In this document: piece after piece, positions 1 to 64,000 of the stretch | How the letters are laid out: each line of letters begins with the position of its first letter | Position numbering within the stretch: the first letter of the stretch is position 1 | Assembly (NCBI RefSeq): GCF_003732545.1 | Contig: NZ_AYKF01000066.1 | Location: 1 to 64,000 of the forward strand | Source: Salinisphaera orenii subsp. halophila YIM 95161 | Lineage (GTDB): Bacteria; Pseudomonadota; Gammaproteobacteria; Nevskiales; Salinisphaeraceae | DNA: 64,000 nt | Direction: 5' to 3' | Notes under the pieces: generated by a model | Databases searched by the model: none | What the model was told of the DNA's origin: nothing | Seen by the model: the letters and a program-made list of their open reading frames with translations, nothing else | Program-made: the position numbers and the translations under genes

Positions 1-2
1 CG

Positions 3-1070
3 CAGCCGTTCGTCCGCCACGGCTTTCTCGCCGCGCTCGAGGCCAGCGGCAGCGTCGGCCCGGACAACGGCTGGCAGCCCGCGCATCTGCTGCTCGAGGC
101 CGACGACGGCCGCCTGATCGGCGCCGCCCCGCTCTACGAGAAGGACCACTCCTACGGCGAATTCGTCTTCGACTTCGCCTGGGCGAACGCCTACAACCAG
201 CTCGGGCTCGACTACTATCCCAAGTACGTCTGCGCGGTGCCGTTTACGCCGGTGGTGGGCCCGCGCCTGCTCGCGGCCAGCCACGCCGACCGCCGGGCGC
301 TGGCGCATGCGCTCGCCGCACTGCCGGGGGAGACCGGGCGCTCCTCGCTGCACCTGCTGTTCGGCGACGACACCAGCACCGCCGGGATGGCCGAAGCAGG
401 GGCCTCGACGCGACGCGGCTGCCAGTACCGCTGGTACAACCGCGGCTACGCCGACTTCGAGGATTTTCTCTCGCACCTGTCGTCCAAGCGCCGCAAGGAG
501 ATCCGCCGCGAGCGCCGGCGGATGCGCGAGGCCGGCGTCACCGTCACCGCCCTCGCCCCGGACGAGATCGACGAGGAGCTCTGGCAGCTGCTCTACGCCT
601 TCTACGGCCGTACCTACGCCATCCGCGGCCAGGCGCCCTACCTCACGCCGGAATTCTTCGCGGAGCTGAGCGCGCGTCTGGGCGACCGGGTGCGCTTCTT
701 CGTCGCCTGGCACCAGGGCACGCCGGTGGGCATGGCCTTCATGATGCTCGGCGGCGACACGCTCTACGGCCGCCACTGGGGCTGTGCGACCGACTATCAC
801 AGCCTGCACTTCGAGACCTGCTACTACGCCGGCATGGAATACTGCATCGAGCAAGGCCTGGCCTGCTTCGATGCCGGCGCGCAGGGCGAGCACAAGATCC
901 GGCGCGGCTTCGAACCCGCGCCCACCTGGTCGAGCCACGTCATCGCCGACCCGCGTCTGGCCGGCGCGGTCGAGGACTTCGTCAACCGCGAGGCCGAGAT
1001 GATGGCCGCCTACGAGCACCAGCAACGCACCCGCAGCAACTTCGCGGACGACACCGCGCCCGCCTCGTGA
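3..1070 (+). CDS. FemAB/GNAT-like acyltransferase, COG3146 type (5' end outside window)
   Basis: The reading frame is open from base 3, so the start lies before the window and 355 residues are visible. The C-terminal half has the look of the FemAB-like GNAT fold of the COG3146 'peptidoglycan biosynthesis' family: a basic helix (SKRRKEIRRERRRM), then VAWHQGTPVGMAFMM and a conserved end around FDAGAQGEHKIRRGFEP. Members are presumed N-acyltransferases, but the substrate is not established. The stop overlaps the GTG start of aat (GTGA), which suggests translational coupling. Family assignment is good; the biochemical role is inferred only from fold. Confidence 0.8.
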   Translation, partial: QPFVRHGFLAALEASGSVGPDNGWQPAHLLLEADDGRLIGAAPLYEKDHSYGEFVFDFAWANAYNQLGLDYYPKYVCAVPFTPVVGPRLLAASHADRRALAHALAALPGETGRSSLHLLFGDDTSTAGMAEAGASTRRGCQYRWYNRGYADFEDFLSHLSSKRRKEIRRERRRMREAGVTVTALAPDEIDEELWQLLYAFYGRTYAIRGQAPYLTPEFFAELSARLGDRVRFFVAWHQGTPVGMAFMMLGGDTLYGRHWGCATDYHSLHFETCYYAGMEYCIEQGLACFDAGAQGEHKIRRGFEPAPTWSSHVIADPRLAGAVEDFVNREAEMMAAYEHQQRTRSNFADDTAPAS

Positions 1071-1807
1071 GCGGCCTGCGCGTGTACTGGCTGGACCCGA
1101 ACACGCCGGACGGCGCCTTTCCCGATCCCGAGCTCGCGCTCGACCAGCCCAACGGCCTGCTCGCCATGGGCGGCGACCTCTCGCCGCAGCGCCTGCGCCG
1201 AGCCTACGCCCAGGGCATCTTTCCCTGGTACAACCCGGAGGAATCCATCCTCTGGTGGTGCCCGCACCCGCGCACCGTGTTCCAGACCGACCATATTCAC
1301 GTCTCGCGCCGGCTCAAGCGCACACTCGCCCGGGCCGATTACGCGGTGACCCTGGACCGCGATTTCAATAACGTCGTTCTGGGCTGCGCGGGCACGCGCG
1401 ACGGCAACCCGGGCACCTGGCTGGGGCCCGAGATGCGCGCCGCCTACGCCAAGCTGCACGCCCTGGGCGACGCCCACTCCATCGAGGTCTGGCGCGACGG
1501 CCGGCTCATCGGCGGGCTCTACGGCGTCGCGCTCGGGCGCATGTTCTTCGGCGAGTCCATGTTCTCCCGCGAGCGCGACGCCAGCAAGATCGCGCTCGTC
1601 TGGCTGGGCCGGCAACTGCAGGCCTGGGGCTTTCCGCTCATCGACGGCCAGGTCGGCTCCGCGCACCTCTACCGGATGGGCGCGGTGGACCTGCCCCGCA
1701 GCAAGTTCCTCAAGCTCGTGCGCACCGAGCGCGCCAGGCCCGGGCCGGCCTCGCCCTGGCGCTTCACCATCGACGCGCCGCAGTCGCGCGACCATACTGG
1801 CGCCTGA
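1067..1807 (+). CDS. aat: Leucyl/phenylalanyl-tRNA--protein transferase
   Basis: This cytosolic enzyme of the N-end rule pathway moves Leu or Phe from charged tRNA onto proteins with N-terminal Arg or Lys, marking them for ClpS/ClpAP. The 246 residues match the usual size. Family landmarks are visible: GLLAMGGDLSPQRLRRAYAQ, FPWYNPEESILWW, SIEVWRDGRLIGGLYGV, and FGESMFSRERDASKIAL. The GTG start lies inside the stop of the preceding acyltransferase gene. The closeness to infA is a common gammaproteobacterial arrangement, which helps place the organism. Confidence 0.97.
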   Translation: MSGLRVYWLDPNTPDGAFPDPELALDQPNGLLAMGGDLSPQRLRRAYAQGIFPWYNPEESILWWCPHPRTVFQTDHIHVSRRLKRTLARADYAVTLDRDFNNVVLGCAGTRDGNPGTWLGPEMRAAYAKLHALGDAHSIEVWRDGRLIGGLYGVALGRMFFGESMFSRERDASKIALVWLGRQLQAWGFPLIDGQVGSAHLYRMGAVDLPRSKFLKLVRTERARPGPASPWRFTIDAPQSRDHTGA

Positions 1808-1823
1808 CGTGCGCCCGGGCGCA

Positions 1824-1852
1824 TTGATCCGCGCCGCCCGATCGCCGATAAT
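1824..1852 (+). promoter_or_regulatory. Sigma-70-type promoter for infA
   Basis: TTGATC (1824-1829) and GATAAT (1847-1852) are separated by 17 bases. They lie in the gap between aat and infA, about 37 bases before the infA start. A GC palindrome (GCGCCCGGGCGC, 1811-1822) sits just upstream. This would let infA be transcribed independently of aat. Confidence 0.6.
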
Positions 1853-1888
1853 TGGTCAGTTAATCGTTTGTCAAGAGTTCAGGAGTCC

Positions 1889-2107
1889 ATGGCAAAAGAA
1901 GAGCATATCGAGATGGAAGGCACCGTCGTGGAGACGCTGCCGAACACCACCTTCCGCGTGAAACTCGAAAACGGCCACATCGTGACCGCCCACATCTCCG
2001 GCAAGATGCGCAAGCACTACATCCGCATCCTGCGCGGCGACAGCGTCACCGTCCAGATCACCCCCTACGACCTCAGCAAGGGCCGCATCACCTACCGCGG
2101 GCGCTAA
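1889..2107 (+). CDS. infA: Translation initiation factor IF-1
   Basis: IF-1 binds the 30S A site during initiation. The protein is 72 residues, the exact family length, a single S1/OB fold beginning [20 protein letters not shown] and ending [14 protein letters not shown] chose the ATG at 1889 because AGGAG lies at 1881-1885 and the family starts with MAKE; an upstream in-frame start at 1868 would add non-conserved residues. A promoter is seen 37 bases upstream. Confidence 0.98.
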
Positions 2108-2120
2108 CCGCGGACGCAAA

Positions 2121-2149
2121 TGTGACGCGCCACGTCACAATGTGACGTG
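2121..2149. promoter_or_regulatory. TGTGACG repeat and 19-bp perfect palindrome upstream of pilA
   Basis: CACGTCACA-A-TGTGACGTG (2131-2149) is a perfect inverted repeat with a one-base centre, and TGTGACG also occurs at 2121-2127. There is no T-tract, so it does not look like a terminator of infA. It lies about 65 bases upstream of the sigma-54-type promoter of pilA, where an activator would be expected to bind. The binding protein is unknown; half-sites resemble TGTGA/TCACA but the spacing does not fit CRP. Confidence 0.45.
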
Positions 2150-2213
2150 ACGCTGCGCGACACCTCGCGCAGGGCTTGCGCCTAACCCGCTGTTTTGAAT
2201 AGAGTCAGCGCGC

Positions 2214-2228
2214 TGGCACGCTCAATGC
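2214..2228 (+). promoter_or_regulatory. Sigma-54 (RpoN) type promoter of pilA
   Basis: TGGCACG-N4-ATGC matches the -24/-12 consensus TGGCACG-N4-TTGC with one mismatch. Transcription would begin near 2240, leaving a leader of roughly 50 bases to the pilin start. RpoN control with the PilS/PilR pair is well known for pilA genes, so the location supports the call. Confidence 0.7.
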
Positions 2229-2287
2229 GAGTTGCCCGAGTGCGCCTCAAGGCGCCCGCTCACCGCACATCTTTTCAGGGGAAACCC

Positions 2288-2749
2288 ATGCAGAAACAAC
2301 AAGGCTTCACGCTCATCGAACTGATGATCGTGGTCGCGATCATCGGCATTCTGGCGGCGATTGCTATTCCGCAGTATCAGAACTATACCGTACGCGCCAA
2401 ATTGACTGAGGCAATTTCGTATGCCGGTTCCGCGAAAACCGCGGTATCCGAGTACTACACAACACAAGGAAAAATGCCCAGTGACTCGGACCAAGCGGGC
2501 ATCGACTTGTCGGACACCGATTTGGAGGACGCGGAGCACGTGCAAAGCGTCGCTTACACTCGAAACGGTGACGATGAGGCAGAGATCTCTGTTGGCGTCG
2601 GCGACCTAGGTGGCGACATTGAGGAAGGGGATAATCTCGTATTCACCGGCACCGGTAGCGCTTCAGGAGTTTCTTGGTCTTGCGGTTCAAGCGATATTGA
2701 CAGCAGCTACTTGCCCTCGAATTGCCGCGGTGGCGGAGGCGGCTCCTAA
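2288..2749 (+). CDS. pilA: Type IV major pilin (PilA-like prepilin)
   Basis: The 153-residue prepilin has a short leader MQKQQG followed by [17 protein letters not shown], the class III signal cleaved and N-methylated by PilD; Glu5 of the mature form is present. The hydrophobic helix is followed by [12 protein letters not shown], typical of pilin alpha-1. Two cysteines near the C-terminus (SCGSS and PSNCRG) would close the D-region loop. The protein ends in a Gly-rich tail. The ATG at 2288 follows an AGGGGAAA ribosome site and removes the unlikely upstream residues. A sigma-54-type promoter precedes it and a strong terminator follows. It is the pilus subunit for twitching, adhesion or DNA uptake. 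Confidence 0.95.
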
Positions 2750-2776
2750 AGCGTCGCAGTAAGTACTTTCGATTAA

Positions 2777-2806
2777 ATGGGGGCCTACCGGCCCCCATTT
2801 TTTTAG
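2777..2806 (+). terminator. Rho-independent terminator of pilA
   Basis: A perfect 10-bp stem (AATGGGGGCC / GGCCCCCATT) with a TACC loop is followed by a run of T. It ends only about 17 bases before the next start codon, so the following AT-rich gene can be reached only by readthrough or from an internal promoter. Confidence 0.93.
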
Positions 2807-2822
2807 CTGCCTTGATAATAAA

Positions 2823-4739
2823 ATGCGAAAAAATAGTATTTTTTACATTTTACTCGGATTAATTCTATTTGTATCTCAAATTACATATGGCCTGATAACT
2901 GTCGAATTCTTAACGGCGACTCATGGCTCTTCAATAATAAAAACTGCACTCGCTAATGCACTACGTGACCCTATTTTTGTACTTTACGGTGCGTGGTATT
3001 TAATTGTAGGCACGTTAATCCATACCGCGCTTTTAGCCTTTCCCAGCTTTGCCGTGAGAAAAGCTTCTCAGCTTCACACAAAAAAACAAAATATAATTTT
3101 TTGGAAAGTAATTATTTCGATATCTTTTTTATTGATTTTATCGCTACTTAACGAAGCTATATTTCCCAATTCAAACGCCACCCCACTTCAAAACAAAGCG
3201 ATATCTAATACAACAATTATCGTGTCGTCTTCATTTTTTTTCGCTTTATTTCTATTTTTTTGTGCAAAAATACAACGCGAATCATTGAAGTACTTTTTTA
3301 TATCAATTTTTATTGCCCTTCTGTTATTTTTTTCGACTCTTCCCTACTCTTATTCAAACGAAGCCCAAAAACCGATACAAAAAAATATAATACTAATTGG
3401 CATCGATTCGTTACGCCCTGACCATCTGCACCTTTTAAACGATAGCGCCGCACCACCAACAAATGCGCTAATGCCAAAACTTGAAAATTGGCTAAGCGAT
3501 TCTATCGTATTTCGTGATGCCGTCACACCGATGGCACGAACATTCCCGGCACTAATGAGCTTGCTCACCGCAAAATATCCACTTAACAACGGGATCCGCG
3601 GAAATTTATTTCCAAAGGAAAACATGCGCTTTAATTGGACTTTGGGAACCCACCTTCAGAAGCTCGGCTACACAACAGCTTTTTCGACAGATGACACTAG
3701 ATTTGCAAATATAGAATCTGAGTATGGCTTTGATGTTATCTCAACTCCACCACAAGGCCTGATAGACTTCTTTTACGGTAATTTGCTCGACACAGTTGGA
3801 ACGAACCTACTAGGTTTATTCCCGGCCAGCCGGTGGCTATTACCAGCGACCTACGGAAACCGGGCGGCTTCAGGCTCATATCATCCATCTCAATTTACCT
3901 CTAAGCTTGATGGTTTAATTGATCGATTACCTTCTACCTCAACATTTTTAATGACTCATTTTTGTGTTGCACACTGGCCTTACATAAATGAAGGTATTCT
4001 TAGCTCGTCAAAGCGATATAATTCTTTTGATAGTTATTTACCTTATGAACGCGCTCTTCGAGCTGCTGATAGACAGTTTAGCTTTTTGATTGAAAAGCTA
4101 GAAAATAGCGGAATGCTGACTGATGCGATTGTCGTAGTCTATTCCGATCACGGCGAGGAGCTTGGAATTGAAAAAGACCTGAAGTTTCGACATCATAAAA
4201 AGCTACCACGCACTCGGCGAGGTCACGGGACATCAATTTTTTCGCCAAGTCAAAATAGAATTTTGCTTGCATTTAAGGTATTTGAAGGTGGAAAAGAAAT
4301 TCAAGAAAAAAAAGTCAGTTATGTGCCAGCTCTATTGACTGACGTAGCGCCCACCGTGATAGAAAGAATCGGATCAAATCTGCCGAACGATCTCGATGGT
4401 ATCGATCTGTTTTCTCCCCCAAGTAATATTGAGAACCGAGTCCGATTTTTAGAAGGTGCGTACACACTTCCGGCTATTAATAGTGACGGAGAAGTAGATT
4501 CTGCCGAAACACTGAAACGCTTTGGCAATCGATTCCATGTAACAGATGACTTAAAAATAAGATTTAAAGCATCAAACGCCGCTCCTATGATGAAGCAGTG
4601 GGGTTTTATTAAACGCAATAAAGTCACTGGCTTCAAACGCCGTGGCATCAGGAAATCTTCATTATCGAGCAAACGTAAAGGATGGCGCTCAGTCGAATGG
4701 CCTAGCCCGAAGAAAAACAGGGGGCAGACACATTTCTGA
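2823..4739 (+). CDS. Membrane sulfatase-family (alkaline phosphatase superfamily) phospho-form or sulfatase enzyme
   Basis: The 638-residue protein has about five N-terminal membrane segments (residues ~5-25, 50-75, 95-112, 130-150, 155-175) followed by a soluble, probably periplasmic, sulfatase-fold domain. Metal and catalytic landmarks are visible: IGIDSLRPDH (Asp195), ARTFPALMSLLTAKYP with Thr240 where sulfatases carry Cys/Ser, and YSDHGEELG (Asp442, His443). A Thr nucleophile behind membrane helices is the plan of LtaS and phosphoethanolamine transferases. It is strikingly AT-rich against its surroundings and starts 17 bases after the pilA terminator with no clear promoter. The last residues are encoded by a RAYT-type leader, so the native C-terminus may be lost. 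Transfer of a phospho-form to the pilin is a guess. Confidence 0.75.
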   Translation: MRKNSIFYILLGLILFVSQITYGLITVEFLTATHGSSIIKTALANALRDPIFVLYGAWYLIVGTLIHTALLAFPSFAVRKASQLHTKKQNIIFWKVIISISFLLILSLLNEAIFPNSNATPLQNKAISNTTIIVSSSFFFALFLFFCAKIQRESLKYFFISIFIALLLFFSTLPYSYSNEAQKPIQKNIILIGIDSLRPDHLHLLNDSAAPPTNALMPKLENWLSDSIVFRDAVTPMARTFPALMSLLTAKYPLNNGIRGNLFPKENMRFNWTLGTHLQKLGYTTAFSTDDTRFANIESEYGFDVISTPPQGLIDFFYGNLLDTVGTNLLGLFPASRWLLPATYGNRAASGSYHPSQFTSKLDGLIDRLPSTSTFLMTHFCVAHWPYINEGILSSSKRYNSFDSYLPYERALRAADRQFSFLIEKLENSGMLTDAIVVVYSDHGEELGIEKDLKFRHHKKLPRTRRGHGTSIFSPSQNRILLAFKVFEGGKEIQEKKVSYVPALLTDVAPTVIERIGSNLPNDLDGIDLFSPPSNIENRVRFLEGAYTLPAINSDGEVDSAETLKRFGNRFHVTDDLKIRFKASNAAPMMKQWGFIKRNKVTGFKRRGIRKSSLSSKRKGWRSVEWPSPKKNRGQTHF

Positions 4740-4779
4740 TAGCCTGCTGGCTCTGACGCTCCCAGGTTGAGCATGAGCC
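4716..4779 (+). repeat. RAYT-associated leader, diverged copy A
   Basis: This ~64-base stretch (AACAGGGGGCAGACACATTT... through GGTTGAGCATGAGCC) aligns with the leaders at 5016-5078 and 8933-8992 that precede RAYT coding starts. The first bases fall inside the 3' end of the AT-rich sulfatase-family gene and supply its stop codon. It marks the left end of a transposase-derived insertion. Confidence 0.65.
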
Positions 4780-5007
4780 ACACCCCGCCTCCCACGCTTC
4801 AATCCCGTCGGCGTGCCCCAGCACATCATTCAGCGGGACAATAATCGCCAGGCCTGTTTCTTCGACGAGGAAGACTATCTGTTCTACCTCGAGTGCCTGC
4901 GCGATGCCGCGGCCCGCGCCGGCTGCGAGATCCATGCCTATGTGCTGATGACCAACCATGTGCATCTGCTGGCCACACCGCAGCAGGCGGACGCTGCTTC
5001 GCGCATA
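4780..5007 (+). pseudogene. Truncated RAYT transposase, copy A
   Basis: The translation closely follows the first ~76 residues of the intact RAYT at 8993, including the HUH motif region TNHVHLLATPQQ. The start codon has changed from ATG to ACA (4780-4782), and the frame leaves homology after the shared CTTCGCGCAT where a second AAAGGGG leader begins. It lacks the catalytic tyrosine half and cannot be functional. Confidence 0.85.
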
Positions 5008-5015
5008 AAAAGAAG

Positions 5016-5078
5016 AAAGGGGTCAGAGACATTTTTGCTAGCCTGACAGGCTGTAGGCTCCCTTGGTTGAGCACAGCC
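5016..5078 (+). repeat. RAYT-associated leader, copy B
   Basis: AAAGGGGTCAGAGACATTTT followed by GCTAGCCTGACAGGCT and GGTTGAGCACAGCC matches the leader before the intact RAYT. It interrupts copy A and leads into a new ATG at 5079, showing nested insertion of one copy at the breakpoint of another. Confidence 0.7.
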
Positions 5079-5110
5079 ATGCCCCGTCTCCCCCGCTTCA
5101 ATCTGGTGGA
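5079..5110 (+). pseudogene. RAYT transposase start fragment, copy B
   Basis: Only MPRLPRFNLV of the RAYT is left after the ATG at 5079. The homology ends in a tract of AAAAAGGGG-type repeats at 5111-5143, which abuts the left end of the IS3-family element. It is a remnant with no coding capacity. Confidence 0.7.
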
Positions 5111-5143
5111 AAAAGGGGAAAAAGCGGAAAAAGGGGTTAGAGT
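5111..5143 (+). repeat. AAAAAGGGG repeat tract at an insertion breakpoint
   Basis: Three tandem imperfect copies of A4-5GGGG occur here, the last reading AAAAAGGGGTTAGAG. This last copy continues across the IS3 element as GAGACGAAT at 6402, so the IS split one signature motif. Confidence 0.65.
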
Positions 5144-5173
5144 GAGCTAGCCCGGCTCCCACGGACAGGTAAA

Positions 5174-6040
5174 TCAAGCCACAGCTTGATACGTTTCTTC
5201 CACTTCTAGCGGTGTTCGATAGCCGAGCGTTTGGTGTATCCGCTGACGGTTATAGAACACCTCGATGTACTCGAAGATTGCCGTTCGAGCTGCTTGGCGG
5301 CTGGCGAAGACGCGGCGATCGACCAGTTCGAACTTCAGCGTTGCAAAGAAGCTTTCGGCAACGGCGTTGTCCCAACAGTCGCCTTTTCTGGACATGCTCG
5401 AGACCATCCCGAGTTCGGCCAGTCGACGCCGGTACGTCGCTGCCGCGTACGTCTGGCCTTGATCACTGTGATGAACCAGTCCCGGCTTAGGCTGGCGCTG
5501 ATCGACCGCCATTTCCAGCGCTTCTTTAACGAGTGCGGTGTTGTTGCGTGTCGACATGGACCAGCCGACCACCGATCGCGCATAGAGATCGATCAATACC
5601 GCCAGATAAAGCCAGCCCTCGCGCGTCGCGATGAAGGTGACATCGCCCACCCAGACCTGATCCGGAGAGGCCGTACGAAACCGCCGACGCAAGATGTTTG
5701 GTGCATGGCCCAGGTCGGGCCGTGAATGCGTGGTGGCAATGAAACGGCGTCGACGACGCGCCAAAATGCTGTGGTCTCGGCGCAGCCGAGCCACGCGATG
5801 CTTGCCGCAGGATACGCCGGCCTTGTTCAACGCACGCCAAGTCTTGAGATAGCCATAGGCTTGGCGGTTCTGCTCGTGCGCCTGGCGTATATGTGTCAAC
5901 AACGCGCGATCGTGTCGCTCACGGGCGGTCGGCGGCCGAGCTTTCCACGCGTAGTAGCCGGAACGACTCGCCTGTAGCACCCGACACATCAGGCTGATCG
6001 AATGCTGGCGTTGCTGCGAAGCAATAAAGGCGTACTTCAC
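5174..6040 (-). CDS. IS3-family transposase OrfB (DDE integrase core)
   Basis: This 288-residue product begins at a GTG overlapping the orfA stop (GTGA), with AGGGAG a few bases upstream. It contains an HTH_21-type N-terminus (YGYLKTWRALN) and the rve integrase core, with catalytic acidic residues in WVGDVTFI, HHSDQGQTY and NAVAESFFATLK. The same frame is open farther upstream to about 6214, as expected when OrfAB is made by -1 frameshifting from orfA. It would catalyse excision and insertion of the surrounding element. Confidence 0.92.
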   Translation of the reverse strand: MKYAFIASQQRQHSISLMCRVLQASRSGYYAWKARPPTARERHDRALLTHIRQAHEQNRQAYGYLKTWRALNKAGVSCGKHRVARLRRDHSILARRRRRFIATTHSRPDLGHAPNILRRRFRTASPDQVWVGDVTFIATREGWLYLAVLIDLYARSVVGWSMSTRNNTALVKEALEMAVDQRQPKPGLVHHSDQGQTYAAATYRRRLAELGMVSSMSRKGDCWDNAVAESFFATLKFELVDRRVFASRQAARTAIFEYIEVFYNRQRIHQTLGYRTPLEVEETYQAVA

Positions 6041-6339
6041 GGCAGCTCCCTGGCGAAGTACGCCGCCGCTTTTTTTAGGATGGCGTTCTCTTCTTCGAGC
6101 TGCGCCAGCCGCTTCTTCAGGTCGGCGACCTCGGAGCGCTGGTCCAGTGCGGCGTTTCGGCCGGGCCCACGGAACGCCTTGTCTTCGCCTTTGTCTCGCA
6201 ACTCGTGTTGCCACTTGTAGAGCTGGTTACGCATCACGCCCAGCTCGCGCGCGACCTCGGCTGCGGGTTTATCAGACTGCTCGAGCAGCTCGACCGCTTG
6301 CAGCTTGAACTGCTTGGAATAACGTTTTCTCGTTGCCAT
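6037..6339 (-). CDS. IS3-family transposase OrfA (HTH, leucine zipper)
   Basis: The 100-residue protein begins MATRKRYSKQFKLQAVELLE, a transposase_8 helix-turn-helix that binds the element ends, and continues into a coiled-coil (DLKKRLAQLEEENAILKKA) for dimerisation. The ATG at 6339 follows GGAG. A run of seven A (minus strand; 6070-6076) at ATC-CTA-AAA-AAA-GCG forms a slippery site, and a -1 shift enters the OrfB frame as KKSGGVLRQ, the arrangement used in this family to make the OrfAB transposase. Confidence 0.92.
   Translation of the reverse strand: MATRKRYSKQFKLQAVELLEQSDKPAAEVARELGVMRNQLYKWQHELRDKGEDKAFRGPGRNAALDQRSEVADLKKRLAQLEEENAILKKAAAYFARELP
6070..6076 (-). promoter_or_regulatory. 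Programmed -1 ribosomal frameshift site (A7)
   Basis: AAAAAAAG on the minus strand lies near the 3' end of orfA, where the orfB frame is already open. A -1 slip produces an in-frame OrfAB fusion, the standard mechanism in IS3-family elements. Confidence 0.75.
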
Positions 6340-6401
6340 CGGACATCTCCTCGGGACCATTGTCCCCTCTGGTTGATGTCCGTGGAAGCTGGGCCGCTCC
6401 A

Positions 6402-6573
6402 GAGACGAATGGCACTTACTTAAGGCCTAACGCGCTGATATAAGCCATAAAAAAGCGAGGCAAAAAGGGGTCCGCGGGGCAAAAAGGGGTGGCAAAAGGG
6501 GTCAGAGACGAATCGCCCGCTCCAGTTGCACTGACCGTCTGAATCCAAGTGCGTTAAAAATGGGGGGATTACC
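6402..6573 (+). repeat. Repeat-signature debris between IS3 element and intron relic
   Basis: No gene is seen. Three AAAAGGGG copies occur at 6462-6470, 6481-6489 and 6494-6501, and the last reads AAAAGGGGTCAGAGACGAAT, the same signature that precedes the RAYT copies. The remainder (6515-6573) may include the last bases of intron domain IV. Confidence 0.6.
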
Positions 6574-6658
6574 GAGCCGTATGCGCTGAAAGGCGCACGT
6601 GCGGCTCGGAGAGGAGAAGCAGGGAAATAGTGCGACTGCGCCCTGCTTCTTACTCTAC
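6574..6658 (+). ncRNA. Group II intron relic: domains V and VI only
   Basis: Bases 6574-6607 form the canonical 34-nt domain V: it begins GAGCCGTATGCG, turns at a GAAA tetraloop and closes with CGCACGTGCGGCTC, including the AGC catalytic triad and the two-base bulge. Domain VI follows with the 9-bp stem GAAGCAGGG (6617-6625) / CCCTGCTTC (6641-6649) and an ending TTACTCTAC. No intron-encoded protein or domains I-IV lie upstream, so this is a dead 3' fragment. The next base appears to be exon within an IS3-type transposase gene, so the intron probably sat inside an IS. The exact 3' splice point (6658) is inferred. Confidence 0.82.
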
Positions 6659-7115
6659 TGCCGATGGCGCGTGGCTTTGTATACCTCGTTGCCGTCATGG
6701 ACTGGCGCTCGCGCAAGGTGCTGGCCTGGCAGGTCTCGAATACGCTGGACGAGGCGTTTGTGTGGACGCGCTACAGTGTGCGATCGCACGCTATGGGCCG
6801 CCGGAGATCTTCAACACGGATCAGGGCAGCCAGTTCACAGGCACCGCCTTCACCGGCATGCTCGAAGATCACGGAATCACAATCAGCATGGACGGCCGCG
6901 GGCGCTGGATGGATAACGTCTTTATCGAACGCTTGTGGCGCAGCGTGAAGTACGAGGAGGTCTACTTGAAAGCCTACGACAGCGGGCGCGACGTCCAAGT
7001 TGGCCTGGCGGATTACTTCGCGTTCTACAACAGCAGGCGCCACCATCAGGGTCTTGATCGGGCCACGTCCGATCAGGTCTACTTCAACGAACAGCCGCCA
7101 CCGCAGGCGGCCTGA
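6659..7115 (+). pseudogene. IS3-family OrfB transposase remnant with frameshift
   Basis: The segment encodes the integrase core: MARGFVYLVAVMDW, then NTDQGSQFTG, DNVFIERLWRSVKYEEV and the C-terminal FYNSRRHHQGLDRATSDQVY. The reading frame shifts near 6757-6762, where one base appears to be missing between AFV and CVDALQ. The N-terminal third and orfA are missing, replaced by the group II intron relic. The conserved acidic residues are present, but the gene is broken. Confidence 0.88.
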
Positions 7116-7169
7116 CCTGGCAGGTCATCACTTAGAAATCTCTGCGGACTGTCCAACCGATGGGGTCCA
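7116..7169 (+). mobile_element. Right end of the broken IS3-family element
   Basis: After the transposase stop, the sequence runs to TGTCCAACCGATGGGGTCCA (7150-7169). Its reverse complement begins TGGACCCCATCGG, the usual style of inverted repeat in this IS group. The matching left end was not found nearby, consistent with the deletion or rearrangement of the front half. Confidence 0.6.
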
Positions 7170-7289
7170 ATTCAGTAGAAACCCCATGACTAAAGCGCAT
7201 GCGCCTTAGGCCAAGCCGAGGCGACTCCGAAGGAAGCAGATCTTTAGTTGTCAAGGATTTTTAAAATTATTTAAGCAATAAGTCATTAT

Positions 7290-8564
7290 ATGTCAAAACT
7301 TATACGCCCTTTTCTGCTTTTTTTGCTTGTGACTTTATTATGGCTTTCTGTCTACCATGCCTACGGTTTCGCTAATAGACCAGCACATGGAGATGAGCTC
7401 GCTTATATAGCGCGAGGCGTCGACCTAGTAGAAGAAGGCATCACAGCCTTAGCGGACGGCTACAGGCCTCCCCTGTTCCCATTTATTGTTGCCCTGCTTG
7501 CACTTTTATTTGATAACAAAGACTTATTAATTAACGCAAGATTATTGAACATCATTGCCATGTCCTTGGTGCCTGCAATTTGGTTTTACGCCGGATCCAA
7601 AGCGGGAGAGAAAAAACGAATTTCGTATTATTCGATGAGTTTTTTTACGGCACTTTGGCCACCCTTTTATTTGTACTCATTTTCAGCACACGCCGAATCT
7701 TTATCTTTTCTTTTTTTAAATTGTTTAGTTTATTATCTAGCGACACGTAACTTCAACTTTTTCAGAATCGAAAACAGAATAAGAACACTAACTGCAATCC
7801 CATTATTACTGGCTCTATTGTTTTACTTAAAAGCCAACAATATCTTAATTTCTATACCAGCAGCACTATTTTTAATTTTTTCTCCGTCCACTAAGAGCAT
7901 TACAGCCCGAACGAGCTATGTCTTTATAATCGCATTGATATGTTTTGCGCTTATTTCACCTTGGCTTGTCTTTTTAAAATCCACAACCGGCCAGTGGAAT
8001 TTCACCACTACGGGCGGCTATAACTTCTTAGTAGGGACAGGCTACTACAATTTCGGAATGGATGCTGACGGCCGCTCAGTGCATGAGCAGTATATGCAAA
8101 AACTCCACGGAGATTATCCTCGCTTACCCCAAGATAAAACAAAAGAACTACAAAACTCAAACCTAAGTGCTGCCGAACTAGACTCATTATCGAAATCGAT
8201 CGCGCTTCAATTATGGCGCGACAATACAATTCAACAAATAATATTCGGCCAAAAAAAGATTTTCCACTCACTGGGATTTTCCATGCGCGGCATGACTGAC
8301 TATGTTACCGCTATTTTTTTTATTTCTACATGCATTATAAGTTTACTTATTATATTTTCTCGCATCGACAAAAGTATCGTTTTTCTGCACTGGGGCTTTG
8401 CGCTCTGCGGAGTTTTGATTGCTTTCTTTTGGCTTCCGAATATACGATTCAAAACATTTTATTTCGATACCACCGCTTTTCTCGTAATCTCACATTTTTT
8501 TCAAGCGATCATCTCACGCCGTAATTTTTATTGGTCTAATGGCACCAGACTGACCTCTCCCTGA
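7290..8564 (+). CDS. GT-C (PMT/GT39-like) membrane glycosyltransferase
   Basis: The 424-residue protein is nearly all membrane segments, about ten by eye. The first periplasmic loop carries GDELAYIARG (Asp35, Glu36), the acidic pair of lipid-linked-sugar GT-C enzymes such as ArnT and PMT, followed by YRPPLFPFIVALLAL. Such enzymes transfer a sugar from a polyprenyl-phosphate carrier to a protein or lipid at the periplasmic face. It is as AT-rich as the sulfatase-family gene at 2823 and is separated from it by mobile elements, so both may derive from one acquired block next to pilA. A role in pilin or envelope glycosylation is an inference. There is no strong ribosome site before the ATG. Confidence 0.7.
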   Translation: MSKLIRPFLLFLLVTLLWLSVYHAYGFANRPAHGDELAYIARGVDLVEEGITALADGYRPPLFPFIVALLALLFDNKDLLINARLLNIIAMSLVPAIWFYAGSKAGEKKRISYYSMSFFTALWPPFYLYSFSAHAESLSFLFLNCLVYYLATRNFNFFRIENRIRTLTAIPLLLALLFYLKANNILISIPAALFLIFSPSTKSITARTSYVFIIALICFALISPWLVFLKSTTGQWNFTTTGGYNFLVGTGYYNFGMDADGRSVHEQYMQKLHGDYPRLPQDKTKELQNSNLSAAELDSLSKSIALQLWRDNTIQQIIFGQKKIFHSLGFSMRGMTDYVTAIFFISTCIISLLIIFSRIDKSIVFLHWGFALCGVLIAFFWLPNIRFKTFYFDTTAFLVISHFFQAIISRRNFYWSNGTRLTSP

Positions 8565-8589
8565 AAAGCGCAGCGATCAGAACTAGAGA

Positions 8590-8698
8590 ATTCGGGCCAT
8601 TTCGATCACGCTGAGAGGCGGAGGAAATGGGCATGAAGAAGTCGAAATACACGGACGAGCAGATCGCGTTCGAGGTCAAGCAGACGGAGACCGGGTAA
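8590..8698 (+). pseudogene. IS3-family orfA stub 1
   Basis: GGAGGAA precedes ATG at 8627, and the 23-residue frame MGMKKSKYTDEQIAFEVKQ is the N-terminus of an IS3-type OrfA. It ends in a stop at 8696-8698 after TETG and shows no further homology. It is a transposon scar downstream of the GT-C gene. Confidence 0.7.
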
Positions 8699-8763
8699 TC
8701 CTCCCAAGAATTAATGCGGGTCAGAAGTGGAATTTTCTCGTACCCTGAACCGAGGAGGTTCCC

Positions 8764-8829
8764 GTGAAGAAATCCCGCTATACCGACAGCCAGATCCTGG
8801 CGATCCTGAAACAAGCCGAGGCCGGCAAG
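8764..8829 (+). pseudogene. IS3-family orfA stub 2
   Basis: MKKSRYTDSQILAILKQAEA is the N-terminus of an IS3-family OrfA, of the type that pairs with the OrfB remnant at 6659-7115. The homology stops at GCCGGCAAG, where an AATAAAGGGGTCAG signature begins. It may be the other half of the broken element, separated by rearrangement, but this cannot be shown from the sequence alone. Confidence 0.75.
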
Positions 8830-8832
8830 AAT

Positions 8833-8897
8833 AAAGGGGTCAGGTACATTTCTAACCCCTTTCCAAGAGCGGCGTCCCATGGCCGCCGCTCTTTCTT
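8833..8897 (+). repeat. Inverted AAAGGGGT pair and terminator-like hairpin
   Basis: AAAGGGGT (8833-8840) and ACCCCTTT (8855-8862) form an inverted pair. A second stem GAGCGGCG (8867-8874) / CGCCGCTC (8884-8891) is followed by TTTCTTT and could terminate transcription. Both lie between the orfA stub and the RAYT leader. Confidence 0.6.
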
Positions 8898-8932
8898 TGA
8901 GGTTCTTCGCGGATCAGGGGTCGAGAAAAGGG

Positions 8933-8992
8933 GTCAGAGACATTTTTTTGCTAGCCTGCTGGCCTCGACGCTCCCCTGGTTGAGCAGAAGCC
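8933..8992 (+). repeat. RAYT-associated leader, copy C (intact element)
   Basis: AAAAGGGGTCAGAGACATTT, then GCTAGCCTGCTGGC and GGTTGAGCAGAAGCC lead directly to the RAYT start. The same order is seen in copies A and B, so the leader travels with the gene. The motif GCTAGCCTGCTGGC may form a small hairpin recognised by the transposase. Confidence 0.7.
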
Positions 8993-9706
8993 ATGCCCCG
9001 CCTGCCCCGCTTCAATCTCGTCGACGTGCCCCAGCACATCATTCAGCGCGGCAATAATCGCCAGGCCTGTTTCTTCGACGAGGACGACTATCTGTTCTAC
9101 CTCGAGTGCCTGCGCGATGCCGCGGCCCGTGCCGGCTGCGACATCCATGCCTATGTGCTGATGACCAACCATGTGCATCTCCTGGCCACACCGCAGCAGA
9201 CGGACGCTGCTTCGCGCATGATGCAGTCGGTCGGGCGCCGGTACGTGCAGCATGTGAATCGGCGCCACCAGCGCACCGGCACGCTCTGGGAGGGCCGCTA
9301 TCGTGCGAGCCTCGTCGAAGCCGAACGCTATCTGTTGACGTGCTATCGCTATATCGAGCTCAACCCGGTCCGGGCGCGCGACATGGCGAATCGGCCCGAC
9401 GGCTATCGATGGTCGAGTTATAGCGCCAATGCCCACGGCATGGGGGACGCCTGGCTGACACCGCATCCGCTCTATCAACGGCTCGGCCGGACCGGCGCCG
9501 AGCGACGGGCGGCGTATCGGGAACTCGTAGCGGAAGGACTCGACTCGGAGGCACTACAGGAGATTCGCAGCTGCACGCGCCAGGGCGTCGTCCTCGGCAG
9601 CGAGGCGTTCCGGGAGCAGATCGAAACGACGTTGAAACAACGTGCCCGCCCCGGCCATCGCGGTCGCCCGAAAAAGCGGAATCAGACATCGGGTGCCGCC
9701 GGATAG
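8993..9706 (+). CDS. REP-associated tyrosine transposase (RAYT, Y1/IS200-like)
   Basis: The 237-residue protein is a single-domain Y1 transposase. It shows PQHIIQRGNNRQACFF, the HUH metal motif TNHVHLL, the region GTLWEGRYRASLVEAERYLL holding the catalytic tyrosine area, and YIELNPVRA. A basic tail RGRPKKRN is common in the family. RAYTs nick and move single-stranded DNA bounded by short palindromic repeats. Two truncated copies with the same leader lie at 4.7-5.1 kb, so this gene or a close relative has been active here. No partner repeat array is visible. Confidence 0.93.
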   Translation: MPRLPRFNLVDVPQHIIQRGNNRQACFFDEDDYLFYLECLRDAAARAGCDIHAYVLMTNHVHLLATPQQTDAASRMMQSVGRRYVQHVNRRHQRTGTLWEGRYRASLVEAERYLLTCYRYIELNPVRARDMANRPDGYRWSSYSANAHGMGDAWLTPHPLYQRLGRTGAERRAAYRELVAEGLDSEALQEIRSCTRQGVVLGSEAFREQIETTLKQRARPGHRGRPKKRNQTSGAAG

Positions 9707-9839
9707 ACGCCCCATCCCCAACGGCTTGATGCGCTGTACGCGTATCTAACCTCTTCTTCCTTTTCCCTACCCTTTACGCCCACCCGATAGATCAAACGAG
9801 ACAGGTGCGCGACCGTCTTCCACAGGATACAATGCGTCC

Positions 9840-10136
9840 ATGCTGATCAAGGATACCGCCGAGTTCACGAAATGGCTTGACGGCCTCAAGGACACCAAGG
9901 GTCGCGCCCGAATTCGCGCCCGTATCGAACGGCTGGCCATGGGCAACCCCGGCCAGCATCGGAAGCTGAAAGGCGACGTCAATGAACTGAAGCTCACCGT
10001 CGGCCCCGGTTATCGAGTTTATTAGACGTATCGCGGCAACGAATTGATCGTGCTGCTTTGCGGCGACGACAAATCTTCGCAGGGCCAGGACATACAACGC
10101 GCGCAGCAACTTGCTGCCGAACTCCAGGAGGCGGTC
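9840..10136 (+). pseudogene. HigB/RelE-like toxin (Gp49 family) with an in-frame amber codon
   Basis: The frame begins MLIKDTAEFTKWLDGLKDTK and continues IRARIERLAMGNPGQHRKL and VGPGYRVY, matching the 'addiction module killer' RelE-fold toxins that cleave mRNA on the ribosome. TAG at 10023-10025 stops it after 61 residues. The same frame resumes as TYRGNELIVLLCGDDKSS and AQQLAAELQEA, the normal C-terminal part, so a single nonsense change is likely. No stop separates the toxin frame from the antitoxin start at 10137. Unless TAG is read through, the toxin lacks its final strands and should be inactive. TTG at 10044 could start a short C-terminal piece. Confidence 0.82.
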
Positions 10137-10442
10137 ATGACTGTTGAACTTGTCGACTACGACGTGGCGGATTACATCAGCGCGCCCGAGGATGCGGCGG
10201 CGTACCTCGACGCCTGTATCGAGGAAGCCGACGGCGACGTGGGCTTTATCGCCAAGGCGCTGGGTGACATTGCCCGCGCGCGCGGCATGGGGGCCATCGC
10301 CGACAAGACCGGGCTGGGACGTACGAGCCTGTACAAGACACTTTCCGCTGACGGCAAGCCGACGCTCGAAACCACGCTCAGGGTCTGCGAAGCGTTGGGC
10401 ATTCGGTTGCGCGCAGAAGTCCGTACGGACGACGCCGCGTAG
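10137..10442 (+). CDS. HigA-like antitoxin with HTH (addiction module antidote)
   Basis: The 101-residue protein starts MTVELVDYDVADYISAPED and has a helix-turn-helix in MGAIADKTGLGRTSLYKTLS followed by PTLETTLRVCEALGIRL, characteristic of the antidote family paired with Gp49-type toxins. It would bind the toxin and repress the operon. The ATG at 10137 follows AGGAGGCGG. It shares its reading frame with the upstream toxin, without a stop between them, so readthrough of the toxin amber codon would yield a toxin-antitoxin fusion. The antitoxin itself looks intact. Confidence 0.88.
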   Translation: MTVELVDYDVADYISAPEDAAAYLDACIEEADGDVGFIAKALGDIARARGMGAIADKTGLGRTSLYKTLSADGKPTLETTLRVCEALGIRLRAEVRTDDAA

Positions 10443-11002
10443 CGGAGCCAGCGCCGCCACGCGGGATAAAACGGCGACGGCAACAGCGATCGGGAGGCAT
10501 TTTCTGCTAGGCGCTGAAGATCTTTCCTCACATAGGCGGCCCGAGCAGCGTACACGCCATGGCCAACCATGGCCTCTTAATACGCCTTCAGCCTGTCGAA
10601 GCGACACGCGATCGCCCCAGACTGTTCTTGATTCAGTAGGCCGTTGTAATGTCTCGGCCAACCCGATTGGCTCCGTCCCCTTTTCGGAAGCACCGTTTCA
10701 GAAGCGCGCTCTCCGTCTTGGGTAACGGTAGCGCACACAATCATAGCCCGCTCGCGTCGCATTCATTGGGGCCCTGGCCCCGACCTCGGTCGGCGATCGA
10801 GCACCAGCGGCAGCACGCCCGCAGGTGACCACCGCTGACGTTGCACGTCACTTCGCCCGCATTACATAAACTGTCGCGGCAACGTTCCTGAATAACCGCC
10901 GGATTTCCGCGCCGACCCATTGCGCCCGCGCGGCTGTGGCGCGATGATATGAGCCGTTGGGGCACCGGATTTCACGATCTGCGTCTTTCGCAGGATGACG
11001 TC
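10443..11002. other. Intergenic, no gene seen
   Basis: No supported gene was found. There is a GGGGCC-CT-GGCCCC hairpin at 10768-10781 and a direct repeat of CCATGGCC near 10558-10575. The open frames here are short and lack recognisable domains. Confidence 0.6.
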
Positions 11003-11719
11003 ATGGCTAGGCGAGTGGCTTACATTGCGACGGCGGCCGCGATTGCGGGCGTATCCGCGGGCGCGGCCGGTGCGTTCATCTGGCACGATCGCCCGGCGTC
11101 CTCGGCCCATGCGACCAATGCCAACCTGGCCGCCTATCCCGACAGCCCGGCACCCGCACCCGCTCCGTCACAGCACGCAGCGGCATCCGATACCGGGACG
11201 ACCAAAACGCACTCGGCATCCGCCGCGCCTCTCCGGCTGGACACGTCGCTGGGCCCGGCGGACGAGGCGGGCTCGGAGCCGCCCGCGCCGGCACGCTCGA
11301 CACGCGATTTAGCCGCGGATATGGCCGCACAGTCGCTGCGGGTACCCGAACGGGGCGCAGACGGTCAGTTCATCCTGCCGGAGGAACTGAACCTGCGTGT
11401 GCCGGACGATGTCTCCACTGCGGAGCTGGTCACGCAGGGCTTTCGCCAGGACGCGGCGAACGCCTCCGAGGCGGATCTGTCGTCCGATCCGGAGGTCGCG
11501 TTCGACCTGGCCGCCCCCGACCGCCCCACGCCGCAGGTTGAGTCCTACAATCTGTTCAATCCCGAATACGGGCTGCGCGGTTTCATGAAACAGGGGTGGA
11601 TCAGCCAGAACGTGGGGGTCCAGGGCGGACTCGGCCTGAACGACGATCGCCGCGTCGAGACGGAGGAAGGCTTTCGCGACGACATTGCCGTCGGCATGGG
11701 TGTGATTCTGGCGTTCTAG
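11003..11719 (+). CDS. Hypothetical secreted or membrane-anchored protein with an outer-membrane-like C-terminus
   Basis: I do not recognise a family. The 238-residue protein has a positively charged start and a hydrophobic stretch (MARRVAYIATAAAIAGVSA) that could be a signal peptide or anchor. A low-complexity Pro/Ala/Ser-rich region (residues ~40-105) follows, then an acidic part and a C-terminal segment ending DDIAVGMGVILAF. A final Phe with alternating hydrophobic residues resembles the last strand of outer-membrane proteins. The ATG at 11003 has AGGA eight bases upstream; an earlier start at 10949 would hide the signal. No neighbour gives context. Confidence 0.55.
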   Translation: MARRVAYIATAAAIAGVSAGAAGAFIWHDRPASSAHATNANLAAYPDSPAPAPAPSQHAAASDTGTTKTHSASAAPLRLDTSLGPADEAGSEPPAPARSTRDLAADMAAQSLRVPERGADGQFILPEELNLRVPDDVSTAELVTQGFRQDAANASEADLSSDPEVAFDLAAPDRPTPQVESYNLFNPEYGLRGFMKQGWISQNVGVQGGLGLNDDRRVETEEGFRDDIAVGMGVILAF

Positions 11720-12413
11720 GCGAAACCCCGGGATGTGGCACGACCACACAGCTGGGGCGAGCGTGACGCCGATCGAGGTGGCAGCCTGACCGGCGGGATG
11801 GCGCGATCAGTATCCGAGTTCTCGACCGCCGATGCCTCGGTACTCGTCAGCCGGCGACTCCGCGTCACCGCACTTCGATGCGCGAGTAGCTATCCTCGGT
11901 TCGAAATCTCGCACGGCGATCTATTCACGCGCGGCTCGATCGCGCCAATCGACCGTTCATGGGGATATCGAAACCGGTTACCCCGAAATGCACGGAGTCC
12001 CGCTTGCCCGGGGCCGTGCCTAGGCAACGCACGCGCCTCCCGATGGGTTTCTGTGTTGCCGGCCGGCGGGCTCCCACCGGGCCGAGTCCCGTCAAAAGTT
12101 CCGGGGCTCGACATGCCGCAAGTTCGCGACCGCGACTCTGCACGGCGCCAATCATCGGCCCAGGCACTGCGCGACATTCAGCGGGGCATGACCACTCGGC
12201 CAACCGAGGTGGCGTACAACAAACTCGCACATCCGCAATGAGGCGGGTGCGAGGAAGCGCATTCACACGTCCCGTCGCGAATATGCGCGCTAGAGGCAGG
12301 CGCCGCGTGAAACGACGCCCGGGTTCCGGACGCTCTCAATAGCGCCTCAAAAGGCCATGTACCCGCGATTCACTTTGCCGATATCAGCCGCGCACCCGAG
12401 CGTGAGAAACCGC
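11720..12413. other. Intergenic, no gene seen
   Basis: About 690 bases contain only overlapping GC-rich frames on both strands with unnatural composition (runs of Arg, Pro, Gly). No tRNA-like fold, terminator or repeat stood out. It may hold decayed DNA at the boundary of the polysaccharide region. Confidence 0.5.
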
Positions 12414-13487
12414 TCACGACCCGGGCGTCTTGAGCCAGCGCCGCAGGCGCGAACGGCGTGCACTGCGACGCCGCCACAGGATGTTCATGGTCAGACAATA
12501 GGCAGCAAAGGTCACCACGAAGCCGATGCAGAACATCACATCCGGCGCACCCAGCCACTGCAGGCACACGCCCGCGGCCATGAATCCACCGGCCACGATC
12601 AGCCATATATAGAGCGCCCAGCCGGGCGTGAATCCCGAGCGCTGTAATAGATGGTGGAAGTGGTAGCGATCCGCTGCGAGCGGGCTCTTGCCGCGGAGCA
12701 CGCGGGAGCCCATCAGGTAACAGGTGTCCATCAGCGGCAGCCCGAACAGCCAGACGGCGGTGATCGGACGAATGATGGATGTTGCCTCCTGCGAGGCCTC
12801 GATGGCGAACCAGACGAGGATGTAGCCCAGCACAAGGCTGCCCGCGTCCCCCAGAAAGATCCGGGCCTGGCGATGCCAGGGCGTGCGCAGATTGAACGCG
12901 AGAAAACCGAAGATGCTGCCGATGGTCAGACAGAGCATGACGATGCTGACCGCGGCCGTACCGGAGGCCAGCGCGAGAATCACCGAAATCAGCAGTGCGG
13001 AGAAGCCGCCGGCAAGGCCGTCCATGCCGTCGATCATGTTGACGGCGTTGATGATGCCGACCGCGGCGAAGACCGTGAACAGCAGCGAAAAACCGCCCAG
13101 CCGCACGTTGTCCCCGCCCGTGATCGCGCCGAGATCCTCGAGACGGACGTCACCGAGCCAGTACATGCCGACGGTCACGGCGATCGTCTGCAACGCGAGC
13201 CGCAGCGAAGCCGGCACGTGCTTGCGATCGTCCATGCCGCCCAACAGCAGCAGGACGATCAGCCCGACCGCGAACCCCGAGAAGTGCCGGTTCGGCACGA
13301 TGCCCCACCCCAGCGCGAGGATGCTCAGGCTGATCGCCAGACCGCCGCTGAGCGGGGTGGCCAGGTCGTGGCGCTTGCGCCCCCCGGGATGATCCACGTG
13401 CCCGAAGTAGAAACAGACCGGTCGCAGCACCAGGACTGCGGCCACGCTGACACAGAAAGCCATCAGGGAAAGGCCTAGCGCGGTCAT
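12414..13487 (-). CDS. wecA: WecA-like undecaprenyl-phosphate HexNAc-1-phosphate transferase
   Basis: This integral membrane enzyme of the MraY/WecA family attaches a GlcNAc-1-P type sugar to undecaprenyl phosphate, the priming step for O-antigen or capsule repeats. About ten membrane segments and family motifs are visible: LLLLGGMDDRKHV, NAVNMIDGMDGLAGG, FLGDAGSLVLGY and the HIH-like DRYHFHHLLQRSG loop. I use the ATG at 13487 (GGGA upstream); another lies 27 bases earlier. It is the first of two priming enzymes in the window, the other being the PglC type at 53670. It stands alone, ahead of rmlB on the opposite strand. Confidence 0.9.
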   Translation of the reverse strand: MTALGLSLMAFCVSVAAVLVLRPVCFYFGHVDHPGGRKRHDLATPLSGGLAISLSILALGWGIVPNRHFSGFAVGLIVLLLLGGMDDRKHVPASLRLALQTIAVTVGMYWLGDVRLEDLGAITGGDNVRLGGFSLLFTVFAAVGIINAVNMIDGMDGLAGGFSALLISVILALASGTAAVSIVMLCLTIGSIFGFLAFNLRTPWHRQARIFLGDAGSLVLGYILVWFAIEASQEATSIIRPITAVWLFGLPLMDTCYLMGSRVLRGKSPLAADRYHFHHLLQRSGFTPGWALYIWLIVAGGFMAAGVCLQWLGAPDVMFCIGFVVTFAAYCLTMNILWRRRSARRSRLRRWLKTPGS

Positions 13488-13759
13488 GAGTCGATCTGTC
13501 CCCCGGAACTTCAAGAATCAGGGCCGGCGAAACGGCGACAAACCGCCGCACACGGCCACAGCAAACCGTTGCTTATTGAGGCATACGATATATATTCCGC
13601 AGCAAAACGCAATTCACCGGCCTGAATCAATGGCATGGCACACGTTCGCGATCACTCTCGACGTATGAGTGCGCCCTATTGCACAGCGCTTGACCCATTC
13701 GCGGGCGAGCCACGAGCGCTGCGTGCGCTCGCGGAAACACACGCAGCGCGGGGGCGCGC

Positions 13760-14803
13760 ATGAAACTGCTCGTCACCGGCGGCGCGGGGTTCATCGGCTC
13801 CGCACTGATCCTTCATCTGCTCGAGGCGACTCCGCACGAGGTCGTCAATATCGACTGCCTCACGTACGCCGCCTGCCCCTCGTCGCTGCAAGCGGCCGTC
13901 GGCCATCCACGTTATGCCTTCGAGGCAATCGACATCCGCGAACCTAAGGCGGTGGCTCGAGCCCTGCGCCGGCACCGGCCGGACGCCATACTGCATCTCG
14001 CCGCGGAATCGCATGTGGACCGCTCGATCGCGGATTCCGATGCGTTCATCCAGACGAACGTCGTCGGGACACACCGGCTTCTAGAGGCCGCCCGGACGTA
14101 TTACGCAACCCTCGATGCTACAGCGCGGGGCGTGTTCCGGTTCCATCACGTCTCCACCGACGAGGTGCACGGCTCGGCCGAACCGGACGATCTCTTCACG
14201 GAGCAGAGCCAACTTTCGCCGAACTCTCCCTACGCCGCCTCCAAGGCCGCAGCGGACGATCTCGTGCGCGTCTGGCACGACACTTACGGACTTCCCACGC
14301 TGATCACCGCCAGCACGAACAACTACGGCCCGCGCCAGCATCCGGAAAAGCTGATACCGCGGATCATCATCGACGCCCTGGCGCATCGGCCCATCGCACT
14401 GTACGGCGACGGGCGCCACGTGCGCGACTGGATGCATGTCGAGGATCACGTACGAGCGCTACGCCGTGCGACGGAACACGGCCGGGTCGGCGAACGCTAC
14501 AACATCGGCGCATTGGCGCCGAAAACGAATCTGGAGATCGCAACGCTCGTCTGCGATGCGCTGGACACCCTCGTCCCGAATCGGGGGCTGGGCTCCTACG
14601 CTCGGCTGATCACGTTCGTCGCGGATCGCAAGAACCATGATCGTCGGTACGCGCTCGACCCGAGTCGGATCATGCACGAGCTCGATTGGCAGCCCGAGCG
14701 CGGGCTTGAAGATGGCATCCGCGATACCGTGCGGTGGTATCTGAATAACCCGCAGTGGATTAACGATGCGCTGGGCGTGCGCGGGGCCAACCGGTCTGTC
14801 TGA
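13760..14803 (+). CDS. rmlB: RmlB-like dTDP-glucose 4,6-dehydratase
   Basis: The 347-residue extended SDR has the NAD motif GGAGFIGS, HLAAESHVDRSI, STDEVHGS with the catalytic Asp-Glu, and YAASK. This order and NNYGPRQHPEKLIP are typical of RmlB, which makes dTDP-4-keto-6-deoxyglucose on the path to dTDP-rhamnose or amino sugars. No rmlA, rmlC or rmlD is visible in the window, so the product may feed another pathway or partners lie elsewhere. A related nucleotide-sugar dehydratase is the alternative. Confidence 0.85.
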   Translation: MKLLVTGGAGFIGSALILHLLEATPHEVVNIDCLTYAACPSSLQAAVGHPRYAFEAIDIREPKAVARALRRHRPDAILHLAAESHVDRSIADSDAFIQTNVVGTHRLLEAARTYYATLDATARGVFRFHHVSTDEVHGSAEPDDLFTEQSQLSPNSPYAASKAAADDLVRVWHDTYGLPTLITASTNNYGPRQHPEKLIPRIIIDALAHRPIALYGDGRHVRDWMHVEDHVRALRRATEHGRVGERYNIGALAPKTNLEIATLVCDALDTLVPNRGLGSYARLITFVADRKNHDRRYALDPSRIMHELDWQPERGLEDGIRDTVRWYLNNPQWINDALGVRGANRSV

Positions 14804-15240
14804 CACTGAAGCCACGGTCGCCGGGTAGCGTCTGCCGCTCATCTCGCACCCCTTACGGCGGCAGCATGGAACAGAAGCGCACACACAGCGACTTACGCTC
14901 GCACGCTTCGCTATAATATCGCTCGTACCAACGACTTGGCGTGAGCGAAGACCTATACGACGGACACGCCTCCGAACCATAGACCAGTACTGATTGAAGG
15001 AATGCGATTTCGAGCAATGGCCTGACCATTCATCACGCCAAACGGCGCTTGCCCGCGATCGCAGCGACCAGCCGAATGCGGCAGCCGAAGACCGGAAGCC
15101 CGAGCTCGCGTTCAGCAACGTTTCAGTCCATGCCAGTTAATTTGGTGCGACCAAAAACGGGCGTCTCGACCGGCCCATACGGCTCCGGCTCAAAGAGACG
15201 TACCAACGCCTTTTTCAGATACAGACGCTGTGCCAACATC
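14804..15240. other. Long leader region before a glycosyltransferase; possible -10 box
   Basis: No gene is supported. A perfect TATAAT occurs at 14912-14917, but no convincing -35 lies 16-18 bases upstream. The downstream GT frame is open into this region from 15049, yet the translation there (rich in Arg and Ser) does not look like protein. It may be the untranslated leader of the next gene or the scar of a lost one. Confidence 0.45.
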
Positions 15241-16407
15241 TTGACTCACCCCACACGAATTCTCATCGCTGCCAACACCGCCTGGTATCTGGCGAATTTT
15301 CGGCTGCGACTCGCGTGCGCTCTTCAGGATGCGGGCTACGAGGTCATTGCCGCAGCGCCTTATGACGACAACGCAAAACGGCTCGAGGCGGCCGGCCTGC
15401 GATTCGTTTCGCTGCCCATGGACAATGCGGGCACCAACCCGTTTCGCGACGCGCTGCTTACGGCGCGACTCTTTAGTTTACTCATTCGGGAGCGGATCGA
15501 TGTCTACCTGGGTTACACCGTCAAGCCCAATGTCTATGGCGGCATCGCCTGTCGCCTGACGCGGGTGCCATCGGTACACAATGTGGCGGGGCTCGGCACT
15601 GTATTCATGTGCGACAACCTGCTGACCCGCATCGTGCGGGGTCTCTACCGACTCGGCATGAAACGCGCGGCGATGGTCTTCTTCCAGAATGCCGATGACT
15701 ACGCACTCTTCGAAAGAGCCGGCCTCGTCGACACCGAACGGGCGATCTGCCTGCCCGGCTCGGGCGTGGACACCGCCCGCTTCGCGCCGCAAGAGCGCGA
15801 ACAGGAATCTACCACCGATCGCGGCCCGTTCCGTTTCGTGCTCAGCGCGCGACTGTTATGGGACAAGGGCATCGGCGAGTTCATCGAAGCAACCCGGCGC
15901 CTGAAAGGCGATGGCGCCGATATCGAATGCGAGCTCCTCGGCTTTCTCGACGCGGAGAACAGAACAGCCATACCGCGGGCGCAGATCCGGTCCTGGGAGC
16001 GCGAAGGCCTCGTTCGCTATCGCGGCGCCGTGGAGGACGTTCGACACACGATCGCCCAGGCCGACTGCATCGTGCTACCGAGTTATTATCGCGAAGGCAC
16101 GCCACGCTCCCTGCTGGAAGCCGCCAGTATGGGCAAGCCCATCATCACGACCGACGCCATCGGCTGTCGCAACACCGTCGAGCACGGTGTGACGGGGTAC
16201 CTGTGCAAGCCGCGCGACGCCGCTGACCTTGCCGACCGCATGCGCGATGTCATGGCGCTCACCGAGGATCAACGGATGGCGATGGGCGAACAGGGTCGGA
16301 AGAAGATGCAGACCGAATTCGAGGAAAGCATCGTCATCGACCGCTATCTGATGGTCATACGTCAAATCGTGTCGGCCGATAGCGGCCCCGCTACTCGGCG
16401 GGCGTAG
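15241..16407 (+). CDS. Glycosyltransferase family 4
   Basis: A retaining GT-B enzyme, about 388 residues. The N-terminal domain begins TRILIAANTAWYLANFRLRL; the C-terminal domain shows ARLLWDKGIGEFIEA, PSYYREGTPRSLLEAASMG with the E-x7-E donor-site motif, and TTDAIGCRNTVEHGVTGYL. It resembles CapM/PglA-like transferases acting on lipid-linked sugars. The start is uncertain: homology begins just after TTG 15241, while ATG 15130 would add 37 residues. It is related to the GT4 at 55503. Confidence 0.85.
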   Translation: MTHPTRILIAANTAWYLANFRLRLACALQDAGYEVIAAAPYDDNAKRLEAAGLRFVSLPMDNAGTNPFRDALLTARLFSLLIRERIDVYLGYTVKPNVYGGIACRLTRVPSVHNVAGLGTVFMCDNLLTRIVRGLYRLGMKRAAMVFFQNADDYALFERAGLVDTERAICLPGSGVDTARFAPQEREQESTTDRGPFRFVLSARLLWDKGIGEFIEATRRLKGDGADIECELLGFLDAENRTAIPRAQIRSWEREGLVRYRGAVEDVRHTIAQADCIVLPSYYREGTPRSLLEAASMGKPIITTDAIGCRNTVEHGVTGYLCKPRDAADLADRMRDVMALTEDQRMAMGEQGRKKMQTEFEESIVIDRYLMVIRQIVSADSGPATRRA

Positions 16408-16795
16408 AGACAAATCACCTGAGGGTGCCGCGTCGTACGAGCTTCGGCACTCATCACAGTGCAGACATTCGCCCGCCAAGCCCATCCGAAGCGCATATCC
16501 GGTAACTGCCTTAACACTCGGTGTGGTAGCGACAATGCCCAGTTACGGCCCACGGCGTCGTTATGAGCCAGCGAAGTCAGCCGAGAACATATCGACTGAC
16601 ATACACACCGTCATAAAGCGCTGATAGAGCGGTTGCAAACCTGGTGCCCGGTGGGGAACAGTCCAGATTTGAAACTAGACTTCATCGTTACACGAAACAC
16701 TGACCGGCCAGGCTCACTATGCCCGTAGATAACTGGGCTATAACCGATGCGGTTGAGAAGCACCAGTCGGGCCGTACATCGTCTAGAGGGGGCGT
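16408..16795. other. Intergenic between convergent genes, no gene seen
   Basis: About 390 bases between the end of the plus-strand GT4 and the end of the minus-strand sugar operon. I found no terminator with a clear T-tract, no repeat and no coding signal. Confidence 0.5.
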
Positions 16796-17803
16796 TCAAA
16801 CCTCGTAATAACTGCGATACCAGTCGACGAAGTTCCGCACACCTTCCTCGACCGACACTTCGGGACGGTAGCCAACGGCTTCGAACAAACTGTCGACATC
16901 GGCGTGCGTGGCCTCGATATCCCCAGCCTGCATCGGCAGGTATTCCTTCTCCGCCCGGACTCCGAGACACTCCTCGAGACGCTCGATGTAACGCATTAGC
17001 GGCACCGGCTGACCGTTGCCGATGTTGTAGATCCGCCACGGCGCGCTGCTGGTGCCCCGCGTCGGTGTGTCACTGGACCATGTCGGATCGGGGGTGGCGA
17101 CCACGTCGACCGTTCTGACGACGCCTTCGGCGATATCGTCGACATAAGTAAAATCCCGGCGATGCTTGCCGTGGTTGAACACCGGGATCGATTCGCCGGC
17201 CAGCATCTTCTGCGTGAACAGAAACAGCGCCATGTCAGGCCGGCCCCAGGGTCCGTACACGGTGAAGAACCGCAGGCCGGTGGTGGGCAGTTCGTAAAGA
17301 TGCGAGTAGGAATGCGCCATGAGTTCCGTGGCCCGCTTGGATGCCGCGTAGATTGCGGCCGGATGGTCGGCATCTCCCTGCGGCGAGAACGGCATGTCCG
17401 TGGACAGCCCGTATGCAGAACTCGTCGACGCATAGACGAGGTGCTCGACAGCGTTATAGCGACATCCCTCGAGCACGTTCAACGTTCCCGTGACATTACT
17501 GTCGATGTAGTCATGCGGGTGCGTGATGGAATGACGGACCCCGGCCTGGGCCGCGAGATGCACCACCCGATCGAATTTCTCGCGCGCGAAGAGTGTTTCC
17601 ATCTCCTGCCGGTCGGCGATATTCAGGTGGACGAACGTGAACCGCTCGTCCGGCGCGAGACGATCGAGCCGTGCCTGCTTCAGGGACGGGTCGTAGTACG
17701 GGTCCATGTTATCGACTCCGACCACCACATCGCCGCGATCGAGCAGGCGTTGTGCGACATGGTAGCCGATGAATCCCGCGGCCCCCGTCACCAGTATCTT
17801 CAT
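16796..17803 (-). CDS. UDP-glucuronate 4-epimerase-like NAD-dependent epimerase
   Basis: The 335-residue SDR starts MKILVTGAAGFIGYHVAQRL and carries HLAAQAGVRHSI, STSSAYG, YAASKRATE and FFTVYGPWGRPDMALFLF, the pattern of CapI/LspL-like UDP-GlcA (or UDP-HexNAcA) 4-epimerases. It is last in a minus-strand series directly after a UDP-sugar dehydrogenase, so the pair likely makes UDP-galacturonate-type precursors, possibly acetamido forms. A WbpP-type activity cannot be excluded by eye. Confidence 0.87.
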   Translation of the reverse strand: MKILVTGAAGFIGYHVAQRLLDRGDVVVGVDNMDPYYDPSLKQARLDRLAPDERFTFVHLNIADRQEMETLFAREKFDRVVHLAAQAGVRHSITHPHDYIDSNVTGTLNVLEGCRYNAVEHLVYASTSSAYGLSTDMPFSPQGDADHPAAIYAASKRATELMAHSYSHLYELPTTGLRFFTVYGPWGRPDMALFLFTQKMLAGESIPVFNHGKHRRDFTYVDDIAEGVVRTVDVVATPDPTWSSDTPTRGTSSAPWRIYNIGNGQPVPLMRYIERLEECLGVRAEKEYLPMQAGDIEATHADVDSLFEAVGYRPEVSVEEGVRNFVDWYRSYYEV

Positions 17804-17917
17804 GCGTTGAAACCTTGTGTTTTAAGCCGTGGCGATGCGTTCACGTCACCGGTATTTTCTGCGGTGTGACATGGCCAGCAGCGGGAAAACAGTCGTCACC
17901 CGGACTCGCCCGGGCCG

Positions 17918-19192
17918 CTATAGTCGCCCGTCGGTCACCTCGGCGGGGAATGTGTACTTGACGTCGTAGATCACATGCGTCGGCTTGCAATAACCGCGGA
18001 TCGCGTCGATGCCCATGGCCTGGAACTCGCGATGACCGACGGCGATCAACGCAGCGTCGTAGGCGCCCGTTTCCGGTGTTTCCACCAGCGTCATGCCGTA
18101 CTCGTGCTCAAGCTTGGCCGAATCCGCCCAGGGGTCGTAGATGTCGACGTGCACATCCATGGCCTGCAACTCGCGAACGATATCCACCACACGCGTATTG
18201 CGGATGTCCGGGCAGTTCTCCTTGAACGTCACGCCCATCAGCAGCACGCGCGAGCCGTTGACCTGGATTTTGCGGCGCAGCATCACGCGGATGAGCTCGT
18301 GGGTGATGTATCGGCCCATACCGTCATTGATGCGCCGACCGGCGAGAATCATTTCCGGATGATAGCCGACCGCCTGCGCGCGGAAGGTCATGTAGTACGG
18401 ATCCACACCGATGCAGTGACCGCCCACCAGACCCGGACGAAACGGTAGAAAATTCCATTTCGTACCCGCCGCCTCGAGCACCTCCTGCGTATCGATGCCC
18501 AGACGCGAGAATATCTTCGACAGCTCGTTGACCAGCGCCACGTTGATGTCGCGCTGGATATTCTCTATGACCTTGGCCGCTTCGCCGACCGCAATGCTCG
18601 ATGCACGATGGATACCCGCCGGAACGATCGGGCTGTAAAGTTCGACCAGCCGATCCGCCACCGCATCGGTGGAGCCCGCGACCACTTTCATGATGTTGGC
18701 CAACCCGTGCGCGGCATCGCCCGGATTCGCCCGTTCCGGACTGTAACCCACGAAGAAGCCCTCGTTGTAGGTCAGCCCCGATATCGAAGCGAGAATGGGC
18801 ACGCAGCGCTCTTCCGTGGCGCCGGGGTAGACGGTCGACTCGTACACCACGATGTCGCCGTCGTTGAGATAGGGGGCGATCGACCGTGACGCCGCCTCAA
18901 GCGGCCCGAAATCCGGGACTTTCGCATCAGTCACCGGCGTGGGCACGGTCACGACATAAACATTCGCCGCCGCCAGATCGTCCGCGACGGACGAGAACCG
19001 AAGCGAACTCGCCGCCGCCAGTTCCGCGGATGCCACTTCGCGCGTGAAATCGTAGCCCTCGGACAACTGGGCGATCCGGGTGGCATCGATATCGAAACCC
19101 AGGGTTTCGTGGCGTTTTCCGAACGCGACCGCCAGCGGCAAGCCGACGTAGCCCAGACCGATCACCGCAATGCGGGTCTCACCCTTGGTCAT
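17918..19192 (-). CDS. UDP-sugar 6-dehydrogenase, TviB/WbpO-like
   Basis: The 424-residue enzyme has the NAD fold IAVIGLGYVGLPLAVAFG, the signature GFFVGYSPERANPGD of UDP-HexNAc dehydrogenases (TviB/WbpO/WbpA type), and GLVGGHCIGVDPYYM with the catalytic Cys. It would oxidise UDP-N-acetylhexosamine to the uronic acid. I use the ATG at 19192, which follows AGAG; an upstream start would add 17 residues. The epimerase gene lies 114 bases downstream. With AsnB upstream, uronamide formation is possible. Confidence 0.9.
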   Translation of the reverse strand: MTKGETRIAVIGLGYVGLPLAVAFGKRHETLGFDIDATRIAQLSEGYDFTREVASAELAAASSLRFSSVADDLAAANVYVVTVPTPVTDAKVPDFGPLEAASRSIAPYLNDGDIVVYESTVYPGATEERCVPILASISGLTYNEGFFVGYSPERANPGDAAHGLANIMKVVAGSTDAVADRLVELYSPIVPAGIHRASSIAVGEAAKVIENIQRDINVALVNELSKIFSRLGIDTQEVLEAAGTKWNFLPFRPGLVGGHCIGVDPYYMTFRAQAVGYHPEMILAGRRINDGMGRYITHELIRVMLRRKIQVNGSRVLLMGVTFKENCPDIRNTRVVDIVRELQAMDVHVDIYDPWADSAKLEHEYGMTLVETPETGAYDAALIAVGHREFQAMGIDAIRGYCKPTHVIYDVKYTFPAEVTDGRL

Positions 19193-19348
19193 TATTAATT
19201 CTCTGCAAGGAAGAAAACGATCACGGTAAAGCGACGCATGCAATGCCGCGGCGAGACGCGGATTATGAGGCTGTCATGCGGCTTTCGCAAACTATCCGCA
19301 GCCTATCCAGCGGAGGCGATATCTCATGTCCGTCCGATTCGCTCAGTC

Positions 19349-21334
19349 TTAGACCCGAGCGCGCTCCAGCCATGCTTCGAACATCAGAATCGACCAGATC
19401 TCGCGTTTGCCCGCAACGCCCCTGCCATCCAGAAATCCGGCCCACATGCGGCGGACACGGTCCACATCCAGGAACCCTTCGGCCGCCAGTCGCTCCGGTG
19501 ACAGCAGCGATTCCGCCCATTCCCGCAGCGGACCATGCAGCCAGTGCTCCAGCGGCACGTCGAAGCCCTGCTTGGGGCGTTCCACGAGACGACGCGGCAC
19601 ATGGCGATAGAGCACCTCGCGTAGCGGCCACTTGCCTTCCGGATGACGCATTTTCAGTTCCAACGGCAACGATGCGGCGAACTCGACGACGCGATGGTCC
19701 AGCAGCGGCACGCGCGCCTCGAGCCCAACCGCCATGCTGGCGCGGTCCACCTTGGTGAGGATGTCACCCGGTAGATAGCCGACAAGGTCGAGATACATCA
19801 TGCGTTCGACGAAACTGTCCAGATCCGGCAACCGCGACCGGTCCGCCACGAACCCCTGCGGTTCGCGACCGCCAATGACCAACGCTTCCGGGTCCGGCCA
19901 ATACGAGATCAGCTTCAGATACAGCTCTTCAGGGGCGTTCATGCCCATGATGTCAGCGAGCAGCGCGATTTTGTCCGCCGGATCCCGCATGCGAAAGCGT
20001 GCGGGCATGACTTCGAGCATCGCGCCAAGCGCGCGGCCCCAGAGTCGAGGTGACGCGCGCAGTACACGTTCGAGCGAGCGGCGCGCCATCGAGGGCATTC
20101 CGCCGACACGCCCCCACACCCGCTGACTCCAGAAATAGCGGCTGTAGCCACAGAACAGCTCGTCGCCGCCGTCACCGGACAGACTGACGACGACATCGCG
20201 ACGGGCCAGCCGCGAGACGAGGTAGGTGGGTATCTGGGAGAAATCCGCGAACGGCTCGTCGTACATCTCCGGCAGATGCGGGATGACCTGCTGGGCCTCG
20301 GCAGGGCTGACATACAACTCGGAATGCCGCGTGCCGAGATATTCCGCTACCGCCTTGGCGTGCGGGGCTTCCTCGTAGTGCCCCTCCTCGAACCCGATCG
20401 AGAACGTCCGTACCGGCTGCTCCGACTGCGCTTGCATGAGCGCGACGACCGTGGACGAATCCACTCCGCCCGAGAGGAAGGCGCCCAGCGGCACGTCGGC
20501 GACCATACGGCTGCCCACCGCATCGCGGAGCAGCGCTTCGAGTTCGTCCACGGCCTCGTCCGGGGTACCGGCAAAGCGATTCGCCGCACCGCGTTCGACC
20601 ACATCGCGGGCGGACCAGAAGCGCCGGACCAGGTCCTGCTGATGATCGACGCCGGCGCCCGGCGCCTGCCCCGCCTGTGTCTGATCCAGCGTGAGAATGG
20701 CGCCGGGCGGCAGCTTGTACACGTTCTCGTGAATCGAATACGGCGCGGGAATGTGGTTATGGCGCAGGTAGAGCGTGAGGGCGTCGCGATTCACTGCCGC
20801 ATCGAAACCGGGGGCGGCCCGCAACGCCTTGAGCTCGGAGCCGAACAGGAACAGTCCACCCGACCAGCCGTAATAGAGCGGTTTGATGCCCACCCGATCG
20901 CGCGCCAGGGAGAGCTGGCGGGTCTCGCGGTCCCAGAGACCGAGCGCAAACATGCCGTTCGCCCGTTGGAGCGCCGCATCGAGCCCCCAGTGATCGATCG
21001 CGGCGAGCAGCACTTCCGTATCCGAGTGACCGCGAAACTGCCACCCGGCCCCGACCAGCACGTCACGGATATCACGAAAATTGTAGATCTCGCCGTTGTA
21101 GACGAGCACATAGCGCCCGCTCTGCGAAACCATGGGCTGATGGCCCTCGGGCGAAAGATCCAGGATCGACAGACGACGGTGCCCGAGCGCCAGCCCCACC
21201 TGTGCCTCCTGGTGCGCCCCCTCGTCGTCCGGGCCACGACAGGCGAGGGTCGGCGTCATGTCGCCTATGGCCGCGAGCGCGCGTTCGGGGCCGAGTCGAT
21301 GGCGCGCGTCCCAAAGGCCGGTCAATCCACACAT
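19349..21334 (-). CDS. asnB: Glutamine-hydrolysing asparagine synthetase-like amidotransferase
   Basis: The 661-residue protein begins MCGLTGLWD, so the N-terminal Cys nucleophile of the class II glutaminase is present, followed by CRGPDDEG and YNGEIYNF. The synthetase domain has the PP-loop SGGVDSSTV and SLSGDGGDELFCGYSRYF. Such enzymes occur often in polysaccharide loci, where some amidate uronic acids rather than aspartate. Its place between GT4 and TviB genes supports that. It is three bases from the next gene upstream, inside one transcription unit. Confidence 0.92.
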   Translation of the reverse strand: MCGLTGLWDARHRLGPERALAAIGDMTPTLACRGPDDEGAHQEAQVGLALGHRRLSILDLSPEGHQPMVSQSGRYVLVYNGEIYNFRDIRDVLVGAGWQFRGHSDTEVLLAAIDHWGLDAALQRANGMFALGLWDRETRQLSLARDRVGIKPLYYGWSGGLFLFGSELKALRAAPGFDAAVNRDALTLYLRHNHIPAPYSIHENVYKLPPGAILTLDQTQAGQAPGAGVDHQQDLVRRFWSARDVVERGAANRFAGTPDEAVDELEALLRDAVGSRMVADVPLGAFLSGGVDSSTVVALMQAQSEQPVRTFSIGFEEGHYEEAPHAKAVAEYLGTRHSELYVSPAEAQQVIPHLPEMYDEPFADFSQIPTYLVSRLARRDVVVSLSGDGGDELFCGYSRYFWSQRVWGRVGGMPSMARRSLERVLRASPRLWGRALGAMLEVMPARFRMRDPADKIALLADIMGMNAPEELYLKLISYWPDPEALVIGGREPQGFVADRSRLPDLDSFVERMMYLDLVGYLPGDILTKVDRASMAVGLEARVPLLDHRVVEFAASLPLELKMRHPEGKWPLREVLYRHVPRRLVERPKQGFDVPLEHWLHGPLREWAESLLSPERLAAEGFLDVDRVRRMWAGFLDGRGVAGKREIWSILMFEAWLERARV

Positions 21335-21337
21335 TGT

Positions 21338-22462
21338 TCAGTAACTTCCTAGTTGGCGATAAAGTTCGATGTAGCGCTGCGTACTTCGCTGCAGCGCATA
21401 GCGCTGCGCGACGCGCTCTCTCGCACGCGCCCCGAGAGCCGCTCGCCCTGCCGATCCGAGTTCCGCTAGCTGTGCCCAGCCGCGCACCAGCGCGCCTGGC
21501 TCGCGCGGTGGTACGACGATGCCCGTGTCGCCGACAATTGCGGGTGCATCCCCAACCTCGGTGGTGACGCAGGGCACTCCGCAGGCCATTGCCTCCGCGA
21601 GAACATTAGGGAACGCGTCCCCCCAGGCGGACGACATGCAGGCGACGTCCAGCGCGCAGTTGAACGCGACCGTATCCTCAAGGCGTCCGCATCGGACCAC
21701 CGCCTCGTCCAGGCCGTACTCAGCGATACCTCGATCGATGATCTCGTCGTCATCCGTACCCTCGCCGGCAAGTAGAAAAAGAGCGTTCGGGTGGTCGGCG
21801 AGGAACGACGCAGCGGCGCGCAGAAAATTGTCGTGATCCTTCATCGGATGGACGCGAGCTGCCAGCCCGATCACGAACGCGTCGTCGTTGATGCCCAGGT
21901 CGCGTCGGAACCGTTGCCGGAGGCCCGTGTCCGGGCGGAATGTTTCAAGATCGTAGCCGTTCGGGATGATGACGGCCTGGCTGCTGTCGAAACCGAATGC
22001 GGCATGCTGATCGGCGCTCAGGCGCGAGTTGTAGACAATACGCGACACACGTGGTGACAGCGTGGCCCCCAGACGAATAATCAGGCGGGTGCCTTTCTTC
22101 TCTTCGGAAAGGCCGTACAAGGTCTGACGTACGCCCCATACAACCGGCGCGCGCAGGCCAACCGCTGTCACGGAGGCGACCAAATTACCGTGATACATCC
22201 AGCCCTGAATCACGTCCGGTCGAAGACGATGCAGACGACGGCGGAGCGCAAACAGGCCCCATGGCGAAGGGCGGCGCGGATTCATCCCCGCGTGCCAGAC
22301 GCCGTCTGCCGAGGCGCACGCACGCTCTGACAAAGGGCCCGGCTGACCCAGCACAAGCACGTGCTGAGCGCTCACTTCGGGCCGTCCGCTTTCCAGCAGC
22401 CGGCACAGCGCGTTCTCGGCACCACCGGCCGCCAGGCCGGTAATGACGTGAACGACCTTCAT
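21338..22462 (-). CDS. Glycosyltransferase family 4
   Basis: The 374-residue GT-B enzyme starts MKVVHVITGLAAGGAENALC, a typical GT4 opening with the GGAE nucleotide loop, and has AARVHPMKDHDNFLRAA and SSAWGDAFPNVLAEAMACG in the donor domain. It is coupled to the polymerase gene upstream by a 4-bp overlap. It is probably a chain-building transferase for the repeat unit; sugar specificity cannot be told. Confidence 0.9.
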   Translation of the reverse strand: MKVVHVITGLAAGGAENALCRLLESGRPEVSAQHVLVLGQPGPLSERACASADGVWHAGMNPRRPSPWGLFALRRRLHRLRPDVIQGWMYHGNLVASVTAVGLRAPVVWGVRQTLYGLSEEKKGTRLIIRLGATLSPRVSRIVYNSRLSADQHAAFGFDSSQAVIIPNGYDLETFRPDTGLRQRFRRDLGINDDAFVIGLAARVHPMKDHDNFLRAAASFLADHPNALFLLAGEGTDDDEIIDRGIAEYGLDEAVVRCGRLEDTVAFNCALDVACMSSAWGDAFPNVLAEAMACGVPCVTTEVGDAPAIVGDTGIVVPPREPGALVRGWAQLAELGSAGRAALGARARERVAQRYALQRSTQRYIELYRQLGSY

Positions 22463-23721
22463 GCAGCCACGGGTACGGATGCGTCTGACGATGAATCCAG
22501 ACTGCGGTTCAGACGAACCACGGCACCATGCGCGAAGACAAAAGAGAAGAAAATCATGCTCGCTGGCTCAGTGAATTGCGTATGCGCGAACACACCGCCC
22601 AGAAACAGCTGTAGCGCGACCACGCGACCGATGCCCTGACTCGAGAGCCACAGCAATGCCAGAAGCGTTAGAAAGAACGCAAGCCCGAGTACACCGCCTT
22701 CCACGAGGAAGAGAAGATACATGTTGTGCGGCTGCGCGCCGTACTCCCATTTACGGGTATGAGCCAGGCCGTGGCCGATCCAGGGGGCCTTTTCCGCACT
22801 CTCGAGCGAATTGCGTATCAACCGCTCACGCTCAGAGGCGGACGAGCCGGCGATCACACGAGAACCTATACCGAGCCGCATCTTCGTGTCTGGCGTCAAA
22901 TATGGCGATATGGCTGAATTCTGGATCAGCGGGCCAACCGCACCCGTAAACAGCAGTATCGTGCCGCCCCCGCCGACCAGGATAATGCCGACCGATACGG
23001 CCAGGCGCGTACGCGGACTACCGAAGTAGCCGTACCAGGCCAGTGCGACGGCACTCAGCCCCCACAGGATGTAGGCGCTTCTGCTGAACGTCGTCAGCAC
23101 GCCCAGTCCGCAGAATGCAATGAAGAAAAGCCTCAGCCGTCTCGGCACCGCCGCGAGCCCCGCAACCATGGCCAAGGCGATGAAAGTCCCCGCAAGGTTG
23201 GGGTTTTCGTAGAAGCCAGCGCCCCGACCCACCACTTTGGTGAACGTCGGCCGTACGAAATCGTAGGCGCAGATGATTGAAGCGAAAATAGCGAGTATCG
23301 CTATCGCGCCACAAGCCATACGCAGGCGCCGCGGCGTAGCCATCAGTATGGCGAACGCGCCCAGTAGCGCAATGGATTCACTATAGACAATCAAATAGTC
23401 TACGACGACACTGTCTTGAACAGACAGAAGAAATGTCAGAACCAGATAGACGAAATACGCACAGAGCCACAGCAGGAAAGCCCGGAAACGCACGTCCCCG
23501 CTACCTGAAACACCCAGCCCCGAGCCGGCGCGCCGCAGGATATAGAACAGAACGAAGCCGATCAGCAGAAAATACGAATACAGCGGCTTGAACGGCACGT
23601 GATAGAACACGTATCCATAGGCGTAACTGCCGAACCAGAGCAGAAATGCGACAAGCATCAAATCCGAAAACGAACTCGGTAGTATCCGTCGCTTGCTGCT
23701 TGCCATGGCAATGTCATTCAT
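22459..23721 (-). CDS. Wzy/WaaL-like O-antigen polymerase or ligase family membrane protein
   Basis: The 420-residue protein has about ten to twelve membrane segments and a large periplasmic loop containing RVIAGSSASERERLIRNSLE and GHGLAHTR with PHNMYL, the pattern of the Wzy_C (PF04932) family; the conserved PHN-h element is visible. It likely joins undecaprenyl-linked repeat units. It overlaps both neighbours by 4 bp. Polymerase is favoured over ligase because it sits among GT genes and a second such gene lies at 58166. Confidence 0.85.
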   Translation of the reverse strand: MNDIAMASSKRRILPSSFSDLMLVAFLLWFGSYAYGYVFYHVPFKPLYSYFLLIGFVLFYILRRAGSGLGVSGSGDVRFRAFLLWLCAYFVYLVLTFLLSVQDSVVVDYLIVYSESIALLGAFAILMATPRRLRMACGAIAILAIFASIICAYDFVRPTFTKVVGRGAGFYENPNLAGTFIALAMVAGLAAVPRRLRLFFIAFCGLGVLTTFSRSAYILWGLSAVALAWYGYFGSPRTRLAVSVGIILVGGGGTILLFTGAVGPLIQNSAISPYLTPDTKMRLGIGSRVIAGSSASERERLIRNSLESAEKAPWIGHGLAHTRKWEYGAQPHNMYLLFLVEGGVLGLAFFLTLLALLWLSSQGIGRVVALQLFLGGVFAHTQFTEPASMIFFSFVFAHGAVVRLNRSLDSSSDASVPVAA

Positions 23722-24935
23722 GATGTCTGGCTACTGTTCAAGCGGCTACTGTTCAAGCGCGCCAGTGCATCGCAGCTACGCTGCACAAGCGCTGAGACGC
23801 TGTAATCTCGCACCACGCGCTCGCGCACCTCCGAGCGTGGTCCGCAGCCGTGTTGCCGCACATATTCGCCGGCCAAGCCAATCGCCCTGGCCAGCGCCGC
23901 CGCGTCACGCGGCGGCGTCACGATGCCGTGATCGCCAACGACTGAGGCCATGTCACCCACGTCGGTAACCACACAGGTACGCCCACAGGCCATTGCTTCG
24001 CCGATGGCATTCGAGAATCCTTCTCCGAACGCGGATGGCAGAACCACGATATCGAGTGCGCTATAGACGGCGGCCATATTGTTGCGCGCTCCCGCCCACA
24101 GCACGCGGCCCTCGAGTCCGAGGCTACATGCGTATTCTTCAAGGTGGCGCGTCCAGTGATCGGCGCCATCGCCCACACAGACAAACCGCAATCCGGCACC
24201 CTGCTCGGAGTCACACAGCTGCCGGACCGCGTCCAGAAAGGTGACATGATCCTTCATGGGATCGAGTCGCGCAACGACTCCGACGACCACTTCATCCTCG
24301 CCCAGGCTCCACTCGCGCCGCAGCCTCGTGCGCCCCTCGGCATCATAGCGAAATCGCTCCGTATCGATGCCGTTGGGTATCGTGATCACTCGGCTCTCCG
24401 GGAACCCGTGGGCAATGCGGTGACGCGCCCCGGCCTGCGAATTGGATATGATCAGATCGGCGTATCTGGCCAACACGCATTCCGCCCGGAAGCTCCACGC
24501 ACTCAGCCAGTCATAGCTCTCGAACTGCATGTTCGAGGCTCTGATGCCCCACACGACAGCCGGTCGGGCTGCAGCCAAGGAGACGCCCAAGGCGAGCATG
24601 TTCGGAACAGGCATGTAGCCATGAATGATATCCGGACGAACAGAACGCACGACGTGGCGCAGGCGCAGCAGAAAATGCGCCATGTCCCACCGGCCGCGTT
24701 TGCCCAGATCGTGAAAAGACACGCCCTCGCTCTGGATTTCCTCCTGGAACGCCGCACCACCATAGAAACAGGCGATCGAAACCTTCCAGCCGAGATCCCT
24801 TAGCCCCAGAAGGAGCGAAATCAACTGTCGTTCGGCGCCGCCCCGATCCAGAGACCGCGCGAGAAACATGATGTGCGGCCGCTCAGTGCTCGACAAGAAC
24901 CCACCTCGGATACATGGCGTTCGGGCACGATGCAT
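23718..24935 (-). CDS. Glycosyltransferase family 4
   Basis: A 405-residue GT-B enzyme with RPHIMFLARSLDRGGAERQL near the N-terminus, VVARLDPMKDHVTFLDAV and PSAFGEGFSNAIGEAMACG in the donor domain, resembling the GT4 at 21338. The annotated ATG gives ~20 extra residues before the conserved part; an internal ATG at residue 23 is an alternative start. Its stop overlaps the start of the polymerase gene. Confidence 0.88.
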   Translation of the reverse strand: MHRARTPCIRGGFLSSTERPHIMFLARSLDRGGAERQLISLLLGLRDLGWKVSIACFYGGAAFQEEIQSEGVSFHDLGKRGRWDMAHFLLRLRHVVRSVRPDIIHGYMPVPNMLALGVSLAAARPAVVWGIRASNMQFESYDWLSAWSFRAECVLARYADLIISNSQAGARHRIAHGFPESRVITIPNGIDTERFRYDAEGRTRLRREWSLGEDEVVVGVVARLDPMKDHVTFLDAVRQLCDSEQGAGLRFVCVGDGADHWTRHLEEYACSLGLEGRVLWAGARNNMAAVYSALDIVVLPSAFGEGFSNAIGEAMACGRTCVVTDVGDMASVVGDHGIVTPPRDAAALARAIGLAGEYVRQHGCGPRSEVRERVVRDYSVSALVQRSCDALARLNSSRLNSSQTS

Positions 24936-24960
24936 TTCTCGAATACAAAGCCATCCCCCG

Positions 24961-25815
24961 TCAGAAGCTCGAAAATGCGGTGCCCGTGCGAGCCACGAGG
25001 CTTTCTGCTGTCGACAGCCGGTGTCGACTGGGTCTTATCTCGCCGCTGAAATCACGCAACTTCGCATTCCCAACGAAGTGCAGGTTCGATTTGTTTGCCG
25101 CCAATTCGTCAACAAGAGCACCGCGCTCGCCAACGAATTCGAAAATACCATCGAGCACCGTTTGTGTTTCGTTCGCAAGATCATCGTAAGAAACCCTGAT
25201 GTAAGGGGCTTCTCGCTCGAGACGCGCGGCGAGGAGATGATACGCCCGCCAACTCGCGATACTTTGCACGAATTGGATTTTCCCCGGCTGCTTCTTGGAT
25301 CTCGACTTCGCGAAATCGCCCGCGTCCCCGGCGAGATGAATGATGCCGCCCACGAGTTCGGGGGCGAAAGCGAGAAACGCCTTGACCCGCGCTATGTTCT
25401 TGACGCCATCCACGAAAACACGTGACTCGTCTTGCTGGCCGCTTTCCACGCCACGCAGGAACTCCCTGTATTGAGAAACGAAACGGCGCTGATCCGCGGC
25501 TGCGATGCGGCGCCGCAGCGATTGCGGCGACTGCAATAAGTAAGACAGGCGCCCGACCGTGTCGCTCCCGCCGGGCGGCTGGACCCAGCCACGATAGAAC
25601 GCGTCAGGCTCCACGCGTGTGGTTACTTCACGGTCCACGCGCTGCCAGAACGGGCAGTCACGCACCTGTTTTCCGCAGCCACAGTTTTCCGGCAGATGCT
25701 GCTTAGGATACGTATCACCGAGCGCCGTGATCGCAGGATGGGCTCCCAGCAGACGCGCCAGCAGTGTCGCGCCGTGGAAACTGGGACAAAGCACAAAAAT
25801 CACTTTCTTGAACAT
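24961..25815 (-). CDS. Sulfotransferase family protein
   Basis: The 284-residue protein opens with VIFVLCPSFHGATLLARLLG, which takes the place of the PAPS-binding 5'-PSB loop, then HPAITALGDTYPK and a Cys-rich stretch NCGCGKQVRDCPFWQRV often seen in bacterial and cyanobacterial members. A YDDLANETQTVLDGIFEFVG segment matches the family C-terminal half. It would move sulfate from PAPS to a sugar. The loop is atypical (His-Gly where Lys/Arg-Ser is usual), so activity is less certain. It lies in the GT operon between a methyltransferase and a GT4. Confidence 0.75.
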   Translation of the reverse strand: MFKKVIFVLCPSFHGATLLARLLGAHPAITALGDTYPKQHLPENCGCGKQVRDCPFWQRVDREVTTRVEPDAFYRGWVQPPGGSDTVGRLSYLLQSPQSLRRRIAAADQRRFVSQYREFLRGVESGQQDESRVFVDGVKNIARVKAFLAFAPELVGGIIHLAGDAGDFAKSRSKKQPGKIQFVQSIASWRAYHLLAARLEREAPYIRVSYDDLANETQTVLDGIFEFVGERGALVDELAANKSNLHFVGNAKLRDFSGEIRPSRHRLSTAESLVARTGTAFSSF

Positions 25816-25877
25816 GCACTAAGCGACCGGGTCTTATTTGGAAATAGAGTGAAGTACGGGCAAGGCGGCAGCGGCGA

Positions 25878-26651
25878 TCATTCTCGCTTTAGCGTGCCGA
25901 CAAGCCCAATGTATTTGTCGTTGAACTCGAAAACATACCAATCCTCACGTCCTTCCCTACCCACGAAGTCCATGAAGAATGAATTATCCTGAATATCGTC
26001 GAAAAGCACGACAGCATTCGACGCCAGCCTGGCCCGTACTTGGTCCCAGGCCTGCTCGCGCCCGGAATACGACTTGTCCGAGTCGTAGTGAAACAGGTCG
26101 ATCGCCGGAACTTCATCCACGATCGCTCTCAGGTTGTTTTCATCACCCTCGACGTAGAGATGCCATCGATGCTTCACCGAGTCATCCACGACGATACCGA
26201 TATAGCGCTCCGGATCGGGGATCCTGAAATACGGGAAGTCGCTACTGTAGAGCTCGCCGTGGGCGTTGGCTTCAAGTGCCTCCAGGAATGCAGCGGAAGA
26301 ATAGCCAGCCGCGACTCCGGTTTCGACCACGACAGTCGGTCGCATCAGCCGAGTGATGAAATAGAGCAGCGGATAGACGCCGCCACCGCCGAGATCGTAT
26401 TCGACTTCGCGGAGCCTGGCATCCGCCGCTTCCGTTATGCGACGAGCCACTGTCTCGCTTTCACGCCAGAGAGCTTGGTCGATGGATTCCGCAAATGCCG
26501 AAAACGACCGCCGATTCTCTCGCAGCCACTTGTAGTTCTCGGTAGCCGAGCGTTCACCTCTCGTATCATTGATGCGCTTGTACAGCTTCTTGAGCATCAC
26601 GCGGGACCGGGACGGTCTGATCGCTTGTCTTAGTATGTTGGAAATTTTCAT
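25878..26651 (-). CDS. Class I SAM-dependent methyltransferase (Methyltransf_24/CmcI-like)
   Basis: The 257-residue protein has the SAM motif VVVETGVAAGYSSAAFLEAL, an acidic loop (LYSSDFPYF) and HYDSDKSYSGREQAWDQV with VVLFDDIQDN, the layout of Methyltransf_24/CmcI-like O-methyltransferases. It probably methylates a sugar of the polymer or its end. It is followed 62 bases later by the sulfotransferase gene in the same operon. Confidence 0.8.
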   Translation of the reverse strand: MKISNILRQAIRPSRSRVMLKKLYKRINDTRGERSATENYKWLRENRRSFSAFAESIDQALWRESETVARRITEAADARLREVEYDLGGGGVYPLLYFITRLMRPTVVVETGVAAGYSSAAFLEALEANAHGELYSSDFPYFRIPDPERYIGIVVDDSVKHRWHLYVEGDENNLRAIVDEVPAIDLFHYDSDKSYSGREQAWDQVRARLASNAVVLFDDIQDNSFFMDFVGREGREDWYVFEFNDKYIGLVGTLKRE

Positions 26652-26885
26652 TGAAACAATTAATTATATTGAAACCGAGTGACCAATTCGCTGTACCACC
26701 GCCGGCCGCGAAGGGAAACCGATGGCGGGACACGAACGACCTGCGCTTTCAGGACGCCCGGCCAAAAGCCAGTGCTCACGGGATTGACGGACACTCCGTA
26801 GCGTCCGCCCGCATCCGTGGCTCCAGCACCGGCCGGTATCTGCACTGCACGAGCCGAACTCATCCCGTGGTTTCGGCCTATGCAG

Positions 26886-28058
26886 TCAGAGCCCGGGGGG
26901 CGGAGCACGTCGAACATTATCGAAAACCGTTTCCCATTGATCGAGCACCCCGTGCAGATCCCATTGCACCGATCCCGCCTTGGCGCGGTCGCCCAGCCGT
27001 TTCCGATATGACTGATCATGCATGAGAGCCTCGAGAGCTTCTGAAAACCCCGACACATCCTCAGCGGGCACCAGCACACCGGTCTGGCCATGGCTGATCA
27101 GCTCGGCCGGCCCTGTCGGACAGTCGTAACTGATTACGGGCAGGCCGCAGCGCATCGCCTCGAGCACGACGTTCGGCATGCCTTCGAAACGAGACGATAA
27201 AGCGAAAATGTCCGCACTGCGCATCAACGCATGTGGCGTCGACGAAAAACCGGGCAGCAGCACACTGTCGTTGCAATCGCGCGCTTCCACGACGTGTTCA
27301 AGGTGGCTACGCTCTTCGCCTTCGCCGAGAATGACCAGACACCAGCTTCGTTCTCGATCCGGCCGCAAACGAGAAAATGCCTCTATCAGAAGGTCGAATC
27401 CTTTCTGACGCACCAGCCGACCCGCAGCGAGGACGATGCGACGGCCATCCGCCCACGCCAACACGTTACGAGTGGCGGCGTCCGGAGACGTATCGGCATC
27501 GACCTGCACGGGATTCGGCACGACCGCGACATCCACGCCGGGTATGTGTTCACGCCACCAGTCGGCGATGCGATCCGTCTGCACCACGACCAACTCCGAT
27601 CGCGACACGACGTGTCGCCGAAGCATTCGCCAGGCTCGGCCGAGCGACTGGTGCTCGGGTTCGTTGCGCTCGGAGGCGATCAGCGGTTTGCTCAACCCAA
27701 GTGTCGCCAGTCGCGCCAACACATTGGTGCTCGTCATGAAACTCACGACAACCTCGGCGCGCGTCCGGGCGAGCGCTTTTCGAAGGACTCGGATGCGGGT
27801 GACGTTGTTGATTACAGCGGCTGGCATCGAATGCGCGGGCCGCAGCAGATCGAGGCCGACTCGATTGACAGCCGACGACAGCGGATAGACATCGTTCTCC
27901 GAGCGATCCAGCGTCAGCAGCCACACTTGGTGGCCGCGTTCAGCGAGGCCACTCGCCAGAACGCTCAACACCCGCTCCGCCCCGCCCCCGGCAAGCGACG
28001 AAATCACGAGTGCGACCTTCACCGATGACCACGATACGACGGCGGACACGCCCGCCAT
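26886..28058 (-). CDS. Glycosyltransferase family 4
   Basis: A GT-B enzyme with VKVALVISSLAGGGAERVLS at its start, AAGRLVRQKGFDLLIEAF and SSRFEGMPNVVLEAMRCG in the C-terminal domain, and SYDCPTGPAELI, typical of GT4 transferases such as those for GalNAc or Gal. The start may be at GTG 28022, which removes 12 residues that do not match the family. It is the most upstream gene of the minus-strand operon, whose promoter should lie in 28059-28385. Confidence 0.9.
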   Translation of the reverse strand: MAGVSAVVSWSSVKVALVISSLAGGGAERVLSVLASGLAERGHQVWLLTLDRSENDVYPLSSAVNRVGLDLLRPAHSMPAAVINNVTRIRVLRKALARTRAEVVVSFMTSTNVLARLATLGLSKPLIASERNEPEHQSLGRAWRMLRRHVVSRSELVVVQTDRIADWWREHIPGVDVAVVPNPVQVDADTSPDAATRNVLAWADGRRIVLAAGRLVRQKGFDLLIEAFSRLRPDRERSWCLVILGEGEERSHLEHVVEARDCNDSVLLPGFSSTPHALMRSADIFALSSRFEGMPNVVLEAMRCGLPVISYDCPTGPAELISHGQTGVLVPAEDVSGFSEALEALMHDQSYRKRLGDRAKAGSVQWDLHGVLDQWETVFDNVRRAPPPGL

Positions 28059-28385
28059 GCCCGGCGGCGCCGATTCGTGTTAATGCATCCCAAGATCCTT
28101 CGCACCGTATGGGCAGGTTAACCAGTTAATGGTACGCTATTAAACATGAAGTGAAAATCGGCGTCACGACTGCGATCGACTATAGTCAAAGCCGCCATTA
28201 TCACGCGATTGCCTGTCCCACAGCAGGGGCTTGTGTCATCGGTTGAGGGCGGTGATTCAGCCGATGATTTGCTGTCAGCAGCAATACAGACGCATCAGAA
28301 CGACGAACATAATGACTGAACGTTCGCCCTGCCTGGATCGGCCGGCATCGACGGCTCTGACAAGAGATAGCGCTCAGCTATCGTT
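28059..28385. promoter_or_regulatory. Divergent promoter region between two polysaccharide transcription units
   Basis: This 327-base gap separates a minus-strand GT4 operon from a plus-strand group. It contains the palindrome GACTATAGTC (28177-28186), an AT-rich patch around 28130-28145 (AGTTAATGGTACGCTATTAAAC) and no reading frame of note. Individual -10/-35 boxes were not convincing. Confidence 0.45.
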
Positions 28386-29252
28386 ATGCCGATGACGCTG
28401 CGGGCCTCGGCGAAACGACGCCGCGCTATCGGTTACCTCGCGGGCAGCATCGGTACCGTACTGATTGCCTTATCGCTGCTCGGGGACTTCACCCCCCTCG
28501 GGCAGTATTCGAACGACGCACCCAGAAGCTGGGAGTCCTTCGATCCGGAGAAGGTCACGCGTGAGCGCAGCCTTGCGGCTCTCAGGCACGATGCTCGTAC
28601 ACGGCTCGATGATTTCGAATCGGCCACCTCGGAGGCGCAAATGCTAGCGCTCTTCGAGACGACGACCACGCGATTCAGTCACAGCGACGGCGCCCGCTAC
28701 ACCATCTTCAGCAACTGGATTCTGGCCGCAGCCGGCCTGCTGAACAGAAATTTCTCGGTCATACGCGACCCGGAACGCATGGTGGCCGGCGGGCATTCGC
28801 TGATCTGCAGCCAATCGTCGTACCTGCTCCTGACACTGGCTCGGCAGGAAGGAATCAAGGTCCGGCATGTCGGGCTCGACGGGCATGTCGTCATGGAAGC
28901 ATGGTACGACGGCGCCTGGCACATGTTCGATCCCGACCAGGAAGTGATCGCACGAACGGAAGACGGCAGTATCGCCAGCGTCGACGATCTGGCTGAAAGG
29001 TCGGACCTGCTGGAAAGCGCCTACGCGCAGCCGAATCAACGCAACCTGATCCCGATCATCGCTTCGCAGGCGAACAACTCGTTCGTGTCCTACCCCGAAG
29101 GTGCGCGCTTCGTCTGGACGGCAGATGTTCTCGCTCATGTCGAGCGCTCGACGGCCGTGCTGAAATACGTGCTTCCGCTACTACTCGTTCTGGTAGGGTT
29201 TGCGCTCCTGAAGGGCGCAGCGTGGCCGGTCTCTCGCCAACACCATCGCTGA
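28386..29252 (+). CDS. Transglutaminase-like protein with two membrane anchors
   Basis: The 288-residue protein has one N-terminal membrane segment (residues ~15-33) and one near the C-terminus (~262-282), with a periplasmic-sized domain between them. That domain holds GGHSLICSQSSYLLL, then RHVGLDGHVVMEAWYDG and HMFDPDQEVI, spaced like the Cys-His-Asp triad of the transglutaminase-like fold. Members may act as peptidases, amidases or cross-linkers; the actual reaction is unknown. It begins a plus-strand group with a GT4 and a GT2, so it may act on the polymer, its amino substituents or an associated protein. Confidence 0.7.
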   Translation: MPMTLRASAKRRRAIGYLAGSIGTVLIALSLLGDFTPLGQYSNDAPRSWESFDPEKVTRERSLAALRHDARTRLDDFESATSEAQMLALFETTTTRFSHSDGARYTIFSNWILAAAGLLNRNFSVIRDPERMVAGGHSLICSQSSYLLLTLARQEGIKVRHVGLDGHVVMEAWYDGAWHMFDPDQEVIARTEDGSIASVDDLAERSDLLESAYAQPNQRNLIPIIASQANNSFVSYPEGARFVWTADVLAHVERSTAVLKYVLPLLLVLVGFALLKGAAWPVSRQHHR

Positions 29253-29354
29253 TTGACGTCCTCGTCTGCGCTTTCGCACGAGCCCTCACGACATGACTCA
29301 ATACGGCAGTACGTGGCCAACGCATTCCTCCAGCATGATTTGTCATCGACCGTC

Positions 29355-30512
29355 ATGAGCACGGCCGCCGCATTCACCGCAAAAAGAATACTGATGCCGC
29401 TACCCGGTAACGGCATCGGTGGCGCCCAAATGTCGGCCATGCTATTGGCGCAGGGCCTCGCGAACGAATTCGCCTGGCACGCGGGCATCGCACTGGATCG
29501 AAGCACGATGAGCCGCAAGCTCTTCGAAGATTCCGGCCTAGAAGTGCTCACGGCGTCGAATCTCGGCACACCAGACGTCAGACTCAGCAAGTTCAGACTC
29601 GGGCGAGCGGCGCACGCCGCACGAGCCGCCGGTAGCGCCCTCCGAGTCATCCGCCAGTTCCGACCGGATGTCGTCACACTCAACACCAAGAGTGGACTCA
29701 TTCCGTGGGCTCTGGCCGCGCGAACAGCTCAGGTTCCTGTGGTCTGGTATGTTCGCGGCTGCCGGCGTACCCGCTATGACAGCGTACGCACAAGGCTTTC
29801 GTCTCGAATCGTATTCGCCGCCAACGCAGTCGCGTCGTCTTATGCCGACCTACCCTTGCCGCCACACACGACCATACGTAACGGCGTGCGCGCCACGTTC
29901 TTCGATACCGATGATTGTCGCGAGGATCGGCTTCGCCGGGAGATAGAAGCCGCTGACGATGACGTGATCGTGTTGTTTGTAGGCAACCTGATACCGCGTA
30001 AGCGCCCGTTATGGGCCGCACGATGCCTCTCGGAAGTCATACGTCGAAGCGACGTGCCAGTGCGGTTCGTGATCGCGGGAGAAGACCGCGACAATGGACA
30101 GACGACACAAGCTTTGAACGAGATCTTCAGTGCCGCCGGTGTCGCCTCGAACCTGCATGTCCTAGGCCATCGCCAGGACATTCCTGAACTCATGCGCGAT
30201 TCCGACATTTTGATCCTGACGTCCGAACCCGACGGCGAAGCGTTCCCGCGAGTGATAATCGAGGCCATGGCCTGCGGCTTGCCCGTGATCTCGACCGATG
30301 TGGCGGGAGTCGACGAGGCTGTGCAAGATGGACAAACCGGCATGCTCATTGGTCCACACGACGAACCCGGGTTCGTTAGCGCGGTATCCACCCTGGTGCA
30401 CGACTCCCGAATGCGTCAGCAAATGTCGGGGCGTGCCGTCACGTGCGCGCGCGATAATTTTCAGCAATCTCACGTCGTCCACCAGTTCAACGACTTCCTT
30501 TCCGACCTATAA
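29355..30512 (+). CDS. Glycosyltransferase family 4
   Basis: The 385-residue GT-B enzyme opens AKRILMPLPGNGIGGAQMSA and has VGNLIPRKRPLWAARCL, and TSEPDGEAFPRVIIEAMACG in the donor site. I start at ATG 29355; TTG at 29253, right after the previous stop, would add 34 residues without homology. It is the second gene of the plus-strand group. Confidence 0.87.
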   Translation: MSTAAAFTAKRILMPLPGNGIGGAQMSAMLLAQGLANEFAWHAGIALDRSTMSRKLFEDSGLEVLTASNLGTPDVRLSKFRLGRAAHAARAAGSALRVIRQFRPDVVTLNTKSGLIPWALAARTAQVPVVWYVRGCRRTRYDSVRTRLSSRIVFAANAVASSYADLPLPPHTTIRNGVRATFFDTDDCREDRLRREIEAADDDVIVLFVGNLIPRKRPLWAARCLSEVIRRSDVPVRFVIAGEDRDNGQTTQALNEIFSAAGVASNLHVLGHRQDIPELMRDSDILILTSEPDGEAFPRVIIEAMACGLPVISTDVAGVDEAVQDGQTGMLIGPHDEPGFVSAVSTLVHDSRMRQQMSGRAVTCARDNFQQSHVVHQFNDFLSDL

Positions 30513-30587
30513 GGTCGGCGCGATGCCGTGCCAGGATGATATACAGGTACGCACCACCACTGACAGGATCACTGGGTAACTCGATCT

Positions 30588-31607
30588 ATGCGCCCTAAAG
30601 TTTCAGTATGTTGCGCTTGGCATGAGCGCCCCGAAGCCGTTCGGATAACACTTGACGCCCTGCTATCCCAGAATTTCGAGGACTACGAGGTGATCGTTGT
30701 CAACGATGGCAGCACGTCTCCCGAGGTCGCCATGGAACTCGACCGCTACCGATCCGAGCGCGTAACCGTCGTCCATCAGACAAATACGGGCGCGCCGGGA
30801 GCACTGAATCACGCCATCAGCCTCGCCCGCGGCCCTTATATCGCGGTTCATGATGCCGGCGACGCATCGCGCCCGGACCGCTTGCAGGAGCAATCCCGCG
30901 CTCTCGACGCCGAACCTTCGCTCGTCGGCGTGGGGTGCTTTACCGAAGACCTGATGGTGCAGGACAACGGCGGCACCACGAGGGAAAAACTCAACGACGA
31001 CAAGCCCGAGCGCCTCAACCACCGCGACTTCCTTGCCCCACGCAACTTTCTATCTGGCGGCGAAGTCATGTTCCGGAAAGAGATCCACCAGAAGGTCGGC
31101 GGGTATCGTTCCGCTTTTCGATACGCTCAGGACCGCGACCTGTGGCTTCGAATGAGCATGCTCGGCGATTTCGGCATCGTGCAGACGATGCTTTACGAGC
31201 GCCGGATATACGCGCAGGGCGTCAAAGCGTCGCTACGAAAATCGATAATGCAGAAACAACTGTCCCATTTCGCCCGCGAATGCGCACAAATGCGCATGCA
31301 GAAGGGCTATGACCTTGTCGATATTTTTAGTGACCAAGCACCAATGTATCGTGCAAGAACGAAAACTGCAGCCGACAATCTCGCCAGGTACGCGTTATGG
31401 TATTTGTACCACGACGATCATGAATCCGCGAATATTCTCGCAGATTTGGCAATTCGCGAACGGGTTACACTTCGGTCGGTCGGGATCAATGCTATCGCGA
31501 AAACCACAACGGTCTCCAATGGCCGACACGAAGCCATCAAATCCCTGCTGCGACGCAAGATAAGTAAATTCGATATGCAAAAGCCGGAAACACTGATCCG
31601 ACGCTAA
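30588..31607 (+). CDS. Glycosyltransferase family 2
   Basis: The 339-residue GT-A enzyme has the nucleotide-sugar pattern VSVCCAWHERPEAVRITLDA, EVIVVNDGSTSPE and TNTGAPGALNHAI. Where most GT2 enzymes have an Asp-x-Asp metal site (DADD), this one reads HDAGDASRPDR, so only part of the motif remains. GGYRSAFRYAQDRDLWLR matches the acceptor side (ED/RD motif). It ends the plus-strand group and faces the PLP-enzyme gene. Confidence 0.85.
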   Translation: MRPKVSVCCAWHERPEAVRITLDALLSQNFEDYEVIVVNDGSTSPEVAMELDRYRSERVTVVHQTNTGAPGALNHAISLARGPYIAVHDAGDASRPDRLQEQSRALDAEPSLVGVGCFTEDLMVQDNGGTTREKLNDDKPERLNHRDFLAPRNFLSGGEVMFRKEIHQKVGGYRSAFRYAQDRDLWLRMSMLGDFGIVQTMLYERRIYAQGVKASLRKSIMQKQLSHFARECAQMRMQKGYDLVDIFSDQAPMYRARTKTAADNLARYALWYLYHDDHESANILADLAIRERVTLRSVGINAIAKTTTVSNGRHEAIKSLLRRKISKFDMQKPETLIRR

Positions 31608-31645
31608 ATATCCATCAGTGAGCTGGCGACCCGGCGCGCCTTGAG

Positions 31646-32854
31646 TTACTCGAGGAGAATTCTCAAATCATCGAGAATGTAACTAACCGGCTCGTTTCCG
31701 ACCGACAAACGCACGGTACGGAAATCCAGGCCAAGCTCCTGTAACTCCTCAAGCGTCTTACCCCAGTGACTCATGTAGGCCGGTATTTCGATTAGGGTGT
31801 CCACTGAACCAAAACTAGGCGCCATTTTAGTCGAATTCAATCGATTGAATTTATCTTCAAGCTGAACGCTCTCTTCAACTCTGAAGGTAACTACGGAGCC
31901 ACCGTGAAATTGCGTGCGCTCCAACAGCTCCGCCTGATCCCTATTCGCGTTACGCCCGGGGTAGTAAATATCGACCACGGCGCTGCTTTTTTCGAGAAAA
32001 TTGATAACTTGCAAGCAGTTTTCCAGCCCTTTAGCGATACGTATATCGTATGTTCGCAGACTGCGAAAAAGCAGATAGGCACTCAAGTTGTCCAGAATGC
32101 CACCGAAACTGGACCTCGCCGACCAAATCTTTTGATAAATTTCACTATCGGCGCAACTGACGTAACCGGCAAGCAAATCGTTGTGACCGCCGATGTACTT
32201 GGTGCACGACCCGACAATGATATCCGCGAATTCAGCCTGGCCCTTATCATTCACTAACCCCTGAAAAGTATTGTCGTAGATGATTACGGCATTCGGGAAT
32301 TGGCTGCGGATAGCCTCCAGGTCCATCAGTCTTAAAAAGGGGTTGGAGGGGCTTTCCACGAAAACGACCACACCTGACGCATCGGTCGCGTGACGCATCA
32401 GCTCCGACTGATTGCTGACGTTTTCTGTGTAAACGTCGAATCTTTCCGAAAAATCGGAAAGCAGAACAGCAGTCTTTCTATAGAACGACCCAATAGTATA
32501 TATTTTTGAGTTTTTCTTTAGAACGGACCGAAACGCTGCATCAATTGCCGACATACCCGAGTTGAAGAGGACGACATCAGAACCGAGCAGTTTTTCAAAA
32601 TAGCTTTCGAGCTGAAGAACAATCAGACTGGCGTCGCGAGCGTAGCGAACGGAATTGAACTTGTCTTCGTGATATGCACCCAAGCTATCGAGCGATTTGA
32701 ATGCGTATGCCGAAGACAGGTTGAGTGACGGCACGAGAGGCTCACCCTGCAGCGAAATGCCGTCAGGCGCCCCCAACGAACTTCCTGCAGAGTAATGCGC
32801 GTCGTTGAGCAACCCAGTTACGGATCGAGGGCGCGACGATTCATGATCCGCCAT
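31646..32854 (-). CDS. PLP-dependent Cys/Met metabolism family enzyme (trans-sulfuration type)
   Basis: The 402-residue protein follows the cystathionine gamma-synthase/beta-lyase fold: VLFNSGMSAIDAAFRSVL, FVESPSNPFLRLMDL, YDNTFQGL and the PLP lysine in GSCTKYIGGHNDLLAGYVS. Family members make or break C-S bonds at the beta or gamma carbon of amino acids. It lies in a polysaccharide locus and overlaps the downstream end of an asparagine-synthetase-like gene by 14 bp, so a tailored amino-acid substituent is one possibility. I chose ATG 32854 for its GGAG ribosome site. Base composition is less GC-rich than that of the cluster around it. Confidence 0.8.
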   Translation of the reverse strand: MADHESSRPRSVTGLLNDAHYSAGSSLGAPDGISLQGEPLVPSLNLSSAYAFKSLDSLGAYHEDKFNSVRYARDASLIVLQLESYFEKLLGSDVVLFNSGMSAIDAAFRSVLKKNSKIYTIGSFYRKTAVLLSDFSERFDVYTENVSNQSELMRHATDASGVVVFVESPSNPFLRLMDLEAIRSQFPNAVIIYDNTFQGLVNDKGQAEFADIIVGSCTKYIGGHNDLLAGYVSCADSEIYQKIWSARSSFGGILDNLSAYLLFRSLRTYDIRIAKGLENCLQVINFLEKSSAVVDIYYPGRNANRDQAELLERTQFHGGSVVTFRVEESVQLEDKFNRLNSTKMAPSFGSVDTLIEIPAYMSHWGKTLEELQELGLDFRTVRLSVGNEPVSYILDDLRILLE

Positions 32855-34649
32855 CAACGGGCTCCGTTAAGCTGTTGAAAATAGTTCCAAGCTGAATGAC
32901 ATTGAGTTTCGTTCTGATATCGAAATCTTGCATCGATATATCAAGAGAGTTTTGTTCAAGAATACCGACTCGGTATGACGACGCCAACCATCTTCGCGAA
33001 CTCTCCTTGCGCCATTTTTCCGTTTTTACCAGCTTGGACCAATCGGCCCAGACAATGTGCTTCGAGCGTACACGCTCTTCGCCGCGAACGCGACTTGCTA
33101 CGGCCTGGAGCCGCGGGAGCAAAACGCGATTCACAACCAGCCCGTAGTACGGGTAAAAACCCTTGCCGTTAGGCACGCGCTTAGTTTTACCGAGATATGG
33201 CTTCATTGCAGCCAGAAAGATACGTCGATTGATCTTCCAGTCAAATGGGATTTCGGAGGCCAGCTTCACTATTCTTTTAGAGAAAAAAGGTTCGTGAATA
33301 GCCATCAATCGCCGATTCGACGTATAGTGCGACGAGCCCGACGCCATACTCGATGGCCACATTCGTGCCCATTCCTCGACACTGTCGGCCTGGCGAAACT
33401 GAGAAATTCTGCGGCGATGCGAATTTCGCCGCTCAATAATCGCACTTCGAATCTCCGGCTTAAGCACCTTCCATGCGGCCGAATCGATTCCGTGTAGCAC
33501 CTGGTCGCTCTGTCTGTCATCGATAGACGTATCAGACTGAAACCAAGCAGGAAGTATCAACTCTCGCGTGGTCTTTCTGTGAGGCGAATGTATGCCCTTG
33601 AGCAATCTGTCAGCTCCGAACCCGCCCAATACTACAGGCGCTTGAGAAAGCTTATATTTCTCGGCCACCCCTAACGAGTGAGCCTGAAAGAACTGAGAAT
33701 TCGAGCCAATCAACGAGCACGCGGCGTCGATGTTATCAATGTACTGCGTTGGTGAGCGCTTGGCCAGAGTGAAACGAGCACCATAGGCGGCACTGACCGT
33801 GGCGGCTATCTCGGTTTCACGGGTAACGTCATCAGCAAACACAACCGCGTCGCAATGCCCTCCTCCAGGCATTGCGCCAAGCACGGCACGCGAATCTTCA
33901 CCAGCACTGACGAGTACAGTGGGTCTGTCACCATCCGAAAACGAGGCCCTCGCGGATTCCTTGAGTGCCAACCGTAACCATTTCGCGCATCTTCCGAAAC
34001 TATACTTCGGGCTTGGGGTTTCTTCCGGGATCCAGTACGTAACCAGCGTGCGCTCTCCGGATCCCGGATATGTCGCGATCGCTGCCGGCGGCAGCTGCCT
34101 AACCTCTCGATAGCACGAGTAAGGGTACGTCACGACACCGCTTACAAGGAATTCCGCCATCGAGACATGATCCAGCTCACATGAGTTTGCAAGAGCCCCC
34201 ACCGCATCAACGTGGGTACCGACCACGGAGCCTCGATTGTGACGTCCCTCGTAAACCGGAATAAAGGCCATCAAGTCGGTGACTACCGTGACTGTACGTT
34301 TTCGCTGATCGACGAATACAGCCGCGAAAGGGCCGTCCAGATCCTCATCCCACTGCATATGGCCCAGCCGCCAGCGCCGCAAAAGTCGTTGGGCGCGACA
34401 ATTCTCACCGACGCCACACGCCTCGTTTCCAGAGCTCCAGCTGAACCGCGGCCTCCCGATCACGACAGCAATAAAATGCCCGTCGTCAACGAACTCGCTT
34501 GGCGACCACGAGGCTACATAAAAAGCAAGACACCCCCAATCACCCTGAAGGGCATGGACATCGCCCCGGTCGTCGGGATATATATTCCGCAACTTGTCGG
34601 AAAGGCACGTCGACTGACCGAGCTCTGGCGTATAGAGAAAGTCGAGCAT
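32841..34649 (-). CDS. Asparagine synthetase-like protein without the glutaminase cysteine
   Basis: About 602 residues. The N-terminal half keeps traces of the Ntn-type domain (DEDLDGPFAAVFVDQRKRT, DLMAFIPVY) but lacks an N-terminal Met-Cys, so it cannot release ammonia from glutamine by the usual route. The synthetase half has the PP-loop VLVSAGEDSRAVLG in the place of SGGxDS. Relatives without the Cys include beta-lactam and lasso-peptide synthetases, which form amides with an amine on the substrate. The start is unclear (TTG 34658 or ATG 34649). It is co-transcribed with the PLP enzyme that follows. Confidence 0.75.
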   Translation of the reverse strand: MLDFLYTPELGQSTCLSDKLRNIYPDDRGDVHALQGDWGCLAFYVASWSPSEFVDDGHFIAVVIGRPRFSWSSGNEACGVGENCRAQRLLRRWRLGHMQWDEDLDGPFAAVFVDQRKRTVTVVTDLMAFIPVYEGRHNRGSVVGTHVDAVGALANSCELDHVSMAEFLVSGVVTYPYSCYREVRQLPPAAIATYPGSGERTLVTYWIPEETPSPKYSFGRCAKWLRLALKESARASFSDGDRPTVLVSAGEDSRAVLGAMPGGGHCDAVVFADDVTRETEIAATVSAAYGARFTLAKRSPTQYIDNIDAACSLIGSNSQFFQAHSLGVAEKYKLSQAPVVLGGFGADRLLKGIHSPHRKTTRELILPAWFQSDTSIDDRQSDQVLHGIDSAAWKVLKPEIRSAIIERRNSHRRRISQFRQADSVEEWARMWPSSMASGSSHYTSNRRLMAIHEPFFSKRIVKLASEIPFDWKINRRIFLAAMKPYLGKTKRVPNGKGFYPYYGLVVNRVLLPRLQAVASRVRGEERVRSKHIVWADWSKLVKTEKWRKESSRRWLASSYRVGILEQNSLDISMQDFDIRTKLNVIQLGTIFNSLTEPVDGGS

Positions 34650-34942
34650 TAAGTTCAATTTGCGTGACGTTAGAAATTAGGAATTGACGTCGATCAACCA
34701 CAGTGCGACTGAACCGAACTTGCCTGTGCTACCAGTAACTCGAATTGCAGATGGCCGGGTTAGCTGGCGAAGCCATGATTACACTACATGCTAGGTCCAC
34801 TCCATGGACCCATCATATCGACCGCAGCAGGAGTTCTTGCCGAGCCGACTTGCTATGTAATACCGGTCTTGCCCACTCACACTCGATTGGACAACGCGCT
34901 AGTCCAAGCACGGACGGACGCCTCGATGAGAGCGATTAACGA
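34650..34942. other. Intergenic, no gene seen
   Basis: About 290 bases. A perfect 6-bp inverted repeat GGTCCA-CTCCA-TGGACC lies at 34794-34810. No reading frame with homology was recognised. Confidence 0.5.
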
Positions 34943-35716
34943 TCAGTCGAAGCGATTTTTAACACGGCGTCGAAGCGACCTTAAAACGCGCTTTGGGAAT
35001 GAGAAACGCCGACAGGGCTCGATCCCGGTATTGATCACCTCGTGATCCAAATAGCCAAGCGCTTTTTCATGATCCGCCGACTTGGTCGACGCATACCAAA
35101 GCGCATGAGGTAACTGGCCGCGTTTCGCTAGACGCCCTAATATACGCTCATCATCGACCTGACTCGAATCATTACTAGCCCGAAGCGGTGCTGCGTCGGG
35201 CCTGGAGTCGCGCGCTATTCCGACGGACGAAAACAGCTCGTCCCAGCCGTCGCCCTCCTCCCAGCATAGTTCGGAGAACCGTCCCGGCTTGTCGGCAAAA
35301 AAACGCCGCACGGCGTCATTGTGTCGCTCATAGAATTCCACGAATGGATCAGGCGTCGAATGGGGATCCCGCGCGCCGAATACGAGTTCCCAGGTTTCCG
35401 TCGGGCCGTATCGATCGTGATGTTTGCGCATGCTTTCCAGCCACACCTCAGTATTCGTGCGACGCGTGAGCACGAATCGAGCATTCGGGAACTCCTCGTG
35501 TAACTCCTGATAAACGAGCGGCCATGGATAGTCGTCAAATGATTGAAAATCACGCGCCAATTCAATCAATGCAGCGGGCATCCGACGCTTGGCAAGATAA
35601 GCACCTGATAGATACGGCCCTGTCAGATGCCGAAAACCCAGCTCCTGCATGCAGGCGCCAAATGTTGTAGTTCCGGTTTTGCCAAGGCCAACACAAAATA
35701 TCTTTTGTTGTCGCAA
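34943..35716 (-). CDS. Sulfotransferase family protein (Sulfotransfer_4-like)
   Basis: The protein (257 residues from this start) opens KIFCVGLGKTGTTTFGACMQ, a clear PAPS 5'-phosphosulfate loop, and has NARFVLTRRTNTEVWLESM, the 3'-phosphate-binding region with Arg. I favour TTG 35716 since AGGATTAAT precedes it; TTG 35749 would add 11 residues. Specificity is unknown, but a sugar acceptor is likely from the location. Only 87 bases from the divergent sulfotransferase gene at 35804. Confidence 0.85.
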   Translation of the reverse strand: MRQQKIFCVGLGKTGTTTFGACMQELGFRHLTGPYLSGAYLAKRRMPAALIELARDFQSFDDYPWPLVYQELHEEFPNARFVLTRRTNTEVWLESMRKHHDRYGPTETWELVFGARDPHSTPDPFVEFYERHNDAVRRFFADKPGRFSELCWEEGDGWDELFSSVGIARDSRPDAAPLRASNDSSQVDDERILGRLAKRGQLPHALWYASTKSADHEKALGYLDHEVINTGIEPCRRFSFPKRVLRSLRRRVKNRFD

Positions 35717-35803
35717 AATTAATCCTATATTGACGTCAGGATCACGCAAACACTAAAATAGTGCACAATCCAAAAGCACACAAAAACAGGGAGAGCTGCG
35801 GGG

Positions 35804-36688
35804 ATGTGGGTTGGATCGTTATTTCGGCATCATATATCACGGGCAAAACGAATAGCTCAGAACAAACCGCCTTATGACGGAAATTTTTGGGTTTCCGAAA
35901 AACATAAACTTATATACTTAAGCATACCCAAAAATGCCAATTCCTATTTCAAATCGCTTTTTCTATACAATCATCCCGTCGCGTTCGACTATGTTCCCGA
36001 GCTAGAGACAGCCAACGAATATCTATCTCGAACAGCTAAGAAAGGTGAGCTTACTGCCACTTCGGCGACAATCCTGCGTGACAAAGGATATACCAAGTTC
36101 GTCATCCTAAGAGATCCGCTTGCACGTCTCGTAAGCGCATATCTGGACAAGGTGGTGAACAGCGCTCGGATGTCTCGGCATGATGAAAGAAGGGGAAAAG
36201 CCTATCATTCCGACGGTTTTTTTAATGAAATAAGCCAAACACTCGGCGTAAAAGTCGATCGCGACACCTTGAGTTTTAGTCAGCTATTGCGCTATCTGGA
36301 AAAGACATCTCCTTTTCTAGTGGACAAGCATTATAGGGCACAATGGATTTTTCTGAATCGAATACCATTCGACTACTACGGGACTATGGAAAATATTCCA
36401 GATGTTCTCGATTTTTTGAAATCACGCGGACTCAGAACACATTCGTTTACCGCACGCAGCCCTAAACGGACGCCTTATACAAAACCTCTGCCGTCCGGAA
36501 GCAACCGAAATATCGCAGATATGCCTGCCTCCGACTTGCGCCTTTGCGACCGTTACCCGCCTGCTCAAGAGTTCTTCAAACAGCCAGCAACACTTGAACG
36601 TGCAGCCAAACTTTACAAATCGGATATTTCAATTTTTCTAAAAGTTCAAGCGCTCGATAAAGAAGCTTACTTTAAGCGTTACCGGTAA
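35804..36688 (+). CDS. Carbohydrate sulfotransferase family 2 protein
   Basis: The 294-residue protein matches the Sulfotransfer_2 pattern: the PAPS loop SIPKNANSYFKSLFLYN and the 3'-phosphate motif KFVILRDPLARLVSAYLDKV. FLVDKHYRAQWIFLNRIPFDY also fits this group, known for glycan sulfation (chondroitin- and heparan-type in animals, and related bacterial enzymes). AGGGAGAG precedes the ATG. It is AT-richer than its neighbours, which suggests a separate origin, and it lies between oppositely oriented genes. Confidence 0.87.
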   Translation: MWVGSLFRHHISRAKRIAQNKPPYDGNFWVSEKHKLIYLSIPKNANSYFKSLFLYNHPVAFDYVPELETANEYLSRTAKKGELTATSATILRDKGYTKFVILRDPLARLVSAYLDKVVNSARMSRHDERRGKAYHSDGFFNEISQTLGVKVDRDTLSFSQLLRYLEKTSPFLVDKHYRAQWIFLNRIPFDYYGTMENIPDVLDFLKSRGLRTHSFTARSPKRTPYTKPLPSGSNRNIADMPASDLRLCDRYPPAQEFFKQPATLERAAKLYKSDISIFLKVQALDKEAYFKRYR

Positions 36689-36716
36689 AAACAATAAAAT
36701 CAGAAATTCTCGAGTA

Positions 36717-38561
36717 TCAACTCGCCTCTCCGGAGGCCAGCCTGCTAAAAGAATTGTCCGCTTGCACCAGATCGGAATAAGATCCGCAGGCCGCAATCCG
36801 GCCGTCTTGAAGCATAAATACGCGATTACACTTTTCGACCGTCGTAAGGCGATGCGCGATCACAATAAGTGTTCGGCCACCGCGCATGGCATCCAATTCG
36901 TTCACAATGGCCTTTTCAGTTGTATTATCGAGGGCCGACGTCGCCTCGTCCAAAACAATGACTTTCGGGTCATGATACAACGCTCGCGCAATGCCGATTC
37001 TCTGCCGCTGGCCGCCCGACATACGGACACCCCGTTCGCCGACCACAGTCTCATAGCCGTGAGGCAATCGGTCGACTATGAACTCATGGATATTGGCAAT
37101 ACGGGCGGCACGTTCGACGGCGGCCAGGTTAATCTGAGCGGCGGCCAGGCCGTATGCAATATTGCTAGCAATGGAACTGTCGGTCAGGTAGATGTCCTGA
37201 GGCACGTAACCTAGATTTGCCTGCCATGCCGAACGGTTCCGCGAGTCGATCGGCACGTCATCAACCAGGAGTTGTCCTCCTGTCGGTTCGAGCAAACCGA
37301 GAATTATGTCCGCCAGCGTGGTTTTGCCGGCGCCCGTAGTGCCCGTCAAAGCCACGAAGCTGTTTCGAGGTATAGTCATGTCGATGCCAGCCAGCGACGC
37401 TCGATCTGCGCCGGGATAACTGTACGTGAGAGACGCCAGTCGCACTTCTCTTTCAAACGGCATTTTGGCGCGCGCATCCACGGACGCACTGTCGGACGAT
37501 GGGCGATTTGCCGACCGCGACGCATCGGCGTTCCCGCTATTCGCGATGCTATCTGAAACATCCGCGACCAGCGTGTTCAACACCGGTTGATTGAACCGCC
37601 ACTTCGCAACACCCTGATACACCTGCTGCAAAGCTGGCAAAAGGCGGTACGCCGCGACTACAAATGCACTCACAGTCGGCAGAACTGCCTGCATGTCATA
37701 GCCTGAACTAAGCAGGTAGAGCAGAACCAGCATCACCGTGCCGAATGCAATGCTCTCGATGATGAACTTTGGTATCTGACTGAAAACCTGATTCTTTGCA
37801 TTTGCTCGCGCAAACGATTCTGCGGCGGGCTCGTAGCGTCTCAAAAACGCCTCCTCCCGACCACAGACCTTGACTTCTTTTATGCTTCCAAAGGCTTCGC
37901 TGACCGCCTTGAAGCGCTGACTGTTGGCTCGCATACGCTGATCGCCGATCCGCAGCAACGATCTGCGGATGGTGAGATAGACCATGCAATAGGCAAAGGC
38001 AAAAATTACAGCGACAGCGATCGCCATTACAGGATTCAGCCAGACCAGGAACCCAACGATAAAAACGACCGTGATGCCGAACGCAGTGGCTTGAAGCAAA
38101 GGCATCAGGACGCCATTTGCGAACTGCTGCGATTCCTGAAGAATATTCTTCCCGATATCCGCGGAATTGCGGTTGAGAAATTTTTCGTACGGCTGACGCA
38201 AGTAGGCGGCTAGAAGTCGACCCGATATGCGGTGCTGCACCCCCCAGGCAAAATGCGTCATCAACCAAATCGTGAACGCTGTAAACAGATTGCTACCGAC
38301 CAGCACGATCAGCAACAGCGCACCGACAAACATTACGAACATGGATCTCGACTCGAAGCCGAGAATCTCGTAAACCCATCGCAGCAGCGTATTGTCGGGC
38401 AGACCAGTGGACTGTGACAGCAGGGATACAAAAGGAAGAATCACGCCAACGCCGACGACCTGCAACACGCCCATCATGAGCATGGCAAACATAACCCATG
38501 TGAATCGACGCCTCTCAGCAGTCGAGAACAACGCCAGGATCTCTGCGAAGGATTTGAGCAT
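36717..38561 (-). CDS. ABC transporter, fused permease-ATPase (MsbA/PglK-like flippase)
   Basis: The 614-residue half-transporter has six N-terminal membrane helices and a C-terminal ATPase with Walker A ALTGTTGAGKTTLADIILG (~residues 398-416), the signature RMSGGQRQRIGIARAL (~515) and Walker B VIVLDEATSALD. Resemblance to PglK and its place before wzc suggest that it flips a lipid-linked oligosaccharide. This region lacks a Wzx, so it may replace one. A polypeptide exporter is less likely, as no protease or peptide gene is near. Confidence 0.88.
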   Translation of the reverse strand: MLKSFAEILALFSTAERRRFTWVMFAMLMMGVLQVVGVGVILPFVSLLSQSTGLPDNTLLRWVYEILGFESRSMFVMFVGALLLIVLVGSNLFTAFTIWLMTHFAWGVQHRISGRLLAAYLRQPYEKFLNRNSADIGKNILQESQQFANGVLMPLLQATAFGITVVFIVGFLVWLNPVMAIAVAVIFAFAYCMVYLTIRRSLLRIGDQRMRANSQRFKAVSEAFGSIKEVKVCGREEAFLRRYEPAAESFARANAKNQVFSQIPKFIIESIAFGTVMLVLLYLLSSGYDMQAVLPTVSAFVVAAYRLLPALQQVYQGVAKWRFNQPVLNTLVADVSDSIANSGNADASRSANRPSSDSASVDARAKMPFEREVRLASLTYSYPGADRASLAGIDMTIPRNSFVALTGTTGAGKTTLADIILGLLEPTGGQLLVDDVPIDSRNRSAWQANLGYVPQDIYLTDSSIASNIAYGLAAAQINLAAVERAARIANIHEFIVDRLPHGYETVVGERGVRMSGGQRQRIGIARALYHDPKVIVLDEATSALDNTTEKAIVNELDAMRGGRTLIVIAHRLTTVEKCNRVFMLQDGRIAACGSYSDLVQADNSFSRLASGEAS

Positions 38562-38730
38562 ATAACCTGCGCTATTCGAAACGCGCGACTGTTGAATTCA
38601 GGAAGAGCGCTACAAAACAATGCGCCGGGCAAACATGCGCGCCGCACGCGAGTTCCGACGGATCGTCGCAACTCAATAATGTCGTGCGGCGCGGCAGCTG
38701 CGATGGATCGGTCATCCGCCTAAGAGGGCA

Positions 38731-41019
38731 TCATTTGCCGCTCTGACTTTTGTATTCGTACTGATAGTGCCGATCACCTCCGCCGTAGTCAGCGTGGACT
38801 TGCCGGTAACCATTGAATACCACACCGGCAACCTTGCGTTCCGATCGACTCATGCGCCGCATGGCTTCTTCGATCTCCGAAATCGGGTGCATGCCGGCGC
38901 GCGTGATCATGAACGTGATGATTCCCTCCTTGGCGCCTGCGATGACGGCAGCATCCGTGACGGCGAGAATCGGCGGCGCATCGATAAGCACCAGGTCGAA
39001 TCTGCGATCGAGCTCCTCGAGCAACTGCGAGAACTCGGCGCGCATCAACAGCTCCGAAGGGTTCGGAGGTATCTGACCGCTCGTCAACATGGTCACGCCC
39101 GTGTCGCCCAGCGGACGCAAGGCGTCATCCAAGGGCACCTGACCGGTTATCACCTGCGAGAGGCCCGGCTCGCGCTCGTTATCCAGGAACTCGTGAAGGC
39201 GGCCACGACGCATGTCCGCATCCACCACCACCACGCTCTTGCCGGTATCGGCGACAAGATACGCGAGGTTGCTGCTGATGAACGATTTGCCTACGCCAGG
39301 CGCCGGCCCGGTAATGAGTATGGTGCTGCTGTTCGCGTCCATCTGCGCGAAGTAAAGGCTAGTCCGCAGACTGCGCAGAGCTTCCACCGAGACGTCCATC
39401 CCGTGATCCCGCGCGAGGATCGGCACCGGTTGACGGCGGCGCTGGGCTCGGGCTGTCTGCCGCGCCAGCCATCCACTGAACGGTACGACAGCATAAACCG
39501 GCACGCCGATGCGGTTCTCGATTTCCTGGGGATCACTGACGCCACGGCGCATGGCGATTCGGAGTAACACATAGCCGCAGCCCAGCACCAGACCCAGCAC
39601 TACAGACAGCATCATCACCAGCGACACTTTCGGACTGATCGGGCTGACGGGACGTTCGGCTTGGTCAATGATGCGGACGTTACCGACCGTGCCGGCCTTC
39701 ACAACCCGCAGCTCCTGCAAGCGATTGAGTAGCCCGGTATAGAGCTGGGTGTTGACTTCGACATCGCGCTGCAATCGCAGCGTGTCCTTCTGCTCTTCCG
39801 GAAGCTGGTTAACCCGCCCTTCGAGATCCTGGCGCGCCTGATTCAGTTGCTGCAGCTGCTCGCGCGCGGCCTGCATCGTCGGATGGTCGGCTGTATATTG
39901 CTGACGCAACTCGGCCATCCGCATTTCCAGCTGCGCACGCCGATCCTCGATTGACGATGCCCGATCCAGCAATGCCTGCCCTTCGGACGTCAGATCGACT
40001 GCCTGGTTATTCGTTTTATACGAGGCCAACCTGGCCTCAGCAGCATCCAATTCGGATTTGACCTCGGGAAGCTTCTTCTCGAGAAACTGAATACTCTGTT
40101 CAGCTTCCTGGGACTTCGCTTCGACGTTTTGTCGAACATAATGCTGTAGCACAGCATTCACTTTCTCGGTGATGCTGCTCGGATTGCTGCCCGTCATTGC
40201 GATCTCGACAATGCCGGTTCGCTCACCCTGTTCGGCGACCTGCAGGCTTCCCGCCAGCGAGTCCGCGACCGAGAGCCAGTGGTTGCGTTTGACCGAGAAT
40301 TCGGTGGGCGGACTCGAGACCATCAGGTCACGCACGAAAAGCTCGATGTCGCCGCCCTCCGACGTGCGGCCCGTCGCCTGTTCGCCGGTCTGACCCTCGA
40401 GCAGGCGCTCGCCCTCGGGGCCGAACAGCACGAACTTGCCGCCGCCGAGCGCCCGCAGCGTGAAATTTTTTCCCTTCAGCGAATCGGGCACTTCAAAGCG
40501 GGAAACCGAGATACTGACCGGCGACCAGGCAAAATTGGAGAACCAAGATCCCGCGTCCTCATCGACTGCCGTCCCCGCCGCCGGCTGCGGTTCACGGCTA
40601 CCTGCGATCATCCCGCCGATATAGGGGAAGTGGTTGGCAGATGTGCTGATGATCAGCCCGAGATCATTCACGGCCTTCCCGACCACGGACCGTGACCGCA
40701 TGATACTGATCTGGGCCTGGGCCGGGCTCTTGCTTCCACCGCCAGTGAGCTGCGATAGATCGCCGGTTAAACTATCCAGCGGCGACGTGCTTTCCGGCTG
40801 TATCTCAACCAGCGCGTCCGTACGGTAGATCGACGGCGTCGTCAGCAAGTAAAAGACACCCAGCAGTACCGCCGCCAGCACGAACGCCGCGATTGTCCAG
40901 CGTCCGCTGCGCAGAAATCCCCATAGGCGCGGCAGACTGACTTCGGATTCGTAGCCGTCGCTGGAGGCGGAAGTGTTCTGCGAAGGCAGGTTCGCAGTGC
41001 CGGTATGTGTGTCTTGCAT
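38731..41019 (-). CDS. wzc: Wzc-like polysaccharide co-polymerase and tyrosine kinase
   Basis: The 762-residue protein has two membrane segments flanking a large periplasmic coiled-coil part (Wzz domain start EVSLPRLWGFLRSGRW; GNVRIIDQAERPVSPISPK before TM2) and a cytoplasmic BY-kinase domain with Walker A ITGPAPGVGKSF (~566), VVVDADMRRGRL and LVLIDAPPIL. The C-terminal tail carries the Tyr cluster (HADYGGGDRHYQYEY). It controls polymer length and export by cycling phosphorylation with Wzb. A second Wzc ends at the right edge of the window. Confidence 0.95.
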   Translation of the reverse strand: MQDTHTGTANLPSQNTSASSDGYESEVSLPRLWGFLRSGRWTIAAFVLAAVLLGVFYLLTTPSIYRTDALVEIQPESTSPLDSLTGDLSQLTGGGSKSPAQAQISIMRSRSVVGKAVNDLGLIISTSANHFPYIGGMIAGSREPQPAAGTAVDEDAGSWFSNFAWSPVSISVSRFEVPDSLKGKNFTLRALGGGKFVLFGPEGERLLEGQTGEQATGRTSEGGDIELFVRDLMVSSPPTEFSVKRNHWLSVADSLAGSLQVAEQGERTGIVEIAMTGSNPSSITEKVNAVLQHYVRQNVEAKSQEAEQSIQFLEKKLPEVKSELDAAEARLASYKTNNQAVDLTSEGQALLDRASSIEDRRAQLEMRMAELRQQYTADHPTMQAAREQLQQLNQARQDLEGRVNQLPEEQKDTLRLQRDVEVNTQLYTGLLNRLQELRVVKAGTVGNVRIIDQAERPVSPISPKVSLVMMLSVVLGLVLGCGYVLLRIAMRRGVSDPQEIENRIGVPVYAVVPFSGWLARQTARAQRRRQPVPILARDHGMDVSVEALRSLRTSLYFAQMDANSSTILITGPAPGVGKSFISSNLAYLVADTGKSVVVVDADMRRGRLHEFLDNEREPGLSQVITGQVPLDDALRPLGDTGVTMLTSGQIPPNPSELLMRAEFSQLLEELDRRFDLVLIDAPPILAVTDAAVIAGAKEGIITFMITRAGMHPISEIEEAMRRMSRSERKVAGVVFNGYRQVHADYGGGDRHYQYEYKSQSGK

Positions 41020-41040
41020 ACGTTCAGTAGTCTCTGGAAG

Positions 41041-42537
41041 TCAGTCGTCGTTCGTCAGTATCAGAAGGTTATCCAGCAGGTCGTCCAATTCGGGCACCAA
41101 CTCGTCGATCGCCCGGTTGAACGGCATGAGCGGCGCCGAGGCCGCGAAAACGACATCACGCGGATTGAGTCGGAAGTGCGTCGCCAGAATGAATCCCTGA
41201 GGCGAATCCAGATCGACCGCGTAGACCTTCGGGCGAACAATGATCGAAGAGTCGTCACCTTCACCGTGATCGGCGACGCGATCGTGCACGAAGTCCCGCA
41301 ACACATAGACGGTCTGCGCTTCGCCGCTTTCCGGCACCACACCGCCCGCGTCGGCGATCGCGTCGATCAGGGAGATGCCGCCGCTGGAATACGGCACCGC
41401 GCGCTGAATACGGAATTCGCCGACCATGAAAACCTGATCGTTATGGTCGTCGATGCGCAGACGATCCCCGGGTTGCAACGAGACCGTCTCGCCTTTCGCA
41501 TACAACTTGTTGAGATTAAGGCGCTGCATTCTGCCATCGCGGAACAGCAAGACGCTATCCACGCCCACCGTGCGGATCCGGCGCTGGTCCTCGGGCGAGA
41601 CGCCGGTCCTGTCCTCGTCCTGTCGGGCGTAGCGCTGGATATCCGCGCTCTGCCCGGCCAGCAACGCCAGCGTGTCACACCGAGTCAGGGCGTCGAGCGC
41701 CGTGAGCTCGACGTCGGTCACGGGCACCGCGCAGGGCGGCGCCTCCTCGACCGAGACATAGACATATTTGCTCCGGTACTGGAGCATCTGGATATCCACG
41801 GCGGGCTGGGTGATAACACCCGACAGGCGTCGACTCACCGCTTGCCGCAGTTCGCTCAGCGTTCGACCGCGCGCCTCCACTGGACCCACATGCGGCACGT
41901 AGATCGTGCCGTCCGCGGAAACCGGTTGGCCCTGCACGAAGCCGCCCTTCGGCGCTCTGGCGCCATCGCTGTCGATGAGCGGGCTCGGCGCAAGCGCGGC
42001 GCCGCCTGCCGTATCCTGCTCCACCAACCAGGCGAGCATGGGCGCCGCGCCGGCGGAGGATTGCCCGGTGCCGCCGCCACCGCGCTGTCCGGCCGCGCCC
42101 CCGCTACGAGCGCTCGTGCCACCACGCACGCCCGGGCCCGAGGAAAAGCCCGGGTTGTTGAGTTCGGGATAACCGTAAACGACGACCTTGACGATGTCGC
42201 CGGTCCCCAGCCGATAGCTTTGGTGCTCTCCCGCGTCCGGATTGTCGGTCGGCGGACGACGCAATTCGGCCGCACTGACCTTCATATCATGGTGCAGCAA
42301 TTCGGGCGTGACCGAGACCAGACGCGGCTCGTAAATGACGTTCTGCTGAGATGCCAGATATTCATCGTAGGTCACGACCGACGAACCGGACATTCCCAGC
42401 ACGCCGCGTCGCTCGTTCACGCGCCCTTCGTACCCGGGCAGCGTGCCACAGCCGGTGACGGCAGCCATGAGCGCACCAATCATCACGATCCGCGCCCATC
42501 GAGAGCATGACCGAGCGTCCATGGGCGCCGCCATCAT
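41041..42537 (-). CDS. wza: Wza-like outer-membrane polysaccharide export lipoprotein 1
   Basis: The 498-residue protein has a lipoprotein signal ending in VTGC (Cys30) and the Poly_export and SLBB domains: SYRLGTGDIVKVVVYGYPEL, GTIYVPHVGPVEARGRTLSEL, LQPGDRLRIDDHNDQVFMVGE. It forms the octameric outer-membrane channel. Unlike the next paralogue it carries a long Gly/Ser-rich insert (~residues 132-200) after the first domain. It lies directly upstream of wzc and downstream of the second wza copy. Confidence 0.93.
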   Translation of the reverse strand: MMAAPMDARSCSRWARIVMIGALMAAVTGCGTLPGYEGRVNERRGVLGMSGSSVVTYDEYLASQQNVIYEPRLVSVTPELLHHDMKVSAAELRRPPTDNPDAGEHQSYRLGTGDIVKVVVYGYPELNNPGFSSGPGVRGGTSARSGGAAGQRGGGGTGQSSAGAAPMLAWLVEQDTAGGAALAPSPLIDSDGARAPKGGFVQGQPVSADGTIYVPHVGPVEARGRTLSELRQAVSRRLSGVITQPAVDIQMLQYRSKYVYVSVEEAPPCAVPVTDVELTALDALTRCDTLALLAGQSADIQRYARQDEDRTGVSPEDQRRIRTVGVDSVLLFRDGRMQRLNLNKLYAKGETVSLQPGDRLRIDDHNDQVFMVGEFRIQRAVPYSSGGISLIDAIADAGGVVPESGEAQTVYVLRDFVHDRVADHGEGDDSSIIVRPKVYAVDLDSPQGFILATHFRLNPRDVVFAASAPLMPFNRAIDELVPELDDLLDNLLILTNDD

Positions 42538-42823
42538 TGACCGATGCGACGCTTGATGAAGAACGGCGACGGCCGGCGGCAGACCAGGCCTGGCGCACTG
42601 GCGGTGCTCGCATCAAGGCGCAGATCACACCCAGACGTGGACGCACCGACACCATAGGGCCGGGCAGCCGCCGAAACACGTGCAGCTGCTGCAACCGATG
42701 GAGTTGTATTGCTATATCGCCTGTCTCGCACGTTCAGCGTTTCCGTATCCGCAAGCACCGCTCATACCGAGCCGGCACCGCAGCGTGCGCGAAGCCGGCT
42801 CGTTCGACCATCACGCGAACCGA

Positions 42824-44065
42824 TCAGTCATTCTGGGAGCGGTCGTACAGAAGGTAACTGCGGAAAAGCACGTCCAGCGACGGCGTGATCAGCGCAAGCG
42901 CGCGGTTGAAGTTCACGAGGCTGGCCGGCGCCGCAAAGACCACGTCCCGAGGCTCCAGCGTAAACCGATTCGCCAGCAGGAAGCCGCCGACCGAACTCGC
43001 GTCGAGCTTAAAGACCGTCGGCCGCACCTTGGTCTGGACGCCGCCGTCAGCGCCCTCCTCTTCGCTCACGAAACCGCGAATGACGTAGATCGAGCTCGTA
43101 TCCGCGGTCTCGAGGTTCACGCCGCCGGCATCCGCAATCGCGTCGCTCAGCGACATGCCACCGGTGGAATACGGCAGCGCCATCTGCTCGGTGAATTCGC
43201 CGACCATGAATACGCGATTGGCACTGTCGTCCACCAGCAACCGGTCGCCCGGGCGCAGCGGGATCGGCTTGCCGGATGAATAGATCTCGTTGAGATCCAG
43301 CGGCGTGGATTCGCCGTTGCGAATCAACACGACGTTCTGAACGCCGACACCACCGCCTTCTTTACTCGCCAGGGTGTCGCACTGGTCCAGCGCCTGCAGG
43401 ACGGTGAGCGTGACGTCGGTTATCGGCACCGTACAGGGCTTGACGATATCGCCGGAAATAAACACCCGCTGACTGCGGTACTGCACCACCCGCACGTCGA
43501 CCTGCGGCTCGCGGATATAGCCCGCCAAGCGCTGCGACAGCTCGCGGCGCAATTCCTGAATGGTCATGCCTCCGGCGTCGACTTCGCCAGCGTAGGGAAA
43601 ATAGATCGTACCGTCGGCGCTGACCAGCTGCCCCTGCATGCCATCGCTGGAGCCACTACTGCCCGTGGGATTGGTCAGGTCGGGCTGTCCGAACACGATC
43701 ACCTTAAGGACATCGCCCGGGCCGATCGTATAGTTCTCGATCGTAGACGGCGCCGCCGTGATCTGTTGCTGTTCGGCGGTCAGCGTATTGTTATCGCGTT
43801 CACGCGCCTGGCGCTTCAGCAGGCTGGGCGTAATCGACACGACGCGCGGATCATAGTCGATTTCCTCTTCGGGCACCTCGGGGTACGAGCGCTCTTCATC
43901 CGAGCCGAACTCGTACCAGTGGCCCGTATCCGAAATATCGGAACGGTAACCCGGCAGCGCACAGGCGGTCAGGCCCGCGGTCGCCAGAGTGGTCACCAGG
44001 ATGCCCCGAAACAGCCGGCTCGCCCGAGACTGGGCCGCCGGCCCCCCATGAATGCCGTTTTGCAT
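42824..44065 (-). CDS. wza: Wza-like outer-membrane polysaccharide export lipoprotein 2
   Basis: The 413-residue protein begins at ATG 44065 after AAGAAAGAG and has the lipobox LTAC. Poly_export and SLBB motifs are clear: ENYTIGPGDVLKVIVFGQPD, GTIYFPYAGEVDAGGMTI and LRPGDRLLVDDSANRVFMVGE. It is close to the adjacent wza (both share a PGY start after the Cys and an RDVVFAAPASL-type C-terminus) but lacks the Gly-rich insert. Its size is nearer to E. coli Wza. The two may serve the two polysaccharide systems or form mixed channels. Confidence 0.94.
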   Translation of the reverse strand: MQNGIHGGPAAQSRASRLFRGILVTTLATAGLTACALPGYRSDISDTGHWYEFGSDEERSYPEVPEEEIDYDPRVVSITPSLLKRQARERDNNTLTAEQQQITAAPSTIENYTIGPGDVLKVIVFGQPDLTNPTGSSGSSDGMQGQLVSADGTIYFPYAGEVDAGGMTIQELRRELSQRLAGYIREPQVDVRVVQYRSQRVFISGDIVKPCTVPITDVTLTVLQALDQCDTLASKEGGGVGVQNVVLIRNGESTPLDLNEIYSSGKPIPLRPGDRLLVDDSANRVFMVGEFTEQMALPYSTGGMSLSDAIADAGGVNLETADTSSIYVIRGFVSEEEGADGGVQTKVRPTVFKLDASSVGGFLLANRFTLEPRDVVFAAPASLVNFNRALALITPSLDVLFRSYLLYDRSQND

Positions 44066-44222
44066 GCGTAACTCTTTCTTGCTTGAGATCACGATCTTCG
44101 ACCATCGCTGCCGTGCCGCTCGAGACACGAAAGAAACCGGGCCGGGTCGACGGCACCGGTTCGCTTGAGCATCGACGCCGCCGCTGGGCGACGGTCTCGG
44201 GCCCCGTGGCCGACGAAACCCA

Positions 44223-44663
44223 TCATCCCGGCACCAGACGGTGAACCCAGTCCGCCACACAGGGCTCGAGCTCGGCGTAGATGTGCTCGAAGAACTCCTC
44301 CGAACGCTGATACGGATCGGCGATGTCCTCACCGCCACGCCAGTGGCTCAGCAGAAACACCCGCCCCCGGCTCTGCGGGAACCGCGTCGTCAGCCATTGA
44401 CGCTGACCCTCTTCCATTACCACAACGAGATCATGGTCGCGAATGATCTGCTCGTCGACCTGTCGGCCGCGATGCGTTTCCAGAGCCAGGCCTTCGCGTT
44501 CGGCTATCCGGGCGGCGGGATCGGGCATTGTCCCACCGACCACGGCGCCAATACCGGCAGAAGAGACGTTCAACCGCGGCGCATCGCGGCGAAACAGACC
44601 TTCCGCGAGCGGGCTACGGCATATGTTGCCGGTGCAGATTACGAGGATGCTCTGGAATTGCAT
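44223..44663 (-). CDS. wzb: Wzb-like low-molecular-weight protein tyrosine phosphatase
   Basis: The 146-residue enzyme has the P-loop CTGNICRS (Cys10, Arg16) and the general acid in DPY (Asp116), plus the LMW-PTP fold hallmark SSAGIGA. It dephosphorylates the tyrosine tail of Wzc. It is upstream of the wza pair in the same direction and is the only phosphatase seen for the two kinases in the window. Confidence 0.95.
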   Translation of the reverse strand: MQFQSILVICTGNICRSPLAEGLFRRDAPRLNVSSAGIGAVVGGTMPDPAARIAEREGLALETHRGRQVDEQIIRDHDLVVVMEEGQRQWLTTRFPQSRGRVFLLSHWRGGEDIADPYQRSEEFFEHIYAELEPCVADWVHRLVPG

Positions 44664-44772
44664 AAACCGGTCAGTCTTCCATTCGATTCAGAATACACGC
44701 ACGCCGCCGGGTTCGAGTCACACCACAGCCGGCGAGCGCGCGTCTTGTCCGGACCTCAAGGCCTGGACACGA

Positions 44773-45249
44773 TCAATCAATTGCCGCAGCACCCCGCACA
44801 TCGCCCAGCTGATCGACGACCCGCACGTCGGTGTAATCCCCCCGGGGCAGGCGCAACACCACGCAGGGCGCCACCAGAGCCTGACTGACCGCCGCGTCGA
44901 GCCGCGGCGCCGACCACGTCATGCCGACGGTGAGCGTGCCGTCCTCGATAGATGTCTTGTCGCGGTCCAGATCTATACCGTAGCCGCCGGTCGGGCGCTG
45001 CCCCATCTCCACCACGAGTACACCGCGATCCGCAGCCAGATCGGCATCGAATTCCTCGATGCTGCGATAGGCAATCCAGTCGCCGAATCGTGCGGAGTCG
45101 CCAAAGAACACGGCGTCCGAGTCCTGGGACGGCGTACCACAGTAGCGGCTCTCTTCGAGAACGCGCAGGCTGTCACCACGCTGAAACGGATTCAGGCTAC
45201 AGGCCGCGAGCAGCGTGAGCGCCACGCCACAAAGCAACATTCGCGTCAT
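44773..45249 (-). CDS. PrcB-like lipoprotein
   Basis: About 158 residues from ATG 45249 with a lipobox LLAAC. The C-terminal half has a GQRPTGGYGIDLDRDKTSI stretch and WSAPRLDAAVSQALVAPCVVL, characteristic of the PrcB_C domain, a small fold found in lipoproteins of unknown role. It sits in the wzb-wza-wzc direction, so a role at the export channel is possible. A longer start at 45276 would put the signal peptide behind nine extra residues. Confidence 0.7.
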   Translation of the reverse strand: MTRMLLCGVALTLLAACSLNPFQRGDSLRVLEESRYCGTPSQDSDAVFFGDSARFGDWIAYRSIEEFDADLAADRGVLVVEMGQRPTGGYGIDLDRDKTSIEDGTLTVGMTWSAPRLDAAVSQALVAPCVVLRLPRGDYTDVRVVDQLGDVRGAAAID

Positions 45250-45368
45250 TACGGAGCTTCCTGGGGATTCGGACATTGCTGGGGACAGCGGCGTAGCCTA
45301 TCACGCTGATCGTATTTCGCGCCGCCGGGCCGAATCGCAAGGCCGCCACACCGAAAACCGACCCCGAC

Positions 45369-46007
45369 TCAGCCGTTGCCGGCCGTTTCGACCAGACCGC
45401 TCTCGATATAGTCGTTGGCCAATAGATACGCCACGATCTGCTCCACACACTCGTCGACACTCGACTCGCCCGTGCGGATATGGATCTCAGCCTCCTCGGG
45501 CGGCTCGTACGGCGCACTGATGCCCGTGAAATTCGGGATGCTGCCGGCGCGGGCCCGCTTGTACAGCCCCTTCGGATCGCGCTGCTCGCAGACATCCAGC
45601 GGCGCATCGACATACACCTCGACGAAGTCGTTGTCGCTGCTCAGCGCACGGGCCATTTCCCGATCGCGCCGGTAGGGCGAGATGAAGGCGGTGAGGTTGA
45701 TGACGCCCGCGTCGCGAAACAGCTTGGCGACCTCGCCGATCCGGCGGATGTTCTCGATGCGATCCTCCGGCGAGAAGGCCAGATCGCGATTCAGGCCGCT
45801 GCGGACATTGTCGCCGTCGAGCCGATAGGTCCGGCAGCCCATGCCGTGCAGGCGCTCCTCAAGCGCGACGGACACCGTGGACTTGCCCGAGCCGGACAGC
45901 CCGGTGAACCAGATCGTGAAACCGCGGTGACGGTTCAGAATCTCACGCTGGGGGCGCTCGACGGTGCCCTGGTGCCAGACGATATTCGTGCTCTTGCTCT
46001 CGCTCAT
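45369..46007 (-). CDS. cysC: Adenylylsulfate kinase (APS kinase)
   Basis: The 212-residue enzyme phosphorylates APS to PAPS, the universal sulfate donor. It has the P-loop GLSGSGKS (residues 36-43), [30 protein letters not shown] and [11 protein letters not shown], all diagnostic. No sulfate adenylyltransferase (cysDN) is next to it. Its place at the end of the polysaccharide export genes, in a window with five sulfotransferase genes, suggests that it is dedicated to polymer sulfation rather than cysteine synthesis. Confidence 0.96.
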
Positions 46008-46065
46008 GCCCTACCTTTCACTGCGTGGCATACGACGGCGCGACAGGCCGTCTCGTGACGTGTGT

Positions 46066-46869
46066 TCAACCGATGCGTTCCGACAACCGCTCCAGCACCC
46101 TCGCCGCCGGCGCACGCATTATGGCATGACAGAAGCGTGAGATATCCGTCGGCTGCGGGTTGATCTCGATCGTGCCATAGCCACTCTGCCAGGCTTCGCG
46201 CACCGGCGCGGCGATGTAGGGGAACACGGCCGTGGTGCCGATGCTCATCACCACATCGAAGCCGTCGGACAGCGCCCGCTCGTAGCGCGTGACGGCACGG
46301 GCGGGCAGCATTTCGCCGAAGAGCACGACATCCGGCCGGAGCACACCCCCGCAGACCTCGCAGCGCGGCGGCAGCGCACCGAGCCCGGCATAGTCGTCGA
46401 CGCGTGTCCGATGACGACAGGCCACGCACGACAAACCGTGGATGTTGCCGTGCATCTCGATGACGTCGTCGCTGCCGGCGATTCGGTGGAAGCCGTCGAC
46501 GTTCTGCGTCAGCACACACAGCCGCTCGAAACGCGACGCCCACTCGGCGAGAACGGCATGCCCACGGTTGGGCGCGGCACCCCGGCAGGCGGATTCGATC
46601 TGGGCGATGTACTTCCACGTCAGCGCCGGATCGCGTTCGAACATGGCGCCCGACAGGGCGTCCTCGATCGCCACGCCGTCCTCCGTCCGGTCCGTGTCGT
46701 AGAGGCCGCCGATGCCGCGATATGTCGGCAGCCCGGAGTCCGCCGACATGCCTGCACCGGTGATGACGAGCACGCGGTTCGCGTCGCGCAGCATGTCGGC
46801 TGCCCGCTCGAGTTCGGTGTGATCGATCGACGCATCGGCCTGTCGCCGACGCAGCGCCTGGAACGGCAT
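46066..46869 (-). CDS. Sir2-family NAD-dependent protein deacylase
   Basis: The 267-residue sirtuin shows VITGAGMSADSGLPTYRG, LTQNVDGFHRIAGS, the catalytic His in EMHGN, and a zinc site of two Cys-x2-Cys pairs (CVACRH; CEVCGG). Sirtuins remove acyl groups from lysines using NAD. I use ATG 46869; the upstream frame is Arg-rich and unlikely. A photolyase gene is divergent, 203 bases away. A link to the polysaccharide genes is not apparent. Confidence 0.93.
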   Translation of the reverse strand: MPFQALRRRQADASIDHTELERAADMLRDANRVLVITGAGMSADSGLPTYRGIGGLYDTDRTEDGVAIEDALSGAMFERDPALTWKYIAQIESACRGAAPNRGHAVLAEWASRFERLCVLTQNVDGFHRIAGSDDVIEMHGNIHGLSCVACRHRTRVDDYAGLGALPPRCEVCGGVLRPDVVLFGEMLPARAVTRYERALSDGFDVVMSIGTTAVFPYIAAPVREAWQSGYGTIEINPQPTDISRFCHAIMRAPAARVLERLSERIG

Positions 46870-47072
46870 CGTCTTCGGCCCGTCCGGTGGAATGCTGCGC
46901 CGAGTGTGCCGCATGCGTTCGGTCGCGCCAACACGCGGCGCGGGCGATGGCCCGGTTCGGCCCTCTCCAGCCAGGCCATCGCTGACCGATGCCGCCATCC
47001 ATTCACCCAGCGTCTGCGTACGATCGAGGCATCAGCCATCGACGGCCCGGCGCGGGCCTCAAGGAGCCTTCA

Positions 47073-48641
47073 ATGTCCAGCGTCCGCAATCTCGTCATCG
47101 TGCTCGGCGACCAGCTCGACCCGACGCTGTCCGCGCTCGACGGCTTCAACACCGAACGCGACGTCGTCTGGATGGCGGAGAACGAGACCGAAGCGACCCA
47201 CGTGTGGTGTCACAAGAAACGCCTGGTTATGTTCTTCGCCGCCATGCGCCATCACCGAGATGCGCTGCGCGATCGCGGTTTCGAGGTGGACTATCACGCG
47301 CTGAGCGCGGATCGCCGCCGCGACAGCGGACGCGGTTTCGCCGACATCCTCTCGGCGCGAATCCGCATCCACCAGCCGCAACGCCTGGTCATGACCGAGA
47401 GCGGCGACCACCGCGTGCAGAGCTTGCTGCAGGAGTGCGCGGACCAACACGATCGGGCCCTCCAGATCCGGCCGGACCGCCACTTCTACTGCGACCCAGC
47501 GGCGTTCGACACCTGGGCGGCCGACCGCCAGCGCATCGTGCTCGAGGACTTCTACCGCGGCCTGCGCCGCGAGCACGACATATTGATGGATGACGGCGAA
47601 CCCGCCGGCGGCCAGTGGAACTTCGACAAGGCCAACCGCGAGACCTTCGGCCGTCAGGGCCCGGGCGCACTGCCGCATGTCCGCGCCTTCCGTCCGGATG
47701 CGTGCACCCGCGACGTCATCGAACTGATCGAGACGCGCTATCCCGATCACCCGGGCCATACCGACGGCTTCGACCTGCCGGTGACGCGTGACGAAGCGCG
47801 GACCGCCCTCGCCGATTTCATCGAACACCGCCTGCCCGTCTTCGGCCCCTACCAGGACGCGCTCTGGACCGGCGTGCGCTTTGCCTACCACTCGCGACTG
47901 TCGGCCGCATTGAACCTGCATTTATTGGATCCGCGTGAGTGCGTGGACGCCGCGGTTGCCGCCTACGAGGCCGGCGACGCACCCATTGCCTGCGTGGAAG
48001 GCTTCGTGCGACAGATCCTGGGCTGGCGCGAGTTCGTCCGCGGCGTCTACTGGCGCGAGATGCCCGGCTACGCCGACCGTAACGCGCTGTCCGCCGACCT
48101 GCCGGTCCCACGCGCCTATTGGGACGGCGATACCGACATGACCTGCGTGGCGGACGCCATGGCCAATGTGCTGGACAACGGCTACGCACACCACATCCAG
48201 CGCCTGATGGTGCTCGGCCTGTTCGCCCTGGTGGCCGGCGTGAATCCGCGCGCGTTCAACGACTGGCACCTGGCCATGTATCTGGACGCGATCGACTGGG
48301 CCAGCCTGCCGAACACGCTGGGCATGAGCCAGTTCGCGGACGGCGGCGTCATCGGCACCAAACCGTATTGCGCATCAGGCAATTACATAAACAAAATGAG
48401 CAATTACTGCAAGAACTGCCGGTTCGATCACCGCAAGGCCACCGGCGAGAATGCCTGCCCGATAACAACGCTTTACTGGGACTTTCTCGACCGCAACATG
48501 AACGTGTTCGAGCACAACCATCGCATGGTCTTTCAGGTGAAGAACCTGGAAAAGAAACGGGCCGACACCGACCTCATCACGGCGATACGCGAGCAGGCGC
48601 GCACGCTGCGCCAGCGGATTGCGAACGGCGAACGTATTTGA
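47073..48641 (+). CDS. FeS bacterial cryptochrome/(6-4) photolyase (PhrB-like)
   Basis: The 522-residue protein starts MSSVRNLVIVLGDQLDPTLS, the deoxyribodipyrimidine photolyase-related N-terminus, and has an FAD-binding C-terminal domain (GWREFVRGVYW, ANVLDNGYAHHIQRLMVLG). Four cysteines at residues 433, 446, 449 and 462 (PYCASG, NYCKNC, ENACPI) match the [4Fe-4S] ligands of the PhrB group. AAGGAG precedes the ATG. It would repair UV (6-4) photoproducts in light. Confidence 0.94.
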   Translation: MSSVRNLVIVLGDQLDPTLSALDGFNTERDVVWMAENETEATHVWCHKKRLVMFFAAMRHHRDALRDRGFEVDYHALSADRRRDSGRGFADILSARIRIHQPQRLVMTESGDHRVQSLLQECADQHDRALQIRPDRHFYCDPAAFDTWAADRQRIVLEDFYRGLRREHDILMDDGEPAGGQWNFDKANRETFGRQGPGALPHVRAFRPDACTRDVIELIETRYPDHPGHTDGFDLPVTRDEARTALADFIEHRLPVFGPYQDALWTGVRFAYHSRLSAALNLHLLDPRECVDAAVAAYEAGDAPIACVEGFVRQILGWREFVRGVYWREMPGYADRNALSADLPVPRAYWDGDTDMTCVADAMANVLDNGYAHHIQRLMVLGLFALVAGVNPRAFNDWHLAMYLDAIDWASLPNTLGMSQFADGGVIGTKPYCASGNYINKMSNYCKNCRFDHRKATGENACPITTLYWDFLDRNMNVFEHNHRMVFQVKNLEKKRADTDLITAIREQARTLRQRIANGERI

Positions 48642-49091
48642 TGCGCGCTCACGAGCGGGCGGCTATCAGCGCAACGCCTCGAGCCGTCCCCCTCCGGACA
48701 GGATGTCTGCCAGCCCGAGCCATCGAGCCGCGTTCACGCGGCGAGCCAAATCACCGCAGCCAACGAGGTCATCTTCGATACCGCGAGCGGGCGTGATCGG
48801 CCCATCTACTTCGGCGCCCCTACACCAGGCCAGGAATTCCGCCCCCAGCACGACTGGCCTCGAGCCCGACAGATGCCCGCGGCACCCTTTCGGGATATGC
48901 CGAAGCGAACCCGATCGCCCGTGCCCTGAATTACTTCACACATGTTCAATCGCAGCACTGCGGTTCGCGACCCTGCCGTAGGGCACCGCACACCGCCGGA
49001 TACAGTTCGGCGTAGTGCATGCCCGCAGACCTATCGGTTGGTCGCGCTCGTTCCAACGGGCCGCTACAAGACAAGACGGACGAGAGACGTA
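48642..49091. other. Intergenic, no supported gene
   Basis: About 450 bases between photolyase and the PglF-type gene. A minus-strand frame at 48666-48851 (including LARRVNAARWLGLADILS) has plausible composition but no start signal or homology I can name. No terminator with a clear T-tract was seen. Confidence 0.4.
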
Positions 49092-51044
49092 TCACTGGAA
49101 TGAAACGGCGCCGTGTCGAAGCGGATGATCTGGCACCGACGATCCGACCTCCTGCGCGTCGCCGATCGCGTCGTGATCGTCCGTCGCCGGGGTATATTCG
49201 GACACGACACGTTGCAGCAACTGCTTGACCTGCCCCCGCCGCTGGCTTGTGACCGCAACCTCCACCTGCTCGAGCCACGGGAGCAGCTCCTCCCAGGGCA
49301 GATACGACTCCTGCGCGCAACCGATCATCGAGTGCTGGGTCGTGGCCGACGCCTCGCTGATCAGTAACTCTTCGTAGAGCTTCTCGCCCGGCCGCAGACC
49401 GCTGTAGACGATTTCAATATCGCCATTCGGGTTGCGCTCATCGCGATGTGTGAACCCGGCCAGATGAATCATCCGCTTGGCCAGATCGCGGATACGTACC
49501 GGCTCCCCCATATCCAGCAGGAACACTTCGCTCCCCTGGGCCATGGCTCCTGCCTGAATGACCAGCTGGGCGGCTTCAGGAATGGTCATGAAAAAACGCG
49601 TGATATCCGGATGGGTCACCGTAATCGGCCCGCCCTTGTTTATCTGTTCCCGAAAATACGGCACGACAGAACCGGATGAGCCCAGCACGTTGCCAAAGCG
49701 GACCATGGAAAAAATACAACCCTCGGACGAGGCCACCCGGGCGGCCATGGCCTGGACCACCAGCTCGGAAGCCCGCTTGGTCGCCCCCATGACGTTCGTC
49801 GGACGAACCGCCTTGTCCGTGGATACCAATATGAATCGCGTGACACCACCGCCCACCGCGGCTTCGGCGACATTACGGGTGCCCAGCACGTTATTGCACA
49901 GACCGGCCGCGACGTTCTGTTCGACGAGCGGCACATGCTTGTAAGCCGCTGCATGGTAAAGCGTCTGTATACGAAACCGGCGGATGACCGTGGCAACCAG
50001 CGACGCATCGAGCACGCTGCCGAGTATTGCCGTCACGCGCGTCGGGCGCTCAGGGTCCAGATGGCTGCGGATCTCGCGCTCGAGATTGAACAGCGATAGC
50101 TCGTTGACCTCGAACAACACCAGATGCTCGGGCGCCAATTGCACGATCTGGCGGCACAGCTCGCTGCCGATCGAGCCGCCGGCACCGGTGACCATCACAC
50201 TACGCCCCCTGATTGTCGCCGACAGCAGGGCGTCGTCCGGCGCCACGGCATCACGCCCGAGCAGATCCTCGATCTCTATATCCCGTATATCGCTGATCCG
50301 CGACTTGCCGGAAAGAATCTCGCCGAGCGCCGGCACGGTCTTCACCGTGACCGGAAACGGCTCCAGCCAGTCGATGATGTCCTTCTTCCGGCGCCTGGAT
50401 GCCGAGGGCACGGCGAGCAGGACACTGCTGATACGTTGGGATTCGATCAGCCCGGGCAGGTCATCGGCCTGATAGACCGGCACATCCGCGATCATCATGC
50501 CCGCCGTACCGTGCCTGTCGTCGACGAAGCATATGACGCGGCGCCGGCGATCGCTCGACAGGCTGTACGCCAGCTGTGCGCCGGCATCCCCCGCACCGAA
50601 GATGGCCAGCCGCTCGGCGTCGCGATCCGATGTCACCCCGAGAAAATGGCGTGCTGCGAGGCGTCCGGCCCCGAGTACGAATGCGAGCAGAAGGCCGAAG
50701 TTGATCACGACCCCGGCATGGAAGGCCGGCACATCGACAAGCAGACGCAGCGCCAACAGCACGGCGACAACCATGAACGCGACTTTCGCAATCCTGTAGG
50801 CCGTCGGTATCGCGATGTAGCGGATCACCGACTTGTAGAGCCCGGCGCGCAGCACGAACGCCTCGGCCAGCAGTACCATCAATGGAACCTGCCACCAGGG
50901 ATCGACCACGGAACGCAGCGATGCATTCTGCGAAAAAATGGCGATTCCGGCAGCCGCGAACGCGCCCCCGGAATCCATCAGCCCCACCAGCAACCGTTTG
51001 GCCGGCCGCGGCAGTGCGATCAATTGCTCGCGAAATCTCTTCAA
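49092..51044 (-). CDS. Membrane UDP-HexNAc 4,6-dehydratase (PglF/WbpM/CapD-like)
   Basis: The 650-residue protein has four N-terminal membrane helices, a first nucleotide fold around AIFGAGDAGAQLAYSL, and the dehydratase domain VTGAGGSIGSELCRQI, VLFEVNELSLFNLERE, YHAAAYKHVPLVEQN and STDKAVRPTNVMGATKRASE. These enzymes convert UDP-GlcNAc to UDP-4-keto-6-deoxy-sugars, the first step to bacillosamine or other 2,4-diamino-sugars. The DegT aminotransferase upstream is the natural next step. Confidence 0.93.
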   Translation of the reverse strand: MKRFREQLIALPRPAKRLLVGLMDSGGAFAAAGIAIFSQNASLRSVVDPWWQVPLMVLLAEAFVLRAGLYKSVIRYIAIPTAYRIAKVAFMVVAVLLALRLLVDVPAFHAGVVINFGLLLAFVLGAGRLAARHFLGVTSDRDAERLAIFGAGDAGAQLAYSLSSDRRRRVICFVDDRHGTAGMMIADVPVYQADDLPGLIESQRISSVLLAVPSASRRRKKDIIDWLEPFPVTVKTVPALGEILSGKSRISDIRDIEIEDLLGRDAVAPDDALLSATIRGRSVMVTGAGGSIGSELCRQIVQLAPEHLVLFEVNELSLFNLEREIRSHLDPERPTRVTAILGSVLDASLVATVIRRFRIQTLYHAAAYKHVPLVEQNVAAGLCNNVLGTRNVAEAAVGGGVTRFILVSTDKAVRPTNVMGATKRASELVVQAMAARVASSEGCIFSMVRFGNVLGSSGSVVPYFREQINKGGPITVTHPDITRFFMTIPEAAQLVIQAGAMAQGSEVFLLDMGEPVRIRDLAKRMIHLAGFTHRDERNPNGDIEIVYSGLRPGEKLYEELLISEASATTQHSMIGCAQESYLPWEELLPWLEQVEVAVTSQRRGQVKQLLQRVVSEYTPATDDHDAIGDAQEVGSSVPDHPLRHGAVSFQ

Positions 51045-51257
51045 TTGTCAGTCGGCGTGTTCCAGGCCTCCCCAGACCAGAACACACCTATCCCCGATTG
51101 CCCCTAGGAGGACGACACTCTAACGCCGTTACGGCGCTTTGGAAACTCGTCGAAAAGTGCCCGCAGGGAGTTGAAGGCTAACGAATAGACCAAAAAATTG
51201 CACAAAACTAAAACTCGATACCGAATACGACGGTACCTGTTTCGCCAAGCGACTCAT

Positions 51258-52433
51258 CTACAAGGTCGCTTCACCCATGACCGCCTCGACTGCGTCGCAT
51301 GTGGCACGCACATTTTCGGCGGTGAGCGTCGGGTGCACCAGAAACATGAGGCTCGTCTGCCCCAGCGCTTGCGCCGTCGGAAGTCGCCGGTCGGGTGCGA
51401 GCCCTCGCGCCGCAAATATCTTCTCGCGATAAACTTCCGCGCAGCTTCCCGAAAAACAGGGCACGCCACGCGCGTTGATCTCGGCGATCACGCGGTCGCG
51501 ATCCCAACCGCGATCAAGCATTTCTGGGCGCACGAAGGCATACGCCTTGTACCAGGCATGCTCGATATGCGCCGGCACTTCCGGCACCCGCAAGCCCGGG
51601 CACGCCGCCGCCATTCGCATGATCTCGGCCGCATGTCCCGCGCGCTGCGCGTGCCAGTCCGGCATGCGCCCGAGCTGAATGCGGCCGATGGCAGCCTGCA
51701 TTTCCGTCAGTCGCGCGTTGGTCCCGGCCGACTCGTGCAGCCAGCGAAAACCCGGCGGATGCTCGCGCTCGTACACCGCGTGCCAACTCTTGCCGTGATC
51801 CTTGCCCGACCAGGCGCGCGACCAGAGCGCCTCATCGTTGGTCGTGATCATCCCGCCTTCGCCCCCGGTGGTCATGATCTTGTCCTGACAGAACGACCAG
51901 GCCGCCACATCCCCCAGGCCGCCAACGGAGCGCCCCCGGTAGCGCGCGCCATGCGCCTGCGCGCAGTCCTCGACGAGATACAGGCCATGTGCATCCGCCA
52001 GCGAGCGCAGGCCATCCATTTCACAGGGCCAGCCGGCCAGGTGCACGCAAACAATCGCCCGCGTTTTCGGGCCGATCAGCGGCGCCACCGTATCCGGCGT
52101 GATGTTCTGAGACGCCGCGTCCACGTCCGCGAATACCGGCACCGCCCCCGCGTTGAGGACGGACGAGGCGGAGGCCACGAAAGTGCGCGGCGTCACGATC
52201 ACCTCGTCACCGTCGCCAATACCCAGAGCCTCCAGCGCCACGTCCAGCGCCAAGGTGCCGTTCGCAACAGCCACGGCATAGCGCGTCTCCGCAAACTGCG
52301 CGAACTCGCGCTCGAACGCCCGGCATTCCTCGCCGGTCCAGTAATTCACGCGACCGGACAACAGCACGCGCTGGACCGCGTCAGCCTCCTCTTGGGTAAA
52401 GTTCGGCCAAGGGGCGAAAGGACCATCAAGCAT
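51258..52433 (-). CDS. DegT/DnrJ/EryC1/StrS sugar aminotransferase (PglE-like)
   Basis: The 391-residue PLP enzyme has the DegT pattern: GRVNYWTGEECRAFEREFA, VANGTLALDVALEALGIG, EDCAQAHGARYRG and the PLP lysine in SFCQDKIMTTGGEGGM. It transfers an amino group to keto-sugars. Downstream of it lies the PglF-type dehydratase, and a PglC-type primer transferase is upstream beyond a toxin-antitoxin pair, so it likely makes UDP-4-amino-sugar for the repeat unit. Confidence 0.93.
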   Translation of the reverse strand: MLDGPFAPWPNFTQEEADAVQRVLLSGRVNYWTGEECRAFEREFAQFAETRYAVAVANGTLALDVALEALGIGDGDEVIVTPRTFVASASSVLNAGAVPVFADVDAASQNITPDTVAPLIGPKTRAIVCVHLAGWPCEMDGLRSLADAHGLYLVEDCAQAHGARYRGRSVGGLGDVAAWSFCQDKIMTTGGEGGMITTNDEALWSRAWSGKDHGKSWHAVYEREHPPGFRWLHESAGTNARLTEMQAAIGRIQLGRMPDWHAQRAGHAAEIMRMAAACPGLRVPEVPAHIEHAWYKAYAFVRPEMLDRGWDRDRVIAEINARGVPCFSGSCAEVYREKIFAARGLAPDRRLPTAQALGQTSLMFLVHPTLTAENVRATCDAVEAVMGEATL

Positions 52434-52683
52434 GCATGCACTCGGCGAATATAGACCAGAATCGAAGCATCAAAGCTCTCTGCTGTTTCCAGATAATGCG
52501 CCAGCCGTTGGTTGGATCACCGAGCAACGCGTCATCCGAGGCTCAACCGGCAGGCGCCGGACGCCTCGTCTGCCGGCTTACGATGCCAGCACCCAAGCCG
52601 GCCACCACCGTTTACATCGACAGCCACTCGACCGCCCATGGCGCACAGGCATCCGGACATGATCAGCCGCGCGTTCAATGACA

Positions 52684-53106
52684 TTACAAGGCTTCGACGC
52701 CCGCATTCTCGGCTGCCTGATGCAGGTCGGCATCCAACGTGGCGATCGGTACGCTTTCTCGCAGCGACAACTCCAGATACGCCGCGTCATAGGCAGACAA
52801 GGCGTAGCGGCGCGCGAGTTCAAGCGTGGTACCGAGCGCGTACTCGGCGGTATCACCGTCCACAGCAATCGCAAGCGCATCAAGCAACCGCAAGAACTCG
52901 GCACTACGCGCATTAACCAACACATTCCTGGCTTCGGCGCGAGAAATCACGTTAGCCACTTCCAGCGGCCAGATCGACGGGGCGATCGCCTGAACGTTCG
53001 GACCGCCGAGCACGTCCAGAACATGTTCAGCATAGGCTCGATCGGCGTCGCTCCCGTCCGCGAAAAGCCAACGCATGACGACCGAGTTGTCCACCACAAA
53101 CCGCAC
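52684..53106 (-). CDS. PIN-domain toxin (VapC-like)
   Basis: The 140-residue protein has the PIN acidic residues in FVVDNSVVMRW (Asp6), PLEVANVI (Glu), SAYDAAYLELS (Asp) and TLDADL (Asp). PIN toxins cut RNA. It starts with GTG overlapping the antitoxin stop by one base (TAGTG), so the two are coupled. It and the antitoxin interrupt the order of sugar genes. Confidence 0.9.
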   Translation of the reverse strand: MRFVVDNSVVMRWLFADGSDADRAYAEHVLDVLGGPNVQAIAPSIWPLEVANVISRAEARNVLVNARSAEFLRLLDALAIAVDGDTAEYALGTTLELARRYALSAYDAAYLELSLRESVPIATLDADLHQAAENAGVEAL

Positions 53107-53357
53107 TAATCACGGCCTTCGTCAATCAGCGCCTTGATGTCCAAACCGGTCGCGGTGGCCTGTTTGCGCATGAACGCCTGCATCCGGCGCGATGCCTCCG
53201 GCCTGGTATCCCGTCCGGCAGCGCCATACGGCACAAGCTCGGCGACCGGGCGCCCGCGCTGCGTGATCGTGAATCGCTCCCCGGCCTGCACTTTACGCAG
53301 ATACGAGGCCAAGCGCGTCTTGGTCTCGTAAGCGCCAATATCGGTTGACTTGTGCAT
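53106..53357 (-). CDS. Phd/YefM-type antitoxin
   Basis: The 83-residue protein begins MHKSTDIGAYETKTRLASYL and has KVQAGERFTITQRGRPVAEL, the hallmark of the Phd/YefM fold that neutralises the toxin and binds the operator. It precedes the PIN toxin gene with a one-base overlap. Its own promoter region contains a palindrome at 53376-53400. Confidence 0.93.
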   Translation of the reverse strand: MHKSTDIGAYETKTRLASYLRKVQAGERFTITQRGRPVAELVPYGAAGRDTRPEASRRMQAFMRKQATATGLDIKALIDEGRD

Positions 53358-53375
53358 GATCGACCTGCTACTTCG

Positions 53376-53400
53376 TTTAGACTAGTCTACAAACTGGTCT
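53376..53400 (-). promoter_or_regulatory. Putative antitoxin operator
   Basis: The palindrome AGACTAGTCT (53379-53388), flanked by GTTT and AC-AAAC, and a second half-site ACTGGTCT (53393-53400) lie within 20-45 bases upstream of the antitoxin start. Such repeats are where Phd/YefM proteins autoregulate. Confidence 0.6.
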
Positions 53401-53669
53401 CGTCGAAAACAAGCTACCAGGCAGCCAGTTCGGCGCTTTCGAAAGCGAGACGCGACCACCTCTAGCTCGATCTCGGCGAAAGCGGCAGCCGTGGCAACAC
53501 GTTATCGGCGATCAGACCGCACGTCCGGCCAGCCCAACGCGCGCCCTCCGACGCCACACCGCAAGCCTCAGGGCGCGCCTGTGATATGACGACATAACGA
53601 TCTTGACCCGACCGCGCAAGGCAAATCGTGGCTTCCATGAAAGCCCGCGCCACTGGGCAGCCCCCCCCT
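53401..53669. other. Gap between toxin-antitoxin pair and primer transferase, no gene seen
   Basis: A perfect 14-bp palindrome CGCTTTCGAAAGCG lies at 53434-53447. A 72-residue minus-strand frame (53462-53680) overlaps the end of the next gene but has no recognisable domain. The gap may be a scar left by the insertion of the toxin-antitoxin pair. Confidence 0.45.
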
Positions 53670-54299
53670 TCAATCAACAACGGTCTGCCATATGTAGCGA
53701 AGGTCGTCCCGGAAACGCCAGTTGCGGATGTAGTCGAGGTTGATCCGGACCTTGTCCGGGTAGATCACCTCGTCGTTGTATTGCTCCGGGCACGCCTGTT
53801 CGGCGAGGATCGCCTCCTCGTTTCGATACGTTAGCGTGGCGGGGCCCGTAATACCGGGGCGCACGCTCAGCAGAAGCCGCTCTTCGCCGACCAGCCGATC
53901 GGCATATCCCGGCACATCCGGGCGCGGGCCGACAAAGCTCATGTCGCCCTTGAGTACATTCCAGAGCTGGGGCAGTTCGTCCAGCTTGGTACGCCGCAGG
54001 ACACGGCCGACGCGGGTAATGCGCGGATCGCCGGACCGGGTGATGCTTGTCCCCGGTTCCGGCGTCGCTCGCATCGTACGCAGCTTGACCACCGTGAACC
54101 GACGGCCGCAGCGCCCGACCCGCTGTTGCGTAAAGAAACCGCCGGCCCGGCTATCCAGAGTCGCAGCCAGCCAACCCAGGCCGATCAACCAGAACGACAG
54201 CGCCAGCCCCAGCGCTGCCAAAGCGAGGTCGAAGCCGCGTTTGCCGGCCGCCTGTGATCGAGAAAGACCACCACGAACCGCACCCGCCTTTTCCGTCAT
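53670..54299 (-). CDS. Undecaprenyl-phosphate sugar phosphotransferase (PglC/WcaJ C-terminal type)
   Basis: The 209-residue protein has one N-terminal membrane segment and the bacterial sugar transferase domain: KRGFDLALAALGLALSF, GFFTQQRVGRCGRRFTVVKL, RTKLDELPQLWNVLKGDM and FVGPRPDVPGYADRL with the catalytic Asp-Glu. It moves a sugar phosphate, probably a diamino-sugar here, to undecaprenyl phosphate. ATG 54299 is used; in-frame ATGs 12 and 18 bases earlier are also possible. It is the priming enzyme of the second system. Confidence 0.9.
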   Translation of the reverse strand: MTEKAGAVRGGLSRSQAAGKRGFDLALAALGLALSFWLIGLGWLAATLDSRAGGFFTQQRVGRCGRRFTVVKLRTMRATPEPGTSITRSGDPRITRVGRVLRRTKLDELPQLWNVLKGDMSFVGPRPDVPGYADRLVGEERLLLSVRPGITGPATLTYRNEEAILAEQACPEQYNDEVIYPDKVRINLDYIRNWRFRDDLRYIWQTVVD

Positions 54300-54303
54300 G
54301 GCG

Positions 54304-54420
54304 TCATGCATAGCCATAACGGCGCTGCGTATCGCCAACAAGTGCTTCGAGCCGGCCAATGGTCGCCTCGTCCAGAGCCGCGCGTCCCTTGCCGATGCTC
54401 GTACTTCGGACGTTCTCCAC
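54304..54420 (-). pseudogene. C-terminal remnant of a sulfotransferase gene
   Basis: The minus-strand frame encodes STSIGKGRAALDEATIGRLE followed by GDTQRRYGYA and a stop four bases before the PglC-type start. The pattern 'T-S-I-G-K-G-R ... LGY/YGY' is the usual C-terminal end of bacterial sulfotransferases. The sequence upstream of about 54430 has different composition and no such homology, so only the last ~37 codons survive. Confidence 0.55.
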
Positions 54421-54622
54421 AACCGCGCGTTGGGCCCAATATGACCGCGCTACAACACATCCCCAGCGGGAACAAACTGCAAGCACACCGCTCCCGTAAG
54501 TCACATTAACTGTCCGCTTCAATCTCACAACCTTAAAATTTCTTGTCCCCTTTCCTCCTGCACTTACTGCGTCTAACTTCTTAGTCATAGGACACACCGC
54601 ACACGATCGGCGCGATTGTATT

Positions 54623-55252
54623 TCAAGAAATTGATAATTCGGGAGGCTCAGCGGTCAGAGGACAGAATTCGACTAGCAAGTATTCATTTGGCAGTTCAGC
54701 GACAACGCGATAGTCAGCCACAGCGCGATGTGATGCGAGCGAAGCCGTATTATGGCGGCTAATAGTAGAACGAGCACGCAGGTTAGCTAACGAGGCCTGC
54801 CAGTAAAGATAGCGCGCAAGAAAACTGCCAAGACCCATGCCGGCATAATCTGGATGAATTACGCGCCCAATAAACGCCGTTCCGGTCGGATAAGTTTTGA
54901 GCAGCGCATAGCCAACCAATCGATTATCTACAAACAGCCCGTAGCTCAAGAATGCCTGTGAACGTAGCACCTCCTGTAAGGATGCGCGATCAAAACGATG
55001 GGGTTTGAAATACCGCAAATGTTCTTGTGGCAAACTCTCAATAAAAGCGCAAAGATGATTTATGTCCACAACATCAAGCGGGTGCATTACGGCGCATCTA
55101 TCTCGCACCGCCCCATGTATCCCGGCGCGACTGCGGGCTCGACGAATTCGAGCTCCAAAACGCAGCGTCGTTACCACACGGGCGACCTTCTCAGCCGCCC
55201 GGAAGAGCACAGGGAAACGATACTTAATAGAGTAAGCCAACACTTCTATCAT
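54623..55252 (-). CDS. GNAT-family N-acetyltransferase
   Basis: The 209-residue protein has a GNAT core: SYGLFVDNRLVGYALLKTYP, then AFIGRVIHPDYAGMGLGSFL, the CoA-binding pattern Q/R-x2-G-x-G/A seen here as YAGMGLGS. ATG 55252 follows GAGGG. In this setting it may N-acetylate the amino-sugar made by the dehydratase and aminotransferase, but other roles such as polymer modification are open. Base composition is less GC-rich than that of the PglC-type gene downstream. Confidence 0.75.
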   Translation of the reverse strand: MIEVLAYSIKYRFPVLFRAAEKVARVVTTLRFGARIRRARSRAGIHGAVRDRCAVMHPLDVVDINHLCAFIESLPQEHLRYFKPHRFDRASLQEVLRSQAFLSYGLFVDNRLVGYALLKTYPTGTAFIGRVIHPDYAGMGLGSFLARYLYWQASLANLRARSTISRHNTASLASHRAVADYRVVAELPNEYLLVEFCPLTAEPPELSIS

Positions 55253-55502
55253 GTCGCCCTCAACGCAACCAACGCGCAATAAATTTGAGTCACGTTATTC
55301 ACTGCTTACTAAAAGTGCTAACAAATGCACAAAGGTCTGAGCCCACTCATTATGGCCTAACCCCATAGGCTATCCCTTATTATGCTTACTCTGCTTCACA
55401 CCGACGAAACCGAGCGCCCAACTAAAGCCACTGTCAGCACAAATAGATAGCGCCCTCACCTGACTTACGAGGCTTTCAGCAAAGCAAAACGCCGAGCCGC
55501 AG

Positions 55503-56627
55503 TTATACAAGACCCATATCTTTGAGCATTATTGCATTGACCTTGCGCACATCATATTTAGCTTCAGCGATCTCGCGGGACCGCCTGCCCATCCGTTCGA
55601 CCAAGCCAGAATCCAGGACTAATTGCTCCATCGCCTGCGCCAGCGCGCCCGCGTCTCTCGGCGGCACCAAGAACCCATTGTGGTCACGCTCCACAGTCTC
55701 ACGGCACCCCGGCGCATCTGTGGTAATGATCGCGCGCCCCATCGCCATTGCCTCGAGCACCGTGCGCGGCGTTCCTTCGCGGTAGCTTGGAAGAACATAT
55801 ACATGCGCTGCAGCCACTGCCGGACGAACATCGGCCAGCTTCCCATGCCAGATCACATCGCCGGCCGCGTGCCATGCACAAACTTCCGTTTCCGAAATAC
55901 CGTTCGGGTTGGGATCCAAACCACCGACGAGATGGCACTCGACCTCCGGATACCGTAAACGTAGCGCGCGTGCCGCGACCGCATACTCGCGTATACCCTT
56001 GTCACCCAATAGGCGTGCAATGAGAAGAAAGCGCATAGGCTTTTCCGGTAAGGCGGCTTGCCGGAAGTAATCGATATCAACGCCCGAACCGTTCACTACA
56101 CGCGATTGCACTTTCGCCGAAAGCAAGCGCCACTTCCGGAAATCACGCTGATCGTCCGGATTTTGAAAAAAGACCAACGTCGCACGCTGCAGCGCCAGGC
56201 GATAAAGAGCCTGCGCCGCGCTGCGCACAGGTGCTCGCTTATCGGCGTTAGCACCGGTAAATGCGTAGCCAAGCCCCGTGATCAAAGCGTAACGTCCAGG
56301 CACACGCGCCCAATGCGCGGCAAGCATCCCCCAAATCACAGGCTTAATGGTGTATGCCAGTACAACATCGGGTTTAATTTTCCGCATAAGGCGCACCAAT
56401 TCGATAAGCGCCGTCAGATCCCGCCAGGGGTTGAGCCCAGATCGCTCCAGCGACAGGTCATGACCCGTTACGCCTGCTTCCTTTAAGGCCACCTTCGTCT
56501 CCGCATCAGCCGACAATCCCGGTGCCGCAGCGTCGACTCGATGCCCTTTTTGAATTATCGCCCCTAGCAGAGGGCCACGGAAATTCACCAAAGAGCGGGA
56601 CACTCCCCCGACAACCAGAACATGCAT
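55503..56627 (-). CDS. Glycosyltransferase family 4 (PglA/CapM-like)
   Basis: The 374-residue GT-B enzyme has GVSRSLVNFRGPLLGAI near the start, IARLLGDKGIREYAVAA, PSYREGTPRTVLEAMAMG and TTDAPGCRETVERDHNGF. The same domain layout appears in the GT4 at 15241 and in PglA-like transferases that act after PglC. It probably adds the second sugar of the repeat. Confidence 0.9.
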   Translation of the reverse strand: MHVLVVGGVSRSLVNFRGPLLGAIIQKGHRVDAAAPGLSADAETKVALKEAGVTGHDLSLERSGLNPWRDLTALIELVRLMRKIKPDVVLAYTIKPVIWGMLAAHWARVPGRYALITGLGYAFTGANADKRAPVRSAAQALYRLALQRATLVFFQNPDDQRDFRKWRLLSAKVQSRVVNGSGVDIDYFRQAALPEKPMRFLLIARLLGDKGIREYAVAARALRLRYPEVECHLVGGLDPNPNGISETEVCAWHAAGDVIWHGKLADVRPAVAAAHVYVLPSYREGTPRTVLEAMAMGRAIITTDAPGCRETVERDHNGFLVPPRDAGALAQAMEQLVLDSGLVERMGRRSREIAEAKYDVRKVNAIMLKDMGLV

Positions 56628-56957
56628 AGAGACATTCTCTCGCCTTTATCGAAAAAGACCGATCATGGGTTGGCACACAATCTCTAGCCAAAAGGCCGCG
56701 TAGCGCCAAGAAGCTGTTTCAGCGTGTCGATAGTTCATTCGATTTTGCGCCGGGTTACACGGTGTTCCGCAACAAGGCATACCATGCGAGCAATGATCGC
56801 GAAGGCGAAGCATTTGAACTATTACGCTTTACGCTCAAAAATTTTCAACTAACTTTTAGAACGAATCGTCAGACTTTAAATGGCATTTATAACAAAAAAG
56901 ATCAATCAATGGTTATCACCAAATTCTGTAATTATAACCAGCAAATAAGCATATTTT
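56628..56957. other. AT-rich intergenic region, no gene seen
   Basis: About 330 bases, much richer in A+T than surrounding genes at 56820-56957. It may hold a promoter for the downstream part of the minus-strand series; no clear boxes could be assigned. Confidence 0.5.
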
Positions 56958-58139
56958 TCATCTATTTTCAACAATATTTCGCACCAACTTTGCATATTTT
57001 GCTCCCCAAGCGTCCATAGCAAAATGGGTCCTTGCGTAGGCAGCGGCCTCCAGCCCGACACGCCGGCACAGGCCAGGTATTTCGACGCATTTTCTAACTT
57101 GCGTAGCCCAGACTTTAGGATCATCCAAAGAAAGAACCCAGCCTGTCTTGTCATGCTCTATTATCTCCGGCATACCACCCGCCGGACTCACGATAGCGGG
57201 CACACCCAAATACATCGCTTCCTGCACCGCATTTGGCACTCCTTCATCCCTTGAAGGCATCACCATAAGATTGGACGAAGCAATCAGCTTGTGCACATCG
57301 CCCCGCCAACCCAAAAATTCAATTGAAATTCCCATACCTCGACTCTCGATCACAGAACGCATAGATTCCAAATATTTCTCATCAAAAACGCCGCCAATCA
57401 AGAGCAGCTTTATCGGTCGTTCCAAACCGTCCATCCGGAGCCGTGTAAGTGCATCGAGAGTAAACTGCTGATTCTTACGATCACAAATTGTTCCTACTTG
57501 CACAATAGTGAATGGTCGGTCGTCCACGCTACCAACATCAGCAGCTACAGATTTAATAACCGAATCCAACGACGAGAAATCGATACCTGGCAAGATAGCG
57601 TGAAACTTATGTCGGTACTTGTTAGCCAAAAACCGGCCGAAAATCGCATCTGGCGCTTCCGTATACTGAAAGACAACCAATTGAGCCGCCCATAGCCCGA
57701 AGCGGTGCAAATAACGAACAACCCCTTTAGAACGCAGCTCATAATCTACGTCCCAAACTAGGGGCCGACCGCTCAACAAGGCGCCCATCGCAGCAAAAGC
57801 AACACCCTTGCTACTTCGAAACCAAACGACATCGCCGTTGTTGCGTTGGATACAACGCAACACCGACCAATGCTGCCGAACCATTGCCATCATCACGCGG
57901 CACCTAAAGACCACGCCCGTGCCAAAAAGTCCTTGCTGTTGCAAAGCGAGCAATCCACTAAGCGGAAACTGAGCCGCGGCATGGCCTTGCGCCTTCGCTG
58001 CATCAGAAAGCTCGCTATCAGGATGAGCGACGATACACACACTGACGTGATTTCTGCGCAACGCAGAAGCTAAAGCAAGAAGACGTTTGGGGCCGCCAGT
58101 TATGCGGCCAGGCTTTATCATAAATGCGATGAGTTTCAC
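56958..58139 (-). CDS. Glycosyltransferase family 4
   Basis: The 393-residue protein starts from GTG 58139 (AGGGG upstream) with KLIAFMIKPGRITGGPKRLL and has QVGTICDRKNQQFTLDAL, MPSRDEGVPNAVQEAMYLG and SPAGGMPEIIEHDKTGWVL in the C-terminal domain. It is a GT-B transferase for the repeat unit. Low-GC composition suggests acquisition together with the polymerase upstream. Confidence 0.87.
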   Translation of the reverse strand: MKLIAFMIKPGRITGGPKRLLALASALRRNHVSVCIVAHPDSELSDAAKAQGHAAAQFPLSGLLALQQQGLFGTGVVFRCRVMMAMVRQHWSVLRCIQRNNGDVVWFRSSKGVAFAAMGALLSGRPLVWDVDYELRSKGVVRYLHRFGLWAAQLVVFQYTEAPDAIFGRFLANKYRHKFHAILPGIDFSSLDSVIKSVAADVGSVDDRPFTIVQVGTICDRKNQQFTLDALTRLRMDGLERPIKLLLIGGVFDEKYLESMRSVIESRGMGISIEFLGWRGDVHKLIASSNLMVMPSRDEGVPNAVQEAMYLGVPAIVSPAGGMPEIIEHDKTGWVLSLDDPKVWATQVRKCVEIPGLCRRVGLEAAAYARTHFAMDAWGAKYAKLVRNIVENR

Positions 58140-58165
58140 GAAACCCCTATATTCTTTAAGCGCAT

Positions 58166-59611
58166 CTAAGCAGGATCTTGAAAGCGCATGCGGCCATCAA
58201 CGCGAACCAAGAAAGAGAGCAAGATAAATACTGCTGGCACCGCAGCGTGGAAAAATCCGTATATTGACGGCGTATGTGGCTGCAAATAAAAAAGGACGTA
58301 TACGAAGAGAACAAGAATAATGGGATGATTCGAATTAGCCCTAAACATTGCTGCAAGAGCCTTTAGAGATGCCCCATAAAGCATAAATACGAAGACGACT
58401 CCCACATAAGAAAAGTTCCAGTACGCCTCGCCAACTGCTTTCGGCGGAATAGCGTTTAGCGGATTGCCATAAACTCTAGTCGCATTGAGCTTCCCTGCTG
58501 CATCCGGTTTATCACCCCAGACAGCACTGGGCACGAAAACAAATGGAATGGATAGATAGGATTCGCCCAATAGATACGGCACTTGAGTCGGCACTTTGCC
58601 GAGCACCGCTAGCTGGCCATTATTTTCACCAGCACCACCCTCCATCTCGTTCACCGCTTGACCCATCCACTGCATAGGGCCGCCTTGCACCGCCACTCCA
58701 CCGAGATTTTCTGCGTCCATCGTCGCCTGTCGGTACTGTCCCAATCCACCGACGAGCACAAGTGCCACGATGATTCCTGTAAGCACAACGGAATAGGGAA
58801 TGTTGCGACTCTGGAGAACATAAACCGCGCCGATTATTATCAACGGAACAATGGCCCCCCCACGGGAGCCTGTGGCCGCAAATTTGATTACAAGCGCAGC
58901 GGCCAAAATCGCCCAGAACAAAGGATTTCGAACAGCGCGACGATCGCACACGAGCCAAACCAGAGGCGCAACAACGCCCGTTCCTGCGAGAAAACCCCAT
59001 TGGCCGCCAACTTGCGCGCCAATACGCTGATCAGAAGCGATCCCCCGCTGCATCAACACTTGATCGAGGCCGCCGCCGATCGTTGCCAGCATCACGACGC
59101 CAAGGCCAGCGATACCGAGCCAAATAATGCTTTTGACGGCAGGCCATCTCGCTACCGGGACCGCCAGCCGGGGGACCCGGAAGTTCGGCGCCAAGAGATA
59201 TCCGGTGTACAGAAAAACGAGCGCCGCTGCGTCGAGCAGAAATGATTCAGCGACTAGGGCATTTAAATCCAAGGCCGCGGAGCCACTCAAAGCGCGGTGG
59301 TAGTCCAGCCCCGTCACGGGCAGCGCCATTTCTCCGCGCAAAAGCCCTTGGATGCCGACCCATACGACATAAAACACAAGAGGATGGAAGACCCCCGGTG
59401 TCCACTGTCGAAAGATGAAAGGGACTGAAAGCGCGAATAGATAGGCAACAAAGCCCCCGTAGAGCAACAGACGACTGCTGGCCTCGGCAGCGATGGCGAA
59501 CGGCATTGTCATGAACCCCATAAGAGCCAACAGCCCGACAAGCGCCACCCGCTCCGCGACCGTCATCGAAACGAAGGGCGAGATTCGTGAGCGGTGGAGC
59601 CAGGATTTCAT
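58166..59611 (-). CDS. Wzy-like oligosaccharide repeat unit polymerase
   Basis: The 481-residue protein has about eleven membrane segments and a long loop (QYRQATMDAENLGGVAVQGG). TGSRGGAIVPLII and the loop near LGESYLSIPFVFVPSAVW fit the poorly conserved Wzy/O-antigen polymerase group rather than the WaaL type. Its start overlaps the stop of the sulfotransferase gene upstream by 4 bp. It is the second polymerase in the window. Confidence 0.8.
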   Translation of the reverse strand: MKSWLHRSRISPFVSMTVAERVALVGLLALMGFMTMPFAIAAEASSRLLLYGGFVAYLFALSVPFIFRQWTPGVFHPLVFYVVWVGIQGLLRGEMALPVTGLDYHRALSGSAALDLNALVAESFLLDAAALVFLYTGYLLAPNFRVPRLAVPVARWPAVKSIIWLGIAGLGVVMLATIGGGLDQVLMQRGIASDQRIGAQVGGQWGFLAGTGVVAPLVWLVCDRRAVRNPLFWAILAAALVIKFAATGSRGGAIVPLIIIGAVYVLQSRNIPYSVVLTGIIVALVLVGGLGQYRQATMDAENLGGVAVQGGPMQWMGQAVNEMEGGAGENNGQLAVLGKVPTQVPYLLGESYLSIPFVFVPSAVWGDKPDAAGKLNATRVYGNPLNAIPPKAVGEAYWNFSYVGVVFVFMLYGASLKALAAMFRANSNHPIILVLFVYVLFYLQPHTPSIYGFFHAAVPAVFILLSFLVRVDGRMRFQDPA

Positions 59612-60459
59612 CCCGACACCCTTGTCAGGGCGTCCAGACGTCGCCTTTCAGCCGCAAAGCTCCGCGCCAACTCGTCGACGAACGCGTCACTCAGCGCCTC
59701 TTTAGGCCGAGGCCGCTCGTTGAAGTGCCCAAGGCCGAGACCGCGGTTGATTCCCAAAGCCAGACGTGCTCGTCCACCAATGCGGAGCAGCTTCTGAATC
59801 GTGGCACTGCGGTGCCCGCGCGCCTCGTTTGCGGGCGGAAAGGTGCTACGTCGATCGTCCGTCACGCCGAGGAAGTCCTGCACGTGCTGATACGCCCGCC
59901 CAGGGTCATGCTGCAAGCGCGACAACGGCACATGCAGAATCCGCTCGGCCGACACCTGTTGATACAAGCGCTCTAACTGAGAGCCAAGACTGCACACCTC
60001 CCGGTATTGCAGAAAAGCGGGCTCTCGACAAGAGCGAGGAATGCTGTTCCCGGCCGAGCGTTGTCCTTGCTGCCCCCAGGCCAGCTGGAAACTCGGCTGA
60101 TCTTCATGCAGCACACGCCGATTGTGGTGATATAACGAATGCGCCATTTCCTTAGGGTCACGCGTCAGCACGATATATAACGCATGCGAATATTCGCGCT
60201 CGATCGTCGGGACGGCCTCTCGTGAATACAGGTACCAAGTCGACGCCTCACCTACAGCAAGATGTTCGTCGCCAGCCTCTCTAAACAGGCGTTCGTAACG
60301 CCGGCGGCTTGTTACAGAGCCGTTCGCTAGATCCGTTGAATAGAAATGCGGCTCCTTGATTGGCGACATAAAAATTCGCGGATGCTCTGCCAGCCACCGC
60401 GCCAACGAGGTCGTGCCGCACTTGGGCGCGCCTATAATGAAGAAATTCGGCAACCTCAT
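59608..60459 (-). CDS. Sulfotransferase family protein
   Basis: The 283-residue protein begins MRLPNFFIIGAPKCGTTSLA, a standard PAPS loop, followed by HPRIFMSPIKEPHFYSTD and IVLTRDPKEMAHSLYHHN with the 3'-phosphate Arg. This is the Sulfotransfer_1/heparan N-sulfotransferase-like form. It overlaps both neighbours by 4 bp and is likely co-translated with the polymerase and the GT2. Confidence 0.93.
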   Translation of the reverse strand: MRLPNFFIIGAPKCGTTSLARWLAEHPRIFMSPIKEPHFYSTDLANGSVTSRRRYERLFREAGDEHLAVGEASTWYLYSREAVPTIEREYSHALYIVLTRDPKEMAHSLYHHNRRVLHEDQPSFQLAWGQQGQRSAGNSIPRSCREPAFLQYREVCSLGSQLERLYQQVSAERILHVPLSRLQHDPGRAYQHVQDFLGVTDDRRSTFPPANEARGHRSATIQKLLRIGGRARLALGINRGLGLGHFNERPRPKEALSDAFVDELARSFAAERRRLDALTRVSG

Positions 60460-61400
60460 TGCTGAGTGTCACGCGTTAGGCGATTGCGTGCGAATTCGCG
60501 CAATTTGGATGAAATAAGCCAAGGCACCGAAATTCGCACAATATTCGAAGGGCTCAATCCCTCATTTCGCCGCAGCTCTGGGAGCAGGCGCAACAGCGCG
60601 CTCGGCGTGCGATCAAAGGCGGCTTTTCTAGTCAACGGGCCGCAGATAAGTCGAACTCGGCTATGCGTGTCAATCAGTGCCCGATTGCGCAAATACCAGT
60701 TCCAGGTGTAGTCAAATCCCCCTGGGCGGCTTAAGCCCTCCCCAGGTCTCATCCACCGTTCGCACACCACGTCTGGCGCGACGATTACAGGTAGCTCACG
60801 CCCCGCCTGTAACAGCCACTCCCAATCTTCGTGGCGCTCCGCGTCCTCGTTGAACGGATAACGCCGGAAAGCGGACGTTGGCGCAAGCAAGGCTGACGTA
60901 TGCACACCTCGCCCACCGAACAACATCTTCACCGCAGCAACAGGCTCGCCGTCCGCCCCAGGCGGACGAAGGTGCGTACGACCATTACTCAGGTGAACGC
61001 GCTCCTGTCCGGCAAGAATAGCTTCAGTGTGCCCGGACCCCTCAAGCGTCGAAAACTGAGCTTCCAGTTTTCCCGGAAGCCAGACGTCATCGTCATCCAG
61101 GAGCGCTACCCAGTCACCACGCGCATAACGAATACCGTGGTTCCTAGTTGCCGACGCGCTGCCACGACGGACCGCTTCAAGAAACCGTATCCGCTCATCA
61201 CCCAGCTCTGCCAAAAGCCTAGCTTTTCTGCCATCCGGGCCATCGTTGACTACAATCACCTCCAGCGGTGCAAGCGTCTGGGCCAGGACGCTGCGCGTTG
61301 CGCGCACGACCTCGTTATAACGCCTGTAAGACGGGATAACAGCGGAAATAGCGGGCCTTGTTAGCGAACTATAAACGTGAACACCAGCAAGTTGCATCAT
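60456..61400 (-). CDS. Glycosyltransferase family 2
   Basis: The 314-residue GT-A enzyme has ISAVIPSYRRYNEVVRATRS, LEVIVVNDGPDGRKA, SASATRNHGIRYARGDWVAL and the metal site LLDDDDVWLPGKLE. DAERHEDWEWLLQ matches the ED acceptor motif. It overlaps the sulfotransferase genes on each side by 4 bp. Confidence 0.92.
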   Translation of the reverse strand: MMQLAGVHVYSSLTRPAISAVIPSYRRYNEVVRATRSVLAQTLAPLEVIVVNDGPDGRKARLLAELGDERIRFLEAVRRGSASATRNHGIRYARGDWVALLDDDDVWLPGKLEAQFSTLEGSGHTEAILAGQERVHLSNGRTHLRPPGADGEPVAAVKMLFGGRGVHTSALLAPTSAFRRYPFNEDAERHEDWEWLLQAGRELPVIVAPDVVCERWMRPGEGLSRPGGFDYTWNWYLRNRALIDTHSRVRLICGPLTRKAAFDRTPSALLRLLPELRRNEGLSPSNIVRISVPWLISSKLREFARNRLTRDTQQ

Positions 61401-62302
61401 CCTTGCCTCACGTCTTCACGCTGTTCCGGATCCCAGTGACCCAGATCTCGCCCGGTCAAGTATTCCAGAAGACGAATATCCTCCTCGAAAGAGCTGTACA
61501 ACTCTCGCCGCAGTTTGTCCGAAAGCGGCTCTCGCGGCACTTCCCGATGAGCGTACCGATTAAGTGCTGCACGAAGTCCCAACCCAGGTAGACCAATTTT
61601 TGACCGAAACCGGCCGGCCGCACGCATGGTTCGGTTGATACGTGGAAATCGGTTCTGCTTGGAACGATTCTTCGACGTAAAGTCGGTTCTCTGATCCCCA
61701 CTCAGATCCAGAAAACCCAGCACATCGCTATATACTCTAGGCGTATCTGTCGCGAGATCCTCAATGAAGATCCAATGAATACGACTTGGCGGCACGTAAC
61801 TTAATAATCCCTGCAACGCGTGGCCTAACAATGCTTGTTGACGATAATCGAGCATTTTCGGGTTATTACACGCGAGGGGCACACGTCTTCCCCTCTGCCT
61901 ATCTTCCTGCAATTGCCATGCTTCCCAGAAGGACGGCTTGTTCTCGCTTCCTCCAAAGAGGGACTCTGAATGCAATGAATACGCCAGATCAATAGGATTT
62001 CTCAGCATTACAATAAATTTCGCGTCCGAACGATAATTTACGATCTGCTCAATCGCTTCCGGCATCGTGAAGTAGCTTGTGGACGCATCGATACGCGCTT
62101 TATGAGCTGGTGAGGCACCAAGAAATAACCTCTCGTATTCACTAAGGCTCATTTTCTTGCGCAGAAAATCGCCAAAATAATGCGGCTCTTTCTTGGGGGA
62201 TACATAACACTCCGGATGCTGAGAAAGCCAATAAGCCAGTGATGTGGTCCCACATTTTGGCGCCCCAGCCAAAAATACGTTCGGTTTCCGCTCTGAATTC
62301 AT
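61397..62302 (-). CDS. Sulfotransferase family protein
   Basis: The 301-residue protein has VFLAGAPKCGTTSLAYWLSQ, HPECYVSPKKEPHYFGDF and FIVMLRNPIDLAYSLHSE, close to the sulfotransferase at 59608, suggesting a duplication. ATG 62302 overlaps the Wzx stop as ATGA and has GGAG upstream; an earlier start lacks these. Two such enzymes in one operon suggest sulfation at two positions. Confidence 0.93.
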   Translation of the reverse strand: MNSERKPNVFLAGAPKCGTTSLAYWLSQHPECYVSPKKEPHYFGDFLRKKMSLSEYERLFLGASPAHKARIDASTSYFTMPEAIEQIVNYRSDAKFIVMLRNPIDLAYSLHSESLFGGSENKPSFWEAWQLQEDRQRGRRVPLACNNPKMLDYRQQALLGHALQGLLSYVPPSRIHWIFIEDLATDTPRVYSDVLGFLDLSGDQRTDFTSKNRSKQNRFPRINRTMRAAGRFRSKIGLPGLGLRAALNRYAHREVPREPLSDKLRRELYSSFEEDIRLLEYLTGRDLGHWDPEQREDVRQG

Positions 62303-63672
62303 AAGTCGCTCCATGGCAATGGCCCTGTAGCGAGTGTCTCTAACCCAAGCCGCTTTATGACAGCGCGCCTGAGCAGGATATTCCACCAGATTAGCGTCAA
62401 TACACTAGCCGCAGCTGCGCCCTCCATCCCGAAAATCGGAATAAGCGCAAAGTTCATCACAACATTGGCAGCCGCTGCCCAGGCGATGCCACGCATTGTG
62501 TCCCGCTCGTGTCCTGTCATATTCAGCAGCATGCCGACAGACCCCATGGCAGAATTAAATAATTGTCCTACTGCCAACACTCCAAGGGTTACCGCGCCGG
62601 TGCGGAAAGCGTCACCAAAAACCCAAGCGAGAAGGACCTCTCCGGCTATGAGGAATAGCAGGACTGGCGGCAACGCCAGCGCCAGAATGACTCGCGCACT
62701 CAGCGTTACGAGTCGCTGCAGGCGATGATAGTCGCCGCGCTGATAGAGCCTGGCAAAGTGCGGTTGCAGCACCTGATTCATGGCTTGCAAGCCAAAAACC
62801 ACTAGCAGGGTCATCTGGAAGACGGCTCGATAGACGCCTACCTCTTCATCCGCGCGGAAAATACCGAGAACAATAAGATCTGCGTAGTTGTTGATGAGCT
62901 GCAAGCCGGTAATCAGCGCCAACGGAATGACGGCCTTAGCCCATGCCCGATGTTGGTATACGGGCCGTGGCGCGGTTGAGAGGACAGACGGCCGGAACCG
63001 CCGCAACAGCCAGGCGCCGATGCCGAACGCCAAGATTGATGCGACTGCGTAGAGTGCCATTGCTCGCTCGGGCCGCATCGTGTTGCCGGGTCCAGCCAAG
63101 GCGGCCCACGCACCGACCAATGCGAGCAACACGGCTGGACGGATCACGCTTTCAGGGAGCTGCCCCTGCACGACCTTGCGCAGCCCGCGCAGGCTCGCGC
63201 CTCGCACCTTGGCCAGCGCGAGCAAGGGAATCACTGCCAAGCCGACCGTAAGCGTTGCCGCTCGGGGGCCGTCGCCGCCGATATCCGTCAATAAAACAAC
63301 GCCACTCACAGCCAACAACGCAAGTACGGAGAGAATCGCGACAGCGGCGTTGCCCCAGCGCCACAGTCCTCGCATTAGGCCCCAGTCCTCGTCCGCCTGT
63401 GCCGTCGCCGTCTCGCGCACGACAAGCTGAGGTACACCAACCTGTGCGGGGATAGCAGTCACCATCAGCAAAGCAAGGGCGAAGGAATAAACGCCGTAGC
63501 CCTCCGGACCAAGGACACGAGCCAGCACCACGGCCACGGCGAAACCAAGAATGGCGTTTGCTGACTTGATTGCCAGGCTGCCGATGCCGCCACGCAAGAG
63601 CTGGGCCCGTAGGCCGTCTCCGCTCAAGCGTCGGCCTACACGCCGAGATAGTCCGATCACATGTCCACTCAT
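62299..63672 (-). CDS. Wzx-like polysaccharide flippase
   Basis: The 457-residue protein has twelve or so membrane helices and the polysaccharide biosynthesis family pattern: IGSLAIKSANAILGFAVAVV, LARVLGPEGYGVYSFALALL and GVPQLVVRETATA. It flips lipid-linked repeat units to the periplasm. It begins the series joined by 4-bp overlaps (wzx-sulfotransferase-GT2-sulfotransferase-wzy). Confidence 0.93.
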   Translation of the reverse strand: MSGHVIGLSRRVGRRLSGDGLRAQLLRGGIGSLAIKSANAILGFAVAVVLARVLGPEGYGVYSFALALLMVTAIPAQVGVPQLVVRETATAQADEDWGLMRGLWRWGNAAVAILSVLALLAVSGVVLLTDIGGDGPRAATLTVGLAVIPLLALAKVRGASLRGLRKVVQGQLPESVIRPAVLLALVGAWAALAGPGNTMRPERAMALYAVASILAFGIGAWLLRRFRPSVLSTAPRPVYQHRAWAKAVIPLALITGLQLINNYADLIVLGIFRADEEVGVYRAVFQMTLLVVFGLQAMNQVLQPHFARLYQRGDYHRLQRLVTLSARVILALALPPVLLFLIAGEVLLAWVFGDAFRTGAVTLGVLAVGQLFNSAMGSVGMLLNMTGHERDTMRGIAWAAAANVVMNFALIPIFGMEGAAAASVLTLIWWNILLRRAVIKRLGLETLATGPLPWSDL

Positions 63673-63882
63673 TTAGTGTCTACGGGGAAGGTCATTCCTG
63701 TCTTCCCGGTACTTTCCACTGCTTGTTCCCATCACTTACGGCACATCGCCGGCGCAAACGCTCTACACAAAGTTCACCCAAGGGGAGTCGATACGGCTAC
63801 ACGGACTGCTGCTGTAAAAAACAAGACCGGCTCACGGAAATCCTAGAGCTCGTTAATTCACTAACTTGGAACGGACTGGCAG
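63673..63882. other. Gap between wzc tail and wzx, no gene seen
   Basis: The 210-base gap holds no supported gene. No clear terminator for the wzc at the edge was found. Confidence 0.4.
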
Positions 63883-64000
63883 CTATTTTTTGTACTCGTA
63901 CCGGTAGTAGCTGTAACCACCCGCATAATTCTCATGTTTCTTCTGATAGGCATTGAATACAACACCCGCCACCTTGTGATCGGCGCTGGCCAGCCGTTTT
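63883..64000 (-). CDS. wzc: C-terminal end of a second Wzc-like tyrosine kinase (gene continues past the window)
   Basis: The 38 visible residues read RLASADHKVAGVVFNAYQKK and a tyrosine-rich tail ending GGYSYYRYEYKK before TAG. This matches the end of the Wzc at 38731 (KVAGVVFNGYRQVH... HYQYEY). At least six tyrosines lie in the last ~16 residues. The main part lies beyond base 64000. It suggests that the second polysaccharide system has its own co-polymerase. Confidence 0.88.
   Translation of the reverse strand, partial: KRLASADHKVAGVVFNAYQKKHENYAGGYSYYRYEYKK

Follow-up and report, generated by a model that had tools for sequence, protein, structure and literature searches.

The window analysed here is a 64,000-nucleotide stretch of a Salinisphaera orenii subsp. 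halophila contig (NZ_AYKF01000066.1), and it includes a locus whose genes are annotated as glycosyltransferases, a Wzy-like protein, Wzc, two Wza-like proteins, an ABC transporter and sulfotransferases. Within this locus lie two overlapping genes, one for a PLP enzyme of Cys/Met metabolism and one for an asparagine synthetase homologue that has lost its glutaminase motif (Table 1). A first-pass annotation of this DNA had spoken of a sulfated-polymer locus, a description that stands at the level of annotation, with two clear sulfotransferases and one weak match among the glycan genes. Between glycosyltransferase genes, positions 28386-29252 encode a 288-amino-acid protein that by eye has hydrophobic stretches at both ends and that has no Pfam or NCBIfam match. 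Scans with Rfam and for promoters and terminators returned nothing informative.

Table 1. Features of the window discussed in the text, with the evidence for each.
Feature	Position	Strand	Evidence and remarks
TviB-like UDP-HexNAc 6-dehydrogenase	17918..19243	-	scores 565.9 bits with the TviB model, below its cut-off of 592
Canonical glutamine-dependent AsnB / WbpS-like amidotransferase, a separate enzyme	19349..21334	-	MCG start, YNGEIYN, SGGVDSS
Weak sulfotransferase match	24961-25815		
Cys/Met-metabolism PLP enzyme, cystathionine gamma-synthase / methionine gamma-lyase fold	31646..32854	-	PF01053, core residues, AlphaFold model
Overlap of both reading frames	32841..32854	-	14 bp; GGAG 7 nt upstream of the PLP ATG
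Asparagine synthetase homologue, Cys-less, glutaminase motif lost, PP-loop SAGEDSR	32841..34649	-	PF00733, residue mapping
Sulfotransferase (Sulfotransfer_4)	34943..35749	-	75 bits; upstream of the synthetase homologue, same strand, possibly same transcript
Sulfotransferase (Sulfotransfer_2)	35804..36688	+	68 bits; divergent; lowest-GC gene of the segment

The coordinates and motifs first given for the two genes are right. The PLP gene begins with an ATG at 32854, its stop ends at 31646 and its product has 402 amino acids, while the synthetase homologue begins with an ATG at 34649, has its stop at 32841-32843 and is 602 amino acids long. Both open reading frames (402 and 602 codons) are intact and match known families, and they are not chance frames. 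The overlap that had been claimed for them is present in both frames and, together with the ribosome-binding site just before the PLP start, makes translational coupling of the two genes likely. Co-expression is well supported by this arrangement, and to that extent the earlier description of the genes as coupled holds; comparison with other genomes lends no support to a coupling of function.

The PLP enzyme matches PF01053 (Cys/Met metabolism PLP enzymes) with 226 bits against a gathering score of 27. When it is aligned with nine relatives, Y71, R73, S99, D194, K219 and R382 are invariant and Y125 is nearly so, and the family's roles are thereby retained: the Schiff-base lysine (K219, the trans-sulfuration-type lysine noticed in the first-pass annotation), the pyridine Asp, the Tyr/Arg phosphate contacts, the stacking Tyr and the carboxylate Arg. 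The residue that follows the active-site Tyr is an Arg where the family has a Gly. Structure prediction gave a fold of the cystathionine gamma-lyase (CGL), cystathionine gamma-synthase (CGS) and methionine gamma-lyase (MGL) type, with a pLDDT of 70.5, a pTM of 0.74 and residues 1-68 unreliable. Foldseek retrieved structures of these same three enzymes at E values of about 1e-28, and the leading PDB matches superimpose on the model over 324-336 residues (Z about 35, rmsd 2.2-3.1). None of the NCBIfam equivalog cut-offs for CGS, CGL, MGL or CBL is reached (best 210 against 477 bits; MGL 185 against 550 bits), and the scores therefore do not distinguish lyase from replacement chemistry. The enzyme shares its fold, the PLP lysine and the core residues with the PF01053 family, whereas identity to any member is about 30% and the N-terminal 40 residues are unlike those of the others. 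Other members of the family encoded by this genome share 24-26% identity with the PLP enzyme, which is therefore not a recent copy of one of them.

The synthetase homologue is a more divergent protein, whose match to PF00733 (Asn_synthase) is weak (31.6 bits against a cut-off of 21). As the first-pass annotation had noted, it carries a PP-loop, SAGEDS, at residues 248-253 (S248, G250, D252 and S253, with A249 in place of the usual Gly) and has no N-terminal Cys; inspection of the sequence and alignment likewise found no glutamine-binding Arg and no NGE or YNGEIYN-type motif. The change from Gly to Ala is unique to this protein among 37 aligned sequences. Across six divergent relatives S248, G250, D252, S253, R254, E278, R298 and D347 are invariant, and the ATP site is probably kept; with the PP-loop, E278 and D347 retained, use of ATP by this enzyme is plausible. 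The acceptor side appears changed. F344 aligns with Glu348 of AsnB and with Tyr348 of the beta-lactam synthetase 1jgt, the catalytic Tyr of that enzyme, and the equivalent position in five divergent relatives holds Trp (in the closest of them), Phe, Cys, Leu and Leu. Neither the E348 nor the E352 position of AsnB is conserved in these relatives, and D384 and K449 of AsnB are placed differently by two alignments, so that formation of an amide, which would be the proposed activity, is not assured. K496 aligns with the catalytic Lys (443 in 1jgt) in one alignment and not in another, and among the relatives no Lys is conserved at that position. An AlphaFold model built from two sequences reached a pLDDT of 33 and was discarded.

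This protein was also compared with related families. From E. coli AsnB (PDB 1ct9) it retains the synthetase domain with the PP-loop and the equivalents of E278 and D347, together with a residual N-terminal domain ending in LDGPFA...D, but it differs from that enzyme in having neither the N-terminal Cys nor the Arg/Asn/Glu residues that bind glutamine, and in having Phe and Arg for E348 and E352. Scores against the models for glutamine-hydrolysing asparagine synthase (TIGR01536, 57.4 against 267.1 bits), the XrtA/PEP-CTERM amidotransferase (TIGR03108, 38.4 against 816.9 bits) and the lasso-peptide and ikarugamycin-type cyclases (NF033535, 24.1 against 525 bits; NF033561, 42.8 against 300 bits) are all below cut-off. 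The sole PDB match of the single sequence, a weak one (E 0.004), is the beta-lactam synthetase 1jgt, which like carbapenam synthetase CarA (1q15) is without a working glutaminase and whose GYGAD motif resembles the GFGAD of our protein; the gene contexts of both, however, are unlike the one described here. The Cys-less enzymes that form amides or lactams, which had been offered as an analogy, are a loose one, since the Tyr of the beta-lactam and carbapenam synthetases is absent and the group has no conserved catalytic Lys. WbpS and the XrtA-associated amidotransferases (TIGR03108) are AsnB-family proteins of polysaccharide clusters, as is the synthetase homologue, but the match to this kind in the window is a separate gene, and the synthetase homologue is without glutaminase motifs. 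Plasmids of haloarchaea (for example Halorientalis and Haladaptatus) encode 'asparagine synthase-related' proteins that share an SGGxDSR loop and unconserved AsnB catalytic positions with it, at 19-21% identity and in other gene contexts. The glutaminase-free SGGxDSR homologues form a divergent group for which we know of no described activity.

Close relatives of the synthetase homologue are few, and the two that we found are both in glycan clusters. One (L002/L045/L116), on a contig that is labelled Endozoicomonas sp. G2_2 (NZ_JAGHQU010000004.1), belongs to the same genus, has 28% identity and adjoins an FkbM methyltransferase gene, with glycosyltransferase-like reading frames beyond; the other (L145; about 27% identity, motif SGGEDSRAV) comes from another family of the class and overlaps a flippase gene, followed by methyltransferase, glycosyltransferase, polymerase-like and sugar-transferase genes. 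The L145 copy (9447-11033, with DUF7411 as its best Pfam match) starts well inside the glutaminase domain, most of which is missing, and the domain thus seems dispensable in this group. An APS kinase gene lies 8 kb from this copy in the same cluster. An exact-peptide scan of 84,980 genomes returned no close orthologue with the synthetase homologue of the window alone and one with an alignment of two sequences, and tblastn against plasmids returned distant relatives only.

Neither of these two relatives has a Cys/Met PLP gene nearby, and none was found in any of the 59 Asn_synthase-family neighbourhoods that were read besides the one in the window, those of the two relatives included. They comprise sets of 40 and 15 and four plasmid loci; most cover about 10 kb on each side, some stop short at the end of a contig, and many hold ordinary AsnB. 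Close relatives of the PLP enzyme were likewise absent from 369 genomes of the class, 398 of the phylum and 61 near genomes, samples that partly overlap and in which the best matches were generic enzymes at about 32% identity. The plasmid search again gave generic PLP enzymes, and its single full-length match, from Azospirillum, adjoins sulfur genes (encapsulin/cysteine desulfurase, cysE and methionine transport) and not a glycan locus. The pair, which the first-pass annotation had proposed to look for in other genomes, was thus seen nowhere else in samples that are a small part of known genomes, the search being non-exhaustive and leaving out archaeal genomes; absence from other genomes is the result that the same annotation had named as one that would refute its reading. 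A search of the literature for the two enzymes together in polysaccharide clusters found nothing relevant.

GC content sets these genes apart from their surroundings. At 31.6-36.7 kb, the two overlapping genes and those of the two clear sulfotransferases have GC of 0.44-0.54 and GC3 of 0.42-0.58, against about 0.60-0.65 and 0.68-0.78, respectively, in most flanking genes. Low GC in this segment suggests that the four genes were recently acquired as a cassette. The dip itself spans 31000-37000 of the window. We tentatively favour the reading that the two overlapping genes form a translationally coupled tailoring cassette in an exopolysaccharide locus, in which a glutaminase-free ATP-PP-loop enzyme is joined by a PLP enzyme that supplies an amine or ammonia. 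The overlap with its ribosome-binding site, the intact PLP core, the predicted fold, the invariant PP-loop, the presence of relatives in glycan clusters and the low GC support this reading, while the 59 loci without a PLP gene and the diverged AsnB catalytic positions speak against it. These last two, and the low GC as well, would fit chance neighbours in an acquired segment, co-transcribed yet serving unrelated steps, with the synthetase homologue non-catalytic or engaged in another PP-loop activity. The overlap of one gene's stop with the other's start, a good ribosome-binding site there, two intact frames and PP-loop residues that stay invariant over large divergence argue against chance; we nevertheless hold it to be nearly as likely as the cassette.

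A second group of genes bears on what the pair might do. An epimerase, the TviB-like dehydrogenase and the canonical AsnB (TIGR01536, 469 bits; TIGR03108, 564 bits) lie in a row at 16796-21334, likely as a HexNAc-uronamide module in which the dehydrogenase may provide a HexNAc uronic acid. Deletion of the WbpS-type enzyme PGN_1234 of P. gingivalis, which is needed for glucuronamide, abolishes the uronamide (PMC7468200), and the literature search on AsnB-like amidation of uronic acids also brought up a putative asparagine synthase, noted in PMC12407052. Based on the analogy with the P. gingivalis enzyme, the canonical AsnB is the obvious candidate if a uronic acid is amidated here, and it would be a better one for uronamide formation than the synthetase homologue.

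Methionine and cystathionine gamma-lyases release ammonia, and this offers one way in which the pair could cooperate: ammonia from a PLP lyase would take the place of the lost glutaminase activity, for use by the synthetase homologue in amidating a carboxylate. The PF01053 family includes such lyases, they are among the best PDB matches of the PLP enzyme, and the glutaminase motifs are indeed lost. Given that the two close relatives lost the same motifs with no PLP neighbour, and that the locus already has a glutamine-dependent AsnB, we consider ammonia supply improbable. The most specific form of the cassette explanation is the pathway put forward in the first-pass annotation, in which beta/gamma replacement by the PLP enzyme would yield an amino acid that the Cys-less enzyme then links through an amide to a uronic acid of the polymer. 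It draws on the gene overlap, the dehydrogenase in the same locus and the retained PP-loop; that the pair was not found elsewhere in the samples searched, and that the Tyr of the known Cys-less synthetases and a conserved catalytic Lys are both missing, makes us think it unlikely. We have similar doubts about the wider form, a two-enzyme decoration in which the PLP enzyme would make an unusual amino acid (or ammonia) and a glutaminase-free PP-loop ligase, whose active site differs from those of AsnB and beta-lactam synthetase, would couple this product to a sugar acid in a sulfated exopolysaccharide.

Overall, we propose that the cassette is lineage-specific, was probably acquired recently and sits inside an exopolysaccharide locus. 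Its glutaminase-free synthetase homologue would probably activate a carboxylate, glycan-linked or free, with ATP and pass it to a nitrogen nucleophile, and the PLP enzyme would supply a small amine-bearing product or ammonia; we infer both the shared pathway and every substrate in it. If the pair does work together, it would represent a hitherto unknown route by which bacterial polysaccharides receive amino acids or amides. Regardless of the pair, glutaminase-free SGGxDSR synthetase homologues recur in glycan clusters, and this locus, with a canonical amidotransferase alongside, provides a test case for the group.
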